DNA of 57,880 bases, from the IMG/VR virus record IMGVR_UViG_3300033388_001119, positions 1 to 57,880 of that record; one strand, 5' to 3'. The stretch's first letter is position 1; the number at the start of each line of letters is the position of its first letter. This document shows positions 1 through 57,880 of this stretch, in pieces. Origin of the DNA: a virus. The translations under genes and the position numbers were made by a program. The notes beneath the pieces were generated by a model. The model had not been told where the DNA came from. It did no database searches and saw only the letters and a list, made by a program, of their open reading frames with translations.

Positions 1-95
1 TTTACTATAGTTTGTTGTAAATCCCATATCAATGTTGATACGTGTTTAGTGTCTACCTCATGTTGTATGAGGGCGTGTTGTGCTATTGCGTCCAT
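1..95 (-). CDS. 5' part of a 36-codon gene crossing the window ends
   Basis: On the minus strand an ATG at 95 opens a frame that is still open at position 1. If position 1 is joined to 57880 it continues for five more codons and stops at TGA 57867-57865, which overlaps the ATG of the next gene as ATGA. The product would be 36 residues (begins MDAIAQHALIQHEVDTK), with no recognisable domain. It lies 21 bp downstream of the 76-residue gene's stop, in the same direction as the whole early arm. An in-frame TAA just upstream fixes this start. The coupling overlap at the far end makes a chance ORF less likely, but the peptide is short. Confidence 0.55.
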   Translation of the reverse strand, partial: MDAIAQHALIQHEVDTKHVSTLIWDLQQTIV

Positions 96-116
96 ATGTT
101 CTCTGTTTTTTATTAT

Positions 117-347
117 TTAATGTATAATTCTAAAGTTAAGTTCGTTTACAAGTTCAATTGCTTGTTCTCGAGTTAATTGTATGGTGGCACTTTGTATTCC
201 ATCACCTCTATCTCTATCGGGAGTAATGTTAAGCTGCACCATATGTCCGTTCTCTCCTCCACTAAATCGAGTTAAGTGTAGGTCTGTTGTTATGTATCCG
301 AACTCTGTTTCTTTGCGACCTTTAATTGTTTTAAGATTTGTGCTCAT
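117..347 (-). CDS. Hypothetical early protein, 76 residues
   Basis: Unrecognised 76-residue protein (begins MSTNLKTIKGRK, ends ELNFRIIH). It mixes beta-type segments (residues 17-45) with a C-terminal amphipathic helix around residues 58-72, and looks like a small soluble domain. It belongs to the minus-strand early series, 8 bp downstream of the 111-residue gene and 21 bp upstream of the gene that crosses the window ends, so it is probably co-transcribed with both. The leader before the ATG is AT-only, as elsewhere in this genome. No function can be assigned. Confidence 0.75.
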   Translation of the reverse strand: MSTNLKTIKGRKETEFGYITTDLHLTRFSGGENGHMVQLNITPDRDRGDGIQSATIQLTREQAIELVNELNFRIIH

Positions 348-355
348 GATTTTAT

Positions 356-691
356 TTATTTAAATGTTATACCTAATCTTTTAGCTTTTCTCTCGCTATT
401 GTATTGTGCCCACGCTCTCTCCTTTGCAAGTTCCCAGGCTTTGTCGTCTTTTAGGAATGGTCTGTCTGCTATTAGTTCTCGTTTGATTTGCTCAGCAAGT
501 GGTCTGATTATTCGTTTGATTTGCTCAGCAAGTGGTCTGATTATTTCGGTCCATCTAAAGTTTCTGAGTTCTCTTCTGTGTTGTTGTCGTTCCATCTCTT
601 GTTGGATTATTTCTTGAGTGTGTTTCTTAGCCATACGAGCTTGCCACATTCTTTTAAACTTCTCTGTAATAATTGTTTCTTGTGTTTCCAT
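356..691 (-). CDS. Hypothetical charged helical protein with an 11-residue tandem duplication
   Basis: A 111-residue, highly charged protein rich in Lys, Arg, Glu and Gln, predicted to be almost entirely helical. Residues about 49-70 contain two identical 11-residue units (IIRPLAEQIKR) encoded by a perfect 33-bp tandem repeat. The heptad-like spacing suggests a coiled coil. It sits early in the minus-strand arm, upstream of the 76-residue gene. No homologue was recognised. The duplication may be a recent slip that lengthens a helix by three turns without breaking the frame. Confidence 0.7.
   Translation of the reverse strand: METQETIITEKFKRMWQARMAKKHTQEIIQQEMERQQHRRELRNFRWTEIIRPLAEQIKRIIRPLAEQIKRELIADRPFLKDDKAWELAKERAWAQYNSERKAKRLGITFK
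480..545. repeat. Perfect 33-bp tandem duplication
   Basis: Positions 480-512 and 513-545 are identical. The unit is 33 bp, so it adds exactly 11 codons to the minus-strand gene at 356-691. The absence of any mismatch indicates a recent event. Confidence 0.95.
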
Positions 692-1037
692 TTTATATAT
701 GTATTGGTTAGTGGATAGGTAGGTTCCGATGTGTTCGACTTACATACATGTGAGTATGTATCTATCCATTGTAATTTGTTGACTCTCCGTTCTCTTGGTG
801 TCGGCAGTTTACTCTCTGCCCAGGACTCCTGGTTTCCGTCATATGTATCTGTTTGTCGATTGTATGCGTTTTGAATGTGTTTGAAGTTTTTTGTCTCTCC
901 CTCAGTTCAACTGTCTTGAGACCACACCCGTTACTTTCACTGCCCCCTACTCGATCGGTCGCACTCTCTCCTATGAGTGTGAACAGACCTTTTGGCTTGA
1001 ACTCAGCATGTAACCCTAACCCTATAAAGATTGTAGC
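607..1037 (-). other. Gene-poor stretch with two overlapping start-less open frames
   Basis: Between the 111-residue gene and the interrupted gene at 1329 no ordinary gene is visible. The stretch has a higher GC content than its surroundings and is purine-rich on the minus strand. Two long stop-free minus frames lie here: one from 1037 to the TAG at 762-764 (91 codons, only an internal ATG at 842), and a second, shifted one from 906 into the 111-residue gene (about 100 codons, no ATG). Together they read like one protein broken by a frameshift, but a leader RNA or a chance open stretch is equally possible. The rest, to 1328, shows only a perfect 16-bp palindrome at 1297-1312. Confidence 0.3.
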
Positions 1038-1328
1038 TCACCTTTCATTGGTTGTTATACAATAACATACAGTTATTATACACGTTCCCAATGCACTGGA
1101 TTTTGTGTTTTATATAGGTTTCAAGAAATAAAGAACGTCATTACAATAACTTCAAAACATTACCATCTTGGGCTTATGTTTATAAATTGCTTACCTCGTT
1201 GGGCTTAGCTAATTGTACGAAATTAAAGAACGGATATTTTTGAAGGAAATAACAAACCTTATTTGGTGGGTGTGTTGCATTCGATTAACAACATACAAAG
1301 GTTTAAACCTTTACACCCATATATTAAA

Positions 1329-1874
1329 TTATTTAGTGGTATTTATAAAATCTAAACCAATAGTCAAAGCACGTTTATTTAATTCTGCTTTTTTGTCTGC
1401 TGTAATTAGCCTATCAAGTTTTGATAATTCACGTTCCTTTTTAACTTTCTTAAATTCTTCATTGTTAGGGTTGGAAAATTTCGCCTTTCTTTTAAGTAAT
1501 TCAAGCATAAAATTTGCACTAAAATAACCTTTCTTTTCACCATATTCAATGGCTTTTTTATCGTCTGATAATTTGCAAGAGGTAACCTCATAACGATAAG
1601 CAAATGACAACAATTTAAAATTAAGTGCTGTACTTGTAACATTACTTTTAAAAGATGCATTTATTTCGGTGACATATTTATCTGTCAAATTTTGTGCTAT
1701 CTCAGAATTAAAAAACTTGTAAATTGCTTTTGGCGTTAAGGTTTCCTCTTTCCATAGATTAACTCAATTCTTTTTACTTTCAGTTAGTGCACTTACTTTT
1801 TTAGGTGTAAACTTAACTCCTTTTTTTGTCGTTGCTTTTTTAGTGTTAGCATTCACTTTTTTAGTTGTATTCAT
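1329..1874 (-). pseudogene. Interrupted early gene: 182-codon frame split by an in-frame TGA
   Basis: From the ATG at 1874 the frame runs 36 codons (Lys/Thr-rich, begins MNTTKKVNAN), meets TGA at 1766-1764, and continues in the same frame to the stop at 1329. The part after the TGA reads VNLWKEETLTPKAIYKFF and joins smoothly to the 119-residue stretch that starts at ATG 1688. Without the TGA the product would be 181 residues: a basic, disordered N-terminus followed by a helical domain. TGA ends several real genes here (groEL, groES), so general recoding is unlikely. A nonsense mutation, a sequence error, or re-initiation at 1688 could explain it. Function not recognised. Confidence 0.6.
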
Positions 1875-1914
1875 TTGATATATTTTTAATTGATTAATAC
1901 ACTACAATAATATG

Positions 1915-1948
1915 AACTAATATTTAATTAAACTAATATTAAACTAAT
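1915..1948. repeat. Three AACTAAT direct repeats upstream of the early arm
   Basis: AACTAAT occurs at 1915-1921, 1931-1937 and 1942-1948 in an almost pure A/T stretch just upstream (on the minus strand) of the first early gene. The spacing is 16 then 11 bp. The stretch may be an operator or AT-rich unwinding element; AT-rich composition alone could also produce it. The remainder of the gap (1949-2182) shows no gene I can support. Confidence 0.45.
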
Positions 1949-2182
1949 TTTTTTTAGAATTATACTAAATTTGAAACATTATTTGGTAAACACAGGATCC
2001 ATCAGAATATAATTGTGCTAAATGCCTGGACTACAGAATATTATTTTAAACATTTGAGTTAACACAATATTTTATTTGGAATACTTATGCAGCTTTAACC
2101 TTTACCCCCTTATTAAGTGTAAAGTGTAGAGAATTATTAAAACAATATTGTAAAACATAAGTTAAGGGTAATAGATACCGCA

Positions 2183-2317
2183 ATGAAAAAAGCTAAAAAA
2201 ATTCAAACCTTTTTAAAAAAAACAGCACCCCCCCAAACGAAAAAAAAACAATTTAAAAATCAACAACAACACAAAAAAACAACAATGAACCCAGTACTTC
2301 TATATATGCCATATTAA
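2183..2317 (+). CDS. Possible lysine-rich 44-residue peptide
   Basis: An ATG-started frame of 44 residues (begins MKKAKKIQTF), rich in Lys, Gln and Thr, ending just before the promoter-like element at 2322. It resembles in composition the small basic proteins further along, but it runs through homopolymer-rich DNA, and no promoter element is visible directly before it. It could be noncoding. Confidence 0.3.
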   Translation: MKKAKKIQTFLKKTAPPQTKKKQFKNQQQHKKTTMNPVLLYMPY

Positions 2318-2321
2318 TTAT

Positions 2322-2329
2322 TACCTTTG
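2322..2329 (+). promoter_or_regulatory. Bacteroidota-type -7 element (TACCTTTG)
   Basis: TACCTTTG fits the TAnnTTTG -7 consensus. Only three bases separate it from the ATG at 2333, so the transcript would have almost no leader. Confidence 0.6.
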
Positions 2330-2332
2330 TGT

Positions 2333-2470
2333 ATGGAGATATACTTAGAGAGTTTACTTAGATCGGGCATAGTAGTAGGAATAGAGTACTTCCCAGAAAC
2401 TGATAAAGTAAATTACCATGAACTATGTATCTCACTTCTTCTTGTCCGCCTCGTGTTTATATGGAAATAA
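2333..2470 (+). CDS. Hypothetical 45-residue protein
   Basis: Encodes 45 residues (begins MEIYLESLLRSGIVVGIEYF). The N-terminal helix is amphipathic and the C-terminus (about residues 31-44, CISLLLVRLVFIW) is hydrophobic, so membrane association is possible. A TACCTTTG promoter element lies three bases upstream of the ATG, suggesting a nearly leaderless mRNA. It is followed by another gene with its own promoter element. No homologue recognised; it is called because the promoter placement and composition are better than chance. Confidence 0.55.
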   Translation: MEIYLESLLRSGIVVGIEYFPETDKVNYHELCISLLLVRLVFIWK

Positions 2471-2475
2471 TTTAG

Positions 2476-2483
2476 TATATTTG
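2476..2483 (+). promoter_or_regulatory. Bacteroidota-type -7 element (TATATTTG)
   Basis: TATATTTG matches TAnnTTTG and stands four bases upstream of the ATG at 2488, again implying a very short or absent leader. Confidence 0.65.
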
Positions 2484-2487
2484 CTCT

Positions 2488-2667
2488 ATGGATTATAACT
2501 ACAAAATAAAAAACGGAAGGCTTATAAATACTGCGCCTGAATTAGAGAATGGAATCTCTAGAGCTGCTAAACTTAGAAAGCAGATGAAAAGAGCAGAAAA
2601 AGTTAGAATGATTGCTGAAGGTAACGAGCTAGCAAACGCTAACATTAATTTATTTAAGAAGCTATAA
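2488..2667 (+). CDS. Hypothetical 59-residue helical protein
   Basis: A 59-residue protein (begins MDYNYKIKNGRLIN) with a basic helical central region (residues 24-42, rich in Arg and Lys) that could contact nucleic acid. It has its own promoter element four bases before the ATG and a strong terminator about 50 bp after its stop, so it looks like a single-gene transcript, or the second gene of a two-gene unit with the 45-residue gene. Not recognised. Confidence 0.65.
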   Translation: MDYNYKIKNGRLINTAPELENGISRAAKLRKQMKRAEKVRMIAEGNELANANINLFKKL

Positions 2668-2713
2668 AATATTTCTTTCTCCATATATAGTTCTCGTTCT
2701 CTGAAAGAAGGAA

Positions 2714-2751
2714 AGGGTACTAGTTGTTAAAAGCTAGTGCTCTTTTTTTTT
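2714..2751 (+). terminator. Rho-independent terminator
   Basis: A 10-bp stem (2714-2723 with 2734-2743, two G-U pairs) with a 10-nt loop is followed by an unbroken T tract to 2751. It closes the small-gene transcript that starts near 2.33 kb. Confidence 0.85.
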
Positions 2752-2772
2752 ACACACATTAAAACATTTATT

Positions 2773-2931
2773 ATGAATATCGAAAAACAAATAGAAGACT
2801 TAAAGAAACAACTAACAGGTGATATGATGAAGGACCTGGATATACGTGATCAGATACATAACTTAGAAATGAAACTAAAAGGAGTAAAGCCTGAAGACTC
2901 CCATTTTGACTGTATTGGGTGTGGTTCATAG
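2773..2931 (+). CDS. Small helical protein with C-terminal Cys motif (CIGCGS)
   Basis: From the ATG at 2773 the protein has 52 residues. An in-frame upstream start at 2737 would begin inside the terminator and is rejected. Residues 3-35 form a charged coiled-coil-type helix and the C-terminus is DCIGCGS. Short phage proteins ending in a C-x-x-C-G-S-type tail are common in Bacteroidota phages as far as I recall, but their role is unknown; metal binding is only a guess. It stands alone between a terminator and the large regulatory region before groEL. Confidence 0.65.
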   Translation: MNIEKQIEDLKKQLTGDMMKDLDIRDQIHNLEMKLKGVKPEDSHFDCIGCGS

Positions 2932-2990
2932 TAACACTTTGTCATAACACTTAGTGTTGGTTTTCAACACGAATTGACACTTTTTTAAGT

Positions 2991-3012
2991 CTGACCACTT
3001 TCTGACCACTTT
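2991..3012. repeat. 11-bp tandem repeat (CTGACCACTTT x2)
   Basis: CTGACCACTTT occurs twice head to tail at 2991-3001 and 3002-3012, inside the AACAC/GTGTT region and immediately followed by further T residues. Confidence 0.9.
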
Positions 3013-3178
3013 TTTACAGTACGAATTAGCCGACATTAAACGTTTTAAAACGGATATAATTATACTAGAATTCGAAAAAATGTTGATTCATAACACGAAC
3101 GTGTTGCTATAAATTTAAACTAACACTTTAATTAAAGTTACTTAACTTACTGATAATCAATATATTAATATAGTAGTA

Positions 3179-3286
3179 GTGTTAGAATGTTGGTTTTCTC
3201 ACACACAAGAGAAAAATAAAAAAGAAAAAGAGAAGTAAGTAAATAAAAAAAAGAAAGTATAGAGCGAAAAAGTAACATTCCAACAC
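3179..3286. repeat. 13-bp inverted repeat flanking a purine-rich tract
   Basis: The arms 3179-3191 (GTGTTAGAATGTT) and 3274-3286 (AACATTCCAACAC) match as an inverted repeat at 12 of 13 positions. Between them, 3206-3257 is almost purely A and G on the plus strand. The right arm sits about 25 bp upstream of the groEL promoter element, so folding or protein looping here could control that promoter. Confidence 0.6.
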
Positions 3287-3310
3287 TTTGGGTGTTTTGA
3301 GATACTTTTC

Positions 3311-3318
3311 TATCTTTG
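3311..3318 (+). promoter_or_regulatory. groEL promoter, -7 element TATCTTTG
   Basis: TATCTTTG is a perfect TAnnTTTG box. A TTG lies about 20 bp upstream in the position expected of a -33 element. The groEL ATG is 26 bases downstream. Confidence 0.75.
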
Positions 3319-3344
3319 TGACATAACTACTTAAATTCAATGTA

Positions 3345-4907
3345 ATGATTATAAAAGACATCAGCTTTGGTGAAGAAGCTAAAGAGCGCTTGCTTAGTGG
3401 CGTTGATAAAATAGCTAACGCAGTAAAGAGCACGTTAGGGGCTCAAGGTCAAACAGTCCTAATAGAATCAGAAAGTCATACAGGTGGGGTAACAATAACA
3501 AAGGATGGGGTAACTGTTGCTAAGAGCATCCATGTATTAGATCCTGCTGAGGACTTAGCTATACGTGTAATACGTGAGGCTTCAGTTAAGACAGCTACAG
3601 AAGCTGGTGATGGAACTACTACAGCTATTGTTTTAGCTCAAGCAATAATTCACGCAGCTCTAAAGCGAGTTAAGCCACATATGAATAACACTACGATAAT
3701 TCGCCACATGCAATCCTTAGGCGAACAGATTTGTAAAGAACTCGATAAGAAAAGTAAAAAGGTTACGTCTAAAAGATTAATTGATGTTGCTACTATATCC
3801 TCAAACAATGACAAGGAGTTAGGTAAGATTATATCATCCACATATGAACAAGTAGGTAAATCGGGAGTTGTGTTAGTAGAGAATGCTGACGGTAGTGAAA
3901 CAACAAGCGACCTAACTGAAGGAATGAGAATAGAGAGAGGGTTTACTTCTAGATACTTCATCAACAATCCTAAACTAGAAGAGTGTGTCTTAACTAATCC
4001 AAAGATATTATGTCTTAACACTATGATAGAGTCTATCGGAACTATTGAGCATGTGTTAGCCGATATCATGAAACAAAATCAATCATTGCTTATTATTGGT
4101 GAACTTGATCCGAAAGTCTTAAATACATTGAATTTAAATAAAATGAGAAACGGATTAAAGGTTTGTGCGATTAAGCCACCGAACTTCGGGTGGAGAAAAG
4201 ACGACCTTATGGCTGATATAGCATTAGCAACAGGAGCTACTTGTTTTACTGAAGAAGCTGGAGATGCTTATCAGATGGTTAGATATGAAGATTTAGGTAG
4301 AGCAGATAAAGTTGTAGTAAACCATGACAATACCATCATAGTTCTTAATGAAGAAGATAAACCATACATAACGGAACACGTGGAAGGTATATGGGAAAGC
4401 ATGGACTCATCTAAGCATAAGGATTTTTTAAAAGAACGAATAGCAACAATCTCCGGTAAAATTGGCGTAATCTATGTGGGAGCTAACTCAGAAATAGAAC
4501 AAAAAGAAAAAAGAGACAGAGTGGACGATGCGGTCTGTGCAACAAGAGCGGCTCTTGAAGAAGGGATTCTACCCGGAGGAGGCGTGGCTTTAAAAGAAAT
4601 TTCGGACGACCTCGCTCAGCGAGGTGATGGTGAGTCGCAAAGAGTTGCGACAATGATTTTAACCGAGGCGCTAAAAACACCATTCCAACAAATACTCCTC
4701 AACGCAGGACTAGATCCTAAGCAAATAGACAATTGTTTAGACCCTGGAGTAGGTTACGATGTAAAGAATGATCAATATGGCAACATGTTTAAAATGGGAA
4801 TCATAGACCCTACTAAAGTAACTAAGTCAGCTGTATTAAATGCCATATCAGTAGCTAGTACATTCCTAAGTACAAATGCCATTATAACTAACGTACGAGA
4901 AAAATGA
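3345..4907 (+). CDS. groEL: Phage-encoded chaperonin GroEL
   Basis: A 520-residue group I chaperonin subunit that folds proteins inside an ATP-driven cage with a GroES lid. Visible hallmarks: TKDGVTVAK (residues 52-60) with the nucleotide-site Asp, GDGTTT (88-93), the apical-domain stretch LLIIGELD...NKMRNGLKVCAIKPPNFG (about 246-282), PGGGVAL (about 410) and a C-terminal equatorial segment DPTKVTKSAVLNA. It is some 25 residues shorter than typical bacterial GroEL and lacks the GGM-repeat tail. It is first in an operon with a membrane coiled-coil gene (4-bp overlap) and groES. Divergence from typical sequences and its place in the late arm argue for a phage-adapted copy that folds virion proteins. 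Confidence 0.97.
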   Translation: MIIKDISFGEEAKERLLSGVDKIANAVKSTLGAQGQTVLIESESHTGGVTITKDGVTVAKSIHVLDPAEDLAIRVIREASVKTATEAGDGTTTAIVLAQAIIHAALKRVKPHMNNTTIIRHMQSLGEQICKELDKKSKKVTSKRLIDVATISSNNDKELGKIISSTYEQVGKSGVVLVENADGSETTSDLTEGMRIERGFTSRYFINNPKLEECVLTNPKILCLNTMIESIGTIEHVLADIMKQNQSLLIIGELDPKVLNTLNLNKMRNGLKVCAIKPPNFGWRKDDLMADIALATGATCFTEEAGDAYQMVRYEDLGRADKVVVNHDNTIIVLNEEDKPYITEHVEGIWESMDSSKHKDFLKERIATISGKIGVIYVGANSEIEQKEKRDRVDDAVCATRAALEEGILPGGGVALKEISDDLAQRGDGESQRVATMILTEALKTPFQQILLNAGLDPKQIDNCLDPGVGYDVKNDQYGNMFKMGIIDPTKVTKSAVLNAISVASTFLSTNAIITNVREK

Positions 4908-5140
4908 GACCAGTAATTTATGTTTTATCGATAATATGTGTTACCTTACTACTATTCAACTTCTACTTAATAGAGAAACTTGACAAGTCATTAGAAAGGG
5001 AAAGTGAATGGAAGTTTAAATATGAAACAAGCCAACGCATATACGACCTAACAAGAGATGAGGTTCTAAGATTAGAAGATGAAAATCAATTATTAGGATC
5101 TTTATTAGGTCAATATGAAGTTGACCCCACAATAGAATAA
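4904..5140 (+). CDS. Membrane-anchored coiled-coil protein inside the groEL-groES operon
   Basis: A 78-residue protein with an N-terminal hydrophobic segment (about residues 4-22) followed by a charged coiled-coil helix (about 24-70) and an acidic end. The topology matches an inner-membrane spanin (Rz-like) or another small anchored coiled coil, but no sequence signature proves this. Its ATG overlaps the groEL stop as ATGA, and groES starts two bases after its own stop, so all three are one translationally coupled unit. Placement between chaperonin genes is unusual; whether it serves folding, lysis or the membrane is unknown. Confidence 0.8.
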   Translation: MRPVIYVLSIICVTLLLFNFYLIEKLDKSLERESEWKFKYETSQRIYDLTRDEVLRLEDENQLLGSLLGQYEVDPTIE

Positions 5141-5142
5141 AA

Positions 5143-5400
5143 ATGAAAGCAGTAGGTAAATTTATAATTACAAAAGAAGAAAGAGAGTCTTACAAAAGTA
5201 AGGGAGGTCTTTTATTAACCGGTGAGGATAGAATCGGTATGAACTTTAGAAAGGGAGAGATTGTTAGTGTAGGGGATTTGATAACAAAGCTAAAACCAGG
5301 GCAAACCATTTACTACAACAAGTCTATGTCTCATGAAGCTAGGATAGAAGGAGATGTTTTTACAGTCCTGCAAGAAAGAGATGTCGCTGTTGTTATATGA
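5143..5400 (+). CDS. groES: Co-chaperonin GroES
   Basis: An 85-residue GroES-type beta-barrel. The segment GEIVSVGD (about residues 38-45), then KLKPGQTIYYNK, and the C-terminal strand ending VLQERDVAVVI follow the usual order of GroES: a mobile loop, then the G-x-V-x-x-V-G strand and the K-x-G-D-x-V-x-F-type strand. A glycine/leucine-rich loop (GGLLLTGED, 21-29) is where the GroEL-binding mobile loop should be. It lies directly behind groEL and the coiled-coil gene in one operon, which supports an interacting pair. It is slightly shorter than bacterial GroES (about 95). Confidence 0.88.
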   Translation: MKAVGKFIITKEERESYKSKGGLLLTGEDRIGMNFRKGEIVSVGDLITKLKPGQTIYYNKSMSHEARIEGDVFTVLQERDVAVVI

Positions 5401-5407
5401 GTTTTTG

Positions 5408-5415
5408 TATCTTTG
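5408..5415 (+). promoter_or_regulatory. -7 element TATCTTTG extended by a TTTGTTACAAA dyad
   Basis: TATCTTTG at 5408-5415 runs into the perfect dyad TTTGTTACAAA. The ATG of the next gene (5429) is 13 bases downstream. Confidence 0.7.
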
Positions 5416-5428
5416 TTACAAAAAGATA

Positions 5429-5743
5429 ATGTCTAAACTGAGTAGAACCGCCAGATATTACAGAAAAAGTAAAAAAGGGCGAGCCAAACATAACGAGTAT
5501 CAAAAGAAATACAACAAAAAGAAATCGCAAGTAAAGCGAAGAGTATTTGATAATAAAAAGAATCGAGAGTTTGGAACTTACGGTAACTACGATGGTAAGG
5601 ATGTTTCTCACAAAGGAAAACGAATTGTATTAGAATCCGAACACAAAAACAGAGGAAGTAAATCAGCAACAAAAGGAGATAGACGAGCTCGAGGTAAAAA
5701 AGGTAAAGGAAGAAAAAACAAGGGCAATACTGGTGGGAAATAA
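5429..5743 (+). CDS. Very basic 104-residue protein, probably nucleic-acid binding
   Basis: The start is placed at the ATG at 5429 (protein begins MSKLSRTARYYRKSKKG), because the promoter element at 5408 lies inside the longer frame that opens at 5354. The protein is dominated by Lys, Arg, Gly and Asn, with no hydrophobic core, and ends in a Gly/Lys-rich tail (GKKGKGRKNKGNTGGK). It is likely disordered and DNA- or RNA-binding, for example packaged with or condensing the genome, or binding the capsid interior. It stands in its own short transcription unit just after groES. Function is inferred from charge only. Confidence 0.8.
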   Translation: MSKLSRTARYYRKSKKGRAKHNEYQKKYNKKKSQVKRRVFDNKKNREFGTYGNYDGKDVSHKGKRIVLESEHKNRGSKSATKGDRRARGKKGKGRKNKGNTGGK

Positions 5744-5748
5744 ATTAT

Positions 5749-5756
5749 TATCTTTG
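5749..5756 (+). promoter_or_regulatory. -7 element TATCTTTG before the fibre-like genes
   Basis: A perfect TAnnTTTG box starting six bases after the preceding stop. The next ATG (5774) is 17 bases downstream. Confidence 0.65.
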
Positions 5757-5773
5757 TAAAAAGATTAAAAACC

Positions 5774-6895
5774 ATGGCAATTCCAGTAGGCACAAAATTC
5801 GCAGGTATACCACCGAGTAACCCTAATGTAAATAAAAAATCAAAGCAACTAAACATTGATGCTCCAATTTACGATATATCTGAGTTTGGCGGTGGAGCTG
5901 CTCAAGATGTACAAACTTTAATTCTTCAAGGAACTTCAAGTGCTACCACATCTCAAGCAATATATGGAATTAACGTAATAGATGTAGCTACACAAAGCGA
6001 CTTAGCTACGAAATTACCAGACCCTGTAACAGGAAAACAAACATCTTTTGTAAATAACTCTACCATGCCTATACTAGTTTTTCCTTCCGTAGTAGGAGGT
6101 AGTATCAATGGTGTTGTAAATGGATTTGCAAGTATTCCAAATGACGGTAAAGTATATACTTTTTATTGTTACGAAAACCCACTACCAGGTGCTTGGACAT
6201 GGAGCCCTCCAGCTACTACTCAATACGATAGTGGTGAAATAACATTTGATAGTGTAGTTTCTGGAGTAGGGTCTTACAATGTGAGTATAAGTAACAACTA
6301 CAATAAAGACTGGAACACATCTGGACAACCTGGTACAGGATATGTATTTGATTGTCAAAACGCAGAGCTAATACCAAGTAACCCAGCTATCCCTCCATAT
6401 ACAGCTGGCGACACTGGAGGGGTGTCAGGAGTACCTTTATCAGCTACGGTTATGAACGCAACTAGGTTAAAAATTTACACCAACGCCTACATACCTAACG
6501 GAATATACGCAGGATTAGCAGTTGTTAATGGGTTTTCAGTTTATGATAGTGATCAGCCAGGGGGTAACTTTATCACTAACGGAGTGGCTAGTGCAGGCAC
6601 AGGCCCAAACACACAAAGCATAGCAACCCCATGGTTGACAGTACCAGGTGCTACATTACCAAATAACTCAGTATCTACCAATATCGGAGACCCAGGGACT
6701 CAATATATTATATTAGATATAGCAAACGAGTTAACTCAGATACCTCACTTTATAAACTTTGGACCAGCTCAATATATAGGACCCAATACTAATCCAGGTG
6801 AATTTCTTTGGTACATGGGAGTTTGGCAGTTTTTTATAAAACCAGGTCCAGCATTAACAGGGTTTAAATACCGTTTTATAATGGAATACTCTTAA
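5774..6895 (+). CDS. Virion surface or fibre-like protein, shared N-module copy 1
   Basis: A 373-residue beta-rich protein (Gly, Asn, Pro, Thr-rich) with no recognisable enzyme motif. Its first 45 residues (IPVGTKFAGIPPSNPNVNKK, then DISEFGGG) recur almost unchanged in the proteins at 6913 and 9411, while the rest differs. In residues 60-150 it also resembles copy 2 (VTGK, YTFYC, W-S-P-A-T). Such modular layout, a fixed N-terminal anchor and a variable body, is typical of virion appendages: fibres, decoration or receptor-binding proteins. It is probably expressed late from the TATCTTTG element at 5749. Confidence 0.7.
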   Translation: MAIPVGTKFAGIPPSNPNVNKKSKQLNIDAPIYDISEFGGGAAQDVQTLILQGTSSATTSQAIYGINVIDVATQSDLATKLPDPVTGKQTSFVNNSTMPILVFPSVVGGSINGVVNGFASIPNDGKVYTFYCYENPLPGAWTWSPPATTQYDSGEITFDSVVSGVGSYNVSISNNYNKDWNTSGQPGTGYVFDCQNAELIPSNPAIPPYTAGDTGGVSGVPLSATVMNATRLKIYTNAYIPNGIYAGLAVVNGFSVYDSDQPGGNFITNGVASAGTGPNTQSIATPWLTVPGATLPNNSVSTNIGDPGTQYIILDIANELTQIPHFINFGPAQYIGPNTNPGEFLWYMGVWQFFIKPGPALTGFKYRFIMEYS

Positions 6896-6912
6896 TACTT
6901 AAAATTAAAAAA

Positions 6913-8457
6913 ATGACAATACCAGCAGGAACTAAATTTGCGGCTATACCGCCTAGTAACCCAAACATCAACAAGAAATCGGGATATTTAAATGAGATTG
7001 CCCCTATATACGACATCTCGGAATTCGGAGGAGGAAGTTCTGAATTACCCGTAGTAAATAAAGACGCTCAAGGAGTAGATGAAAACACAACTACTATTTT
7101 AGAATATAGCTCAATTAATGTTATTCAAACATCAGATGTAAATAATTTTTGTTGTAAACTACCTGTTGGTGTTACAGGAAAAAGCCTTATTATAATAAAT
7201 AGAACAGCTACAGACATTAATGTGTTTCCACCAGATAACGCTAGCACTATCAACACTAGCCCAGGGTTACCAGCTGTTATACCACCAGACAACAAACCTT
7301 ACACTTTTTATTGTATAGATAATCCAGTTCCTTCTATTTGGTCAATATCTACACCAGCTACTAATTCTTTTAGTTTTGATTTTGAAGTGTCGCACACTCA
7401 AGGGTCAGCTACTAATGGATGGGTTGGAAGCGGAGGCTTTCAATCTGGATTTACACCTGGATCAAATTATACTTTTCCTGTTTACCCTTATCAATCGGGA
7501 AGTATTTATTGGTCGCAAGGTGCTCAAGCATCAGACTTTTTAGTAGGACCAACACCCTTAACACTAACTAAATTTACTTTGTTTAGTAATATTCAAAACG
7601 AAATGAGTCTAGGTAGTAATAACTGTACTAACGGAAATTGTAACACTTACGGCCTTCCAAACGATTACCCTGAAAACAATCCTCCTGGAAATGAAATATA
7701 TCAAACAGGCCCAACATTACAATGGAATAGAGTGCAAAAAACACTAGAAGCAAACGGAACAAGCACCGGAGGCAGCTCTACTACACTCCAAGATTCTAGT
7801 GTAGATTTTACTACAATACTTAATGGATCAGCTCCATTTACAAGCACTCAATCAGGCTTTCCTACAGTAGGGGCTGGAATAATACAATACGGCAGTTCAA
7901 CTTATGGAAATGAGTATTTACAAGCTTTAGGAGTAATAACCAACGTCACACCCAATGAAATAACTTTTAATCAACCCTCCGCAACTCAATCCTTCGGTAC
8001 TTTTGATTTTTCTCCACAAGCAGGTGTGGCTCCATCTAAGTATAAAATAATTCAAAATAGTTTTGGAGATAGAACAGCCTTTTTACCTAATTACTTTTAC
8101 CCTGTGCTGTGTTGTACTTTAAATAATACATTCCCAAGGTCATCAGCTACATTAACAGGTCAAATACAAATGGGACTACAAATGAGAATAGCTGGAGATA
8201 ATGGGGTGCCAGCACCACCGTATAATGGACTACCTGGAGATTCAGGAACTCAATACATAGAATACCTTGCTAATTATAATCCACCGGGTAATCAATACCC
8301 TTTATTACCATTAGGAGCTACAGGGCAAATAGGTTCAGCTCCTGCGCCAGGGACAAGTTTAGTCACTGGAGATACATATAACTCTTTTACAATATACATT
8401 CCACCATACATGGCAACTAAAGTTTATAAATTTACAGCTGTGTTTGAAGGATTTTAA
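6913..8457 (+). CDS. Virion surface or fibre-like protein, shared N-module copy 2
   Basis: A 514-residue beta-rich protein carrying the same N-terminal module (residues 1-45, IPAGTKFAAIPPSNPNINKK, DISEFGGG) as its neighbours. Residues 60-160 align with the upstream protein, then a different, longer body follows, with Cys residues near 220-230 and 396-397. It begins 17 bp after the previous stop behind an A-rich leader. Tandem paralogues with divergent bodies suggest duplication followed by receptor-driven diversification. No catalytic motif seen. Confidence 0.7.
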   Translation: MTIPAGTKFAAIPPSNPNINKKSGYLNEIAPIYDISEFGGGSSELPVVNKDAQGVDENTTTILEYSSINVIQTSDVNNFCCKLPVGVTGKSLIIINRTATDINVFPPDNASTINTSPGLPAVIPPDNKPYTFYCIDNPVPSIWSISTPATNSFSFDFEVSHTQGSATNGWVGSGGFQSGFTPGSNYTFPVYPYQSGSIYWSQGAQASDFLVGPTPLTLTKFTLFSNIQNEMSLGSNNCTNGNCNTYGLPNDYPENNPPGNEIYQTGPTLQWNRVQKTLEANGTSTGGSSTTLQDSSVDFTTILNGSAPFTSTQSGFPTVGAGIIQYGSSTYGNEYLQALGVITNVTPNEITFNQPSATQSFGTFDFSPQAGVAPSKYKIIQNSFGDRTAFLPNYFYPVLCCTLNNTFPRSSATLTGQIQMGLQMRIAGDNGVPAPPYNGLPGDSGTQYIEYLANYNPPGNQYPLLPLGATGQIGSAPAPGTSLVTGDTYNSFTIYIPPYMATKVYKFTAVFEGF

Positions 8458-8467
8458 AAAATAAATT

Positions 8468-9103
8468 ATGCCAACAGAATACCCAAACGGACGAGTGAGT
8501 GTAGATATCACACCACAACAAAACCTTTCTAGCGCTTTAGCTGCTTCTCAGCAAGCAACCATAGAAGCTTTAGAAGTTCAAATACAAGCCTGTATAATAG
8601 CTGGCGATGAGATTTGCGAAGAAACATGGACTGGAGTAAAAAACGGAATAGAGGATGGTATTGCATCTGAGTTGTTTGTTTATCTAAATAACGAAGGTGG
8701 TGAGTTTATATCTAACGTAAGATTACACACTTCTACTGATTTTGTAAGAATAGGTTTGTTATGGCATCAATATAGCCCAGAAACACAAGCGTCAGCAGAA
8801 CAAGTAATGTCTTTACCTAACTATATTGAACCATGGACGTCAGAATCCCCTAGCTCTTTAGAGGGGTTTGAAGAAGAAGAAACTGCGTTTGTGTGGACTA
8901 ATTGTGAAGATTTTCAACAAAAAGGTACAGTTCTCAACTCAGGGTTAGCTATTGGTGATGCCATTGATAACCTACAAGGAGAAGGGGGAGAATCAATAGA
9001 AGGCATATGGGTATTACAAGGGACACAAGGTAATGCTGAGAACATAAACGCTACAGCTCCTGAAAATCCTAATGTTGTTTTTTGTAATTCAAACTTAGGA
9101 TAA
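8468..9103 (+). CDS. Hypothetical acidic virion-associated protein, 211 residues
   Basis: Unrecognised 211-residue acidic protein. Residues 15-50 are helical (Gln/Ala-rich), and the middle holds a beta-type segment around residues 70-100. The C-terminal half is rich in Glu and Gly. It lies between two fibre-like genes and the basic 96-residue gene, whose ATG overlaps its stop as TAATG, so the genes are translationally coupled. Context suggests a structural or assembly protein of the appendages. Confidence 0.65.
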   Translation: MPTEYPNGRVSVDITPQQNLSSALAASQQATIEALEVQIQACIIAGDEICEETWTGVKNGIEDGIASELFVYLNNEGGEFISNVRLHTSTDFVRIGLLWHQYSPETQASAEQVMSLPNYIEPWTSESPSSLEGFEEEETAFVWTNCEDFQQKGTVLNSGLAIGDAIDNLQGEGGESIEGIWVLQGTQGNAENINATAPENPNVVFCNSNLG

Positions 9104-9393
9104 TGGCAAAGAAAAAAGACCCTAGATTAGCTAGAGCCGGTGTGTCCGGGTTTAACAAACCAAAACGAACCCCTAATCACCCTAAGAAATCTCACATTGT
9201 GGTAGCAAAAGTGGGTGATAAGATTAAAACAATTAGGTTTGGACAAAAAGGAGCTAAGACCGCAGGTAAACCCAAGAAGGGAGAATCTGCTAGAATGAAA
9301 GCTAAAAGAAAAAGCTTTAAAGCAAGGCACGGCAGAAATATAGCTAAAGGCAAAATGTCGGCTGCTTATTGGGCAAACAAAGTAAAGTGGTAA
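9103..9393 (+). CDS. Small basic phage protein ending SAAYWANKVKW
   Basis: A 96-residue, strongly basic protein. Its C-terminal half (KSFKARHGRNIAKGKMSAAYW) matches a small basic protein that I recognise from many marine phage genomes, where it is of unknown function. A short beta segment (residues 31-45, HIVVAKVGDKIKTIRFG) precedes a Lys/Arg-rich helix. DNA binding or capsid-interior binding is plausible from the charge. It is coupled to the previous gene through a TAATG overlap and is followed by a third fibre-module gene. Confidence 0.75.
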   Translation: MAKKKDPRLARAGVSGFNKPKRTPNHPKKSHIVVAKVGDKIKTIRFGQKGAKTAGKPKKGESARMKAKRKSFKARHGRNIAKGKMSAAYWANKVKW

Positions 9394-9410
9394 TATAAAA
9401 TAGTAAAAAA

Positions 9411-9833
9411 ATGGCAATACCTCCAGGAACCAAATTCGCAGGCATACCGCCTGAAAATACAGACATAAATAAAAAGTCTAAAAGATTAAATAACAGCGCA
9501 CCCTTATACGAAGCTACTGATTTTCCAGGGGGATCTTCAGGGGCGGTCATGTATGTTTTAAAGAAAGTAAGCGTTAATACCGAGGGGCCAGAGCCTGTAT
9601 GCACACCTGAGAATTTAAGAGGCGACAACTCCTGGTTATTTACCACAGCTGATTTTTCTTCATATGTTGGGGAGTTAGTTTCGCTTGAAAATAATGGTGT
9701 AGCGCTAGCATATGATCCAAATGGAGAAGGTGAGTGGAGAAACTGTTGGTATGTAGAATTATGGAACCCTCAAGTAATAGGAGTCATAGATTGTGGTATA
9801 TGTGCGGACGTTGTTCCTCCACCAGGTAACTAA
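9411..9833 (+). CDS. Short virion surface protein, shared N-module copy 3
   Basis: A 140-residue protein starting with the same module as the 5774 and 6913 genes (IPPGTKFAGIPPENTDINKK, then a variant of the Phe-Gly-Gly-Gly segment). The remaining about 95 residues are an unrelated small beta-rich domain with four Cys residues and a CGICADVVPPPGN tail. The separation from the other two copies by two unrelated genes shows that the module moves between different bodies. Its small size suggests a decoration or capping protein rather than a long fibre. Confidence 0.65.
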   Translation: MAIPPGTKFAGIPPENTDINKKSKRLNNSAPLYEATDFPGGSSGAVMYVLKKVSVNTEGPEPVCTPENLRGDNSWLFTTADFSSYVGELVSLENNGVALAYDPNGEGEWRNCWYVELWNPQVIGVIDCGICADVVPPPGN

Positions 9834-9841
9834 AATTTTAC

Positions 9842-9849
9842 TATATTTG
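9842..9849 (+). promoter_or_regulatory. -7 element TATATTTG, almost touching a start codon
   Basis: TATATTTG is followed after three bases by the ATG at 9853. Transcription would begin at or next to the start codon, giving a leaderless mRNA for the basic-protein cluster. Confidence 0.65.
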
Positions 9850-9852
9850 TAC

Positions 9853-10038
9853 ATGGCAAAGAAAAAAGTAAAAGGATTTAAAAATGTTGCTAAGTCAATT
9901 GCAAGTAAGCAAGGGATAAGCAAGAATGCAGCTTCAGCTATTTTGGCGGCAAGCTCTAGAAAAGCTTCTAAAAAAGCAAAAGCTAAAAACCCTAAACTAA
10001 AAAAAGTTAAAGGGAAAGCTAAAAGAAAAAAGAAATAA
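9853..10038 (+). CDS. Lysine-rich 61-residue basic protein
   Basis: The ATG at 9853 is chosen over the upstream frame start at 9793, because the -7 element at 9842 lies between them. The protein starts MAKKKVKGFKNVAKSIASKQG. A short Ala/Ser-rich helical segment (about residues 18-36, SKNAASAILAASSRKASKK) precedes a nearly pure Lys/Ala/Arg tail, histone-H1-like in composition. Probable role: nucleic-acid binding or condensation, inferred only from composition. First gene of a five-gene cluster of tiny genes joined by TAATG overlaps or very short gaps. Confidence 0.75.
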   Translation: MAKKKVKGFKNVAKSIASKQGISKNAASAILAASSRKASKKAKAKNPKLKKVKGKAKRKKK

Positions 10039-10148
10039 TGCCAACAGTAGGAAAAAAGAAATTTGCATACACAAAAGATGGTATGAAAAAAGCGAAAGCA
10101 TACGCTAAAAAAACAAAGAAAAAAGTAAAAAAGAAAAAAAAATACTAA
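10038..10148 (+). CDS. Lysine-rich 36-residue basic peptide
   Basis: A 36-residue protein (begins MPTVGKKKFAYTKDG, ends KKKKKY). The ATG overlaps the previous stop as TAATG. The pattern, a Pro/Gly-started aromatic head followed by a Lys/Ala tail, matches tiny virion-type proteins I have seen in many phages. It is probably DNA-binding. Confidence 0.7.
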   Translation: MPTVGKKKFAYTKDGMKKAKAYAKKTKKKVKKKKKY

Positions 10149-10150
10149 TT

Positions 10151-10363
10151 ATGAAACAAGGATACAACGCAAGATTAGATGAGTCTTTAGGAAACAAGCA
10201 TAAAGGTCATCACAAGCAGTCTTTAAAAGACAGAAGAGATGAATCTAAAGCTATGTCTAAGAAGATTTATGGACACGCTTATGGTGGAGATCATTCTATG
10301 AAGTATGAGAAGCACTACCCAAAAAGTGTTCATTCTCACTTAGGAAGGATAATCAAGAAGTAA
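10151..10363 (+). CDS. Small basic His/Lys-rich protein (RRDES motif)
   Basis: A 70-residue protein rich in Lys, His and Arg. It contains ARLDESLG near residue 7 and RRDESKAM near residue 28, a doublet recognisable in small proteins of other marine phages and of unknown role. The repeated Asp-Glu-Ser motif might be a ligand or processing site, but that is a guess. It begins two bases after the previous stop and is coupled to the next gene by TAATG. Confidence 0.7.
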   Translation: MKQGYNARLDESLGNKHKGHHKQSLKDRRDESKAMSKKIYGHAYGGDHSMKYEKHYPKSVHSHLGRIIKK

Positions 10364-10515
10364 TGGCGGCTAAAAAAGCTAAAAGAAAATCAAGGATTAA
10401 AAAAATGAAAGGTACAGTTTTCGGACTAAACCCTTTTCAAAACATAACACCTAGGCATATGCGAACCGGCGGACCAAGAAGAACCCCAGGCACACGCATG
10501 AGAAACCGAAGGTAA
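10363..10515 (+). CDS. Arg/Lys-rich 50-residue peptide
   Basis: A 50-residue basic protein (begins MAAKKAKRKSRIKKMKG) with an Arg/Gly/Pro-rich C-terminus ending RMRNRR. The ATG overlaps the previous stop (TAATG). It continues the series of tiny cationic proteins, and its Arg bias differs from the Lys bias of its neighbours. Confidence 0.7.
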   Translation: MAAKKAKRKSRIKKMKGTVFGLNPFQNITPRHMRTGGPRRTPGTRMRNRR

Positions 10516-10525
10516 AAACAATCTT

Positions 10526-10678
10526 ATGGAAAAAATTAAACAAATAGTTAATCACCCATTATCTAAAGCTGTAGCAGCTGGGGCAATAGGTGTAGCTTTA
10601 TTATTAGAAAAACATCCGCTTTATGCAGGTGTAGCGTTTGGTTACGCAATTAGAGAAACATTCTTAGCTTTCAAATAA
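10526..10678 (+). CDS. Small hydrophobic 50-residue protein
   Basis: A 50-residue protein (begins MEKIKQIVNHPLSKAVAAGA) with one clear hydrophobic helix (about residues 14-27) and a second weaker one (about 32-48). It looks like a small membrane or virion-core peptide rather than another DNA binder. It is the last gene before a strong terminator. A holin-type role cannot be excluded, but a better holin candidate is present at 15272. Confidence 0.6.
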   Translation: MEKIKQIVNHPLSKAVAAGAIGVALLLEKHPLYAGVAFGYAIRETFLAFK

Positions 10679-10702
10679 TAGAATTATCTCAAAAATTAAT
10701 TA

Positions 10703-10731
10703 GGGTAGGTTTTTATCTACCCTTTTTTTTT
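10703..10731 (+). terminator. Rho-independent terminator
   Basis: GGGTAG (10703-10708) pairs with CTACCC (10717-10722) across an 8-nt loop and is followed by nine T residues. It ends the basic-protein transcript. Confidence 0.9.
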
Positions 10732-10757
10732 GGAAGTGTAGTAGAAAAACTCTACAT

Positions 10758-10822
10758 TTGAAATAATTATCCAGAAAACAATTGAGAAATTTCTTTATAA
10801 TTGAAGTAATTATACAAAGAAC
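10758..10822. repeat. 22-bp imperfect direct repeat between two terminators
   Basis: TTGAAATAATTATCCAGAAAAC (10758-10779; 22 positions) recurs at 10801-10822 with 18 of 22 bases identical, offset by 43 bp. It lies in the gene-free gap between two plus-strand terminators and near the 3' end of the minus-strand winged-helix gene. It may be an operator pair or a trace of an insertion. Confidence 0.6.
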
Positions 10823-10848
10823 GTCTAAAAATTCTTTTTAATTAACTC

Positions 10849-10878
10849 GGGGCACTTCTAACGATTTGCCCTTTTTTT
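10849..10878 (+). terminator. Second plus-strand terminator, overlapping a minus-strand gene end
   Basis: GGGCA (10850-10854) pairs with TGCCC (10867-10871) and is followed by seven T residues. The hairpin includes the stop codon of the minus-strand gene at 10858. It would catch plus-strand read-through before it becomes antisense to that gene. Confidence 0.7.
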
Positions 10879-11274
10879 ATTATTTATATCATCCATAGCT
10901 CTTTTATACCTCCACTCCATATATTTTTTAGGAGAACTCACAGGATTTCTTTCTGAAGACGGAAAATCTTCCTCACCTAGTAATAATCTATATACCCTAG
11001 CACACATTAGTTTTCCTTTATGAGTAACAGCATAAGTAGCTCTTCTTTTTTTATAATTAGACCCCCATTTTTTAATCCAACCATCTTCGGTTAATTTGGA
11101 AAACCTTTTCGGATTCCACGGAACAATAGCTGAATACCACTCAAAATCATCCTTGGTAAACCTCCCTTCGCTATATAAAAACAAAAGCAATTCTAGTTCC
11201 TCCTGACTAAGGCTATATTGTTGTTTTATTAAGTATCTAACAACCCTCCAATGTTTTAAAAATTCATATTTCAT
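10858..11274 (-). CDS. Winged-helix DNA-binding protein, candidate transcription regulator
   Basis: A 138-residue protein whose first about 95 residues have the layout of a MarR/PadR-like winged helix: an N-terminal helix (MKYEFLKHWRVVRYLIKQQ), a helix pair SQEELELLLFLYSEG, a second helix with FSKLTEDGWIKKWG, and a beta wing RRATYAVTHKGK. The C-terminus is basic (KRAMDDINNKKRANR). It is the only minus-strand gene inside the 45-kb plus-strand arm, is bounded by terminators on one side and a promoter on the other, and may therefore be a regulator switched separately from its neighbours. Family assignment rests on visible pattern only. Confidence 0.75.
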   Translation of the reverse strand: MKYEFLKHWRVVRYLIKQQYSLSQEELELLLFLYSEGRFTKDDFEWYSAIVPWNPKRFSKLTEDGWIKKWGSNYKKRRATYAVTHKGKLMCARVYRLLLGEEDFPSSERNPVSSPKKYMEWRYKRAMDDINNKKRANR

Positions 11275-11293
11275 TTAAGTAGTATTTTATTCT

Positions 11294-11301
11294 TATCTTT
11301 G
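11294..11301 (+). promoter_or_regulatory. -7 element TATCTTTG
   Basis: A perfect box 21 bases upstream of the ATG at 11323. The start codon of the minus-strand regulator is only 20 bp away, so this is a divergent control region. Confidence 0.7.
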
Positions 11302-11322
11302 CAAGTAACGAATTAAACTATT

Positions 11323-11511
11323 ATGACACAAGAAAATACCACGGAAAACAAACAATCTAAAGGATTGGGTGATACAGTAGAGAAGTTTACAACAAAAACC
11401 GGTATAAAAAAAGTGGTAGATAAAGTGTCTGAAATAACAAAAAAACCATGTAATTGTGGTAAAAGGAAAGATGCTTTAAATAATATGTTTCCTTATAATA
11501 ATAAAAAATAA
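11323..11511 (+). CDS. Small protein with conserved C-terminal Cys motif (CNCGKRK...LNNMFPY)
   Basis: A 62-residue protein. The N-terminal 15 residues are polar and probably disordered, residues 17-42 form an amphipathic helix (GDTVEKFTTKTGIKKVVDKV), and the end carries PCNCGKRKDALNNMFPY. This C-x-C-x-K-R-K...L-N...F-P-Y tail is one I recognise from small proteins of other Bacteroidota phages, without a known role; the two Cys may bind metal or crosslink. It opens a transcript that leads into a fibre series, so a virion role is possible. Confidence 0.7.
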   Translation: MTQENTTENKQSKGLGDTVEKFTTKTGIKKVVDKVSEITKKPCNCGKRKDALNNMFPYNNKK

Positions 11512-11515
11512 AAAA

Positions 11516-12004
11516 ATGGCATATCAAAAATTACAAGTATCTGGCGCTATAAGAGTTATACCAAGTGATAATGTAAATATTCCTATACCTACATCACCAA
11601 ATGTAGAGGGAGCTATTCAAGCTAAGGGACCTAATGATGAGATTCAGTTTACAGAAGACATATTAGAAGGAACAGAGTTTAAGCGTGGGGCTATTATTAT
11701 TAACACCACAGCAGGCATTATAGGCACTATAGAGTCTGTGGTTGCTCCAGGAGTAGCCGCAGTTGATAATGACTTTTACACTGGATCTAATAACAATGAT
11801 GCAATTATTATCTACGCTAACGAAAATGAAGGATGTATTATATATGTAGGAGACACTTCTGGAGGAGGTGACCTCAATGTAGAGACAGCTTCAGGTCAAG
11901 AGGTGATATATAAAAACGTACCACAAGGGAGCTTTTTACCTGTTCAGGTAGTAAGAGTAAATGCGGCACTAACAACCGCTAGCGAATTAATAGCAAACTG
12001 GTAA
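11516..12004 (+). CDS. Hypothetical virion-type beta protein, 162 residues
   Basis: A 162-residue, acidic, beta-strand-rich protein (alternating hydrophobic residues, Gly/Asn turns) with no Cys-rich or catalytic motif. The strand-turn pattern and size resemble small capsid-decoration or tail-spike-cap proteins, but no family was recognised. It starts four bases after the previous stop behind an A-rich leader. Its stop overlaps the next ATG (TAATG). Confidence 0.65.
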   Translation: MAYQKLQVSGAIRVIPSDNVNIPIPTSPNVEGAIQAKGPNDEIQFTEDILEGTEFKRGAIIINTTAGIIGTIESVVAPGVAAVDNDFYTGSNNNDAIIIYANENEGCIIYVGDTSGGGDLNVETASGQEVIYKNVPQGSFLPVQVVRVNAALTTASELIANW

Positions 12005-12168
12005 TGATTACAAGTATAGGCATAGGAATAACTACAAGTGTGTATGGCCAAACAATCCCAGGAGGAGCGCCGCCACCACCCACTAATTTTATAATAACAG
12101 AGTTATCTTTTACACCCAGCTTAGACACTATAGTAACAGAAACAAATGTACCAATAGAAGTACAATAA
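12004..12168 (+). CDS. Proline-containing 54-residue protein
   Basis: A 54-residue protein (begins MITSIGIGITTSVYGQT) with a short GGAPPPP linker at residues 20-26 and a Thr/Val-rich remainder. It is coupled through TAATG to the preceding gene and ends 10 bp before the large fibre gene. It may be a small fibre-associated piece. No homologue recognised. Confidence 0.6.
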   Translation: MITSIGIGITTSVYGQTIPGGAPPPPTNFIITELSFTPSLDTIVTETNVPIEVQ

Positions 12169-12178
12169 ATAATTAAAA

Positions 12179-14374
12179 ATGGCAACAAAATTTTCAAACT
12201 TTAGTTTAGTAGCAAACCCAAGTGCAGGAACTATTATCGTTGGTCTTGACGGTGGGTTAAACTCCCAATTTACAATCGGAACCATTAATCTACAAGATTT
12301 AAATGGAGTATTAACCGTTTCAAAAGGTGGAACTGGAGTAGGCTCTCTAGCAGCTGGAAGGATTCTTCTAGGTGACGGTACAAACGCTATCGCCACCCTA
12401 GACGCTACGGTAAAAGGAAACATCATTACAGGATACACGCACCCTATAACAGGAATTGATACATCTACCACTATTTTAGTAGGAGCTGATCGCACGGTTT
12501 TAACAGCTGACAGCAGTGATCCTACAGGTATAGCGTGGACCAATGTAGTACAAGCTAACCCAGGCGGAACTCCAGGTTTAACACTTAGCACGGTAAAAAT
12601 TCATGGAGCGGATTATGCAATCGACTCGGGTACAATTGTTGTTGCTAACCCAGGAGGGAACCCTCCAACCGATTTAGATACTATAACTATAGGAGCTACA
12701 GATTACAAAATACCAACCTCATCAGGAGGCGTAAGCTCTTTTACCACCATCACAACTGATAACGCTACAGGAGAAGCTGAGTGGGATATAGCATCTGATG
12801 GCCCAAACATATTTTTTCAACCCACCAACGGACAACAAAATATTATAACTCTTGCCGGGGGAACAACCCCAGCAGATGGAGCTTCCGGGTATTTAGTCTT
12901 AGACCCGTCTCAAAGTGGTCAATTTCAATTACCACCAGACGCTAAGATTAATAACGGTCAAGTCTTTACAGGCGGAACTAATTTAGTTTTATACTCGTGG
13001 GTTTATGATGGAACTTACTTTTATTGGCAAAGAGACATTAACTTAATCGACCCAATATACGCTCCATTTAATCCTTTCCCAACTCAAAATTTAATAGGAG
13101 TATGGGACCCTGTTACAATTAACCCAGGGTTTTTATTAGCTGGTAATCCATATGACGATGCTATAGTTCCTGACGACCCAGCCAACGCTGGTGATATAGC
13201 CATTAATTATGGAGTTCCAAGCACAGGTAGCTGGACAAACTCTATAACTAACTCTGGTGTAATTGACGAATTAATCGCTTCAACCAATCCAGAAAGTACT
13301 AGCAGTCTTTATAAACCTTCTTTCGTGGTTAATGGCGTAGGGTCACTAGCACTAGCCACATACAATGCAGCTTCTACTCCTGCGGTAATAGTTCCGAACC
13401 CAACAGGAGGTAGTGTAGTAAATACTCAAACTTTCTTTACTCAAGATTTTAATGCGTCAGGCGCCGGAAGCTATGCGCTATCAGCAGCTGAGATTACAAT
13501 TGAAAATGGTAGTATTGGTTCTGGGAGTGGGGTAACAGCTACAGTAACATCGGACGGAAGTGACTGTACAGCTATTCAAATAACTAACGGAGGTTCAGGT
13601 TATTCTAGAGGAGATTTACTAAAGCTAGACATGAATGCATCTACTATTGGAAGCGGTGAAATTTATATTTTACTTGAAACCGATGTAATGAGCAATATTA
13701 TTCCTTGTGTTCAATTTGGACACCCTACAGAAGCAGAATTTGGAGCAGCAACATACAATGAAGGATATGATTTTCAAAATACATCTCTTGCTACAGCTCA
13801 AAATAATATTTTAACAGTTATGATGTGGATTCATGGACCGTATCCGCAAGATGGAAACTACAATGCTCTTTTTGATGTTAGAGACACCGGAGGCTCTTCT
13901 TTCAATGAAGCTTTATACTTTGATGGAGTAACAGGATATTTTGATACATTTAGCCCATCTACAACATTTGTGGACTTACCTAAGTTGTTTGACTACAGCG
14001 GAAGTGGGGGAGTTAACTTTTACAACCAATGGACTTTCTTCTGTTTTACTTATTTTCCTAATGGAAACTCTGGTTTTATTGCTACATTTTTAGCTAATCA
14101 AGACACCGTAAATAACGCCAACACTCCAAACTGGGATTATTCAGGAGGTCTTCATCCAACTGTAGCGGTAGATGTTGATGGATTTTGTACTAGCACAGTA
14201 GGAAATTTAACATTAGACGAAGATGACTGGGATGAACTTAGTATTGGAAATACTTTTAGCGATGAAGGCTTTAGAGCTAAGGTAGGTAAAGTGGCAGTAT
14301 ATAATGCTATTGTTCCAGGAGCAAGTATTATACAAGCATTTAACACCTCTAAAGGGTATTACGGAATAACTTAA
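12179..14374 (+). CDS. Large tail-fibre-like protein with C-terminal lectin-like domain
   Basis: A 731-residue protein. Residues 1-130 hold the repeat type typical of phage fibres (VSKGGTGVGSLAAGRILLGDG, then repeated small beta units with TSTTILVGADRTVLTAD). A short segment near 440-480 (GSGSGVTATVTSDGSDC, GGSGYSRGD) looks like a beta-solenoid turn. Residues about 530-730 resemble a concanavalin/LamG jelly roll (MMWIHG, alternating strands, FFCFTYFPNG, KVAVYNA near the end), which suggests sugar binding. It is followed directly by the lysis-type genes. Expected role: host recognition at the cell surface. Confidence 0.75.
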   Translation: MATKFSNFSLVANPSAGTIIVGLDGGLNSQFTIGTINLQDLNGVLTVSKGGTGVGSLAAGRILLGDGTNAIATLDATVKGNIITGYTHPITGIDTSTTILVGADRTVLTADSSDPTGIAWTNVVQANPGGTPGLTLSTVKIHGADYAIDSGTIVVANPGGNPPTDLDTITIGATDYKIPTSSGGVSSFTTITTDNATGEAEWDIASDGPNIFFQPTNGQQNIITLAGGTTPADGASGYLVLDPSQSGQFQLPPDAKINNGQVFTGGTNLVLYSWVYDGTYFYWQRDINLIDPIYAPFNPFPTQNLIGVWDPVTINPGFLLAGNPYDDAIVPDDPANAGDIAINYGVPSTGSWTNSITNSGVIDELIASTNPESTSSLYKPSFVVNGVGSLALATYNAASTPAVIVPNPTGGSVVNTQTFFTQDFNASGAGSYALSAAEITIENGSIGSGSGVTATVTSDGSDCTAIQITNGGSGYSRGDLLKLDMNASTIGSGEIYILLETDVMSNIIPCVQFGHPTEAEFGAATYNEGYDFQNTSLATAQNNILTVMMWIHGPYPQDGNYNALFDVRDTGGSSFNEALYFDGVTGYFDTFSPSTTFVDLPKLFDYSGSGGVNFYNQWTFFCFTYFPNGNSGFIATFLANQDTVNNANTPNWDYSGGLHPTVAVDVDGFCTSTVGNLTLDEDDWDELSIGNTFSDEGFRAKVGKVAVYNAIVPGASIIQAFNTSKGYYGIT

Positions 14375-14377
14375 TAA

Positions 14378-14698
14378 ATGAACACTAAAAAAATAATAAG
14401 AATGGAAGATCACTCACTCCTCATGGTTATTACATCATTGGTAGGGGCCCTAGGCTTGAAGTCTGTATGGGACATTATAAAGAAGAAAGTAGACATTAAA
14501 GCTGCTAAAGAAGAAAGAATTGACAACCTATCAGTAGCTGTTATAGAGGAGTTAAAAGATAAGATTGTTGCGTTAGAATTAAAGATTGACGCTTTGATTA
14601 CTGAAAATACAGCCCTAAGAGAAAAGCTTGCTAGAATGGAGGAGAGGCTTGTTTTAAACGCTAAGAAAAGCGCAGGAAGAAAAAGAAATAATGGGTAA
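14378..14698 (+). CDS. Membrane-anchored coiled-coil protein, lysis-cassette candidate
   Basis: A 106-residue protein with a moderately hydrophobic segment at residues 13-30 (LLMVITSLVGALGLKSVWDI), a long charged coiled coil (about 36-92) and a basic tail (KKSAGRKRNNG). It begins three bases after the fibre gene's stop and overlaps the putative peptidoglycan enzyme by 8 bp. The topology would suit an i-spanin or an accessory holin, but a tail-fibre chaperone is also possible. No signature decides. Confidence 0.7.
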   Translation: MNTKKIIRMEDHSLLMVITSLVGALGLKSVWDIIKKKVDIKAAKEERIDNLSVAVIEELKDKIVALELKIDALITENTALREKLARMEERLVLNAKKSAGRKRNNG

Positions 14699-15272
14699 CG
14701 TTTCACAACTTATAGAGCTCGTAGAAAAGAACGGTCATGTTGTTTTTAAATCTGACTCTAAACCTTTTAATTTAAACATCGTAGGCGTAAGAAGTAAAAA
14801 CCCTACTACCAACCTATTTAACGATTATATCGCTACATTTTGGAAGTATGAAGGAAGGTGGAATTATTTAGAGTTTCAAGCTACTACACTACCTGGATTA
14901 AAATACTTAGAAACACCAATGAATCCCAAGGGCTGTGCAATCTTAGTACCCAATCAATATAGGGGAGTTTGGAAGCTAGGGTTGCACAATGGGAAATACA
15001 CCGCCCTAACACAAAGAGGTGGAGAAGTAGAGGTTTATAGAGACGAGGATGAGGATAAAGATTATGACATGATAACAGACTCTATTATGTCTGGGTATTT
15101 CGGAATAAATATACACAAAGCTAGCGAAGGAGAAAGAGAAACTGTAGATGGATATTCTGCTGGTTGTCAAGTCTTTCAAAATTCAGATGAGTTTGATATA
15201 TTTATAGATGTATGCAAAAAAGCAGAAAAGTATTGGGGAAATAGTTTTTCTTACACACTAATTGAAGAATAA
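14691..15272 (+). CDS. Candidate endolysin with L,D-transpeptidase-like active-site motif
   Basis: A 193-residue protein. The C-terminal half carries GINIHKAS (about residue 140) followed by YSAGCQVF (about 155), the H...S-x-G-C arrangement of the YkuD/L,D-transpeptidase catalytic site (His, Ser, Gly, Cys); the spacing is shorter than in classical enzymes. Related sequences occur in phage lysis regions as I remember them. It is coupled to a membrane coiled-coil gene upstream and overlaps the holin candidate by a single base (TAATG). Likely role: cleaving or editing peptidoglycan crosslinks at lysis. No signal peptide is visible, consistent with holin-dependent release. Confidence 0.6.
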   Translation: MGNVSQLIELVEKNGHVVFKSDSKPFNLNIVGVRSKNPTTNLFNDYIATFWKYEGRWNYLEFQATTLPGLKYLETPMNPKGCAILVPNQYRGVWKLGLHNGKYTALTQRGGEVEVYRDEDEDKDYDMITDSIMSGYFGINIHKASEGERETVDGYSAGCQVFQNSDEFDIFIDVCKKAEKYWGNSFSYTLIEE

Positions 15273-15736
15273 TGGCTGATAAAAAAACAAGGAAAAAATT
15301 TAAAGAAACTAAGGTTGGTAAGTTTTTAAAAGAAAAAGCTCCTCATATTTTAGATATAGTTGGAGACGTTTTGCCTTCCCAAGGAACCCTCGGAATTGTA
15401 AAAAACATTATAGACCGAGATGACAAACTAAGTCCTGAAGATAAAGCTCAATTACACAACCACTTAGTTGAAGCTTATAAAACAGAAGTAGAAGATAGAG
15501 ATTCAGCCAGAAAAAGAGAAATAGAAGTTTCTAAATTAAAAGACTTTGACTTTATGTTTAATATTACTGGAGTTATAGGGCTAGGTGTATTTGTGTTTAT
15601 GGTTTATGCTATTATATACATAGATGTGCCTGAAGAAAATAAACACGTGTGGATTCATTTAATCGGGATTTCAGAAGGAATAGTAATGTCTATTTTCGGA
15701 TATTTCTACGGAGCAACAATGAGAGCAAAAAAATAA
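15272..15736 (+). CDS. Two-helix holin-like membrane protein
   Basis: A 154-residue protein with a basic N-terminus (KKTRKKFKETKVGKFLKEKAP), a charged middle, and two hydrophobic segments (about residues 95-117 and 126-148), ending in a short basic tail. The layout matches phage holin families with a cytoplasmic N-terminal domain and a helical hairpin. It overlaps the endolysin candidate by one base, the classic lysis-cassette arrangement. It is the last gene of the unit; a new promoter element begins two bases after its stop. Confidence 0.65.
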   Translation: MADKKTRKKFKETKVGKFLKEKAPHILDIVGDVLPSQGTLGIVKNIIDRDDKLSPEDKAQLHNHLVEAYKTEVEDRDSARKREIEVSKLKDFDFMFNITGVIGLGVFVFMVYAIIYIDVPEENKHVWIHLIGISEGIVMSIFGYFYGATMRAKK

Positions 15737-15737
15737 C

Positions 15738-15745
15738 TATCTTTG
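15738..15745 (+). promoter_or_regulatory. -7 element TATCTTTG inside AACTA...TAGTT
   Basis: The box is flanked by AACTA and TAGTT, a short inverted repeat centred on the element. The next ATG is 27 bases downstream. Confidence 0.7.
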
Positions 15746-15772
15746 TAGTTAAACCAATATAAATAAAATACA

Positions 15773-16042
15773 ATGGAAAAAGTAGCAGAAAAAAAAGAAG
15801 TAAAAAAAATTAAAGACGAAGAATTAAAAGAATTACAATCACTTCAGTCTGATTTTACGGTGTTGAAAAGCCAACTAGCTGATGCAGAATTAACTAAGCA
15901 TCAAGTTTTAACTAACATAGATAAAGTAAAAGAACACTTTATAAAATTAGAAGTAAAACTAATGAAAGAATATGGTGAAGACGCATCTATAGATATTAAG
16001 ACTGGTGAAATAACACCAAAAAAAGATGGCAAAGATAAGTAA
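15773..16042 (+). CDS. Coiled-coil protein, 89 residues
   Basis: An 89-residue, highly charged protein forming an almost continuous coiled coil (residues 1-70), with a short DIKTGEITPKKDGK end. Its stop lies 17 bp inside the following fibre gene. Small coiled-coil partners next to fibres are often fibre-assembly factors. No family recognised. Confidence 0.75.
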   Translation: MEKVAEKKEVKKIKDEELKELQSLQSDFTVLKSQLADAELTKHQVLTNIDKVKEHFIKLEVKLMKEYGEDASIDIKTGEITPKKDGKDK

Positions 16043-17369
16043 CACTATTAGTTATCCCTTAGTAACACCAACGGTAGATGACTATGTAATAGGAACCTCA
16101 CCAGGATCAAACCCTACTAACCAAACGTCTAACTTCAAGTTAGGTGCTTTAAAAAGTCTATTTGAGCAAGATTTACAAGAAACCTTAGCTATAGGAAACT
16201 TAGCCAATTACGCTATTAGGTTGTCTAATTTTGGAGGAGCTAATATATTGAACTTGCAAAGTGGAGGTGTTGTTTCAGAAGAAGGTGATTTACAAGTGGG
16301 AACAAATGCTCTATTAAGTAGACTAACCTTATTCTCTACCGATCGAACAATTATTAATGTAGGTGCCGACCTTAGAATAAACGCAGCTACCGACACTACA
16401 ATGGAGTCAGGTAATACAACTACAATAGTTGCTGGTTCTGGAACCTTCACTGGTAAACTTGTATTAGGCACAGACGCTTCCACTCAACAAGCTACCACTA
16501 GAATGGAGTTTGAAAACGGAATAACGAAGTCATTTAACATACTAGATTTAGCTGCTAACGGTGGTGTACTACTAGATGGTGTTGCTGGAGCAGTTGGACA
16601 AACTTTAGTTAGCCAAGGGCCAGGATCTCCATTAACATGGGGGTCAGCATTACCAGCCCTAACAGACACTAATGTTTACACAGGAGATGTAAATAACAAT
16701 CCAGTAGTTACAGATGTAGTCACTATAGATAGCACTAATGGTGATATAAAGATTGGGAATAGCTCTGGAGCATTAGCAGGAACACTAACTCTTAACGGAA
16801 CGTGGTCACCTCAAGTTTATCACATATACGGAAGCGACAACACTTCCTTAGGTGTAGAGGTATTCTCAGACCCTACTTTAGTGGGCTCAAGAAACGTAGG
16901 TGTAGGAACCGCAGCTGGAAATAACCTATCAGACACAGCATCAAATAACACCTTAGTAGGTCACACAGCTGGTAGTTCAATAAATGTAGCTAACGGAAAC
17001 ACTTTAATCGGACAAGGGTCTGATGTAGCTTCACCTATCACCGGAAGAGGAACAGCATTAGGTGGTTCTACTACTGTAGCTAATGAATCTGTAGCTTTAG
17101 GTAGTGGCGCTAGCGCTGAAAAAGGCTGTATAGCTATAGGGTATAATGCAGATGCACAAACAGCTCCAGGAGGGGCTAATCCTACAATTAATTTTACCCA
17201 TGATGTAGTAGACGGCTTAATTGCCAATAATAATGTTTACGCTAACAACGGTGATGCATCAGTAGATTTAAACCCAGGGGATGTTTATTTATTAGACAAC
17301 TCCACAATTGGTTTACCTGACTTTAATAATGGTGGCCCAGCCATCATGTGTATGGTGTACACTGGATAA
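16026..17369 (+). CDS. Trimeric fibre with YadA-head-like repeats
   Basis: A 447-residue protein. Residues 1-60 look like a fibre anchor (YPLVTPTVDDYVIGTSPGSN, then LGALKSLFEQDLQ), and 90-215 hold Gly/Thr-rich beta units. Residues about 285-385 carry repeated 14-16-residue turns (NVGVGTAAGNNLSDTASNN, NTLVGHTAGSS, VALGSGASAEKG, CIAIGYNADAQ) that match the left-handed beta-roll of YadA-type trimeric adhesin heads. Role: receptor binding or the distal fibre. It overlaps the coiled-coil gene by 17 bp, which suggests coupled synthesis. Confidence 0.75.
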   Translation: MAKISNTISYPLVTPTVDDYVIGTSPGSNPTNQTSNFKLGALKSLFEQDLQETLAIGNLANYAIRLSNFGGANILNLQSGGVVSEEGDLQVGTNALLSRLTLFSTDRTIINVGADLRINAATDTTMESGNTTTIVAGSGTFTGKLVLGTDASTQQATTRMEFENGITKSFNILDLAANGGVLLDGVAGAVGQTLVSQGPGSPLTWGSALPALTDTNVYTGDVNNNPVVTDVVTIDSTNGDIKIGNSSGALAGTLTLNGTWSPQVYHIYGSDNTSLGVEVFSDPTLVGSRNVGVGTAAGNNLSDTASNNTLVGHTAGSSINVANGNTLIGQGSDVASPITGRGTALGGSTTVANESVALGSGASAEKGCIAIGYNADAQTAPGGANPTINFTHDVVDGLIANNNVYANNGDASVDLNPGDVYLLDNSTIGLPDFNNGGPAIMCMVYTG

Positions 17370-17386
17370 ACTAAACATAGTTTAGT
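17370..17386. repeat. Perfect 7-bp hairpin directly after the fibre stop codon
   Basis: ACTAAAC (17370-17376), ATA loop, GTTTAGT (17380-17386). No T tract follows, so it is more likely an mRNA 3'-end stabiliser or processing site than a terminator. Confidence 0.6.
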
Positions 17387-17407
17387 AACGTATTAAAATT
17401 AAATAAA

Positions 17408-17626
17408 ATGCAAATTAGAAAAATATCCATAGGGTATGACTATAAGAATTCTATGAATTATATCGTTGGACAAAAAGCCCTTAATCATTACATTATCCAC
17501 ATAATTAGACAAGAAGACGATGGTAGTATTTCCGTATGGTTAGAGAATGAAAAAAACGAAGTGGTTTTATGGAAGTCCTTTAGTGTTTCTATGCCTGTTA
17601 GTATTGAGTACAACATAAACTACTAA
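17408..17626 (+). CDS. Hypothetical 72-residue protein
   Basis: A 72-residue protein with alternating beta-type segments (IRKISIGYDYKNSMNYIVGQ, ISVWLENEKNEVVLWKSF). It looks like a compact beta domain. It sits one base before the tandem GroES-like gene. No homologue recognised. Confidence 0.65.
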   Translation: MQIRKISIGYDYKNSMNYIVGQKALNHYIIHIIRQEDDGSISVWLENEKNEVVLWKSFSVSMPVSIEYNINY

Positions 17627-17627
17627 C

Positions 17628-18200
17628 ATGAAGCCAGTAAATGAGTTTTTGATAACACCTAAAAATGGTGAGAGATATGACAATCATAGTAGGTTTGGTA
17701 ATCAACAATTAATCGTTAATACTTCTATAGAAAACCACACTTACGTAAATCGAGTCGGTATAATAGAAAAGGTACCCATTGATTATGATGGGCCAATAAA
17801 TGAAGATGATGAAGTCATACTTCACCATAACGTTTTTAGAATATATTATGACATGAAAGGAAATGAACAATCAGGGCCGTGTCATTTTTTTAACGATTAT
17901 TATTTAGTTCCCGAGGACCAGGTGTATTTCTATAAAAGCTCAAATTCGGATTGGAAATCTACAGGTGATTACTGCTTTATAAAACCTTTAGATAAGATTC
18001 AAGGTGATGTAATGCATTTAGATCAATATGAAGAATTAAGAGGAAAAATAACTCATGATAATCAATATTTGAATAATTTAGGTATATTTAATAACGATGT
18101 GGTTTCATTTCATCCCGATGTTGAATATGAATTTAGAGTTGGAGAAGATGTACTGTATAGAGTAAAAAATCAACGAATATGCATGAAGCTGACAAAATAA
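17628..18200 (+). CDS. Tandem GroES-like (gp31-type) candidate co-chaperonin
   Basis: A 190-residue beta protein. Residues about 42-95 follow a GroES-like order (RVGIIEKVPIDYDGPI, then EDDEVILHHNVFRIYYD, then YYLVPEDQVYFYK). Residues about 113-190 repeat it (YCFIKPL, LGIFNNDVVSFHPDVEYEFR, VLYRVKNQRICMKL). The HHNVFR stretch is one I associate with marine-phage proteins of GroES fold, T4 gp31 being the functional model. If right, the phage has two different GroEL partners. It sits just upstream of the terminase genes, overlapping the next gene by 22 bp, which suggests a head-assembly role. The fold is inferred by eye, so confidence is moderate. Confidence 0.5.
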   Translation: MKPVNEFLITPKNGERYDNHSRFGNQQLIVNTSIENHTYVNRVGIIEKVPIDYDGPINEDDEVILHHNVFRIYYDMKGNEQSGPCHFFNDYYLVPEDQVYFYKSSNSDWKSTGDYCFIKPLDKIQGDVMHLDQYEELRGKITHDNQYLNNLGIFNNDVVSFHPDVEYEFRVGEDVLYRVKNQRICMKLTK

Positions 18201-18463
18201 AAAAACTTAAGAAAGATATTATTACCGCTGGAGAGATAGCTGTAAGGGAATTAATTAAGGTAGCTAAAGAAGATATTATAAAATATGATGCAGAAGATGA
18301 CTTAGCAGCTGATAGGTTAAAAAACGCAGCGGCCACAAAAAAGCTAGCGATATTTGATGCATTTGAAATATTAAATAGAATCACTACAGAGAAAGCTATA
18401 TTAGAAGAAAAGCCATTAGAATCTAAAAAATTAACTGGATTTGCTGAAGGAAAAGCAACATAA
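18179..18463 (+). CDS. Helical protein, candidate terminase small subunit
   Basis: A 94-residue, all-helical, charged protein (begins MHEADKIKKLKKDIITAGE). Residues 40-70 read EDDLAADRLKNAAATKKLAI, a stretch I have seen in small proteins upstream of large terminases in related phages. Position (overlapping both the preceding gene and TerL), size and helicity suit a terminase small subunit, which binds the packaging site and feeds DNA to the motor. No clear helix-turn-helix was seen, so this is positional inference. Confidence 0.6.
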   Translation: MHEADKIKKLKKDIITAGEIAVRELIKVAKEDIIKYDAEDDLAADRLKNAAATKKLAIFDAFEILNRITTEKAILEEKPLESKKLTGFAEGKAT

Positions 18464-20684
18464 TGACGGATTGGTATTATATAAAGTATTAAAAGATTTT
18501 ATACCAAAGAGTGTTATATCCACCAAAAACAAAGCTAAAAGCTGGAAGTATGGATATGACCCTAAGTATGATGTAGTAGTTATATCTAAGGACGGTACCT
18601 TAGGAGAGGTGTATGAAATAAATGGTCTAAATGTAGGGTTACCATCTCAACCTAAAAAAATAGAAACCCGACATAATAAGTGGTTTAAAGAAGAACTACC
18701 TAGTAAGTTGAAAAACTTAAAATCAATTTTTGATTGGGAAAAAACAGAGTCTTATTTTAAAGAAGAGTGGGTTGGATATGTAGAGGAAGAGTTTGATAGA
18801 AGGGAGTATGGTTATTGGTTTACTAACAACTCTATCCCAACCTACATTACTGGAACTCACTACATGTATCTTCAATGGACTAAAATAGATATAGGAAGCC
18901 CTGAATTTAGAGAAGCTAATAGAATATTTTATATTTTTTGGGAAGCCTGTGTAGCTGATGATAGAAGTTTTGGGATGTGTTATTTAAAAAATAGGCGTTC
19001 AGGATTTTCATTTATGAGCTCATGTGAAGCGGTAAACACGGCTACAATTAGTAGAAATTCTAGAGTTGGAATACTATCTAAAACGGGTTCGGATGCTAAG
19101 AAAATGTTTACAGATAAAGTAGTTCCTATATCTAGTAATTACCCTTTCTTTTTCAAGCCAATTCAAGACGGAATGGATAAGCCTAAAACAGAGTTAGCTT
19201 ATAGGGTTCCAGCTAGTAAAATAACTAGAAAGAGTTTAGGAAAAGCTAACGAACTAAAACTAGATGGTTTAGACACAGTTATTGATTGGAAAAACACAGC
19301 TGATAATAGTTATGACGGAGAAAAACTAAAAAGGTTGATTCATGACGAAAGTGGAAAGTGGGAAAAACCAGAAAACATACTTAACAACTGGAGAGTAACC
19401 AAAACATGCTTAAGACTAGGTAGGAAGATAGTAGGAAAGTGCTTAATGGGCTCAACCTCAAATGCTTTAGATAAAGGAGGGGAAAATTTTAAGAAACTAT
19501 ATAACGACTCCTTAGCGTCAAGTAGAAATGCTAACGGACAAACTAAATCAGGTTTATATTGTTTATTTATTCCAATGGAATGGAATATGGAGGGCTTTAT
19601 AGATGAGTTTGGTCACCCCGTTCTTTATAACCCAACCACACCCACCTACGGACCAGAGGGTGAACAAATACATCAAGGCGCTATAGATTACTGGGAAAAC
19701 GAAGTAGAGTCCTTAAAGGGGGACCCAGACGCTTTAAATGAATTTTACAGACAATTCCCCAGGACGGAACAACACGCATTTAGAGATGAAAGCAAGCAAG
19801 CTTTATTTAATTTAACTAAAATATATCAACAAATAGATTATAATGATTCAGTAATTAAAGAACATTATTTAACTAGGGGAAAATTTTATTGGAAGAATGG
19901 AGTGCAAGACACGCAAGTGGCTTGGTCGCCCGACCCTAAAGGTAGGTTTATAACTTCTTGGATGCCTAGTAAGAACTTACAGAATAGAGTTATAGTAAAA
20001 AATAACATAAAATACCCAGGTAATGAACATTTAGGGGCGTTTGGATGCGACTCTTACGATATAAGCGGAACTGTAGGTGGTTCAGGGTCTAACGGAGCTC
20101 TACATGGACTTACATGTTTTAATATGGAGGACGCACCTAGTAATGAGTTTTTTTTAGAATATATAGCTCGACCTCAAACAGCAGAAATATTTTTTGAAGA
20201 AGTATTAATGGCGTGTGTATTTTATGGTATGCCAATCTTAATTGAAAATAACAAACCTCGATTATTGTATCATTTTAAAAATAGAGGCTATAGGGGGTTT
20301 TCTTTAAATAGACCTGATAAACCCAGAAACAAGTTATCGGGGAGCGAAAGAGAATTAGGGGGAGTTCCTAACTCTAGTGAAGATATGAAACAGTCACACG
20401 CTGCAGCTATCGAAGCTTATATTGAAAAATACATTGGAATGTCAGAAGATAACACCTACCGACCAAAAGACGATTTCGGTTCCATGTGGTTTAATAGAAC
20501 TTTAGTAGATTGGGCTAAATTTGATATAAACAAAAGAACTAAATATGATGCCTCAATTAGCTCAGGGTTAGCTATTATGGCCACCCAAAGACACTTATAT
20601 CAACCAATTAAAAAAGAATCAAAAATAAGCCTTAACTTTGCAAGATACGACAATAAAGGTCGAATTAGCACAATATTGAAATAA
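18441..20684 (+). CDS. terL: Terminase large subunit (packaging ATPase-nuclease)
   Basis: A protein of up to 747 residues. The ATPase domain shows a deviant Walker A, KNRRSGFS (about residues 183-190), a Walker B ending LIHDES (about 299-304) and a coupling-like MGSTSN about 340. The nuclease domain carries GCDSYDISG (about 535, first acidic residue) and ILIENNK (about 600), in the order of RNase-H-fold terminase nucleases. There is no ATG near the N-terminus; TTG at 18441 (overlapping the previous gene by 23 bp) or TTG at 18471 (just after its stop) must serve. The conserved-looking segment VISKDGTLGEVYEI supports using one of these. It drives genome packaging at the portal. Confidence 0.92.
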   Translation: MLKEKQHNDGLVLYKVLKDFIPKSVISTKNKAKSWKYGYDPKYDVVVISKDGTLGEVYEINGLNVGLPSQPKKIETRHNKWFKEELPSKLKNLKSIFDWEKTESYFKEEWVGYVEEEFDRREYGYWFTNNSIPTYITGTHYMYLQWTKIDIGSPEFREANRIFYIFWEACVADDRSFGMCYLKNRRSGFSFMSSCEAVNTATISRNSRVGILSKTGSDAKKMFTDKVVPISSNYPFFFKPIQDGMDKPKTELAYRVPASKITRKSLGKANELKLDGLDTVIDWKNTADNSYDGEKLKRLIHDESGKWEKPENILNNWRVTKTCLRLGRKIVGKCLMGSTSNALDKGGENFKKLYNDSLASSRNANGQTKSGLYCLFIPMEWNMEGFIDEFGHPVLYNPTTPTYGPEGEQIHQGAIDYWENEVESLKGDPDALNEFYRQFPRTEQHAFRDESKQALFNLTKIYQQIDYNDSVIKEHYLTRGKFYWKNGVQDTQVAWSPDPKGRFITSWMPSKNLQNRVIVKNNIKYPGNEHLGAFGCDSYDISGTVGGSGSNGALHGLTCFNMEDAPSNEFFLEYIARPQTAEIFFEEVLMACVFYGMPILIENNKPRLLYHFKNRGYRGFSLNRPDKPRNKLSGSERELGGVPNSSEDMKQSHAAAIEAYIEKYIGMSEDNTYRPKDDFGSMWFNRTLVDWAKFDINKRTKYDASISSGLAIMATQRHLYQPIKKESKISLNFARYDNKGRISTILK

Positions 20685-23117
20685 ATGAAAGATTTTAACG
20701 TAACAATTACACCGACTAATTTTCCTAATCAAGAAGCATCTGACAGCACTAAAGCCACCGAAGAGTATGGGAGAATAGTGGGCGAGGCAATACAATATGA
20801 ATGGTTTAGAAGAGACGGCAATGGTTGTAGGTTTTATAATCAATGGGTGAACTTTCATAGATTAAGGCTATACGCTAGAGGAGAACAACCAATAGGTAAA
20901 TATAAAAATGAAATAGCTGTAGATGGAGATTTATCTTACCTAAACTTAGATTGGACGCCTGTTCCAATTATTCCAAAGTTTGTAGATATTGTGGTGAATG
21001 GAATGGGAGATAGATTATTTGACGTTAAAGCATATGCTCAAGACGCTTTGTCAAATGAAAAGAAAATGGAGTTTCAAAATCTAATACAAGCAGACATGGT
21101 TGCTAAAGACGTTTTAGCTACAGCTGCAACCGAATTAGATTTAAACATGTTTAATGTAGAGCCAGACACCTTACCTGAATCTGATGAAGAGTTAGATTTA
21201 TATATGAACATGCATTACAAACCAGCTTTAGAAATAGCAGAAGAGGAGGGTATTAATACTATTCTAGAGATGAATCATTATAAAAGCAGGTTAAGGAGTA
21301 GAGTGAATTATGATTTAACGGTATTGGGGTTAGGCTTTGTAAAACATGAGTTTATGCCAGGGACTGGGGTAGAGGTTAAATATGTAGATCCCGCAACTTT
21401 AGTTTATAGCTATACTGAAAGCCCTACTTTTGAGGATTGTTTTTACTTCGGCGAGGTTAAGCAAGTTCCCATTACGGAATTAGTTAAAATTAAACCAGAT
21501 ATATCTCAGGAAGAGATGAAAGAGATAGCTCAACTTTCTACGTTGTGGTATAATTATTATGGAATTATAAGACCTTATCAAGATACTTTATTTAGAGAAG
21601 ATACAGTAACTCTTTTGTTTTATAATTATAAGACCACCAAAAACATGGTCTACAAAAAGAAAAAATTAGAAAACGGAGGAGAAAGGATTATTCCAAAAAC
21701 AGACGACTTTAATCCACCAGAAGAAGTTACTGAAAAATTTGAGAAACTATCAAAAAGAGTAGAGGTTTGGTACGAGGGTATTATGGTGATGGGAGCTCCT
21801 AAAATGTTAAAGTGGGAATTAGCCAAAAACATGGTTAGACCTAAGTCCGCTTCACAAATGGCCTTAGCTAATTACATAGGGTCAGCGCCAAGAATGTATA
21901 AAGGAGTTGTTGAGTCATTAGTTCGTAGAATGATTACGTTCGCAGACTTAATTCAAATAACACACCTAAAATTACAACAAGTTATATCTAAAACAGTACC
22001 AGATGGTGTATTCATAGATGCAGACGGGTTGAATGAAGTAGACTTAGGAACAGGTCAAGCATATAATCCAGAAGACGCATTAAAGCTATATTTTCAGACG
22101 GGTTCAGTCATAGGTAGAAGTTACACTCAAGATGGCGAATTTAATAACGCTAGAGTTCCAATTTCTGAATTAGGCAATGGAAGTGGGCAAGCTAAAATGC
22201 AAGCCTTAATAGGGGCTTACAATCATTACCTAAACATGTTAAGAGATGTAACAGGGCTTAATCAAGCTAGAGACGCCTCCACTCCTGACCAATATAGTTT
22301 GGTAGGGTTACAAAAATTAGCAGCTTTAAATTCCAATGTAGCTACTAGACATATTTTAGACGCCACTTTACAGATTTCTCAAAAACTAGCAGAAGCCATT
22401 TCGTTAAGAATGGGAGATATTTTAGAATATGCTGATTTTAAAGAAGAATTTGCTAATCAAATAGGAAAATATAATGTTAAGTTAGTAGAGGAAATAAAAG
22501 ACCTATACCTACATGATTTCGGTATATTTTTAGAAGTAGCCCCTGATGAAGAAGAAAAAGCTCAACTAGAAGAAAATATTAAGATAGCTCTACAAAGAGA
22601 CCAGATAGGATTAGAGGACGCAATAGACATACGTGAGGTTCGAAACTTAAAAATGGCTAATGAAGTTCTTAAATTAAAAACTAAAAAGAAAGAAGCGGCT
22701 AAAGCTCAAGCTGAAAAGGCTAAGCAAGCTATGCAAGCTCAAATTAATCAACAGTCTCAACAGATGGCAGCTCAAGCCGCAATGCAGAAGGTGCAGATGG
22801 AGACTCAAGCTAAAATACAAATCGAACAAGCAGAAGCTCAGTTTCAAATAGAAAAGTACAAAGCTGAGGCAGATCTTAAAAAACAATTAATGGCAGAAGA
22901 GTTTCAATATCAAATGCAATTAAAAGGAATAGAAACACAAGGTTTAGCTCAAAGAGAAGACAAGAGAGAGCAGGCGAAGTCGGATAGGATATCACAACAA
23001 AATACTGAGCAATCAAAATTAATACAACAAAGACAAGAAAAGACAGCTCCAATGAGTTTTGAATCTAACGAAGATTCTCTCGATGGTTTTAGTTTATCTG
23101 AGTTTGAGCCAAGATAA
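20685..23117 (+). CDS. Portal protein
   Basis: An 810-residue protein directly after terL. The large size, the early segment with RRDGNGCRFYNQW and FVDIVVNGMGDRLF (about residues 95-125), the mid-region with DVTGLNQARDAS (about 525) and the following helices (RHILDATLQISQKLAEAI) match portal proteins of large podovirus-type phages. The last about 150 residues form a Gln/Ala/Lys-rich coiled coil (barrel-like extension). Portal dodecamers form the DNA entry vertex and bind TerL and the neck. Its start follows the terL stop with no gap. The next promoter lies just after its stop. Confidence 0.88.
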   Translation: MKDFNVTITPTNFPNQEASDSTKATEEYGRIVGEAIQYEWFRRDGNGCRFYNQWVNFHRLRLYARGEQPIGKYKNEIAVDGDLSYLNLDWTPVPIIPKFVDIVVNGMGDRLFDVKAYAQDALSNEKKMEFQNLIQADMVAKDVLATAATELDLNMFNVEPDTLPESDEELDLYMNMHYKPALEIAEEEGINTILEMNHYKSRLRSRVNYDLTVLGLGFVKHEFMPGTGVEVKYVDPATLVYSYTESPTFEDCFYFGEVKQVPITELVKIKPDISQEEMKEIAQLSTLWYNYYGIIRPYQDTLFREDTVTLLFYNYKTTKNMVYKKKKLENGGERIIPKTDDFNPPEEVTEKFEKLSKRVEVWYEGIMVMGAPKMLKWELAKNMVRPKSASQMALANYIGSAPRMYKGVVESLVRRMITFADLIQITHLKLQQVISKTVPDGVFIDADGLNEVDLGTGQAYNPEDALKLYFQTGSVIGRSYTQDGEFNNARVPISELGNGSGQAKMQALIGAYNHYLNMLRDVTGLNQARDASTPDQYSLVGLQKLAALNSNVATRHILDATLQISQKLAEAISLRMGDILEYADFKEEFANQIGKYNVKLVEEIKDLYLHDFGIFLEVAPDEEEKAQLEENIKIALQRDQIGLEDAIDIREVRNLKMANEVLKLKTKKKEAAKAQAEKAKQAMQAQINQQSQQMAAQAAMQKVQMETQAKIQIEQAEAQFQIEKYKAEADLKKQLMAEEFQYQMQLKGIETQGLAQREDKREQAKSDRISQQNTEQSKLIQQRQEKTAPMSFESNEDSLDGFSLSEFEPR

Positions 23118-23127
23118 AAAGTTTTTG

Positions 23128-23135
23128 TAACTTTG
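23128..23135 (+). promoter_or_regulatory. -7 element TAACTTTG with TTTGTAACAAA dyad
   Basis: Within the tandem TTTGTAAC TTTGTAAC AAA. It precedes the scaffold-capsid pair; the ATG at 23158 is 22 bases downstream, after an A/T-only leader. Confidence 0.65.
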
Positions 23136-23157
23136 TAACAAATTAAAATTAAATTAA

Positions 23158-24267
23158 ATGGAAAATTGGAAAGTAAGAGAGGTTTCAGCAGACCCTGAAA
23201 AGAGTACTGCGGAAATTGAAAAAGAATTAGTAGAGAAAGCAGAAGCTAAATTTGCAGAAGGTGAAGAGTCGCCTACTGAAGAGGTTTCTGAAGAAAAAAT
23301 TGATGACAAATCCACAAGTCAGGAAGTTCCTGTTACGGACGAATCAATACCCCCTCAGTTAAATGAGGAACAAGTTCTTTCTTTTTTGAAAAACAGATAT
23401 GATAAAGAGATAAACACTTTGGATGACTTAGTTAATACTAAGACTGAAGAAATGCCTCAAGAAGTTTCTGATTATTTGACGTTTAAGAAAAACACTGGTA
23501 AATCTTTTGATGAGTTTTTAAAATTCAATAGAGATTTCGATAATATAGACGATGATTCTGTATTAAAAGAGTTTTACGCTTCAACTAAAAAACATTTAGA
23601 TTCTGATGATATTGACTTTGAGTTAAAAAATAAATTTGGATACGATGAGGAAATAGATGCGGATGATACGGTCAGAAAAATCAAAATATCTAAAAAAGAG
23701 GAAGTATTAAAGGCGAGGCAATACTTTAAAGATCGAAAAGACGAATACCTCAAACCTGTTGAGTCAACAAAAACAGAGGCGCCAATCGTGACAAATGAGC
23801 CAAACCAAAGTACGGATAAAGTGAATGTTAAAGAAGAAGCTGAGAAAAGAATGAGTCACTTTACTAAAAAAACTGAAGAATACTTTAATGATACATTTAA
23901 TGGTTTTAATTTTAAAATTGGAGATGATGTCATTAGTTATAACACAGGTGAATTAAGTAAAGTAAAAACAAACCATTCTGATCTTAATAACTTTATAAAA
24001 CAACATATTACGGAAGATGGGTTTTTAACTGATGCTGAAAAGTATCACAAATCCTTAGCCGCTGCTTTTGACCCTGATGGATTAGCTAAATTCTTTTATG
24101 AGAAGGGTAAGGCTGATGCTGTCACTAATGATGTTAAATCAACAAAAAACATCGACATGGGATTAAGAAAAGCACCGGTAACAAGTAGTAAGGGTGAGTT
24201 TAAAGTTAGTGCTGTCAAAACAAGTCACGGAAATTCGTTAAAAATTAGAAGTAATAGGAATAAATAA
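23158..24267 (+). CDS. Candidate scaffolding protein
   Basis: A 369-residue, very acidic and Lys-rich protein with long helical and disordered stretches (Glu-rich residues 15-75) and no cysteines. Position between portal and major capsid protein, acidity and helicity are the classic profile of head scaffolds, which guide procapsid assembly and then leave. The C-terminal region is basic (about residues 328-369, RKAPVTSSKGEFKVSAVKTS), as in capsid-binding scaffold tails. It probably shares a transcript with the capsid gene, 27 bp downstream. Confidence 0.75.
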   Translation: MENWKVREVSADPEKSTAEIEKELVEKAEAKFAEGEESPTEEVSEEKIDDKSTSQEVPVTDESIPPQLNEEQVLSFLKNRYDKEINTLDDLVNTKTEEMPQEVSDYLTFKKNTGKSFDEFLKFNRDFDNIDDDSVLKEFYASTKKHLDSDDIDFELKNKFGYDEEIDADDTVRKIKISKKEEVLKARQYFKDRKDEYLKPVESTKTEAPIVTNEPNQSTDKVNVKEEAEKRMSHFTKKTEEYFNDTFNGFNFKIGDDVISYNTGELSKVKTNHSDLNNFIKQHITEDGFLTDAEKYHKSLAAAFDPDGLAKFFYEKGKADAVTNDVKSTKNIDMGLRKAPVTSSKGEFKVSAVKTSHGNSLKIRSNRNK

Positions 24268-24294
24268 CAAATTAAAAATTAAAAACTAAAAATT

Positions 24295-25716
24295 ATGAGT
24301 TTAGCAGCAATTCCCGGACCGGCATTAACCCCTTCTTCATCGAAGGTGCCTTTGAAGGAAAACTATATTAACAACTTCGATTTCTTAAATCAGTACTTAC
24401 CTGATACTTATGAAAAAGAATTTGAAAGATATGGTAACAGAACAATTTCAGCTTTTTTAAGAATGGTAGGAGCTGAGCTTCCAACTAACTCTGACTTAAT
24501 CAAATGGGCAGAGCAAGGAAGATTACATACCAAATTCGTAGGGTGTACAACACAGAACGGAGCTGGAGCTGTTGGCACACCAGTTACTTGGTTAACAGGT
24601 GGTTTAGCAGCTGGTAATAACCCAGTATGTAACTTTAGAATAGGACAAACTGTTTTCATTTCAGAAGATGGTGGTGCTACTTCAAATAAAGGTATCATTA
24701 CTTCAGTTGGTGTAGGTACAGATGATGAGTTTACAGTAGCTTACTACGAAGCAGACCAAAATGTACCAGCAGCTACAGGATGTAGTGTGTTTGTTTACGG
24801 ATCTGAATTCAGAAAAGGAACCGAAGGAATGATTGGTTCTTTAGAATCTGAAGACATTTTCTTAGAAAACAAGCCTATCATCATTAAAGATAAGTACGCT
24901 GTTAACGGATCAGATATGGCGCAAATCGGATGGGTAGAAGTATCTACTGAAGATGGAGCTACAGGATACCTATGGTACCTAAAGTCTGAGCACGAAACAA
25001 GATTACGTTTTGATGATTACTTAGAGATGGCAATGATTGAAGGAGTAGCAGCTGAAGCTGGCTCTGGAGCATTGGCTGAACTTTCTCCAGGTGGTGCAGG
25101 TGTAACAACTGACGCTGGTACAGAAGGTATGTTCGAAGCAATCTCAACTAGAGGTAATGTTTATTCAGGCGTTCCAGCTAACTTAGCTGATTGGGATACT
25201 ATTATCGAAAGACTAGATAAGCAAGGAGCAATCCAAGAAAATGTAGTTTTCGTTAATAGAGATATGTCTTTTGCAATTGATGACATGTTAGCAGCTCAAA
25301 ACTCTTACGGACAAGGTGGTACTTCTTACGGATTGTTTGACAATGACGAAGAAATGGCACTTAACCTTGGGTTTAAAGGGTTCAGAAGAGGTTATGACTT
25401 CTACAAGTCTGATTGGAAATACTTAAACCAAGTAACCCTACGTGGTGACATCGATGGTGGAAAAGTAAGCGGTACTTTAGTGCCAGCTGGTTCTACTAAC
25501 GTATATGACCAAATTATGGGAAGAAACGCTAAAAGACCATACTTACACGTAAGATACAGAGCTTCAGAAACTGAAGACAGAAAGTATAAAACGTGGATTA
25601 CAGGTAGTGCTGGCGGTGCCGCAACAAGTTCTCTAGATGCTATGGAAGTACACTTCCTATCTGAAAGAGCTCTTTGTACAATGGGCGCAAACAACTTTGT
25701 AATCTTTAAAGACTAA
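24295..25716 (+). CDS. Major capsid protein
   Basis: A 473-residue protein in the canonical place after portal and scaffold. The N-terminal arm (residues 1-60) leads to FERYGNRTISAFLRMVGAEL and SDLIKWAEQGRLHTKF, a stretch I recognise from HK97-fold capsid proteins of marine Bacteroidota phages. Codon choice is cleaner than in the neighbours (more C-ending codons such as TAC, AAC and TTC), which fits very high expression. The A-rich leader (ATTAAAAACTAAAAATT) has no Shine-Dalgarno. It is followed at once by a very stable terminator. It forms the icosahedral shell. Confidence 0.88.
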   Translation: MSLAAIPGPALTPSSSKVPLKENYINNFDFLNQYLPDTYEKEFERYGNRTISAFLRMVGAELPTNSDLIKWAEQGRLHTKFVGCTTQNGAGAVGTPVTWLTGGLAAGNNPVCNFRIGQTVFISEDGGATSNKGIITSVGVGTDDEFTVAYYEADQNVPAATGCSVFVYGSEFRKGTEGMIGSLESEDIFLENKPIIIKDKYAVNGSDMAQIGWVEVSTEDGATGYLWYLKSEHETRLRFDDYLEMAMIEGVAAEAGSGALAELSPGGAGVTTDAGTEGMFEAISTRGNVYSGVPANLADWDTIIERLDKQGAIQENVVFVNRDMSFAIDDMLAAQNSYGQGGTSYGLFDNDEEMALNLGFKGFRRGYDFYKSDWKYLNQVTLRGDIDGGKVSGTLVPAGSTNVYDQIMGRNAKRPYLHVRYRASETEDRKYKTWITGSAGGAATSSLDAMEVHFLSERALCTMGANNFVIFKD

Positions 25717-25734
25717 GATACAAGACAACATATA

Positions 25735-25754
25735 AAGGGGCTTCGGCCCCTTTT
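25735..25754 (+). terminator. Strong terminator with UUCG tetraloop after the capsid gene
   Basis: AAGGGGC (25735-25741), TTCG loop, GCCCCTT (25746-25752), ending in four T residues. The C(UUCG)G loop is exceptionally stable and may also protect the capsid mRNA 3' end. Confidence 0.92.
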
Positions 25755-25781
25755 GTTTATTTACAATTAAAATTTAATACA

Positions 25782-26525
25782 ATGAAAAAAATGACAAGAA
25801 AACCACGAGTATACAAACTCAAATCAAACAAAACTCCCTTAAGCTTATTACTATCTTCTAGGCATTCTAAACATAAGCCTTTAATTTATTGGGACGAAGA
25901 AAAACAAGAAAACAGAACTTTAAGATACGCCACTAACCAGCGATCTATATTTGAAGACGAGCAAGACGGAACAGCTATAGTGGGCTCTATTGTTTTTGAA
26001 GACGGGTTCTTAAACACTAGAATAGAAGACAATTTATTACAACAATTTTTAGAATTACACCCAGATAATGGAACTTTATTTGTAGAGGTGGATGCTGAGC
26101 AAGATGCAGCTAAAGAAGTTGAGGTTTTAAATCACGAAGTAGACGCACTAGTAGCCGCATCGTCTTTAGAGATAGAGCAAATGGAAACTTTAGCTAAACT
26201 TTTATTAGGGTCTAATGTAAGTAGAATGAAGTCCTCTGAAATAAAAAGAGACATTTTACTTTATGCTAAGAATTACCCAACAGAGTTTCTAGAAGCCTTA
26301 GATGATGACGACATGGAACTTCAAGGATTAGTTTTAAAAGCCTTTGATCAGAGCGTTCTTCAGTACAGAGCCAAGAAGAGAGAAATTTACTTTAACTTAA
26401 AGGATAATAAAAAGAGATTAATGGTGGTTCCTTTTGGTGAGGATTACACTAAAGCTTTAATATCTTATTTCCACACTAGCAATGGAGAAGAGGTGTTAGA
26501 CTACCTCGAGAAAAAAGTAAAATAA
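25782..26525 (+). CDS. Head-associated protein, function unknown
   Basis: A 247-residue protein with a basic N-terminus, a beta-rich section (residues 35-105: RTLRYATNQRSIFEDEQDG, IVFEDGFL, LELHPDNGTLFVEV), an acidic helical middle (107-150), and helical segments to the end (YPTEFLEALDDDDMELQGLV). The first section resembles a protein found next to the capsid gene in other marine Bacteroidota phages as far as I recall. It could be a head-completion, vertex or cargo protein. It begins 27 bp after the capsid terminator; no TATCTTTG box is visible before it. Confidence 0.7.
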   Translation: MKKMTRKPRVYKLKSNKTPLSLLLSSRHSKHKPLIYWDEEKQENRTLRYATNQRSIFEDEQDGTAIVGSIVFEDGFLNTRIEDNLLQQFLELHPDNGTLFVEVDAEQDAAKEVEVLNHEVDALVAASSLEIEQMETLAKLLLGSNVSRMKSSEIKRDILLYAKNYPTEFLEALDDDDMELQGLVLKAFDQSVLQYRAKKREIYFNLKDNKKRLMVVPFGEDYTKALISYFHTSNGEEVLDYLEKKVK

Positions 26526-26531
26526 AATACT

Positions 26532-26539
26532 TACCTTTG
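26532..26539 (+). promoter_or_regulatory. -7 element TACCTTTG
   Basis: It sits in the 39-bp gap before the gene at 26565, 25 bases upstream of the ATG. Confidence 0.6.
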
Positions 26540-26564
26540 TAATAAAGATTAAAACAACTAGATA

Positions 26565-26975
26565 ATGACATTTGCGCAAATAAACACAAAAGGAAGAAGA
26601 CAACCTGACGGAGAGCCATTACCTCAAACAAATTTAGTTTTTAGGCTAGATAAGGTTTTGGATGTAGCTACAGATTCTCCAGCAAGCGATAGGTTTTTAA
26701 TTAGACTACAAGATGCTGGTGAGGCATGTACTACTGCTGTACTTTTGACATTTAGCTATCCAGATGGCGGTGAGCCACCAGCTATAACAACAGATCAAGT
26801 AGCGGCTGTAAACAACAACTTAATAGCTATTATGAATGAAAACTTAACAGGTTCTTATACATCAACTACAGTAAACATTACAGATACTATACTAAAAGGA
26901 GTTGTTGGTTCAAATGGACTACAACCATACGTAAGAGCTGTAGACGTAACGTCAACTCAACCAAACCTCTCTTAA
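26565..26975 (+). CDS. Hypothetical structural protein, 136 residues
   Basis: A 136-residue protein with beta strands and a helix at residues 72-90 (TTDQVAAVNNNLIAIMNENL). It has no recognised motif. It is encoded in the head-neck interval and has its own promoter element, a common arrangement for decoration or minor head proteins. It is followed after 11 bp by the 165-residue gene. Confidence 0.65.
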   Translation: MTFAQINTKGRRQPDGEPLPQTNLVFRLDKVLDVATDSPASDRFLIRLQDAGEACTTAVLLTFSYPDGGEPPAITTDQVAAVNNNLIAIMNENLTGSYTSTTVNITDTILKGVVGSNGLQPYVRAVDVTSTQPNLS

Positions 26976-26986
26976 AAACCCGAACA

Positions 26987-27484
26987 ATGATAAAATATTT
27001 AAAAACTAGATATATAGTTCCAAATGATTCAACAGAGTTATTTGAATTACTCCCATTAAACGACATCTTAATTATAAGAAGCCAAGAGGCAGATAGAGTG
27101 GATGTTTTCACCCAACCTTCTGGATTTACTATAGGCTATAAAGGTACTGATCCAGAATCTCTTCCAGGTCAACTAGACGAGGAAACAGGATTAGTAAAAG
27201 GAGAATCTTTAGGAGACATGCTTATAGATGCTATTGAGAGCGCTGTTGGCTCCAACTGGAGAGAAGTTGTAACAGTCCCAGAGGCGTATAACGCTATGAT
27301 TCAATCAGCTTTAGAGCAAGGAGGAAACTGGGCATACCCAGGAATACCTGAAGCTGGTGATAAAGCGTTTATAGAAAGTGCAGCGGCTCAAGCAGCTAAA
27401 AAACAAGCTGAAGACGAAGCGGCTTTAAAAGAAGCTAAGAAAAGAGCGGCTGAAGAAGCTAAAGAGGCAGCTCAAGAAAAGTAA
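26987..27484 (+). CDS. Hypothetical structural protein with Ala/Lys/Glu coiled-coil tail
   Basis: A 165-residue protein. The first about 120 residues form a mixed alpha/beta domain (YIVPNDSTELFELLPLNDIL, VFTQPSGFTIGYKG). The last about 40 are an Ala/Lys/Glu-rich single helix (QAAKKQAEDEAALKEAKKRA). Such tails often mediate oligomerisation or capsid contact. It ends just before a terminator. Unrecognised. Confidence 0.65.
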   Translation: MIKYLKTRYIVPNDSTELFELLPLNDILIIRSQEADRVDVFTQPSGFTIGYKGTDPESLPGQLDEETGLVKGESLGDMLIDAIESAVGSNWREVVTVPEAYNAMIQSALEQGGNWAYPGIPEAGDKAFIESAAAQAAKKQAEDEAALKEAKKRAAEEAKEAAQEK

Positions 27485-27511
27485 TAAGCTTTTTTCATAT
27501 AACACAATATT

Positions 27512-27540
27512 AAGGGTGCTTTAGGGCACTCTTTTTTTTT
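27512..27540 (+). terminator. Rho-independent terminator
   Basis: An 8-bp stem (27512-27519 with 27526-27533, one G-U pair) leading into a T tract to 27540. The next promoter element starts at 27544, so the two transcripts are cleanly separated. Confidence 0.85.
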
Positions 27541-27543
27541 CCT

Positions 27544-27551
27544 TATCTTTG
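27544..27551 (+). promoter_or_regulatory. -7 element TATCTTTG with CTTTGTAACAAAG dyad
   Basis: A perfect box extended to a 13-base dyad. It starts the neck-tail operon 16 bases before the ATG at 27568. Confidence 0.75.
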
Positions 27552-27567
27552 TAACAAAGTACCTCAG

Positions 27568-28371
27568 ATGATAAATGAAATAAGAAATACAGTCCTCTCT
27601 TTACTTAATAAAAATAACAACGGGTACCTCACTCCTGAAGAGTTTAATTTATTTGCAGCTCAAGCGCAGTTAGAGGTTTATGAGTCTTATTTTTATGACC
27701 TAAATAATTGGATTACTAAAAAAAACATGCGTAGATCGCACTCGGGGAGCGCTGATATAACTAGACAGCTCGAAGAAGTTATCGACACATTTACACAGTT
27801 CACCGAGTTAACTAGTATTGTAGGAAGTGATCAAACGTTTCAACTACCTGAAGACTGGTACACAACTGTAGAGGTTTTACGTAAAGAGGTTTGCGAAGGA
27901 CCTCCTACTACTATTATAGAGAGAACTGCCGAAAGAGTTAGTGAGTATAAAATAAGAGAACTACTCAGAAGTAATCTTACAGCTCCTACAGCTACTTTTC
28001 CGGCATATATATTTAGTCAACAAGGTGTGGCATTACCCGAAGGTACAGGAACATCTGCATACGGAAATTTAGGAAATCAAATTACACTTTACCCTGGACC
28101 AAGTAATTGCCCAGGCCCAGTTCTAACTTGTTTTTTATCTTACTTAAGATACCCATTAACACCAAAATGGACATATAGTTCTATTGGACCAGATGGAGAC
28201 CCTATATACAATCCTAGTGCAGCTGATTACCAAGATTTTGAATTACCATTATCCGACTCTATAGATATAACTATAAAGATATGTGAATACGCTGGCTTAA
28301 GTATTAGAGAGAAAGAAGTTATACAGTTTGAGGCTATGCAAGAACAACAGCAACAACAACAAGAATCTTAA
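27568..28371 (+). CDS. Neck/adaptor protein candidate
   Basis: A 267-residue protein. The N-terminus (residues 1-45, LLNKNNNGYLTPEEFNLFAAQAQLEVYESYF) is a helical segment typical of ring proteins that sit under the portal in podovirus-type phages. The middle has FQLPEDWYTTVEVL and the end a poly-Gln helix (residues 257-264). It precedes the second neck protein and the tail hub. Role inferred: portal-to-tail adaptor. The residue 18-27 stretch resembles an EF-hand loop, but a calcium role is unproven. Confidence 0.75.
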   Translation: MINEIRNTVLSLLNKNNNGYLTPEEFNLFAAQAQLEVYESYFYDLNNWITKKNMRRSHSGSADITRQLEEVIDTFTQFTELTSIVGSDQTFQLPEDWYTTVEVLRKEVCEGPPTTIIERTAERVSEYKIRELLRSNLTAPTATFPAYIFSQQGVALPEGTGTSAYGNLGNQITLYPGPSNCPGPVLTCFLSYLRYPLTPKWTYSSIGPDGDPIYNPSAADYQDFELPLSDSIDITIKICEYAGLSIREKEVIQFEAMQEQQQQQQES

Positions 28372-28374
28372 GAT

Positions 28375-29289
28375 ATGAATGATATAACCTACTACACTAA
28401 TAATGGTCAAAACCCTACTAACTTAAACTGGGGAAGCTATCAGTATGTATCATTAGAGGATATTGTTAGAAATTTTGAGTTAATGTTTGCTGGTGATGAA
28501 AACCTAGTAAGTAAACAAAACAGATATGTAATTAGATTTCACGCTAAAAGAGGAATCCAAGAAATAAACTATGATGCATTAAAGAATATTAAAATATTAG
28601 AGATGCAGGTTTGCAAAGACTTGAAGTATGTATTACCTCCTGACTATGTAAACTATGTAAGAATATCTCTATATGAAGGTGGTGTATTGTATCCTTTAAT
28701 TGAAAACTTTCAAACTAACTACTCATCAGCTTATCTACAAGACAACAACTGTGAAGTCCTATTTGACTTAGACGGAAACGCCTTAACCCCAAACAACTCT
28801 ACAATTGATATGCAGAGAATAAAAGGGGTAAGACCAACGCTTTATTTAAATTTAGGACACCCCTACCACGAAAGAATGGGGTATTGTTGTGACGGCTTAT
28901 GGTATTTCGACTATGGAGTAGGAGCTCATTATGGCTTAGAAACTTCTTTAGCTAATCAAAACCCTAACTATAGAATAGATAAAAGAGCAGGTGTAATTAA
29001 CTTTAGCTCAGATATGGCAGACAAGTTAGTGGTTTTAGAATATGTATCAGACGGTTTAGAAAAAGGAGATGATGACGAAGTGGTGATAAATAAATTAGCA
29101 GAAGACTATTTATATGCGTACATTAGATGGGCGATATTAGGAAATAAACTAGGAGTTCAAGAATATATTGTTAATAGAGCAAGAAAAGAGAAGACGGCAA
29201 AATTAAGAAACGCTAAAATAAGGTTAGGAAATCTTCACCCAAGTAGATTGCTAATGCCTTTACGTGGCAGAGATAAATGGATTAAATGA
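28375..29289 (+). CDS. Neck/tail-tube ring protein candidate
   Basis: A 304-residue protein. Residues 30-90 (ENLVSKQNRYVIRFHAKRGI, INYDALKNIKILEMQVCKDL, YVLPPDYVNYVRISLYEGG) follow the order of a conserved ring protein in podovirus-type phages, including crAss-like ones, that caps the portal or lines the short tail. The C-terminus is basic and helical (IVNRARKEKTAKLRNAKIRLGN). It starts three bases after the adaptor gene and overlaps the tail hub start as ATGA, so stoichiometry may be tuned by coupling. Confidence 0.78.
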   Translation: MNDITYYTNNGQNPTNLNWGSYQYVSLEDIVRNFELMFAGDENLVSKQNRYVIRFHAKRGIQEINYDALKNIKILEMQVCKDLKYVLPPDYVNYVRISLYEGGVLYPLIENFQTNYSSAYLQDNNCEVLFDLDGNALTPNNSTIDMQRIKGVRPTLYLNLGHPYHERMGYCCDGLWYFDYGVGAHYGLETSLANQNPNYRIDKRAGVINFSSDMADKLVVLEYVSDGLEKGDDDEVVINKLAEDYLYAYIRWAILGNKLGVQEYIVNRARKEKTAKLRNAKIRLGNLHPSRLLMPLRGRDKWIK

Positions 29290-32200
29290 AAACTACCGGG
29301 ACTTTTACTTCAGGCATAATGAATAAGGATCTCGATGAAAGGCTCATACCAAAGGGTCAGTATCGAGATGCTTTAAATATAGGGGTTTCTACTTCAGAAG
29401 CCTCTAACGTAGGAGCTATAGAGAACATACTAGGAAACGTTCAAGCTGGAGGAGATTTATCTTTTTTAACAGATGACGCTGTTACGATTGGAGCTATAGC
29501 TCAAGGAGATAAGGAACAATTTTTTTGGTTTGTAAGCGACACTAATTTTGATTATGTTTTAAGATACCATGAGCCATCCGACACCACCGCTATACTCTTA
29601 AAAGACACTAAAGGCAGGGTGTTGAAATTTGATAATGAACACATAATAACAGGTGTTAATTTAATAGATGATTATTTATTTTGGACCGACAATTTAAATC
29701 AACCAAGAAGAATATTATCCACTAGAAGTTTTCCTTTAGACGGGTTTGAAGAGGATGATATTAGGGTAATAAGGAAACCACCTTTAAGTCCGGCAACTTT
29801 TATAATGAATAATACTTATCAAGGGACAACAACGCCTTCGTCTGATATTAGGTTTGATAAAACAAATAATATTATACATAAGTATTTTAGGTTTGGTTAT
29901 AGATGGAAATATGAATACAATGAGTATAGTTCGTTGTCACCATTTACCGCTACTGCATTTCAGCCTTTTTTTTATTTCTACAATTATGCCAATGTGAGTT
30001 TTTATTCCATGCAAAATACTTTTGATGAGATTGTATTAAGTGATATAGAAACAGGAGATGAGCAAGTAACAGATATTCAGGTTGTTTTTTATGACGAATA
30101 TACCGGGTCTGTTTATGTGGTTGACACTTTTGATAAGGAAAAAAATGGATGGGGTAATAATACTTCGATTTCCATTAATTTCAATAATAATAAAATATCT
30201 GCACTTTTAGCTAATGATGAAATCACAAGATTATTTGACAACGTACCTTTACGTGCTAAGGCTCAAGAAGTTATTGGAAGCCGATTAATATATGGTAATT
30301 ATGTTCAGGGTTATGACATAAGAAATACTAGAAATGAACCTATAACTATAGATTTTTACGCCGAACCCTTTAGTGTTGATTTCAACTCCCTTACTCTTGG
30401 GGCTAACCCATTTAGTGGAAATTATCCTAGAAGAAGTTTTCATAGCAATCGAAACTATGAAGTAGGGTTAGTTTATTTAGATGATTACGGAAGAATGTCT
30501 ACGGTTCTTACTCCTGAAATACTAAACACTCAGTTTACTAACACAGTAGCAATGGACCCAACCACAGCTACCACTATAAATGACATTAGGGTTTATATCA
30601 ATAGCGAGCCCCCACAATGGGCTTCAAAATATAGAATTTACTTAAAACAATCAGACGCTAATGATTATGTAACTATATGGCCTTTGTTTTCTATAAAGAC
30701 TGGAACAGGTGATTATTGGTTTAAGATTTTAGGGTCTGACGTAGACAAGGTTCCTGAAGGAGCTTATATTTACATTAAAGCCATTAATGGAGTTGCTTTT
30801 GACAGCTCAGAGGAATATAAAGTATTAGAAGTTAAACAGCAAGAAGAAGGTTTTGTTCAAATAGGAAACTCAAACTCAACAGTTGACGCTCCAGCTGGAA
30901 CTTACTTTAAACTACACTCAGAATACGTAGACTTATCTACAGATATAAATGTTTTCGATTCCCAGCAAGTAGATCAAGTAGCTCAAGGTGCTTATTATTG
31001 GGGGTACAGAAATTATGATACTTTTGGAAAATACATAGGGCCATTAACAACAGACCCTGGAGTTGGTTCTTCCGTAATTAACGCAGCTACCGGTGGTTTA
31101 CCTACACAACACATTAAACAAATAGACCCTCCAATTTATTATGGTAATAGTGGTTATTTCAACGAAATAGAACTTAGAAAAAACTGGAAAGCCTCTCCTT
31201 ATGAGACCGATTCTACCAAGGATAGAAGGATTAAAGTTCAGATTTATCCAAATGAAAAATTCATGGTTCAGTTGATGAATAATAGCGGCAACTGGTATAA
31301 TTATCAAACTTGGCAACCAGTTGATATTGCTCCCTACGTAAATAGTGACTACTTAATCGGGGACTCAGGTAATGGAATATGGTGCTATATACGATTTAAT
31401 AAAGGAACTAATTACGTTCCAGGGGATTATTTTATAATAAACATTCACACAGCTTTTGGAGCTAATGTTTTTGGACAGGTACCTGGGGACGATACAGAAG
31501 GAAGTGGAGCTCATTATAAAATATATGAATTTCAAGCGGCTAAATTATGTCTAACGGCTAATCTAGAAGACGGAGGAAGTGCTGATAGTGTCTACGGGTT
31601 ATCACAACCGATGAATGGTTTAAATACCTACCTCCCATTAAGAGATGTACCTATTGAGCCTGGTGCTATAATAGAGATAACTATTGCAGAAGATTATACG
31701 GTGGGGCCAGTCACTAATAACACTATTGGTGATACTGAAACAACCTACACTTCACCACCGTGTTCTAAGCGCTATAAAAACATAGAAGAATGGTGGTATG
31801 AAGAAGAGATATGGAGAGATGTAGAACACAAAACGGCTTACAAGTATCAACAAGACAGCGATATGAGTAGCTTTCAAAATATTAATGGAAAAAGGTTTTT
31901 CTTTAGGAGACTGCTTAATTATAAGTCCTTAGATTGGCAAAGTATTCCTGGAGCAACCGCAAGTGCCGCAATATTTGGTGGTATGGCATATACCTCACAC
32001 GTTGGTGATTTTACTTTAAAAAATTGGTGGCAAGCGTACTCAAACAGAAGTCCACTTGATGATGGAATGGGTAATTACGCCACCTATGCTGAAATGGTTA
32101 CTGAAGAAAGCGGAATTCAAATGTTTGTTTCATCTCAAGGGACTCATATTCAAGAATTTGATACCGATAAGAGAACTGTGATTCAAGTTGCAATGCAGGG

Positions 32201-35200
32201 AAGGGTAAAAATAATACAAACCGCTCCTGATGCTAAACCGATATTAGAAACTAAACCCACCATGGTGGATAACGACATTTTCCATGAAGCTCCATTTACC
32301 TTTGATGTGTTTCCAGGAACAGCAGGAAGACTTCTTCATGAGGGTAATATCGCTAATCAATCTCAAGGAGGTAATCCGGCTATTATTAGCTTAAACCCTT
32401 CATCTACCATATCTAACCCATCATACCCTTTAGACCCAACTCAATTTAATAGTGAGTTTAATTGCTTCACCTACGGAAATGGCGTAGAGGCTACTAAAAT
32501 AAAAGGAGAATTAAGCGAGGCTCATCTTAAATATAGCCCTAGGGTTAGTTCTTTTATTGAAAAATATCAACAAGAATATTTACCGAGTAGCTTAACCTAT
32601 AGTGGGGTTTTTGTAGAAAACACAAATATTAACAACTTAAACGAATTTAATCTTTCCTTAGGTAATTATAAAGACTTAAGTAGAGAGTATGGTCCTGTTG
32701 AAAAACTTCACGCTAGAGATAATGATTTAGTGGCCTTGCAAGAGGATAAAGTATCTAAAGTGCTATATGGTAAAAACTTACTTTCTGACGCCACGGGAGG
32801 AGGTTCTATAGCTTCTATTCCAGAGGTATTAGGAACTCAAATACCATATGTAGGAGAATACGGAATAAGTAATAATCCTGAAAGTTTTGCAGCTTGGGGT
32901 CCTAATATGTTTTTTACAGATGTTAAGAGGGGTTCGGTAATGAGGTTAGGTAGAGATGGGTTGTTTGAGATATCTAATTTAGGTATGACAGATTACTTTA
33001 AAGATTTGAGTTCTAATGAATTTAATAAACAAAAACTAGGATGTATTGACCCATTTAAAGAGCAATATGTTTTATCAAGTACAGAAACTCTAGCGCCAGC
33101 ATGTACTTACTCTTTACGCCCTACATTTATACCTAGGTTCCCTAGAGTAACTAATGGCATTGATTATATCATAGAACTATTTTCTTCTGGAAATTGGCTG
33201 GTAGAGTTTACAGATACCGGTGATGGTACCAACTGGCTTACGGTGAATGGACAAACTCCTTCGTTAGGTGGCTTTGGAGATGAGGTTTTAACATTTAACT
33301 TAACTAACAACGGAGGGCTACAGTCTCCCTCTAGAGAGTGTTTGGTTACATTTACATTTTGTGATGGAAGTACAGCGTCTGAAGTGTTTAAACAATCAGG
33401 AGCGCCAAAATTAGGAGGCTTAGTGTATGGTGTTGGAAAACCTACAGGAGGTAAAAAGGGCCTTGCAACTGGCTTAAAAAACACAACAATTAACTTTCAA
33501 GTAGAAGCTAACCCAGGTGGTTTAGTGCAAGAGTTTATTAACCAACCTATAGGAGTTGATGCTGAGGTTGCAACTCAAAAAGAGACAGTAGGTATAGAAG
33601 GAGAGGACGGTGTTCCAACTAATGGCCAAGATGTAACTATAAGAGCATCTCAAGTAGGTGCTGTAGATACGTTACCATTCTGCTTTCTTTTAGGGCAAAA
33701 AATGTATTATTTAGTTTCAGACACGTTCTATACATCTACCCAAATAGATGAGTTAATAAATGACCCAAACACCGTAGAAATAACTCCTACTCTTAATGTT
33801 GGGACACAGTTATGGGAAGGAACTTATACTTTTAACCGACCTAATGATGAAGCTTATGTGTATAATGTAATAGACTATCGTGCACAAATAGAAGCGTCTG
33901 CTACAGCGCAATTCGATATACCTCTAGAAATGAACAATGTAGCTGACACATTTAGAGGAAAAGTTGATTTTACAAACAAAAACGGAAACGTAGAGTTTGA
34001 TTACATAGCTCCAGCTGGTGGCGCTAGATTTAGAGTGTTGATAGAAGATAGAGTTATAAGTACAACTGGTAGTGTTCCGGTAATAGGAGCAGGGTCGATG
34101 CCTATTTTTAATGTGCCGTTTGATGGCCCTTCTGTTTACGATGTAGAAATAGATTATCTAGGAACTAATGAAGCGGTTAGATTAATTACGCCTCTTCCCA
34201 CTTTAACAGAGTTTAAGTATCAAGTAGCCACAGGCAGTTTAGACCCTACTGATCCAGCTTACGTGTGTTCAGCGATACCAGCGTATTCTTCTAAGTGGCA
34301 TGATGGAACAGCAGCACTTCCTGAAATTGGAAATATTATATATGAAAACCCATTTGGAACTACGCCGATGGTATCTCCTTTAAATATTCACCCTATAGAT
34401 GAAAACCCCGTAGTTGGTGGTAATCAAGAGTGGCTTAAGTTTGATGCGTCATCTACAGGTAAGGTTTTACAAAGAGGAGTGTGTACCCCATGTGCGGAAG
34501 TGGCGGTTCCTGTGATTACTGTTCCAGCTGTATATTCATTTAACACTAATGAAAACGTTAATATCCTACTAGAAGCTACAAATAACCCCACCTCTTTTCA
34601 AATTGTTAGTTCATCACCATGCGTAGGTTATTTATTGAGCTCTCAAGAAGGGGGTGTTGTTTCTTATACTGATTGTGATGGTAATGCAGCTTCTATAACT
34701 ATTCAAGGGACTAATACTAATTCTAGAAACGCACCGGCTTTACCAGCAGTTAATACAAATGATATAACTATCGTGTCTACCACAGTTCCTGTTGTTTCAA
34801 GTGGAAATGTTACGGTTGTAAATAAAGGCTTCAAAACAAACACGCCACAAGGCATGGATTTTGACGGAGAGCAAGGTAGAATTGTTATACCTAACGCACC
34901 GTCAGGAGTTTATGATTTCGAGGTTAGGGCTAGTAACTGCTTTGGAACAAGTAATACTGTGTCTGTAGTAATGGAAATAACAGATAATGTAACGAAAATG
35001 TTCCAAATGGATATAGAAACACCATCACCCACTTCAGCTATAGCTTGTAGCATAACAGCTAGTTATATCCCTATGTTGCACACAGGAGACAATATAAACC
35101 CTCAAGTTAACGACACTATAATATTACCTAGCCCAGATAAGGGTAAGCCAAATACAACAGCCTATGGAGGTTTTGGTTTAGAAAAAGGTGTACTAGAGCC

Positions 35201-35321
35201 TAATTATGATTTCAAAGGGGGTTATAATTGGTATAAAGCTAATTTTGATAGTGGACCAGGAAATGGAAGTGTATTATTAATAGACAACACTGGGGTTGTT
35301 ATAGAAATAGTTGAATGTTAA
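29286..35321 (+). CDS. Giant tail hub/needle-type protein with BACON-like domain
   Basis: A 2011-residue protein. It starts with GIMNKDLDERLIP and GQYRDALNIGVSTSE, a signature of the P22 gp10-like tail hub (the crAss-phage muzzle relative). The repeated-blade region continues to SVMRLGRDGLFEIS and a QYVLSS end near residue 1265. From about 1271 to 1368 a BACON-like carbohydrate-binding domain follows (GNWLVEFTD, NWLTVNGQT, LTFNLTNNGG, VFKQSG). Residues 1400-2011 are further Ig/beta-type modules. The usual end of this family, the GWTSF section, is on the next gene. Expected role: closes the short tail and contacts surface glycans. Confidence 0.85.
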   Translation: MKTTGTFTSGIMNKDLDERLIPKGQYRDALNIGVSTSEASNVGAIENILGNVQAGGDLSFLTDDAVTIGAIAQGDKEQFFWFVSDTNFDYVLRYHEPSDTTAILLKDTKGRVLKFDNEHIITGVNLIDDYLFWTDNLNQPRRILSTRSFPLDGFEEDDIRVIRKPPLSPATFIMNNTYQGTTTPSSDIRFDKTNNIIHKYFRFGYRWKYEYNEYSSLSPFTATAFQPFFYFYNYANVSFYSMQNTFDEIVLSDIETGDEQVTDIQVVFYDEYTGSVYVVDTFDKEKNGWGNNTSISINFNNNKISALLANDEITRLFDNVPLRAKAQEVIGSRLIYGNYVQGYDIRNTRNEPITIDFYAEPFSVDFNSLTLGANPFSGNYPRRSFHSNRNYEVGLVYLDDYGRMSTVLTPEILNTQFTNTVAMDPTTATTINDIRVYINSEPPQWASKYRIYLKQSDANDYVTIWPLFSIKTGTGDYWFKILGSDVDKVPEGAYIYIKAINGVAFDSSEEYKVLEVKQQEEGFVQIGNSNSTVDAPAGTYFKLHSEYVDLSTDINVFDSQQVDQVAQGAYYWGYRNYDTFGKYIGPLTTDPGVGSSVINAATGGLPTQHIKQIDPPIYYGNSGYFNEIELRKNWKASPYETDSTKDRRIKVQIYPNEKFMVQLMNNSGNWYNYQTWQPVDIAPYVNSDYLIGDSGNGIWCYIRFNKGTNYVPGDYFIINIHTAFGANVFGQVPGDDTEGSGAHYKIYEFQAAKLCLTANLEDGGSADSVYGLSQPMNGLNTYLPLRDVPIEPGAIIEITIAEDYTVGPVTNNTIGDTETTYTSPPCSKRYKNIEEWWYEEEIWRDVEHKTAYKYQQDSDMSSFQNINGKRFFFRRLLNYKSLDWQSIPGATASAAIFGGMAYTSHVGDFTLKNWWQAYSNRSPLDDGMGNYATYAEMVTEESGIQMFVSSQGTHIQEFDTDKRTVIQVAMQGRVKIIQTAPDAKPILETKPTMVDNDIFHEAPFTFDVFPGTAGRLLHEGNIANQSQGGNPAIISLNPSSTISNPSYPLDPTQFNSEFNCFTYGNGVEATKIKGELSEAHLKYSPRVSSFIEKYQQEYLPSSLTYSGVFVENTNINNLNEFNLSLGNYKDLSREYGPVEKLHARDNDLVALQEDKVSKVLYGKNLLSDATGGGSIASIPEVLGTQIPYVGEYGISNNPESFAAWGPNMFFTDVKRGSVMRLGRDGLFEISNLGMTDYFKDLSSNEFNKQKLGCIDPFKEQYVLSSTETLAPACTYSLRPTFIPRFPRVTNGIDYIIELFSSGNWLVEFTDTGDGTNWLTVNGQTPSLGGFGDEVLTFNLTNNGGLQSPSRECLVTFTFCDGSTASEVFKQSGAPKLGGLVYGVGKPTGGKKGLATGLKNTTINFQVEANPGGLVQEFINQPIGVDAEVATQKETVGIEGEDGVPTNGQDVTIRASQVGAVDTLPFCFLLGQKMYYLVSDTFYTSTQIDELINDPNTVEITPTLNVGTQLWEGTYTFNRPNDEAYVYNVIDYRAQIEASATAQFDIPLEMNNVADTFRGKVDFTNKNGNVEFDYIAPAGGARFRVLIEDRVISTTGSVPVIGAGSMPIFNVPFDGPSVYDVEIDYLGTNEAVRLITPLPTLTEFKYQVATGSLDPTDPAYVCSAIPAYSSKWHDGTAALPEIGNIIYENPFGTTPMVSPLNIHPIDENPVVGGNQEWLKFDASSTGKVLQRGVCTPCAEVAVPVITVPAVYSFNTNENVNILLEATNNPTSFQIVSSSPCVGYLLSSQEGGVVSYTDCDGNAASITIQGTNTNSRNAPALPAVNTNDITIVSTTVPVVSSGNVTVVNKGFKTNTPQGMDFDGEQGRIVIPNAPSGVYDFEVRASNCFGTSNTVSVVMEITDNVTKMFQMDIETPSPTSAIACSITASYIPMLHTGDNINPQVNDTIILPSPDKGKPNTTAYGGFGLEKGVLEPNYDFKGGYNWYKANFDSGPGNGSVLLIDNTGVVIEIVEC

Positions 35322-35322
35322 A

Positions 35323-36090
35323 ATGCCAGTAACAATAACATATAGTCAAGGTGCAAAAGGGTGGACATCGTTTCACTCTTATTTTCCTCAATGGTTGTTG
35401 GGGATGAATAGTTCTTATTATTCTTTTTATAAAGGTAAGCCATGGAGACACTATCAAAACCCTATAAGAAACTCTTACTACGATAGCCCTACATTCCCTT
35501 CTATTGTAGAGTTTATTTTAAACGAAGCTCCTTTAGAAACTAAAATGTTTAAAACTCTAGAGCTAGAAGGTACGGATGCTTGGACAGCTGGTTTAGTAAG
35601 TGATTTACATATAGGTCAAATAAATAAAGATTATTTTGTACAAAAAGAAGGGGTTTGGTTTGCTAACATTAGGAGAACTCAAGAACAAGGGGCCGCATCT
35701 GATTTATCTCAAATATCTGCTCAAGGTATTGGTGAGTATGATACTTTTGTTACGGTAGGAACTGAATTGAAAATAAACTTTTTAACACCTATTAATCCTA
35801 TAGTAAGTATAGGGGATGTGGCTTTTGAACAAAACACTCAAACTACTACTTTAGAATTAGGACCCATTACTGACATTGTAGGTAACTCTATTATTATTGA
35901 TCCGTTTATAAACATCCCTTCTGTTCCGTGGAATCCACCAAGTGAGAATGTTATTTTTGCTGTTAAAAATTCTGTCGCAGAAAGCTATGGTTTACGTGGG
36001 CATTACGCTAAAGTTTACTTAACAAACATTAATCCTGATGAGGCAGAATTATTTGCAGTTAGTAGTTCAATATTCAAGAGTTATCCTTAA
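35323..36090 (+). CDS. Detached C-terminal section of the tail hub (GWTSF protein)
   Basis: A 255-residue protein from the ATG at 35323; the in-frame TTG at 35311 is inside the previous gene and less likely. The start (ITYSQGAKGWTSFHSYFPQW, then YYSFYKGKPW) and the segment FPSIVEFILNEAPLETKMFK, LELEGTDAW match the part that normally lies at the C-terminal end of P22 gp10-like/crAss muzzle proteins. Here it is a separate gene one base after the hub's stop, while about 750 residues of BACON and other modules occupy the expected place in the hub. Probably both chains assemble together in the tail. Confidence 0.7.
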   Translation: MPVTITYSQGAKGWTSFHSYFPQWLLGMNSSYYSFYKGKPWRHYQNPIRNSYYDSPTFPSIVEFILNEAPLETKMFKTLELEGTDAWTAGLVSDLHIGQINKDYFVQKEGVWFANIRRTQEQGAASDLSQISAQGIGEYDTFVTVGTELKINFLTPINPIVSIGDVAFEQNTQTTTLELGPITDIVGNSIIIDPFINIPSVPWNPPSENVIFAVKNSVAESYGLRGHYAKVYLTNINPDEAELFAVSSSIFKSYP

Positions 36091-36095
36091 TTTAG

Positions 36096-36103
36096 TATCT
36101 TTG
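36096..36103 (+). promoter_or_regulatory. -7 element TATCTTTG with TTTGTAACAAA dyad
   Basis: A perfect box with the extended dyad. It starts the unit of three internal virion genes, 17 bases before the ATG at 36121. Confidence 0.75.
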
Positions 36104-36120
36104 TAACAAACCGTATCAAT

Positions 36121-37104
36121 ATGAAAAAAAATCCTATTAATTTACGAATAAAACTATTTCAATTTGTTGCAATACTTGTAACAGGACTTATTTGGTACTT
36201 TTCTGAAGATGCACAGGGCGTAGATTACGCAGCTTTCCCAGCTATGCTAGTTATGGGTTTAGCTCAAGTTGGGTTTAGTGCTTATGATAAGATGCAGGCT
36301 GAAGACGATTTAAAAGCCTCAAAAATAGCGTTAGCTAATGCTAATGATGACTTGGAAAATCTTAAATATACTAATACTTTAAAATCAGTAGCTGTCCCTA
36401 AGAATCAAGTAGCTATGGATCAGTTAGGTCAACAAACCACACAAATTGTAGACGCCGCACAAGAGTCTGGGCAAAGAGGAGTCTTAGGAGCTGCAGGAAA
36501 AATGAATCAATTATTTGACAAAGGAACAATGAAGGTGAGTCAAGCTGACCAAATGAAACAATACGAAAGAGATTTGCTAGTTGCTGAAAACGAACAGAAC
36601 ATTAACAACATGAACGTAAATAAAGATTTACAGCTAGGTATGCAAAATATTTACGGATTACAAAGTGCTATGGGGTATGAACAAGGCCGTATAAATAACG
36701 CAACAAACCAAATGTATAGTGGAGTAGGTACAGCCCTTGCTGGAATGGGACAATTGAAGGCTCCTAATAAAACCGCTAATCTAAATACAACAATAGACCC
36801 TGCTACAGGCACACCAATGAGTAATTCTATGGGAAGACTTAATCCTAATATGACTTATGATGATTACCTTGCAACAACTGAGGCTGGGGCTTTGGATGTT
36901 TTGAGTCCTGGTGAGTTTTACAATGCACAGATGATGGGAACACCAGGCATGCAAGCTGGAATCGGTTCTGGCCCCATGAATACATTTAACAACCCGTTAG
37001 CTAATCTAGTTAGCAACAATCCTCAATTAGGAACAGGAACAAATAATACTATGACGCAAGATGAATTTATGAGATTAGCAGCGTTAGGCTTAATAAACAT
37101 TTAA
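36121..37104 (+). CDS. Internal virion protein candidate (small, membrane-active)
   Basis: A 327-residue protein. The N-terminus has a hydrophobic segment (about residues 11-29, LFQFVAILVTGLIWYF) followed by an Ala/Met-rich one (36-52). After that come long helical, Gln/Asn-rich regions. This profile and its place as first of three genes at the end of the structural arm resemble T7 gp14, which inserts in the outer membrane during ejection. Sequence identity to gp14 was not seen; the comparison rests on position and topology. Confidence 0.65.
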   Translation: MKKNPINLRIKLFQFVAILVTGLIWYFSEDAQGVDYAAFPAMLVMGLAQVGFSAYDKMQAEDDLKASKIALANANDDLENLKYTNTLKSVAVPKNQVAMDQLGQQTTQIVDAAQESGQRGVLGAAGKMNQLFDKGTMKVSQADQMKQYERDLLVAENEQNINNMNVNKDLQLGMQNIYGLQSAMGYEQGRINNATNQMYSGVGTALAGMGQLKAPNKTANLNTTIDPATGTPMSNSMGRLNPNMTYDDYLATTEAGALDVLSPGEFYNAQMMGTPGMQAGIGSGPMNTFNNPLANLVSNNPQLGTGTNNTMTQDEFMRLAALGLINI

Positions 37105-37106
37105 TT

Positions 37107-39221
37107 ATGGCAGACAGAGCAACACATATAGGTTATCAAGCCCCTAACAATTATGTAAATCCAGACAATATATTGAAAGGATATCTTGCCGCCTCTCAAG
37201 TTGGGGCTAAACAACAGCAGAAAGATGATTTAAAGCAACGTGGAGTGTATGATAAGGCAACTATGGAGCTAAAAGATTTTACTTCAGATATTAGCCCTAA
37301 CCTTCAGTCCTTTGTTGCAGAATCTTTAGGTGGTATTAGAAATCAAATGTTTGGCCAGTACAATACTTACGCCGCAGGAGGGGACAACGCTACTCACAAT
37401 CAAATGTACATGAATAACGCCTCTAATGAGTTTCAGATGTTTGCTGCTTACGGAAAAGGGTTTGAGAAACATTTATTGGATTACGAGAAAAGAACTTCTG
37501 AAGGTAAATCAAGTAATGTAGAGAGTGGGTACTTTGCTAAAAGGTTTGCGGCTCAAGCAGACTTCACTAATAAAAAAATGGTGTTAGATAATGATGGTCA
37601 CCTATGGATGATGCAGTTAGATGAGAACGGAAAATTTCTATCTAGAGAAAGTATGTCTATAAACCAGTTGAATAACATGCAAGCATTACACCAAGATAAA
37701 GTTACGTTTACTGATTACACTCAAGGGTTCTCTAAGAATATCAAACAATTTAAAGAATCTTTTAAAGCGGTTGAGTTAGGGTTAGGAGCAGGTGAGAGGG
37801 TTACGTTAGAAGGTATGGCGATGCAAATGAACAACGTTCCTAATAGTGGAGGAAAGCAAGCTTTTGAGGAAATGTACCAAAACACTATAGACGGTATTAC
37901 TCAATCCATGATTACTCAACCTAATGTTGGAGCTGCAGCGTTAACTGAAAATCTAGCTCCCAATGGACAACCTTACTTTTTTTATAACGATAAAGGTGAT
38001 AATGGGCGTCAATTTTCTTTAAATGGAAGAGACCCTGAGAATGGCATATATATGGCTACTGACGGAGACTTACATGAAAGAGCTGTATTAACAGATAATC
38101 AAAAGGAGTTATTAAAAGATAATGTCACGGACATGTTAAACACCCAAATAGGGTTTAAGTCAACTACTAGTTCTAACTCGGGATACTATAGAAGATTAAA
38201 TAAAAAGCATCAAGCCTCTAATGACATTGCCTTAGCTATGAAAATGAGAATGGGAGATGAAAACACATGGAAAGATGTTATTCAATCATGGAATGAAAAC
38301 TCCAAAACTAAAGATGATGAGAAAATACTTAGCTACCGTGTAGACCCTAATGGAGTTTCTTTAACATTTGCTGGTGGTAGTGCGGACAGACAAAGCGTGT
38401 ATGAGCACCCATTTAGCGGTGAGGACGCAGGTATTATAAAAAGTGACATATCAGCTTTACTGAGATACGTTAATCCAACAAAATATGGAACAGTAGGTCA
38501 AGCTATGGATGCGTTTGATTTAGGAAAAGATAGCCTACCTCCTGATGCTAAAGCGTTTTACGACAAAGGCTACGTTGGTACTAGAGGAACTTATTCCAAT
38601 CAAAAATTACACAAAAACATGTTGTCGGAGTTAGTTGAAGGCTTTAGTTTTGTTGAAGTTCCTAGTAGTGGTAATCAAACCTTTCAAACTAATCTCGCTA
38701 ATTTCATTGATAAACTTAGTGAAGGTACACAAGTTAACTTTGATCCAGTGACTGGAGGTAAAGATGCCACTTCCCCTATAATAGCTATAAAAACCACCAC
38801 CCAAAACCCTGTTACTTTACCTGGTGGAGCCACTACAACTAATATGCAAACTAGCCCCTCAGGTTTGATAGGTGGATCAGCCGGACTTACAGGTGACGAT
38901 TACTTAAATAGTATAAACACAGATGCAGTAACTGCTCTTCAGCAGGCAGCTTCTAGTGCGGACAGGGTTTTTACTGAAATAACTGTAAAAGGAGGCCCAG
39001 ATGGAAACGCAACACAAACCTTTAAATTTAGACACGACTTTAGAGGAAATGACCCAAACAATATGGCAACGCCAACTACCGCTATTCAGTCTGCTAACGA
39101 AACTACATATAAAGATATGTTGAAATTTATGAAAGAGCCTTTACGTGATCAAAGTGCGTATAATTTCCCAGCAGGTTCTTTCTCAGCAAATTATTTACCC
39201 GGAATGTTAAACTTTAGATAA
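37107..39221 (+). CDS. Internal virion protein candidate (medium)
   Basis: A 704-residue, mostly helical, Gln/Asn/Lys-rich protein without cysteines or a membrane segment. It follows the small internal protein after two bases and precedes the giant one after three bases, the same small-medium-giant order as T7 gp14-gp15-gp16. No enzyme motif was seen. Likely role: part of the DNA-ejection tube carried inside the head. Confidence 0.6.
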   Translation: MADRATHIGYQAPNNYVNPDNILKGYLAASQVGAKQQQKDDLKQRGVYDKATMELKDFTSDISPNLQSFVAESLGGIRNQMFGQYNTYAAGGDNATHNQMYMNNASNEFQMFAAYGKGFEKHLLDYEKRTSEGKSSNVESGYFAKRFAAQADFTNKKMVLDNDGHLWMMQLDENGKFLSRESMSINQLNNMQALHQDKVTFTDYTQGFSKNIKQFKESFKAVELGLGAGERVTLEGMAMQMNNVPNSGGKQAFEEMYQNTIDGITQSMITQPNVGAAALTENLAPNGQPYFFYNDKGDNGRQFSLNGRDPENGIYMATDGDLHERAVLTDNQKELLKDNVTDMLNTQIGFKSTTSSNSGYYRRLNKKHQASNDIALAMKMRMGDENTWKDVIQSWNENSKTKDDEKILSYRVDPNGVSLTFAGGSADRQSVYEHPFSGEDAGIIKSDISALLRYVNPTKYGTVGQAMDAFDLGKDSLPPDAKAFYDKGYVGTRGTYSNQKLHKNMLSELVEGFSFVEVPSSGNQTFQTNLANFIDKLSEGTQVNFDPVTGGKDATSPIIAIKTTTQNPVTLPGGATTTNMQTSPSGLIGGSAGLTGDDYLNSINTDAVTALQQAASSADRVFTEITVKGGPDGNATQTFKFRHDFRGNDPNNMATPTTAIQSANETTYKDMLKFMKEPLRDQSAYNFPAGSFSANYLPGMLNFR

Positions 39222-39224
39222 GAT

Positions 39225-42200
39225 ATGAGTGTAAACAATTTTTTAAACGACTTTTATGTAGAAAATACTGGTCAAGCTCCAACAGAAGAGATGGTTACTA
39301 GGATTACTCAGCAATACGGAGATAATTATGACGGTTTAATTAATGACTTAGCTATAGAGATTGGGGGAGCTAAAGAAGTAAATACCGATATAATAAATAA
39401 GATAAAGACTCAATACAATTTGATGAGTGTGAACAACACTCCTAACACTCCTGACACTCCTGTAAAAAAAAAAGGAGAAACTATTACTACTCAAGAGGAT
39501 GTTATGGTTTCCGATTCAAATGGAGAGGAAGATATTATTTCATCGGACTCTTTAGAAGTTCAGCCAACAACTGATACAGACCCACCTAATAAAGCTTTTG
39601 GTAGAGTTAGCGATAAGGATGTGTACGTAAGCGAAAGTTCACCTGAGGTAAAATTCAATCCTATATATAAAGGTCAACAACCATCTACTCATTTAATGAG
39701 GGCTGAGCAATTAGAGAATGGTGATTGGGTTGGATTCCCCTCTTTAATGCAAGATAAAAACGGAGATTGGATTAATATGTCTTATTTACCAGATGAAGAT
39801 TGGGAGCAAATATATAAAAAAGCAGACGAGTTAGGAGAGGTGGTTAATTTTGGTAGCGATAAAGAATCGGCTTTAGCTTATGGTGAAGGCTCATGGAAAG
39901 AGAGTTATAATAAAGGTGAACATTCAGAAAGTTTATATGAGAAGAAAATAGCAGCTGATACCAAAAAGCTTTTGCAAGAACAGAGTGACGCTATTGAAGA
40001 GGAAGCGAAAGAAAGGCAAGAAAGGGAAGACTCTAGAATGGAAATTACCAACACCGTTGGTTATGATGATGGTCCAGGTAGTACATTTGGAATGTATAAA
40101 ATAGAAATACCAGAGTATACTGACCTTGCAGACCCTAAAAGAGATTATGCAGCTAGTGTTATAGGTGAGCTGTATGAGGGGACCCTAGGACTTAATGACG
40201 ATGGTAGTTTAATTATGCCTACTCCAAACCAAATGATGGGTGGTGATAATATTTTTTATTACGGACCTCAAGAAGCTACCGCAATGATTCAAGCGTTTAG
40301 TGAAGATGGTTTTTTTGGAGATGATAAATGGACGCTTAAGCAGATGTATGAGAATAATCCAGTTAATAACTATATGCAAGCTCAATACAATAACGGAGCT
40401 CAATCATATGGAAGTATAGATGGTTACATGAGAAGTAAGTATCCTGGTTATAATTCTATAGCCGACACACATAAAGAATATGAAGGTGGTAATTACGGTA
40501 TAAAAGATTGGGATAATATTTCTGAAGATGATGCTAACTTTATTAGGATGAAGTTTAATTCTAGAGCAGGAGATTTAACTATTAATAGCGCTAACACAGC
40601 TGATAAAAATAACGCTTACTTAAGAGCTGGACTATACGATTTAAAAACAGACATCACTTATGAGGTGACTAAACTAAATGCTTTAAATCAAGACTTATTG
40701 TATAACAATTATACTATGGCAGCTATTCCTTTAGAGGAGTTAAGTAAAAATGAAAAGAAGCAATATGAGGAAAACATGCGTAAAATGCTTGCGCTAACAG
40801 CTGATTATAATATGGTAAATCAAGAATGGGCTAACCTTCAAGAACCGGACTTACGAATGTATAACCCATTTACAAATCAACTAATAGATGCCTCAAATCC
40901 TAATTCTCAATTGATAGGGAATTATAATGATAAAATAGACGAAGAGGCAGCTAAGCTTGCTATAGAAAAGAATCCGAAAGAACTGCAAGAAGCTTTTGAT
41001 GTGAACTATCAGCATGTAATGAACTTAGCGAAGAAGATTAAATTAAACTATAAATACAACAAACCAGTAACACATAACGGAGTAACATACCAAAAGGGAG
41101 ATGTTATTGATAGAACTAATTTACAAGTAGTAGCTGAGTGGATGGGCGAAATGGGTGGGGTAAATGAGTATGAAGACCTTGCAATGAACCCATTAGCATT
41201 AGTGTCAGGTCAGCCTACAGAAGATTTAATAGACATGTTCCCTGATCCAGAAGCGGTAGTAGCCTCCGCTGGGTTTCCTATGATAACTAGTAACACGGAG
41301 ATAGCTATGGAATACAATAGGGCTATTTATGAGCTAGCAGTAATCAATACAGCGTTAAAAGAAAATAGAGACCCTAGTAAACTACAAAAGGGAGAAAGCA
41401 TTGTGACTGGTTCTTTAATTGGCTCTGGGCGTGTAAAAAACAACGGAACCTTAGATTACGTTTATAATAACATGGATGAAGGTGATAATGAGTTACCTTT
41501 TTATGTATCTACCCTAGCCGAAATGGATAAAACACTACCTGAAACTGCTAGGTTTCTTAATAGAGTTAACGAGGGGTTTTGGAGCACATTATATGGAGAT
41601 GCTACAGGAGAATATTTATTTGGAAACGTTTATAACCAAGCAAGCTACCTTTCTACAGCTCTTGATAAAGTAGGACTAGAGGGTAGTTACATAGACGACT
41701 TAAGGACTAGGTCACAACCAGATAATATAGATTTTGCAGGTGGGTTAACAGGAACTGTATTTGGAATAGTTTTAGAATTTGGTGGAGCACAGGGATTATT
41801 AAAAGCGCCAGCTGCTATAGCTGAAGGTGTTATGGCTACTGAACTTTTAACCGTAGGAGGAGCAACTGAAAAGGTTACTAGGGGATTAACATATACTAAT
41901 ATAGATAAAGTCTTTGGGTCTGCTTATGAATTAAACAGACTGAAGTTGATATCAGGTGGTAGCCCATACACTATATTTGGTAGTAATGTAGTATTAAGGT
42001 CCATGCAAGGTGGTATCGAGTTTGGTACAACAGGATTAGTCTTAGATAAAACAGATGAATATAGGTGGCGAGATGGGTTAGCTTTTGGTGCTGGTTATGG
42101 AATATATAGTGAAATGGGAGCTCTTATTAGTAGAAGCCCGTCATACCAAAAAATATCTCAAAAGGTAAATGATTTTAAATACAGTTATACCCCGTCCGTA

Positions 42201-45200
42201 GGTGTATATAAAAAACCAAGTATCCTTCAAAGAATCAAACAAGGAGGTATCGGTACAGCTCAAGCGACTACAAAAGTTGCAGGAAGCGCCGCTATTGGTA
42301 CAGGTATTTCGTATGCCATAGAGTTATTTGATGAAACAATTTCTCCTGACGACCCCTTAATGGCCGAGCAGCTAAACAACTTACCAGAGGAGATTCAAGG
42401 AAACTCTAAAGCACTAACTACTTTTTACACATTTGCAGGATTAGGACTCTTAAACAAATCACTTGGTAAGCAATTAATGACAGACATAAAAGGTTTAAAA
42501 CCATTTGATGTATCCTTTAATCATTTCTTTAGAAGTCAAGAAGCTTATCGTGCTTGGAAGAATAAACAAGGAACTCCACAAGGCATGAAGCTACTAACCG
42601 AAGGCGCTAAAGATGTAATGGAGAATGGAACACCAGAACAAAAACAAAACTTAAAAAACCAAGAAGCTATATCCTCGTATAATAATGGTTTAACTGAGGC
42701 GAAAAATGAAATATATAAGTACGATAAAAAAGTAGAGGATTATAATAATTCTATTTCTGTTGTTAATAGTGTAAATAACAACCCTTCTAAAAAACCAAAC
42801 AATATACCTGTAAAGCCGGTGCCTAACGCTCAAGGAGACGGAGAGATAGAGGTTCCTGACAATGGAACTGAAGAAGGTAACTTGCAGAATATTGAAAATA
42901 TTATTTCCACTCCATCGAAAGATTTAGAAAACGCAGCTAAAGGAGAAGTGAAAGATGGAAACATTTCAGAAGAAAATGGAATGAATGGAATAAACGCTGT
43001 TCAAGATGTGTTAGCCACTAATAGTAAAGTAAAAGGAATTCAGAACACTAAAGTTAGAGCTAGAGCGGTCCAAGCACTACAGACTAAGAAAGAACTACAA
43101 AGAGAGTTAGATAAATTAAATGAGGACCACAAGAATGGTGTGGTGGCTAACTTTGAAGCAGAAAAAAAGAATCTAGAGGAAAAGATTAAAAACGTTGATC
43201 AACAAATTACTGAAATAGAAAGCTACGAAGAAACAGAAGCTGACTACGTAACTGACTTAATTAAAAATAAAGATAGACGCAATCACGATGTTAGTGGACC
43301 TGGAATCCCAGGGTTAAAGGAAAAGTATCCTAAGTTAGCGGAGTTCTTACAACAAAAACACGCAGAAGGTATGACACCTGTAGAGGCGTTAAAAGAATAT
43401 CAAAAGCAACCGCCTGAGGTTACAGAGGTTGAGTCAAAAGCAGAAGTTGTAGAGGGAGAGGGTGGCGCTCCAGTTAGTGGTAAACAGGACTTACCGACAG
43501 CATCAACTGAACAGTCAGCGGAAACCACACAAGAGAGTAATCAAAATGTAGAAGAAGTTGTACAAGAAACTGCACAAGAAACAGTAGTAAAACCTTCTAA
43601 ATTTACTTGGGATCCAATCCAAGAAGCATTTGTAGAATCAACTCCTCCCGAAACTTTAGAAGTATCTGTTAGTGGTAATTTTGATGGCTTAAGAACACAG
43701 GGGAAAGAGACTATGGATTTACGAGGTGACGCTAGAGGTAAAGATGGTGAGATAATAGAAACTAAAAACAAAGAAGGCGAAACAGTTTTAACCTTAGTAA
43801 AAGAAACTTACGACGCTGAGGGGAGACCTGGATATGTAGGCGTGTCAGTTACTTTACCTGAAGGTAGTACTAAAACAGCTGATGATGTTAGAGCTGAGCT
43901 AGAGAATCAAATGAATAAACTAACTAATGGGGAGGATATTTCAGGAAAAAGTTTTAGTAATATTAATGATTTAAACCCCTCAGCTGTAGATAAAAATGTA
44001 GAATTTAAAACACAAGAAGATGCCATTCAAGAGCCAAGCGCAGAGAGCGTACCTGTACAAGAATCACCCGGAGATAGCGAAGCGGTGGTCGAAAGCGTAC
44101 CCGAACCAGAGGTCGCTCCCGAAAAAGTTGAAGTCGAAGAAAAAATCGAAGTTGAGGAGACGCCGAAAGAAGAAGTAATAGAAGCAGAGGTAGTTGAAGA
44201 GCCTGTAGTAGATAATAAGGAACCTAGACAACCTGGTAAAGTAGAACAACCACCTAAAAGAGGTTCTCAAATAGACCAAGACTTAGACGCTGTTATTAAT
44301 AGCGGCACGAAAGGAGAGGCTTTATTAAGACAAAACTTAGAAGCTAAAGGATATAGAAAAGACCAAATAGATAGAGCGATTAGAAGAAAAGATAGAGAAG
44401 CTTTAGTCGAGTTAAAAAATCTAAAGAAAGACTTACAGTTACAAGGTAAAGCTAATAAGAAGTATACTGTTAAAGCCACGGATGAATTTAAGAAGCAGCT
44501 TAAAGATGTTATTGATAGATTAGCCGGTGATAGGAATATAAAATTTACTAAAGGCGAACTAAATAAAATACTAGAAGCGGCTACAGGTACCGAAATGCAA
44601 GGTCTTAAAGTGGAAAAAGCGATAGAGAAAGCGGTGGAAGTGGTAGAGAAAAGTGTTAAGCGTTCATTAAATAACAACATTAATGACTTACTTAAACTTA
44701 AAAATGTAGAGAAAAAACAAGGAAAAAGAAAGGTAGGAAAAATTAGCATTGACTCTAGAAGACAATTTAACGACTTGAGAGATGAGTGGAAAAAAATTAA
44801 TCCTAAAGATTTAACTATAGGTGAAATGGAGGCTATAGAAACTGAATTAAGTAGTTTGATTTATGAAGGTAAACTAGCTGTAGAGCCTGCGCAACGCATA
44901 ATAAGAGACACTAGAAGAAGTGTTAAAGGTCAAGTAAATGAATCACTATACAGTGATCAAACTCCAAAGACAGATTTTAAAAACGGGGTACCTGACGTAG
45001 AAGCTTATTTAAAAGATAATACTAATAATTTTGTGATTATAAACGGTCGTCAAGTTAGTTCTGTCTCTGGGCTTAATGATTTTATTAAAGACAATCCGTT
45101 TGTAGATGTATCTCAAGCTAAAGGATATGTAGCTACTACTCCAGCAGAAGCAGCTCAAGCAGGTAGACCTAGCATATTAAGCGGTTTAAAATATTGGACT

Positions 45201-47528
45201 CTAGATAATTGGCAAACTATTAGAAATACAACTGCTAAACTGAGAGGTAGAGGAGGTAAAGCTGTTCATAAAAACGTGACATCTTTAATTGATAATATAT
45301 ATAGGTCGGAGTATAGGGAAATTGTAGGTAAACATCAAACTAGAGAATATGTGAGGAGTCAAATAAAAGACATCCCAGGCTACTCTAATAACAAACTAGG
45401 GAGAATAGAATTTAAAAACTACTTAACTAACTCGGCTCCAAGTAATATTACTACTAGTAAAAATTTAGACATAACAAACGACCAGGCGGTCTATATGTAT
45501 TTATTAGGAAAAAGAGATGGTGTAAAAAGATTGGAAGATAATAAGATAGACCCATTAGCTTTAAGTAATTATATAGAAAATAATCCAGCATTAAAAACCT
45601 GGGCTAGTAAAGTGGCTAAGATATTTGGTCAATATGGATATGATAGATATAATGAAAGATATGAGGTTATCACCGGTAAACCAATGCCAAAGGCTAGTGG
45701 AGAAATTACCGCTAGTATGGAGGGTGACCCTACAAGTGTATATATACCTATTCAGATAAATCCCGATGTAGCCCCTGTGGACCCGTTTGGAGAAAAGGGT
45801 GAAGACGCTCAATATTCAGGGCTTAACGTTTTGTCAGCTCACTTATTAGAGAAAACTAGTGACAGAGGAGCTACAAAAATAATTGGAACCATGGATGCTA
45901 TGGATAGATACTTTACTACTATGGAACATATGAGCGCTTTTTATGATGTAGCTCAACAATATAACAACATATTCAATCCTCAAGCTAGACCTCAAATGAT
46001 AAACATATTAGGAAGGGGAGGTTCTAATAAATTAGACAAAATAATGGAAGTTCTTAATGAGGGGATTACTGGAAACAGAAGAGTTACTATTGGAGATAGA
46101 GATAAAATAGATAAGACGATAACTCAAATTGGTAGATTTCCGGTCTTCTGGGGACTAGCTGGAAAGACTAAAACAATGATAGGACAAGCTAGTAGTGGTG
46201 TAGCCTATCCAAAAGAGTTCTTAAAATACTTAACCCCTAAGGAGTTAGTAGGTGGATACATGAATGTAGGTAAAGGGTTGATAGGTAAAGGTGCTTCTGT
46301 GGCACAACAGTTAGGTATTAAAAAACCCACTGATAAAAGAATTCTAGAGGAAGATACATTTTTCTTAGAAAAATGGGTAACCGACCCTCAGTTTGCTGAC
46401 AGGTGGAATAAAAATAAAATAGATCCCTTATTTCAAATACAAGATGTTGGGGGCGGAAAAGATTTATGGGATAGAGCAGCTAATGTGCTTCTTTTGGGTG
46501 TAAAAACAGGAGACATGATGGCTTTACAAATGGGTGTCGGTGGAACAAACGCCCTATATCATAAGTACATTAACGAAGGAATGAGTAAAGAAGATGCGTA
46601 TGATAAAGCGGCTGGTATTTATTACATGATAACTCAAGAAGCTCAACAAACAGGAAGTAGGCTAGGGTTACCAGATTACCTTAATAATAGGTTTAGTAGA
46701 GCAGGAATTACTTTTACTACTAGTATTAACTCTATAATGAATAAAGGAGTTGGGGGTGGAAAAGAGTTTTACTATAGAGGTAAAGATATGACTGGAGGTG
46801 AGAAACTTCACGCTTTAACAGACCTTGGTTTTTATACAACAGTTTTATCTGGATTATTCATATCCCTCGTGGGTCAAGATGATGAACGAGAAAAAGAAAT
46901 TGAAATGTTAAAGACAAGGTACCCAAACACTTTTGACGACAATCAGGCTACTACGAAAAAAAATATTTCTTTTGGACTAGACTTAATACAAAGTGATTTA
47001 CAAGGTTTAGGACCCGTTGGTGTTGTTGGGAATATGTTTTTAAACTCAGACGCTATTAATCCATTTGACTTTCATAGAGGTAAGCCTCAAAGTTTCAGTG
47101 AGCTACCTTTGACTTCTGCCGCAAAGAAAGTATATAATGCTATGGATGTAATGACTAACGCTAAAGGAGAAACTTATGAGGAAAAATATAACAGTTTAAG
47201 TGATTATGAAAAATATCAAGTAGATGCAGCTTATGGGGCTTTTGGTAAGTTCATGGAACGCATGGAAAAAGCAGGAAAAGGAGAAGTAAGTTTAATAGAT
47301 TTTATAATGGAAAGAGATGAGGATTATGGGTTAACAAGAAGACGAATGGAAGAGATGGATGGGGATAAGATATTAGATTGGGTGTATTATATGTACACTG
47401 GTATAAGACCTCCTCAAGAAGCAATAGGTGGTAATGCAGGCACAGGCTCTACATATAAGAAGACAGAGAGTAAATCTACTTACGAAACAAAAAGTAATTA
47501 TGATGAGGGAAGTACTTATGGTAATTAA
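39225..47528 (+). CDS. Giant internal virion (polyvalent-type) protein, 2767 residues
   Basis: Largest gene of the window. Residues about 140-245 carry a small module (STHLMRAEQLENGDWVGFPS, DEDWEQIYKKADELGEVVNF, AYGEGSWKESY) found in several phage internal or tail proteins. The stretch near 1385-1640 is a low-complexity Glu/Val/Thr linker zone. The C-terminal third (from about 1985) contains the layout common to ejected giant proteins (LLGVKTGDMMALQMG, NALYHKYINEGMSKEDAYDK, TQEAQQTGSR, a possible membrane segment YTTVLSGLFISLVG). The expected role is a T7 gp16-like core protein delivered into the host. I saw no lytic transglycosylase or polymerase signature. It ends the plus-strand arm. Confidence 0.75.
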   Translation: MSVNNFLNDFYVENTGQAPTEEMVTRITQQYGDNYDGLINDLAIEIGGAKEVNTDIINKIKTQYNLMSVNNTPNTPDTPVKKKGETITTQEDVMVSDSNGEEDIISSDSLEVQPTTDTDPPNKAFGRVSDKDVYVSESSPEVKFNPIYKGQQPSTHLMRAEQLENGDWVGFPSLMQDKNGDWINMSYLPDEDWEQIYKKADELGEVVNFGSDKESALAYGEGSWKESYNKGEHSESLYEKKIAADTKKLLQEQSDAIEEEAKERQEREDSRMEITNTVGYDDGPGSTFGMYKIEIPEYTDLADPKRDYAASVIGELYEGTLGLNDDGSLIMPTPNQMMGGDNIFYYGPQEATAMIQAFSEDGFFGDDKWTLKQMYENNPVNNYMQAQYNNGAQSYGSIDGYMRSKYPGYNSIADTHKEYEGGNYGIKDWDNISEDDANFIRMKFNSRAGDLTINSANTADKNNAYLRAGLYDLKTDITYEVTKLNALNQDLLYNNYTMAAIPLEELSKNEKKQYEENMRKMLALTADYNMVNQEWANLQEPDLRMYNPFTNQLIDASNPNSQLIGNYNDKIDEEAAKLAIEKNPKELQEAFDVNYQHVMNLAKKIKLNYKYNKPVTHNGVTYQKGDVIDRTNLQVVAEWMGEMGGVNEYEDLAMNPLALVSGQPTEDLIDMFPDPEAVVASAGFPMITSNTEIAMEYNRAIYELAVINTALKENRDPSKLQKGESIVTGSLIGSGRVKNNGTLDYVYNNMDEGDNELPFYVSTLAEMDKTLPETARFLNRVNEGFWSTLYGDATGEYLFGNVYNQASYLSTALDKVGLEGSYIDDLRTRSQPDNIDFAGGLTGTVFGIVLEFGGAQGLLKAPAAIAEGVMATELLTVGGATEKVTRGLTYTNIDKVFGSAYELNRLKLISGGSPYTIFGSNVVLRSMQGGIEFGTTGLVLDKTDEYRWRDGLAFGAGYGIYSEMGALISRSPSYQKISQKVNDFKYSYTPSVGVYKKPSILQRIKQGGIGTAQATTKVAGSAAIGTGISYAIELFDETISPDDPLMAEQLNNLPEEIQGNSKALTTFYTFAGLGLLNKSLGKQLMTDIKGLKPFDVSFNHFFRSQEAYRAWKNKQGTPQGMKLLTEGAKDVMENGTPEQKQNLKNQEAISSYNNGLTEAKNEIYKYDKKVEDYNNSISVVNSVNNNPSKKPNNIPVKPVPNAQGDGEIEVPDNGTEEGNLQNIENIISTPSKDLENAAKGEVKDGNISEENGMNGINAVQDVLATNSKVKGIQNTKVRARAVQALQTKKELQRELDKLNEDHKNGVVANFEAEKKNLEEKIKNVDQQITEIESYEETEADYVTDLIKNKDRRNHDVSGPGIPGLKEKYPKLAEFLQQKHAEGMTPVEALKEYQKQPPEVTEVESKAEVVEGEGGAPVSGKQDLPTASTEQSAETTQESNQNVEEVVQETAQETVVKPSKFTWDPIQEAFVESTPPETLEVSVSGNFDGLRTQGKETMDLRGDARGKDGEIIETKNKEGETVLTLVKETYDAEGRPGYVGVSVTLPEGSTKTADDVRAELENQMNKLTNGEDISGKSFSNINDLNPSAVDKNVEFKTQEDAIQEPSAESVPVQESPGDSEAVVESVPEPEVAPEKVEVEEKIEVEETPKEEVIEAEVVEEPVVDNKEPRQPGKVEQPPKRGSQIDQDLDAVINSGTKGEALLRQNLEAKGYRKDQIDRAIRRKDREALVELKNLKKDLQLQGKANKKYTVKATDEFKKQLKDVIDRLAGDRNIKFTKGELNKILEAATGTEMQGLKVEKAIEKAVEVVEKSVKRSLNNNINDLLKLKNVEKKQGKRKVGKISIDSRRQFNDLRDEWKKINPKDLTIGEMEAIETELSSLIYEGKLAVEPAQRIIRDTRRSVKGQVNESLYSDQTPKTDFKNGVPDVEAYLKDNTNNFVIINGRQVSSVSGLNDFIKDNPFVDVSQAKGYVATTPAEAAQAGRPSILSGLKYWTLDNWQTIRNTTAKLRGRGGKAVHKNVTSLIDNIYRSEYREIVGKHQTREYVRSQIKDIPGYSNNKLGRIEFKNYLTNSAPSNITTSKNLDITNDQAVYMYLLGKRDGVKRLEDNKIDPLALSNYIENNPALKTWASKVAKIFGQYGYDRYNERYEVITGKPMPKASGEITASMEGDPTSVYIPIQINPDVAPVDPFGEKGEDAQYSGLNVLSAHLLEKTSDRGATKIIGTMDAMDRYFTTMEHMSAFYDVAQQYNNIFNPQARPQMINILGRGGSNKLDKIMEVLNEGITGNRRVTIGDRDKIDKTITQIGRFPVFWGLAGKTKTMIGQASSGVAYPKEFLKYLTPKELVGGYMNVGKGLIGKGASVAQQLGIKKPTDKRILEEDTFFLEKWVTDPQFADRWNKNKIDPLFQIQDVGGGKDLWDRAANVLLLGVKTGDMMALQMGVGGTNALYHKYINEGMSKEDAYDKAAGIYYMITQEAQQTGSRLGLPDYLNNRFSRAGITFTTSINSIMNKGVGGGKEFYYRGKDMTGGEKLHALTDLGFYTTVLSGLFISLVGQDDEREKEIEMLKTRYPNTFDDNQATTKKNISFGLDLIQSDLQGLGPVGVVGNMFLNSDAINPFDFHRGKPQSFSELPLTSAAKKVYNAMDVMTNAKGETYEEKYNSLSDYEKYQVDAAYGAFGKFMERMEKAGKGEVSLIDFIMERDEDYGLTRRRMEEMDGDKILDWVYYMYTGIRPPQEAIGGNAGTGSTYKKTESKSTYETKSNYDEGSTYGN
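39435..39461. repeat. 9-bp tandem repeat x3 inside the giant virion gene
   Basis: AACACTCCT, AACACTCCT, GACACTCCT in direct succession encode an Asn-Thr-Pro/Asp-Thr-Pro linker, a likely slippage-made hinge. Confidence 0.85.
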
Positions 47529-47911
47529 TCATGCAGCTCGGCGTGACATCTTGCACACAATACTATGCATTTGTTTATTTCATCCATTATAGTTTGCTTA
47601 CCAAAACCTCTGTGAATTAAGTTACTCACTTCTGCTAGTTTGTCGTCATTTGGATGATGAAACTGTAAAGCTCTAACGCTAAATGAAGGGTGAGTTTCTT
47701 TAGAGTAACCGCATTTTGCACACTTTAATTTAGACTTATACTGAGCGGACCACACTCTATTAACTTCCCTGTAATGAGTTTTACCATGTTGATAACACTT
47801 TTTACATATATGTCTATAATATTTTTTACCTTTCTTAATACCTGCCGAGGGGAAGGATGTGGGAGGGAAGGACGCTGAACACTTCTTACACTTTCTTTTG
47901 TTCACACTCAT
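47525..47911 (-). CDS. HNH endonuclease-type zinc protein
   Basis: A 128-residue protein with three C-x-x-C pairs (C8/C11, C36/C39, C64/C67) and the HNH-type core: FHHPNDDK (H85/H86), then CIVLCARCHAELH (C119, C122, H123). The fold is a zinc-stabilised beta-beta-alpha nuclease, possibly a nicking enzyme for packaging or recombination, or a free-standing homing-type element. It is the last gene of the early arm and its stop overlaps the stop of the giant virion gene by four bases. It overlaps the gene upstream by 26 bp, so it is probably part of the operon rather than a recent insertion. Confidence 0.85.
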   Translation of the reverse strand: MSVNKRKCKKCSASFPPTSFPSAGIKKGKKYYRHICKKCYQHGKTHYREVNRVWSAQYKSKLKCAKCGYSKETHPSFSVRALQFHHPNDDKLAEVSNLIHRGFGKQTIMDEINKCIVLCARCHAELHD

Positions 47912-48089
47912 AAGAGACAGAAGAGTTAATCTCTTTTAGTTTTAAAATAAGGGCCGAGATTTTACCCTGGGTAGTATAATACTCCTCATCTATTAACGAT
48001 TCATAAATGTCGTCCGTTAGGTCGTTGATCTCCTTCATAACGAAGTTGACATGGTTAACCTTGTGAAATTTTACACCGGACTTTTTCAT
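47886..48089 (-). CDS. Hypothetical 67-residue early protein
   Basis: A 67-residue helical, charged protein (begins MKKSGVKFHKVNHVNF) with a middle acidic helix (LTDDIYESLIDEEYY). It overlaps the HNH gene. Its ATG is three bases after the stop of the 58-residue gene. No function recognised. Confidence 0.65.
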   Translation of the reverse strand: MKKSGVKFHKVNHVNFVMKEINDLTDDIYESLIDEEYYTTQGKISALILKLKEINSSVSYECEQKKV

Positions 48090-48092
48090 AAA

Positions 48093-48269
48093 TCAATCAA
48101 TCTTAACTAATGAATCTATATTTACTTTAAACACTTTTTGGTTACCTTCTTTAATATAAGAAACTAATGCATAGTTAGGTGTTAAAGTTTTAATATAGAC
48201 TCTATTTCCGTTATGGGTTAGTCTACGTTTCATTAATTCATAATCAATTCCTTCTTCAAATGTAAACAT
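48093..48269 (-). CDS. Hypothetical 58-residue early protein
   Basis: A 58-residue protein (begins MFTFEEGIDYELMKRRLTHN, ends VNIDSLVKID) with a beta-type middle. It is below the usual ORF size limit but fills exactly the gap between two early genes, on the same strand and with an A/T leader, so it is likely real. Not recognised. Confidence 0.65.
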   Translation of the reverse strand: MFTFEEGIDYELMKRRLTHNGNRVYIKTLTPNYALVSYIKEGNQKVFKVNIDSLVKID

Positions 48270-48286
48270 AATTTTCGAATTTATTT

Positions 48287-48598
48287 TTAATTATCCTTTA
48301 AATAGATGTCAATTTCATCTAAACTCAAGTCTATAAGGGAATATTTAAGCCTAGGAGCATACTCCATCTCTGTTTCGTAATAAGGAGTGGTCTTGTGACC
48401 CATCCCTGTGTTTTTATCTACATGGTAATTGTAGGGCTCCCATATTATTCTATATCGTCTTACAGCTCCTGATGGTATGTTGTGACGCCTAGCCGTGGCG
48501 TATACACTTCTCCCTTTTAACATGTCTTTTATAACACTTAACTTCTCCTCTTCAGAAAGATAGTAAGGGATTCCAGCTGGAATTTTATTTTGTTTCAT
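48287..48598 (-). CDS. Helix-turn-helix-like early protein
   Basis: A 103-residue protein. Residues 15-52 (SEEEKLSVIKDMLKGRSVYA, TARRHNIPSGAVRRYRIIWE) have the pattern of a transposase/Psq-type helix-turn-helix: helix, A-x-x-x-x-I-P turn, recognition helix with Arg residues. The C-terminus is acidic (SLDEIDIYLKDN). Possible regulator or DNA-binding accessory factor. The ATG overlaps the stop of the 135-residue gene (ATGA-type). Confidence 0.65.
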   Translation of the reverse strand: MKQNKIPAGIPYYLSEEEKLSVIKDMLKGRSVYATARRHNIPSGAVRRYRIIWEPYNYHVDKNTGMGHKTTPYYETEMEYAPRLKYSLIDLSLDEIDIYLKDN

Positions 48599-49002
48599 AC
48601 CATAGATCTTACAGGGGTATCACTTAACTCCACTCTTTTTCCTTCTAATAATAAGTCTAGAAACTTATCAGACGATACAACCTTATAGTGGTCGACAATA
48701 TACGAATTTTCCTTATTACTTTCAAAGTATATTTCTACAAATATCTGCTCACCATCAATATTGAATACATGCCCTAGGTTCCATACTTTATATCCGTCTG
48801 CATAATTAGCATAAAGAATATCTCTTGGAGACATAGGCTCCTGTTTAGATATATCATTGGTTATACGTTTTAATAAGTCTTCAAAATGTTTCCATTCGAT
48901 AACCCCATGTATTGTCCCATCGTTTAATATTTCTATTAAATCATATGTTATTGTTATTTCTATTGCGCTCATTTCCTTTGTATATTTCTGTTTTACATCC
49001 AT
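48595..49002 (-). CDS. Hypothetical early protein, up to 135 residues
   Basis: A 135-residue protein if started at 49002. An ATG at 48972 (protein MSAIEITITYDL) gives a smaller overlap (32 instead of 62 bp) with the VRR-NUC gene and may be the true start. Mixed alpha/beta, acidic, with LGHVFNIDGEQIFVEIYFES in the middle. No family recognised. Its position in the nuclease-helicase group suggests a DNA-metabolism helper. Confidence 0.6.
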   Translation of the reverse strand: MDVKQKYTKEMSAIEITITYDLIEILNDGTIHGVIEWKHFEDLLKRITNDISKQEPMSPRDILYANYADGYKVWNLGHVFNIDGEQIFVEIYFESNKENSYIVDHYKVVSSDKFLDLLLEGKRVELSDTPVRSMV

Positions 49003-49210
49003 GTTTCTCTATCTCTTTTAATCGATACTCTTGTAGTTTAGATAACTTACCGGTTGGTGTTTTTATTTCTGAAAACAAAACATCCGCACCTGGTGGTATA
49101 GCTATTAAATCAGGAATACCGTTCTTGTTTGTTTTTATTAATTTAATTACATAGAACCCTTGTGATTCTAATTCTTTTATTCTCTTTGCTTGTATTTGTT
49201 GTTCGGTCAT
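48941..49210 (-). CDS. VRR-NUC-family nuclease
   Basis: An 89-residue protein with the VRR-NUC pattern: NKNGIPDLIAI (catalytic Asp34), FSEIKT (Glu48-x-Lys50) and KLSKLQ (Gln60), followed by G-x-x-x-x-I. VRR-NUC proteins are PD-(D/E)xK enzymes, structure-specific nucleases in phages and, as FAN1, in eukaryotes. It probably resolves branched DNA produced by replication and recombination. It overlaps the stop of the SF2 helicase by four bases, a functional neighbour. Confidence 0.88.
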   Translation of the reverse strand: MTEQQIQAKRIKELESQGFYVIKLIKTNKNGIPDLIAIPPGADVLFSEIKTPTGKLSKLQEYRLKEIEKHGCKTEIYKGNERNRNNNNI

Positions 49211-50439
49211 ATAGCAAAGTCTTTCTTAAAGTGTTTTAATGTATAATCTTTTTTATTATTAACAGCCCTGTAGATTTTATCTTCGATACCTCCTTTAGAG
49301 AATACCCAATACACTTTATTATATGTTCTATCTTTGGTTGTCATTCGATCACGACTCTGCCAATAACTAGTAGCGCTAAAGTCTATGTTGTAATATACTA
49401 AATATTTAGCCTCCCTCAAAGATATACCTTCCCTACCACTCACAATTTGTAAAGCAATATTCTTACCGGTGGAGTTGAATTCTTCTAAGTCTGTGGTTAA
49501 GTTGTCTTCAAATACTTCTTTAAGTAGCCTGAGTTCAGCCTGAAACTTATAGAATATACCTATCTTTACATCCTTAAATTTTTCCGCAATAAACTTAGCC
49601 TTAGCCTTATCTATTATCATACTGTTTTTAGATTCAAATATTACTGTGCCAGAGTACATTTGATGCAGCTTCTGCATAACTTTAACACCTGTGTCTGCCA
49701 ATATGACCTCCTCTTTACCTTCTATAACCTTATCTCGCTGTAGTTGTTTACATAGTTTGTAGGTGGTAGGATTCATATCTACGTATAATATCTCCTCATC
49801 AATAGATGAAGCAAACCCAGCTTCTTGCTGAGTAAAGGAAATAGTATAAGGTTTCATAGCGTCTATAACTAAGCTGCGTTTAGTGTATGAATAATCGGTT
49901 GTTGTTTGAATACCATACCTAATTGTTTTCTTATTGACATAATCATTAGCCCATCCGTAAAAGTTTTTATAAGATTTAAAAGGGTTGTTTTTATATCCGT
50001 ATACCTGGTGATACATTTGAGAAAAACTTTCTGGTGTAGGTGTACCTGACATTAAAATCAACTTAGAACCCCATGTTCTTAGGTCTGCTTTTAGTCTCTT
50101 AGCCCTTGATGAAGGCTTCGGAAACGCACCTAATGAATGAGCCTCATCAGCTACAATAACATCAGGATGAAAATGTAAATCAATCTTATGGGAGCTTTCG
50201 TAGTTGATTACTTGTAAATCAAACCCAGGGTTTAACATTTTGTAGTCGTACTCAATACTTGATATCGCTTTCTTTTTAGTAAGGAACAATACACGATTAA
50301 CGTTTAGTTTATCACAGATACCTAAAGCAGTAAGCGTCTTGCCTGTCCTAACCTCCATTGCTAAATACAGGAGTCCATGTTCTTGTATTATATCTGTTCC
50401 TTCATTTATTATTCTCGTTTGATAGTCTCTAAATTCCAT
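49207..50439 (-). CDS. SF2 DNA helicase (SNF2/DEAH type)
   Basis: A 410-residue protein. Motif I EVRTGKT (residues 29-35), motif II DEAH (98-101), motif III SGTPTP (131-136) and a motif V-VI region (ALQIVSGREGISL, then YWQSRDRMTTKDRT) are in the usual order. The sequence starts FRDYQTRII, the Q-like motif of SNF2-type helicases. It likely remodels or unwinds replication or recombination intermediates. It overlaps the 98-residue gene by 31 bp and the VRR-NUC gene by four, suggesting a helicase-nuclease unit. Confidence 0.92.
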   Translation of the reverse strand: MEFRDYQTRIINEGTDIIQEHGLLYLAMEVRTGKTLTALGICDKLNVNRVLFLTKKKAISSIEYDYKMLNPGFDLQVINYESSHKIDLHFHPDVIVADEAHSLGAFPKPSSRAKRLKADLRTWGSKLILMSGTPTPESFSQMYHQVYGYKNNPFKSYKNFYGWANDYVNKKTIRYGIQTTTDYSYTKRSLVIDAMKPYTISFTQQEAGFASSIDEEILYVDMNPTTYKLCKQLQRDKVIEGKEEVILADTGVKVMQKLHQMYSGTVIFESKNSMIIDKAKAKFIAEKFKDVKIGIFYKFQAELRLLKEVFEDNLTTDLEEFNSTGKNIALQIVSGREGISLREAKYLVYYNIDFSATSYWQSRDRMTTKDRTYNKVYWVFSKGGIEDKIYRAVNNKKDYTLKHFKKDFAI

Positions 50440-50705
50440 TCTTTTTCTAATAATTTTCTCTCGTTAAATAATCTCTGACACCTTTCGTATAACTCTAATT
50501 CTTCATAGTGTTCAATTAATATAGTATATATATCTTCCTTATGGTCGTCACTTTTAAAACCGTTATAAGGATCGAATAAGAACATATGAACCCTATCGTC
50601 ATCTTCTAGGATATCTTCTATTTCTTTGTTTCGTACCAACACTTGATAGGTGTTGTCTATTATTTCATCTAGGTGTTCGTAAAACCAGTGGTCGTCTAAT
50701 TCCAT
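50409..50705 (-). CDS. Hypothetical acidic protein, 98 residues
   Basis: A 98-residue acidic, helical protein (begins MELDDHWFYEHLDEIIDNTY). It is wedged between the primase-helicase and the SF2 helicase genes and overlaps both (10 and 31 bp), so it is probably translated as part of the replication operon. Not recognised; it could be a loader or modulator of either enzyme. Confidence 0.65.
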   Translation of the reverse strand: MELDDHWFYEHLDEIIDNTYQVLVRNKEIEDILEDDDRVHMFLFDPYNGFKSDDHKEDIYTILIEHYEELELYERCQRLFNERKLLEKEWNLETIKRE

Positions 50706-53068
50706 AAGGCAGCTTGAGTTATAGGTTCCTTGAAAATAAAGTATATTCCTGTGTTGTCCCTACCTTGCTCCGCTTCTTTTTTAGTCATGTGTTTACACGC
50801 AATTTTAATCCACTTATTCCATTTACTATGAGATAGTTTACTATAGTCTGGGTTCTGTAAAACAAACTCAATCCTTACAGAGTTACTATTTATCTTGGTA
50901 TCGTACGGAAATAACTCTTTATTTTCAGCTATAAAGGTAACGAATTCTCTGCAAGTCTCAGCCTCAAACTTCCTATCTTTAAGATTTTTAAACGGCGCTG
51001 ATATCAATCCTTTACTTAAAAACAATTGCAAACACTTAACCATATAGTTATCGAAACTGCACCATTCATCTGAGTCCCAGTCATTAAAGAACAGCTTACC
51101 AAACTCATCTAAGGGAGTAAACTCTTTAGAGTAGTGAGCGTAAAATTCTAATTCCCACTTTCTTCTTTCATATGAATTACCCTTACCCTTTATGGCGTAG
51201 TTAGTGGTGATAACAACTTTAGGTGAGTCTTTGAAAGCTATCTTGATAGCGTCCTTGTTTTTCTTTTCCAAAGTAATACCCTCAGTAATTAAGCTAAACA
51301 ACCTTTCAAACTCAAAGTTTTTCTTTACATCATCAAAGGTTAATATTTGAGTATCAACGGATACTAATTGGTAAGCAAAGGAGCGTTCAAATAAGAAAGC
51401 TTTACCATCTATGGTAACATTCTTTTTTAATTGAGATACTCCTTGAACAAATAAACCTTTGCCTGTTCCACCCTCAGGATCATCAGATATAACCTCATCA
51501 TTTATAATTACAGCCGGGCAATACCCAGCATTCTTAAATCCATGTAGTAAAAAACCTATCGTACTTCTTACTGCTAAAATTCTATTTAAATTAGACTCAC
51601 TAACGTTAGAAATAAACTTAGAATAATCACAGTCTATATCATCACATATTTCAAATTCCCTATCAATTATCTGGTCCTTCCAAACAAACCCTGGTAAGTT
51701 ATCGTATTCAATTAAGTTTAAATTATTTTTAGTAACTTCCAGGGCTACGTTTTTGTAGTACAAGTATGAGTGGGTGGTGGTGTCGCTCATAAAATGTATT
51801 TGCTTGTAAGATAAAAGAGATAAGAAATCGTCTTTAAAATACTTAGTTCTTTCAGCAAAGTGGTTGTAAATAGATAAGTCTTCTAGGTTAATTAGGAAGT
51901 CTAGCACATGGTCTTTAATCCTGTCCTCGGTAGTAATATCAATTACATTAGAGGTTATAGAAATAAAAATGTAGTTCTCACTCCCTTCTGGTTTGTACTT
52001 ATAAAAGCCAACCTTCTCTAGATATTCCTTAAACTTGAACGGTATTAAGCTGACCACTCCTCGTTCTGATTTTACCCAGAAGTCTGAGCTGCCTATCTTC
52101 TCTTCTTCGTTCTTTATAACTAGGTCTATAGTTTCGCCCTCGAACCCTTGTGTTTTGAGCTGAGAGCGTATCTCCTTTTTTGGCACACCTACTCGTAACT
52201 TTCTACTAACCTCCTCTCTAGCGCTTGTGTCTTCAAAGAAACGTGTGTTAAAGTTTGCTACATTAGCATATGCACTATTAATAGTGGTCTGCATTTCTGA
52301 AGAAGAAAACCCATTACCTATGTATTCGCTTAATACATAAACAGCTGATGTCTTATCTATGCCGAAATCATTTAAAGCAGAGGCTAAAATAAATATATTA
52401 TTATTTCGTTGCCCCTCAATCATTCCGTATTTACTTTCCCACCATTTTTTTAATCGCTTGATTATAGTGTCGTGTTCAGTTAAAACAAACGTAGGTTGTG
52501 CTGATGTATACTCTAGCTGTTCATGACTTACAATCTCTAAGCTATCATAAACTTTGCTCTCTTTATTTATATAAATATCAGGGTCGTAACTTTCATAACA
52601 AACTCTAGATATATTTTTAGACGTTGGGTCAAACTCATCAATGTTGTAATAGTCTTGCAAAGACATAAAATACTTGACATGATTCTCAGGATCCTGCGGT
52701 ATCTTAACTATAACCTTTAAACCATTGCCACTTGGTGAGGTAAAAACTGAATATGAATATTCATCACTAGTTAAAGTGTTGCGTGTTTTAAGTAAGTCTT
52801 TAGTAGATTTAAATCCATCAAAGTCTAAACAAATAAAACCGCTGTGTTGAAGTATTGACTTATCTTTTCTTTCACTAAACTCTCCGCTAAAACATACAGC
52901 TGGTAGCTGTTGCTTAATAAGGTTTCTTTTCTCCTTGTCTTCCTCTTTGCGAATTGTTTCAATTAAGCCCTTACTTTTCCCCTCTTTAATTCTATTTAAT
53001 ATAGGTCCTATATCACGATAGAAGGGAACAGATGTGTCTTTAATACTTTTAAATATAGTTACTCGCAT
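50696..53068 (-). CDS. Primase-helicase fusion (VirE-N/BT4734-like AEP domain plus SF3-type helicase)
   Basis: A 790-residue protein. The N-terminal part shows AEP-type primase motifs: ICLDFDGF (Asp82 and Asp84), SPSGNGLKVIVKI (about 111-123) and NISRVCYESYDPDIYI (about 152-167). The C-terminal part has Walker A GGTGKG (about 533-538), Walker B-like ILTFDDV (about 575-581) and a TTN sensor (TTNYAIKGKG), the pattern of D5/DUF5906 superfamily 3 helicases. Such fusions prime and unwind in one chain, common in Bacteroidota phages. As no DNA polymerase gene was found, it may carry part of the synthesis load. An inverted repeat precedes its start. Confidence 0.9.
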   Translation of the reverse strand: MRVTIFKSIKDTSVPFYRDIGPILNRIKEGKSKGLIETIRKEEDKEKRNLIKQQLPAVCFSGEFSERKDKSILQHSGFICLDFDGFKSTKDLLKTRNTLTSDEYSYSVFTSPSGNGLKVIVKIPQDPENHVKYFMSLQDYYNIDEFDPTSKNISRVCYESYDPDIYINKESKVYDSLEIVSHEQLEYTSAQPTFVLTEHDTIIKRLKKWWESKYGMIEGQRNNNIFILASALNDFGIDKTSAVYVLSEYIGNGFSSSEMQTTINSAYANVANFNTRFFEDTSAREEVSRKLRVGVPKKEIRSQLKTQGFEGETIDLVIKNEEEKIGSSDFWVKSERGVVSLIPFKFKEYLEKVGFYKYKPEGSENYIFISITSNVIDITTEDRIKDHVLDFLINLEDLSIYNHFAERTKYFKDDFLSLLSYKQIHFMSDTTTHSYLYYKNVALEVTKNNLNLIEYDNLPGFVWKDQIIDREFEICDDIDCDYSKFISNVSESNLNRILAVRSTIGFLLHGFKNAGYCPAVIINDEVISDDPEGGTGKGLFVQGVSQLKKNVTIDGKAFLFERSFAYQLVSVDTQILTFDDVKKNFEFERLFSLITEGITLEKKNKDAIKIAFKDSPKVVITTNYAIKGKGNSYERRKWELEFYAHYSKEFTPLDEFGKLFFNDWDSDEWCSFDNYMVKCLQLFLSKGLISAPFKNLKDRKFEAETCREFVTFIAENKELFPYDTKINSNSVRIEFVLQNPDYSKLSHSKWNKWIKIACKHMTKKEAEQGRDNTGIYFIFKEPITQAALWN

Positions 53069-53078
53069 ATTCTAAAAA

Positions 53079-53147
53079 AGGGTGGCGAGCGTGTATTAAT
53101 CAGATATCAAATCACAAACAACTATGTTTATAAAATGCCACCACCCT
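53079..53147 (-). promoter_or_regulatory. Inverted repeat with T tract just before the primase-helicase gene
   Basis: CCACCCT (53141-53147) and AGGGTGG (53079-53085) form a 7-bp inverted repeat separated by 55 bp. On the minus strand the proximal arm is followed by a T-rich run and the ATG of the primase-helicase. It could be a read-through attenuator between the SSB-like and primase genes, or an operator pair. Confidence 0.45.
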
Positions 53148-53163
53148 AAATTTTAAAAGTTAA

Positions 53164-53457
53164 TTAAAACGGTAAGTCCTCAGCAGGAGGCATCGCTCCA
53201 TTACTAGATGATACTTCCCCTTCTTTCTCAGCCACAGCAATCGCTCCGTCTGTCCATACTACCTTTCCGTTACCTATGTAGTTACGTTTCTTTTTAGCCT
53301 CCCTTTCTTCTTTTGTGGGGGTCTCGTACGTGCCTACGTTGTTACCGAATTTTGTCTCGTCATTTACTGCGGTTGTAACTAATAGTAATTTACCGTCTTT
53401 TAATCTAGACTTATCTACTTTAGTTAAGTCAATGTAATGATTAATAATTGTTGCCAT
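53164..53457 (-). CDS. SSB-like single-stranded-DNA-binding protein
   Basis: A 97-residue protein with beta-rich residues 5-75 (YIDLTKVDKSRLKDGKLLLV, KRNYIGNGKVVWTDGAI). It ends in a disordered acidic tail PPAEDLPF, the same tip chemistry (acidic-hydrophobic-Pro-Phe) that SSB uses to recruit replication partners. It is shorter than E. coli SSB and not an obvious OB fold by sequence, so a phage-specific SSB is inferred. It lies between the exonuclease and primase genes, the expected neighbourhood. Confidence 0.65.
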   Translation of the reverse strand: MATIINHYIDLTKVDKSRLKDGKLLLVTTAVNDETKFGNNVGTYETPTKEEREAKKKRNYIGNGKVVWTDGAIAVAEKEGEVSSSNGAMPPAEDLPF

Positions 53458-53467
53458 AATTTAAAAT

Positions 53468-54229
53468 TTATAGTGTTTGGTTAATAAAATATTGATTGAT
53501 ATCTTCGGGAGCATTCGCAACGAAAAACTTCTCGTAAACCTCAATCGCTCTGAATACTTTTTGTCTTCCGTATTCAAGGAAGTCTTCTGAACATTCAAAT
53601 AATCCTGTCTTGCAACTGTTTTTCTCAACCACAATAAACTTTAATGGCCTATCAAAGAACTGACCATAAAGCCATGCTTGGCTGTCGTAATTATATTTGC
53701 GTGCAGAGTATTTAAAATCCTCTATTGATGAAGTTGTTTTGAGATCTATTAAGCAATCTGGCGCTACAATATCAGCCTTTCCTTTCCACAAATGACCTCC
53801 TATTTCTTTTATAATAGGTTGTTCAAATTTATTTTTAGGGGAATACATCATATCATAGAACACAAAATTCATTCTAATAGATTTAGCCATCTGAGACAAC
53901 ATATCTATCTCTTTGCTAAGCAACGCTTGCTTGCCAAACTCTTTATAGATTTTAGTATTTCTACTTGAGCAATCTACAATGTCGTATTCGCTTAGCTTTT
54001 GTGGCTCTAATAAATGTGTGTGGAAGTAACGACCTTGCAACATAGCGACTGTGGCGTCCTTTGTTTTTCTAAAGTCCTTAGGGTTCCCTAATAAAGAACC
54101 TATATCAGAATTAGATAAATAATTTCTACCAAAGTCACCATAGTAATGAGTGTCATCCTCTAATTTCTTGATGTCCTTCTTGGTGAAAGCTGCAGCCATA
54201 GGCTTAGTATTAAGTTCGTCTAAAATCAT
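53468..54229 (-). CDS. RecE/Cas4-like PD-(D/E)xK exonuclease
   Basis: A 253-residue protein. Motifs in order: GRYFHTHLLEP (His70), GKADI (Asp153), IDLKTT (Asp162-x-Lys164) and YDSQAWLY (Gln184 on the Tyr helix). This is the PDDEXK pattern of RecE C-terminal/YqaJ-type exonucleases that resect double-stranded ends. The ATG overlaps the stop of the annealing-protein gene as ATGA. The pair forms a typical phage recombination module (exonuclease plus single-strand annealing protein). Confidence 0.88.
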   Translation of the reverse strand: MILDELNTKPMAAAFTKKDIKKLEDDTHYYGDFGRNYLSNSDIGSLLGNPKDFRKTKDATVAMLQGRYFHTHLLEPQKLSEYDIVDCSSRNTKIYKEFGKQALLSKEIDMLSQMAKSIRMNFVFYDMMYSPKNKFEQPIIKEIGGHLWKGKADIVAPDCLIDLKTTSSIEDFKYSARKYNYDSQAWLYGQFFDRPLKFIVVEKNSCKTGLFECSEDFLEYGRQKVFRAIEVYEKFFVANAPEDINQYFINQTL

Positions 54230-54813
54230 ACCGCTACATATTTATTTAATTCTTCCTGAACTGTTGGTGCTATCTTATATTTCTGAGATAAAGAATCAAT
54301 TATCTTATTCATTCCCATCTTTTTGTTTTCAATAACCCAATTCAAAACCTTCTCCCAATTATCATCCTCAATCTCTAACTTCTTTATAACTCTCTTAACT
54401 ACCGGTGCGGTGTCGATTAAATCTTCACCTGCATATACTGACAGTCCTAATCCATGTAAAGCTAATGCTTTAACTGTTGATCGCTGTATAGAAGTATTAA
54501 CATCGAAGCTTGTTATTTGGTCTAGCTTTATAGACTTTGGCCTACCAGCTGTATTCATAATTGGCAAGTAATCAATGTACTCTACACCATTTATCTCTAC
54601 ACCTACTTTAACCCAAGCTGTATGTCCATCAGTAAAGTAATTCATACCTTCTGTTGTTTCGTATACTATTCTTCTTAAGGTTGGATAATGTTTCTTAGCA
54701 AATGCCCAAGCGTGTGCCCAGGATAAGTAAGATAGTTGTCCTTTCTTTTCTACTTTCTCTGCTACTTTGACAGCAGAAAGCGTGTCAAATACTGACTTTG
54801 TTGTTGTTCCCAT
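54226..54813 (-). CDS. Rad52/Sak-type single-strand annealing protein (DUF1071)
   Basis: A 195-residue protein. LSYLSWAHAWAFAKKHYP (residues 27-44), then VKVGVEINGVEYIDYLPIM (68-86), FDVNTSIQRSTVKALALHGL (103-122) and GLSVYAGEDL (123-132) match the DUF1071/Sak family, part of the Rad52/Erf group. The C-terminal about 50 residues form a helical tail. It pairs with the RecE-like nuclease downstream for DNA-end annealing, repair and recombination-dependent replication. Confidence 0.88.
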   Translation of the reverse strand: MGTTTKSVFDTLSAVKVAEKVEKKGQLSYLSWAHAWAFAKKHYPTLRRIVYETTEGMNYFTDGHTAWVKVGVEINGVEYIDYLPIMNTAGRPKSIKLDQITSFDVNTSIQRSTVKALALHGLGLSVYAGEDLIDTAPVVKRVIKKLEIEDDNWEKVLNWVIENKKMGMNKIIDSLSQKYKIAPTVQEELNKYVAV

Positions 54814-54833
54814 ATATATTTATTTTATGATTA

Positions 54834-55202
54834 TTATTTCCATCTACTTATAAACTCAGCCAACGAGTTATCCGTAGATAGTTTATCTTGAATTTGCTTT
54901 ACTCCGTATAAAATTGTGGAGTTGGCCGCATTGTAACCATTAGTCTTCATACATCTCGATATTGTAGCTAACTTATACCCATTCTCTTTAAGTATATAGT
55001 AAATTATGTATCGTGATTGTGTGATGTGGTTGTCTTTAGTTTTTTGAAATAATTCTGAAGGCTCAGTTCTAGTTATATTAGATACTGCTTCTACTACTTC
55101 ATCAAACAAATCGTAGTCTACTATCATTTTATTATATTTTAAGTAATCCTCTTCTGTGGGGGGATATCTTGTGTCTGCCCATATTTCCTTAGTTCTCTGC
55201 AT
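54834..55202 (-). CDS. Stand-alone DnaA domain IV-like protein
   Basis: A 122-residue protein. Residues 62-108 (QSRYIIYYILKENGYKLATI, then NAANSTILYGVKQIQDKL) resemble the DnaA C-terminal domain that binds DnaA boxes: the helix preceding the basic loop, and the S-T-I/V-x-x-G/A-V recognition helix. The ATPase domains are missing, and the usual DHST signature is changed to AANST. Domain-IV-only proteins can act as origin competitors, replication-origin selectors or transcription regulators. It starts behind a TACATTTG element and precedes the recombination genes. Confidence 0.72.
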   Translation of the reverse strand: MQRTKEIWADTRYPPTEEDYLKYNKMIVDYDLFDEVVEAVSNITRTEPSELFQKTKDNHITQSRYIIYYILKENGYKLATISRCMKTNGYNAANSTILYGVKQIQDKLSTDNSLAEFISRWK

Positions 55203-55218
55203 AGGTTTAATATTTATT

Positions 55219-55226
55219 CAAATGTA
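55219..55226 (-). promoter_or_regulatory. Early-arm -7 element TACATTTG (minus strand)
   Basis: On the minus strand, TACATTTG stands 16 bases before the ATG at 55202, with a TTG 14 bases further up. It starts one base after the upstream stop codon. It is one of the very few clear boxes on the minus strand. Confidence 0.5.
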
Positions 55227-55514
55227 TTATAATTTATTATCAATTCCAAATATTTTATTTATATTTTTTCCTAGGTCTGAATAGTTCGGGCATTCCTTAC
55301 ATAAGCCTGTGATTTCATTGACTAATTGTATAATACCTACCGCCATCATCTTCTCACTACCTGTGCCGCTGTTGAGTTTTTTATGTGCTTTATTAACTAA
55401 ATCTGTTATCTTTTTATTAACTTTATCTGTTTGGTCTTCACATTTTTCTTCAACAGTCTTAGGTTTGTAATACTCCTTTGTTTGCCTAAGTTCATTAAGT
55501 GTACGTTTCTTCAT
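55227..55514 (-). CDS. Hypothetical helical early protein, 95 residues
   Basis: A 95-residue helical protein (begins MKKRTLNELRQTKEYY) with CKECPNYSDLGKNINKIFG near the end and four Cys in all. It lies between the methyltransferase and the DnaA-like gene. A dyad lies just before its start. No family recognised. Confidence 0.6.
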   Translation of the reverse strand: MKKRTLNELRQTKEYYKPKTVEEKCEDQTDKVNKKITDLVNKAHKKLNSGTGSEKMMAVGIIQLVNEITGLCKECPNYSDLGKNINKIFGIDNKL

Positions 55515-55534
55515 AGTGTTTAAATTATCCTTCC

Positions 55535-55549
55535 CTCATCAATGATGAG
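55535..55549. promoter_or_regulatory. Perfect 15-bp dyad in an early intergenic gap
   Basis: CTCATCA (55535-55541), central A, TGATGAG (55543-55549), in the 59-bp gap between the methyltransferase stop and the 95-residue gene. An operator or RNA hairpin is possible. Confidence 0.5.
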
Positions 55550-55573
55550 TGTGAACAAGGTAATTATTTTTAT

Positions 55574-56851
55574 TCATTTAGACAAATCCATATTACTTAG
55601 GATATGTGATATAACGTCTATTGTCCATCCATTGCCTAGCATTTTATATCGCTGACTATTAGATACGTGGTTGGTATAGTTATCAGGCACGGTTTGTAAC
55701 CTCTCACATTCAAGTGGTGTTAACTTCCTGTAGTGATAACCATCCACCACGTTAGGATTTTCTTCATCCGATTGTTTAGTTGGTACCATAGTTCTCTGTT
55801 TACGTTCTATCGAATTCCAAGCTACAGCTCCTCCATAGCTCGCTGTTAATGAATACGCTTTACCGGTCTTAGTCGCTGACTTATTCTCAAACACCATATA
55901 GTCGTAGTTGGCAGCTGTTAGGCAGTTAGATTTATCCTTCATGTTTCTACCTCTACGTGTCTTACTATTAGGAAATGTAAAGTCGAAGCAGTCGCCCTCC
56001 TGGATTTCAGTATACCCTTTCTTTGTCGCTTCTTTGACTATTAACACTTTAGGCTCTCTATTACCTCCCGTACATGTATTGACTGTCGGTGACTTAGCTT
56101 TGCTACCATACACTCTTTTTAATGATGCATGCCCATTGATGTCGTCTGCGTCCGCAACATGATGACATACAGCATTAACATCAAAATCTCTAGGTGTAGC
56201 TGGCCTAATACCGGTCATTGCTTGATTACCAAAACCTTTATAATCTCTAGCTAATAAACAATGTGACTTATCTATATTAGACTTAGTAGCTTTCTTTCCT
56301 TGGTTAGCTACCATATCAGCAACTTCGTTAGGTGATAGTAATATATCCCTTAACACTATACCTTTGTCTTTAGGTTGTGTAACATTAGGAATGTTAGTCC
56401 AATATAATCTTCGTCTATTCTGAGCTGATAGTAGTGAGGAGTTAATGTCTATAGGTTCTACACCCATTTCTTTAGTTATAATATCCTTATACTCTTTCTT
56501 CATATTCACGTTCTCTAATAAAAAGTATTTAGGTTTTAACTCTCTTACTAATCTAACAAACTCAAAGAATAACTTACTACGTGGATCGTCAAAGTTAAGT
56601 TGCTTACCTGCGAAACTAAAACCTTGACATGGTGAACCAGCAAGTATAAGGTCTATCTTCTCGTCTCCAAAATCATCAGCCTTAATCTGTGTTACATCTC
56701 CAATTTGTATTGTGTTAGGATAGTTGGCTTGCGTTACTTTAATCGCATACTTATCTATCTCACTTGCGTAATAGGTATCGTACTCAATACCCAATCGGTT
56801 GAGGGCAAGCTGACCGCAGCTCATCCCATCAAATAAACTTAGTACATTCAT
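55574..56851 (-). CDS. DNA (cytosine-5) methyltransferase
   Basis: A 425-residue enzyme with C5-methyltransferase motifs in order: I SLFDGMSCGQLAL (residues 5-17), IV GSPCQGFSF (catalytic Cys75), VI LLENVNM (ENV about 113-115), VIII QNRRRLYW (144-151), IX RKLTPLECERLQTVPDNY (about 378) and X MLGNGWTIDVI near the end. It transfers methyl from AdoMet to C5 of cytosine in a target site set by the variable region (about 185-370). No restriction partner is nearby, so it is an orphan enzyme that probably protects phage DNA from host restriction. Confidence 0.96.
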   Translation of the reverse strand: MNVLSLFDGMSCGQLALNRLGIEYDTYYASEIDKYAIKVTQANYPNTIQIGDVTQIKADDFGDEKIDLILAGSPCQGFSFAGKQLNFDDPRSKLFFEFVRLVRELKPKYFLLENVNMKKEYKDIITKEMGVEPIDINSSLLSAQNRRRLYWTNIPNVTQPKDKGIVLRDILLSPNEVADMVANQGKKATKSNIDKSHCLLARDYKGFGNQAMTGIRPATPRDFDVNAVCHHVADADDINGHASLKRVYGSKAKSPTVNTCTGGNREPKVLIVKEATKKGYTEIQEGDCFDFTFPNSKTRRGRNMKDKSNCLTAANYDYMVFENKSATKTGKAYSLTASYGGAVAWNSIERKQRTMVPTKQSDEENPNVVDGYHYRKLTPLECERLQTVPDNYTNHVSNSQRYKMLGNGWTIDVISHILSNMDLSK

Positions 56852-56852
56852 G

Positions 56853-57152
56853 TTATATTTCTTTTATAATTCTCATAGCCTTAGCTAATAACCAAGTCCC
56901 ACCTTGAGACTTTGGCCTATCTTCGTAGGTAAAATCATCTACCTCTACTTCTACCCATACTCTACCTTTAGTTCCTAAATGTGGCGCCTCCGGTTTTAGA
57001 GTACAATGCCACCCAGGTCTGAACGCAAAGCCTTTTGTGTTATGTTCTTCTGCTTCCATCCATACCCCAAGTGGTAGTCTATTTCTCTTGTTTATAAATA
57101 AGGACGACAAGCTGCCATCCTTCATCTTTCTTACTAATTTGTATGCTTTCAT
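56853..57152 (-). CDS. Hypothetical early protein, 99 residues
   Basis: A 99-residue alpha/beta protein (begins MKAYKLVRKMKDGSLSSLFI; GFAFRPGWHCTLKPEAPHLG at residues 41-60). The aromatic-rich middle resembles a small enzyme-like or nucleotide-binding fold seen in many phage hypotheticals, but the role is unknown. It starts in an ATGA overlap with the previous gene and is separated by one base from the methyltransferase start. Confidence 0.7.
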   Translation of the reverse strand: MKAYKLVRKMKDGSLSSLFINKRNRLPLGVWMEAEEHNTKGFAFRPGWHCTLKPEAPHLGTKGRVWVEVEVDDFTYEDRPKSQGGTWLLAKAMRIIKEI

Positions 57153-57298
57153 ATGTCGTGTATAAATTTAATTAAATCAGCATGAGCTCTAAGTACTTTC
57201 TTCTTGCCGTACTCATGCCACTTACATTGTCTTAAAGCTCGCTCCACTACAGTTAAGTCGTGTACGGCTTGTAGTATTTCTTCTTCTCTAGTAGTCAT
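57149..57298 (-). CDS. Hypothetical helical early protein, 49 residues
   Basis: The ATG at 57298 gives a 49-residue protein (begins MTTREEEILQAVHDLTVVER). The longer frame that opens at 57403 would overlap the upstream gene by more than 110 bp and is rejected. Helical throughout, His/Lys-rich middle. It overlaps the upstream gene by 11 bp and the downstream gene by four. Confidence 0.65.
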   Translation of the reverse strand: MTTREEEILQAVHDLTVVERALRQCKWHEYGKKKVLRAHADLIKFIHDI

Positions 57299-57707
57299 AA
57301 AAGTATCCTTGATATTCGCAATCTTTTGGTTTATTGTCAATCCATTGCCAGTTGTTAGCTTCAGTAAGATTAGGAAACTTAGCTTCATCAGCATAATCGC
57401 CAAAGGCTATTTCGATTCCTATATCTCGCAAAGGTAATTCATTTCCAGGTTCTAACCTCATGTCATTGGTTAATTTTGAAAATAATCCCTGTGATCGTAT
57501 CTCTTCAATTATATGCGGATTCATCATGGCTACTAAAACATAATAATCCATCCCTCCAAATACACCGTATCCTTCATACGCATGTTCTCTCCAATGATTA
57601 CCTTGATTGTCTGTCATTGTAACCGACATGTGTTTTCTACCCCCTGGGTTGCCCGCTATTGCTATACTTTTCTTTGTGTCTTGTGTTATCCAACTAAATA
57701 CTCCCAT
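57288..57707 (-). CDS. Hypothetical early protein (GVFSW type), 139 residues
   Basis: A 139-residue protein (begins MGVFSWITQDTKKSIAI; YEGYGVFGGMDYYVLVAMM at residues 44-62). The sequence type, starting GVFSW and containing EGYGVFGG-D-Y, is one I recognise from other Bacteroidota phages; function unknown. It is part of the minus-strand early operon and starts five bases after the preceding 51-residue gene. Confidence 0.75.
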   Translation of the reverse strand: MGVFSWITQDTKKSIAIAGNPGGRKHMSVTMTDNQGNHWREHAYEGYGVFGGMDYYVLVAMMNPHIIEEIRSQGLFSKLTNDMRLEPGNELPLRDIGIEIAFGDYADEAKFPNLTEANNWQWIDNKPKDCEYQGYFYDY

Positions 57708-57712
57708 AATTT

Positions 57713-57868
57713 CTATTTGTTATATTGGTTTATAAATTCTACTACTGCTTGGTATGTTGCATCTATTTTGTTATCTCCATTCATTTCAATAATAACATCC
57801 ATTGATTCTCCATCAAGTATGTAAACAAAATTTTGTTCTATTCTGAAATTATATAAATGCCCTCTCAT
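57713..57868 (-). CDS. Hypothetical early protein, 51 residues
   Basis: A 51-residue protein (begins MRGHLYNFRIEQNFVYILD). Its ATG overlaps the stop of the gene that crosses the window ends (ATGA). Alternating beta segment (residues 5-30), then a helix. Not recognised. The coupling supports that both it and the junction gene are real. Confidence 0.65.
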   Translation of the reverse strand: MRGHLYNFRIEQNFVYILDGESMDVIIEMNGDNKIDATYQAVVEFINQYNK

Positions 57869-57880
57869 CGAATCTCCATC
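57865..57880 (-). CDS. 3' end of the gene crossing the window ends
   Basis: These 16 bases supply the last four codons and the stop (plus one base of the codon split at the junction) of the gene whose start is at 95. They read K-M-E-I-R, TGA after joining. Confidence 0.5.

Follow-up and report, generated by a model that had tools for sequence, protein, structure and literature searches.

The window, which is the whole stretch of DNA that was analysed, comprises the 57,880 bases of the entire virus record IMGVR_UViG_3300033388_001119, in which terminase, portal, and tail genes follow one another in order. On its plus strand, to which all features described here belong, a gene at 29286-35321 encodes a hub N chain of 2011 aa and ends with the stop codon TAA at 35319-35321. 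The first 1267 residues of this chain (29286-33086) constitute its hub, or muzzle, portion, as delimited by Pfam, phrog_14478, and alignment with unsplit hubs, and end at a junction beyond which an array of 744 aa (residues 1268-2011; 33087-35318) is inserted at the C-terminal end of the chain. At the split point (35319-35325) the stop codon is followed one base on by an ATG (TAAAATG), and this ATG at 35323 starts a separate gene (35323-36090) for the C part of the hub, the GWTSF protein, which corresponds to the final ~240 residues of the hub; in the ORF list the same reading frame is entered from TTG 35311, with the ATG at 35323. The coordinates 29286-36090 given for the split hub in a preliminary description of this DNA therefore hold, the 2011 aa reading frame and the C part together extending to 36090. 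Immediately upstream of the hub, a virion structural protein is encoded at 28375-29289 (phrog_13977, E 2e-53), and a further neighbour at 27568-28371 encodes a ring/adaptor-like virion protein (phrog_14543, E 2.7e-37) with a weak crAss ring 3/4 match (0.0087, below the cut-off).

Both parts of the hub were recognised by family models. Residues 2-143 of the N part matched Pfam crAss_MUZ (PF25731) with an E of 1.2e-10 and 40.6 bits (cut-off 27), the N-chain protein matched phrog_14478 with an E of 1.9e-189, and the separate protein read from ATG 35323 to 36090 matched crAss_MUZ_C (PF25729) with an E of 1.9e-13 and 51.1 bits (cut-off 27). These matches bear out the earlier proposals that the N-terminal part is a hub of the crAss-muzzle type and that the GWTSF part is a gene of its own. 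The crAss001 protein gp44 belongs to the same tail-tip hub family, its N and C parts matching crAss_MUZ and crAss_MUZ_C in an alignment that spans the joint. However, gp44 crosses the joint as a single chain, by a turn of ~3 residues, whereas the window hub is encoded by two genes; the latter is therefore classed here as a split form within this family and not as an ordinary muzzle. By these matches the hub of this Bacteroidota phage is a tail hub of the crAss-muzzle type, predicted to be made as two chains; the arrangement modifies a hub already known and is widespread rather than unique. Searches directly against the PDB returned only chance matches (phmmer of the N and C parts) and no hub chain (C-part profile). 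By hub, the nearest named kin were Pachyviridae, Pervagoviridae, Elemovirus, and unclassified phages, from whose records Crassvirales is absent.

The P22 gp10 / T7 gp12 nozzle is likewise a hub at the end of the tail with a propeller-type core, to which the window hub is likened via the muzzle family only; we know of no array at the joint turn in that nozzle. The sections of the crAss001 structure paper that were covered (Bayfield et al. 2023, PMC10172136) liken the muzzle propeller to T7, ascribe muzzle length variation to insertions in the crass and IG2 domains and not at the joint turn, and leave a split of the muzzle unmentioned. A literature search of partial coverage likewise found no description of a split hub, muzzle, or stabilization protein.

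The position of the joint was located by comparison with unsplit relatives, in which the counterparts of window residue 1267 and of the C part are separated by 1-18 residues, against the 744 aa present in the window; the preliminary figure of about 750 residues at this place was thus close. The hubs of Cellulophaga phi38:1, Tenacibaculum Gundel_1, and the Flavobacterium elemo phages belong to the same family, with 36-47% identity to the window just before the junction, but are single chains without the array, whereas the window hub is split and carries it. When 14 unsplit hubs were aligned with crAss001 gp44 by hhalign (probability 94%, E 1e-7), the joint mapped, at ~18% identity, to the short turn at gp44 residues ~1196-1202 (DVYFTYK-DH-CLCYSEL), a beta-turn close to residue 1200. 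As the crAss001 muzzle is described, in the covered sections of the structure paper, as having a propeller of seven blades, with IG2 occupying 318-1021 (PMC10172136), the joint should lie in a late blade, and a propeller blade is its presumed location in the window hub as well. The start of the C part usually falls only a few residues from the strand that follows the joint.

In an AlphaFold2 model, the window array was nearly all beta, with a mean pLDDT of 75.5, and could be divided into six modules with approximate boundaries. The first is a BACON-type domain (residues 1273-1375 with its linker, the domain being ~1273-1370; 33102-33410), identified from relatives, a leave-out profile, and fold. 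It is followed by module X (residues 1376-1534; 33411-33887), which has a DYR motif and no Pfam family and was traced by its profile and by phrog_14478 positions 1254-1383, and by a beta-sandwich module (residues 1535-1639; 33888-34202) placed by alignment and by strands in the AlphaFold2 model. Module Z1 (residues 1640-1735; 34203-34490) is of the phrog_21885 type, the match being weaker in the window (E 6.6e-5) than in the relatives L037 (1.5e-12) and L038 (7.1e-25). A putative Ig module occupies residues 1736-1901 (34491-34988), as He_PIG (PF05345) was matched at the aligned place in relatives, with an E of 4.1e-11 in L066 and of 2.2e-4, just below the cut-off, in L011. The last module, Z2 (residues 1902-2011; 34989-35318), was defined by its aligned position in relatives. 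It is probably a second copy of Z1; several phrog_21885 stretches occur in L034, L037, and L038, and direct similarity between Z1 and Z2 within the window is weak. A Foldseek search with the whole 754-residue model gave generic Ig-array matches and nothing past 'beta-sandwich array', and the BACON domain was therefore modelled alone.

A BACON-like domain had been proposed at about residues 1271-1368, and the domain found at ~1273-1370 corresponds closely. The Pfam BACON models (PF13004 and PF19190) gave no match to the window copy at E <= 1, nor did a BACON family search over the whole 57,880-base record; support for the domain comes instead from aligned relatives, the leave-out profile, and fold. 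At the same position, PF13004 was matched in nine of 15 aligned copies and PF19190 in five, the L034 copy scoring above both BACON cut-offs (5e-8 and 3.2e-7). When the window and its closest relatives were left out of the profile, it still recovered the window domain with an E of 1.3e-7, and a BACON match in a profile search was in this way obtained via relatives. The fold model of the domain (pLDDT 87.5) had 3zmr_B and 3zmr_A as its top PDB matches in Foldseek (E 1.2e-5 and 1.7e-5, TMq 0.60). Other folds of the Ig-like class (MSP, PapD-like) scored nearly as well, so that the fold alone is not specific to BACON. The window domain is accordingly best read as a real but diverged BACON, well supported by homology and consistent with it by predicted fold. 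3ZMR is the BACON-bearing BoGH5A, in which the BACON domain has been proposed to act as a spacer (PMC11216935), a proposal that fits the place of the window BACON adjoining the hub. For phage BACON repeats encoded next to tail genes, a role in host binding has been proposed (PMC6949934). The crAssphage repeats of that study likewise place a BACON-type domain in a gene of the tail region, but as tandem repeats in separate proteins near the tail genes, whereas in the window a single BACON domain is attached directly to the hub.

The distribution of the arrangement was surveyed in five scans of viral contigs together with phage records, giving 289 hub-bearing sources, the window included. More than 580 candidates encoding relatives were found per scan, of which 80 were kept. 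A scan of viral contigs with the C part as a single protein yielded only contig L009, and useful sets came from alignment queries; the four alignment scans used query patterns that were nearly identical and differed in their first sequence, so that some loci were one contig with other ends. Seventy-eight loci with no visible C part were left as uninformative, 37 of them stopping inside the N gene and the rest within 8 kb of it. After reduction at 93% identity, 119 non-redundant loci had both parts, 102 of them split and 17 unsplit, proportions that are not a census because loci were picked by similarity to a few queries; in this sample of relatives, the split hub with an insert is the most frequent form. 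The distance between the anchors flanking the joint was 307-2215 codons in all 102 split hubs and 1-18 codons in all 17 unsplit hubs, with no locus in between. An insertion was thus present in 102/102 split and 0/17 unsplit hubs. Split hubs lacking one, which the preliminary description had named as evidence against its reading, were not found among the 102, and the smallest gap in the redundant set was still 109 codons. Judged across these sequences, the link between insertion and split appears as a consistent pattern.

The same comparison bears on the earlier proposal of an insertion that also split the protein. It is supported in so far as insertion and split occurred together throughout the non-redundant loci, but a single gene-breaking insertion proved the less apt description. 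The break usually follows the complete array and directly precedes the C part; among other relatives it falls right after the BACON domain or within the array, often with whole genes between. In 73 of the 102 split hubs the halves are more than 180 bases apart, mostly with whole genes in the interval and by up to 4.7 kb, and in the other 29 the N and C genes are within ~180 bases. Given the varied position of the break and the genes between, the site is better called a cassette-taking junction that is always cut.

The cargo of this junction differs among relatives. The first module past the joint was Ig-type in 80 of the 102 split hubs, BACON-type in 19, and other in three, two of the latter (L094 and L096) having long Asp-rich repeats of the TSP3 type, identified in L094 as thrombospondin type 3 (PF02412, E 2.7e-36) and recognised by eye in L096. 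The module X profile was found in the N part of 147/184 split loci and of 0/27 unsplit loci, and in several other split loci module X opens a separate gene. Distal modules vary between He_PIG, Big_9, cadherin-like, and phrog_21885-type domains and Thr-rich linkers. As unrelated contents accompany the same cut, it can be argued that the site matters rather than the module. Cellulophaga phi18:3, phi19:3, and their kin (Baltivirus; gp114 and gp115) are split at the same point and have an N-chain insert with module X, but their first module is Ig-type, their distal modules are Big_9/cadherin-like, and their insert is ~500 aa, against a BACON domain first and 744 aa in the window. For phi18:3, the public record lists both gp114, which bears the insert, and gp115 as structural on the basis of MS/MS.

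It is proposed that the hub propeller is closed in trans by the C chain and that the freed end of the N chain bears an array of surface modules tethered at one end, a reading to which a probability of roughly 0.66 is given. The podovirus tail hub would be assembled from two chains, the first comprising everything up to one strand of a propeller blade and the second beginning at the adjacent strand and completing the hub. The ordinary turn joining these strands would be replaced by the break, with the N chain running on into an array of beta-sandwiches in the order BACON-type, module X, a further sandwich, Z1, Ig-type, and Z2. Presumably six copies of the array would stand around the hub, displayed on its outside as flexible appendages contacting the host envelope. 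The BACON domain would be a spacer in these appendages and not their binding part. The chain cut would permit long, exchangeable arrays at a place where the closed loop stays very short. Trans closure would explain why C parts start near the strand, why contents differ and the cut is constant, and why gp114 and gp115 of phi18:3 are both annotated as structural. As module X is in a separate gene in some relatives and most split hubs have more than 180 bases between the halves, the array need not always be one tethered chain.

A broader version, held more tentatively and at somewhat less than even odds, is that one propeller turn serves Bacteroidota podoviruses generally as a cassette site, where long cargo needs a cut chain, so that split propellers closed in trans would have been reused with unrelated Ig, BACON, and TSP3 arrays as host-contact appendages on the tail gate. 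Host recognition in podoviruses is usually ascribed to separate fibres and spikes, and adhesion-type modules on the hub that gates DNA release could tie contact directly to opening. The rule of no split without insert and no insert without split makes it testable whether the blade chain must be cut to take a long insert, and natural split propellers are possible two-chain, self-assembling scaffolds. Annotation is affected as well: downstream of many such hubs, the GWTSF gene encodes the missing C part of the hub and not an unrelated structural protein.

A different order of events must be weighed, namely that this phage group had the array from the start and that the unsplit hubs arose later by re-fusion with loss of the array, so that the break did not follow an insertion in this lineage. 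In a tree of 44 hubs, the split state changed four times on the best tree and three to five times over bootstraps, 0% of bootstrap trees having a single change; supported branches force at least two changes, and two (supported) to four independent changes are too few for the association to reach significance. The tree is unrooted, a Crassvirales outgroup being too distant to root it reliably (~18% identity over ~230 columns), and most split hubs share homologous core modules (Ig or BACON, followed by X), so that re-fusion in the unsplit lineages is possible. Consistent with this, the L045 array resembles that of phi18:3 (44% identity) and the L045 hub groups with the unsplit phi38:1 (support 95/90); hub identity between L045 and phi18:3 is about the same as array identity, at 39.5% (N) and 40.9% (C), so that shared descent, and not recent transfer, is possible. 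On the other hand, Crassvirales hubs (crAss001, phi14:2, and others) are single-chain across the joint point and array-free, which favours the unsplit form as the older state and would require further losses if the array were ancestral, and the TSP3-bearing clade (L094/L096) carries unrelated content at the same site. An ancestral array is on this evidence considered rather doubtful.

Slightly less credible still is that the array is a structural extension, such as a tail tip, a plug, or a docking platform for other fibres, and not an appendage for host contact. BACON and Ig domains are often spacers, and the conserved position of module X, together with its ability to open a separate gene, suggests docking on the tail. 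Against this stand the turnover of the distal modules, the adhesion-type folds among the inserts (He_PIG, Big_9, cadherin-like, and TSP3, with Thr-rich linkers), and the host-binding role proposed for phage BACON repeats near tail genes (PMC6949934). From its domain types and turnover, the array probably aids host grip.

Fusion of the N and C parts in some product through a programmed frameshift or stop read-through, which would make the split only apparent, is suggested by the closeness of stop and start in the window and by the 29 split hubs with adjacent genes, but is considered highly improbable. The frame relation is mixed in adjacent cases (12/12/7) and spacing varies, most split hubs have the larger gaps, and gp114 and gp115 of phi18:3 are separate MS/MS-annotated proteins. 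As neither frame nor spacing is conserved in relatives, a programmed frameshift is largely refuted.

Although IMG/VR contigs are metagenome assemblies, an origin of the split in an assembly or sequencing error is given practically no credence and was rejected, as the arrangement recurs in many metagenomes, in cultured and sequenced Cellulophaga phages, and across the 102 non-redundant loci, and L009 agrees with the window over the junction. L009 is 99.76% identical to the window with an offset that is constant through 36087, which puts its single gap, of 29 bases, downstream of both hub genes.

The point at which the polypeptide chain is broken was found to shift along the inserted array, since the BACON domain ends the N-terminal chain and the next gene opens with module X, the array module that follows this domain (window residues 1376-1534), in the hub loci L040, L043, L046, L047, L049, L052 and L025 of related viruses. 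A further arrangement was seen in relative L142 (8811-9570), where the N part ends 36 residues beyond the joint and module X lies in the following reading frame. As near relatives carry about 370 residues past the joint at the same place, this is probably a frameshift in that contig. In Maribacter phage Panino (L004:6001-9914), the annotation divides the hub between two genes at about window residues 1144-1186, a site different from the usual joint, and the C part remains fused to the hub; this break could stem from a frameshift or from an error in sequencing, or it could mark a second split site. The hub end in L094 (8769-12617) and L096 carries about 700 residues of Asp-rich TSP3-type repeats, which possibly form a calcium-dependent rod and are other cargo at an unchanged cut site. 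Unsplit hubs of a separate lineage (L242 and L264) matched the C part in its first half only, and L242 carries several hundred extra residues beyond it.

The region between the two hub halves holds glycosyltransferase-type genes in some relatives. The gene in L165 (12895-14115) matched the PF11397 GlcNAc transferase family (E 1e-72), and those in L038 (8668-9504), L046 (11923-12834) and L013 (6144-7073) are similar to one another, with a Stealth_CR2 match that is weak at most. By scripted count, Thr runs of at least eight residues between the hub halves were detected in six of the seven loci with such a gene, versus 7 of the 95 without (Fisher p 8e-6, ignoring relatedness of the loci and using gene profiles seeded partly from loci also counted). 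The seventh locus, L038, does contain such a run, which was missed by the filter. It is possible that the array is self-glycosylated by these gene products.

The rightward gene block of the window ends with a 2767-aa ORF (39225-47528), and comparably large genes occupy this place in relatives.
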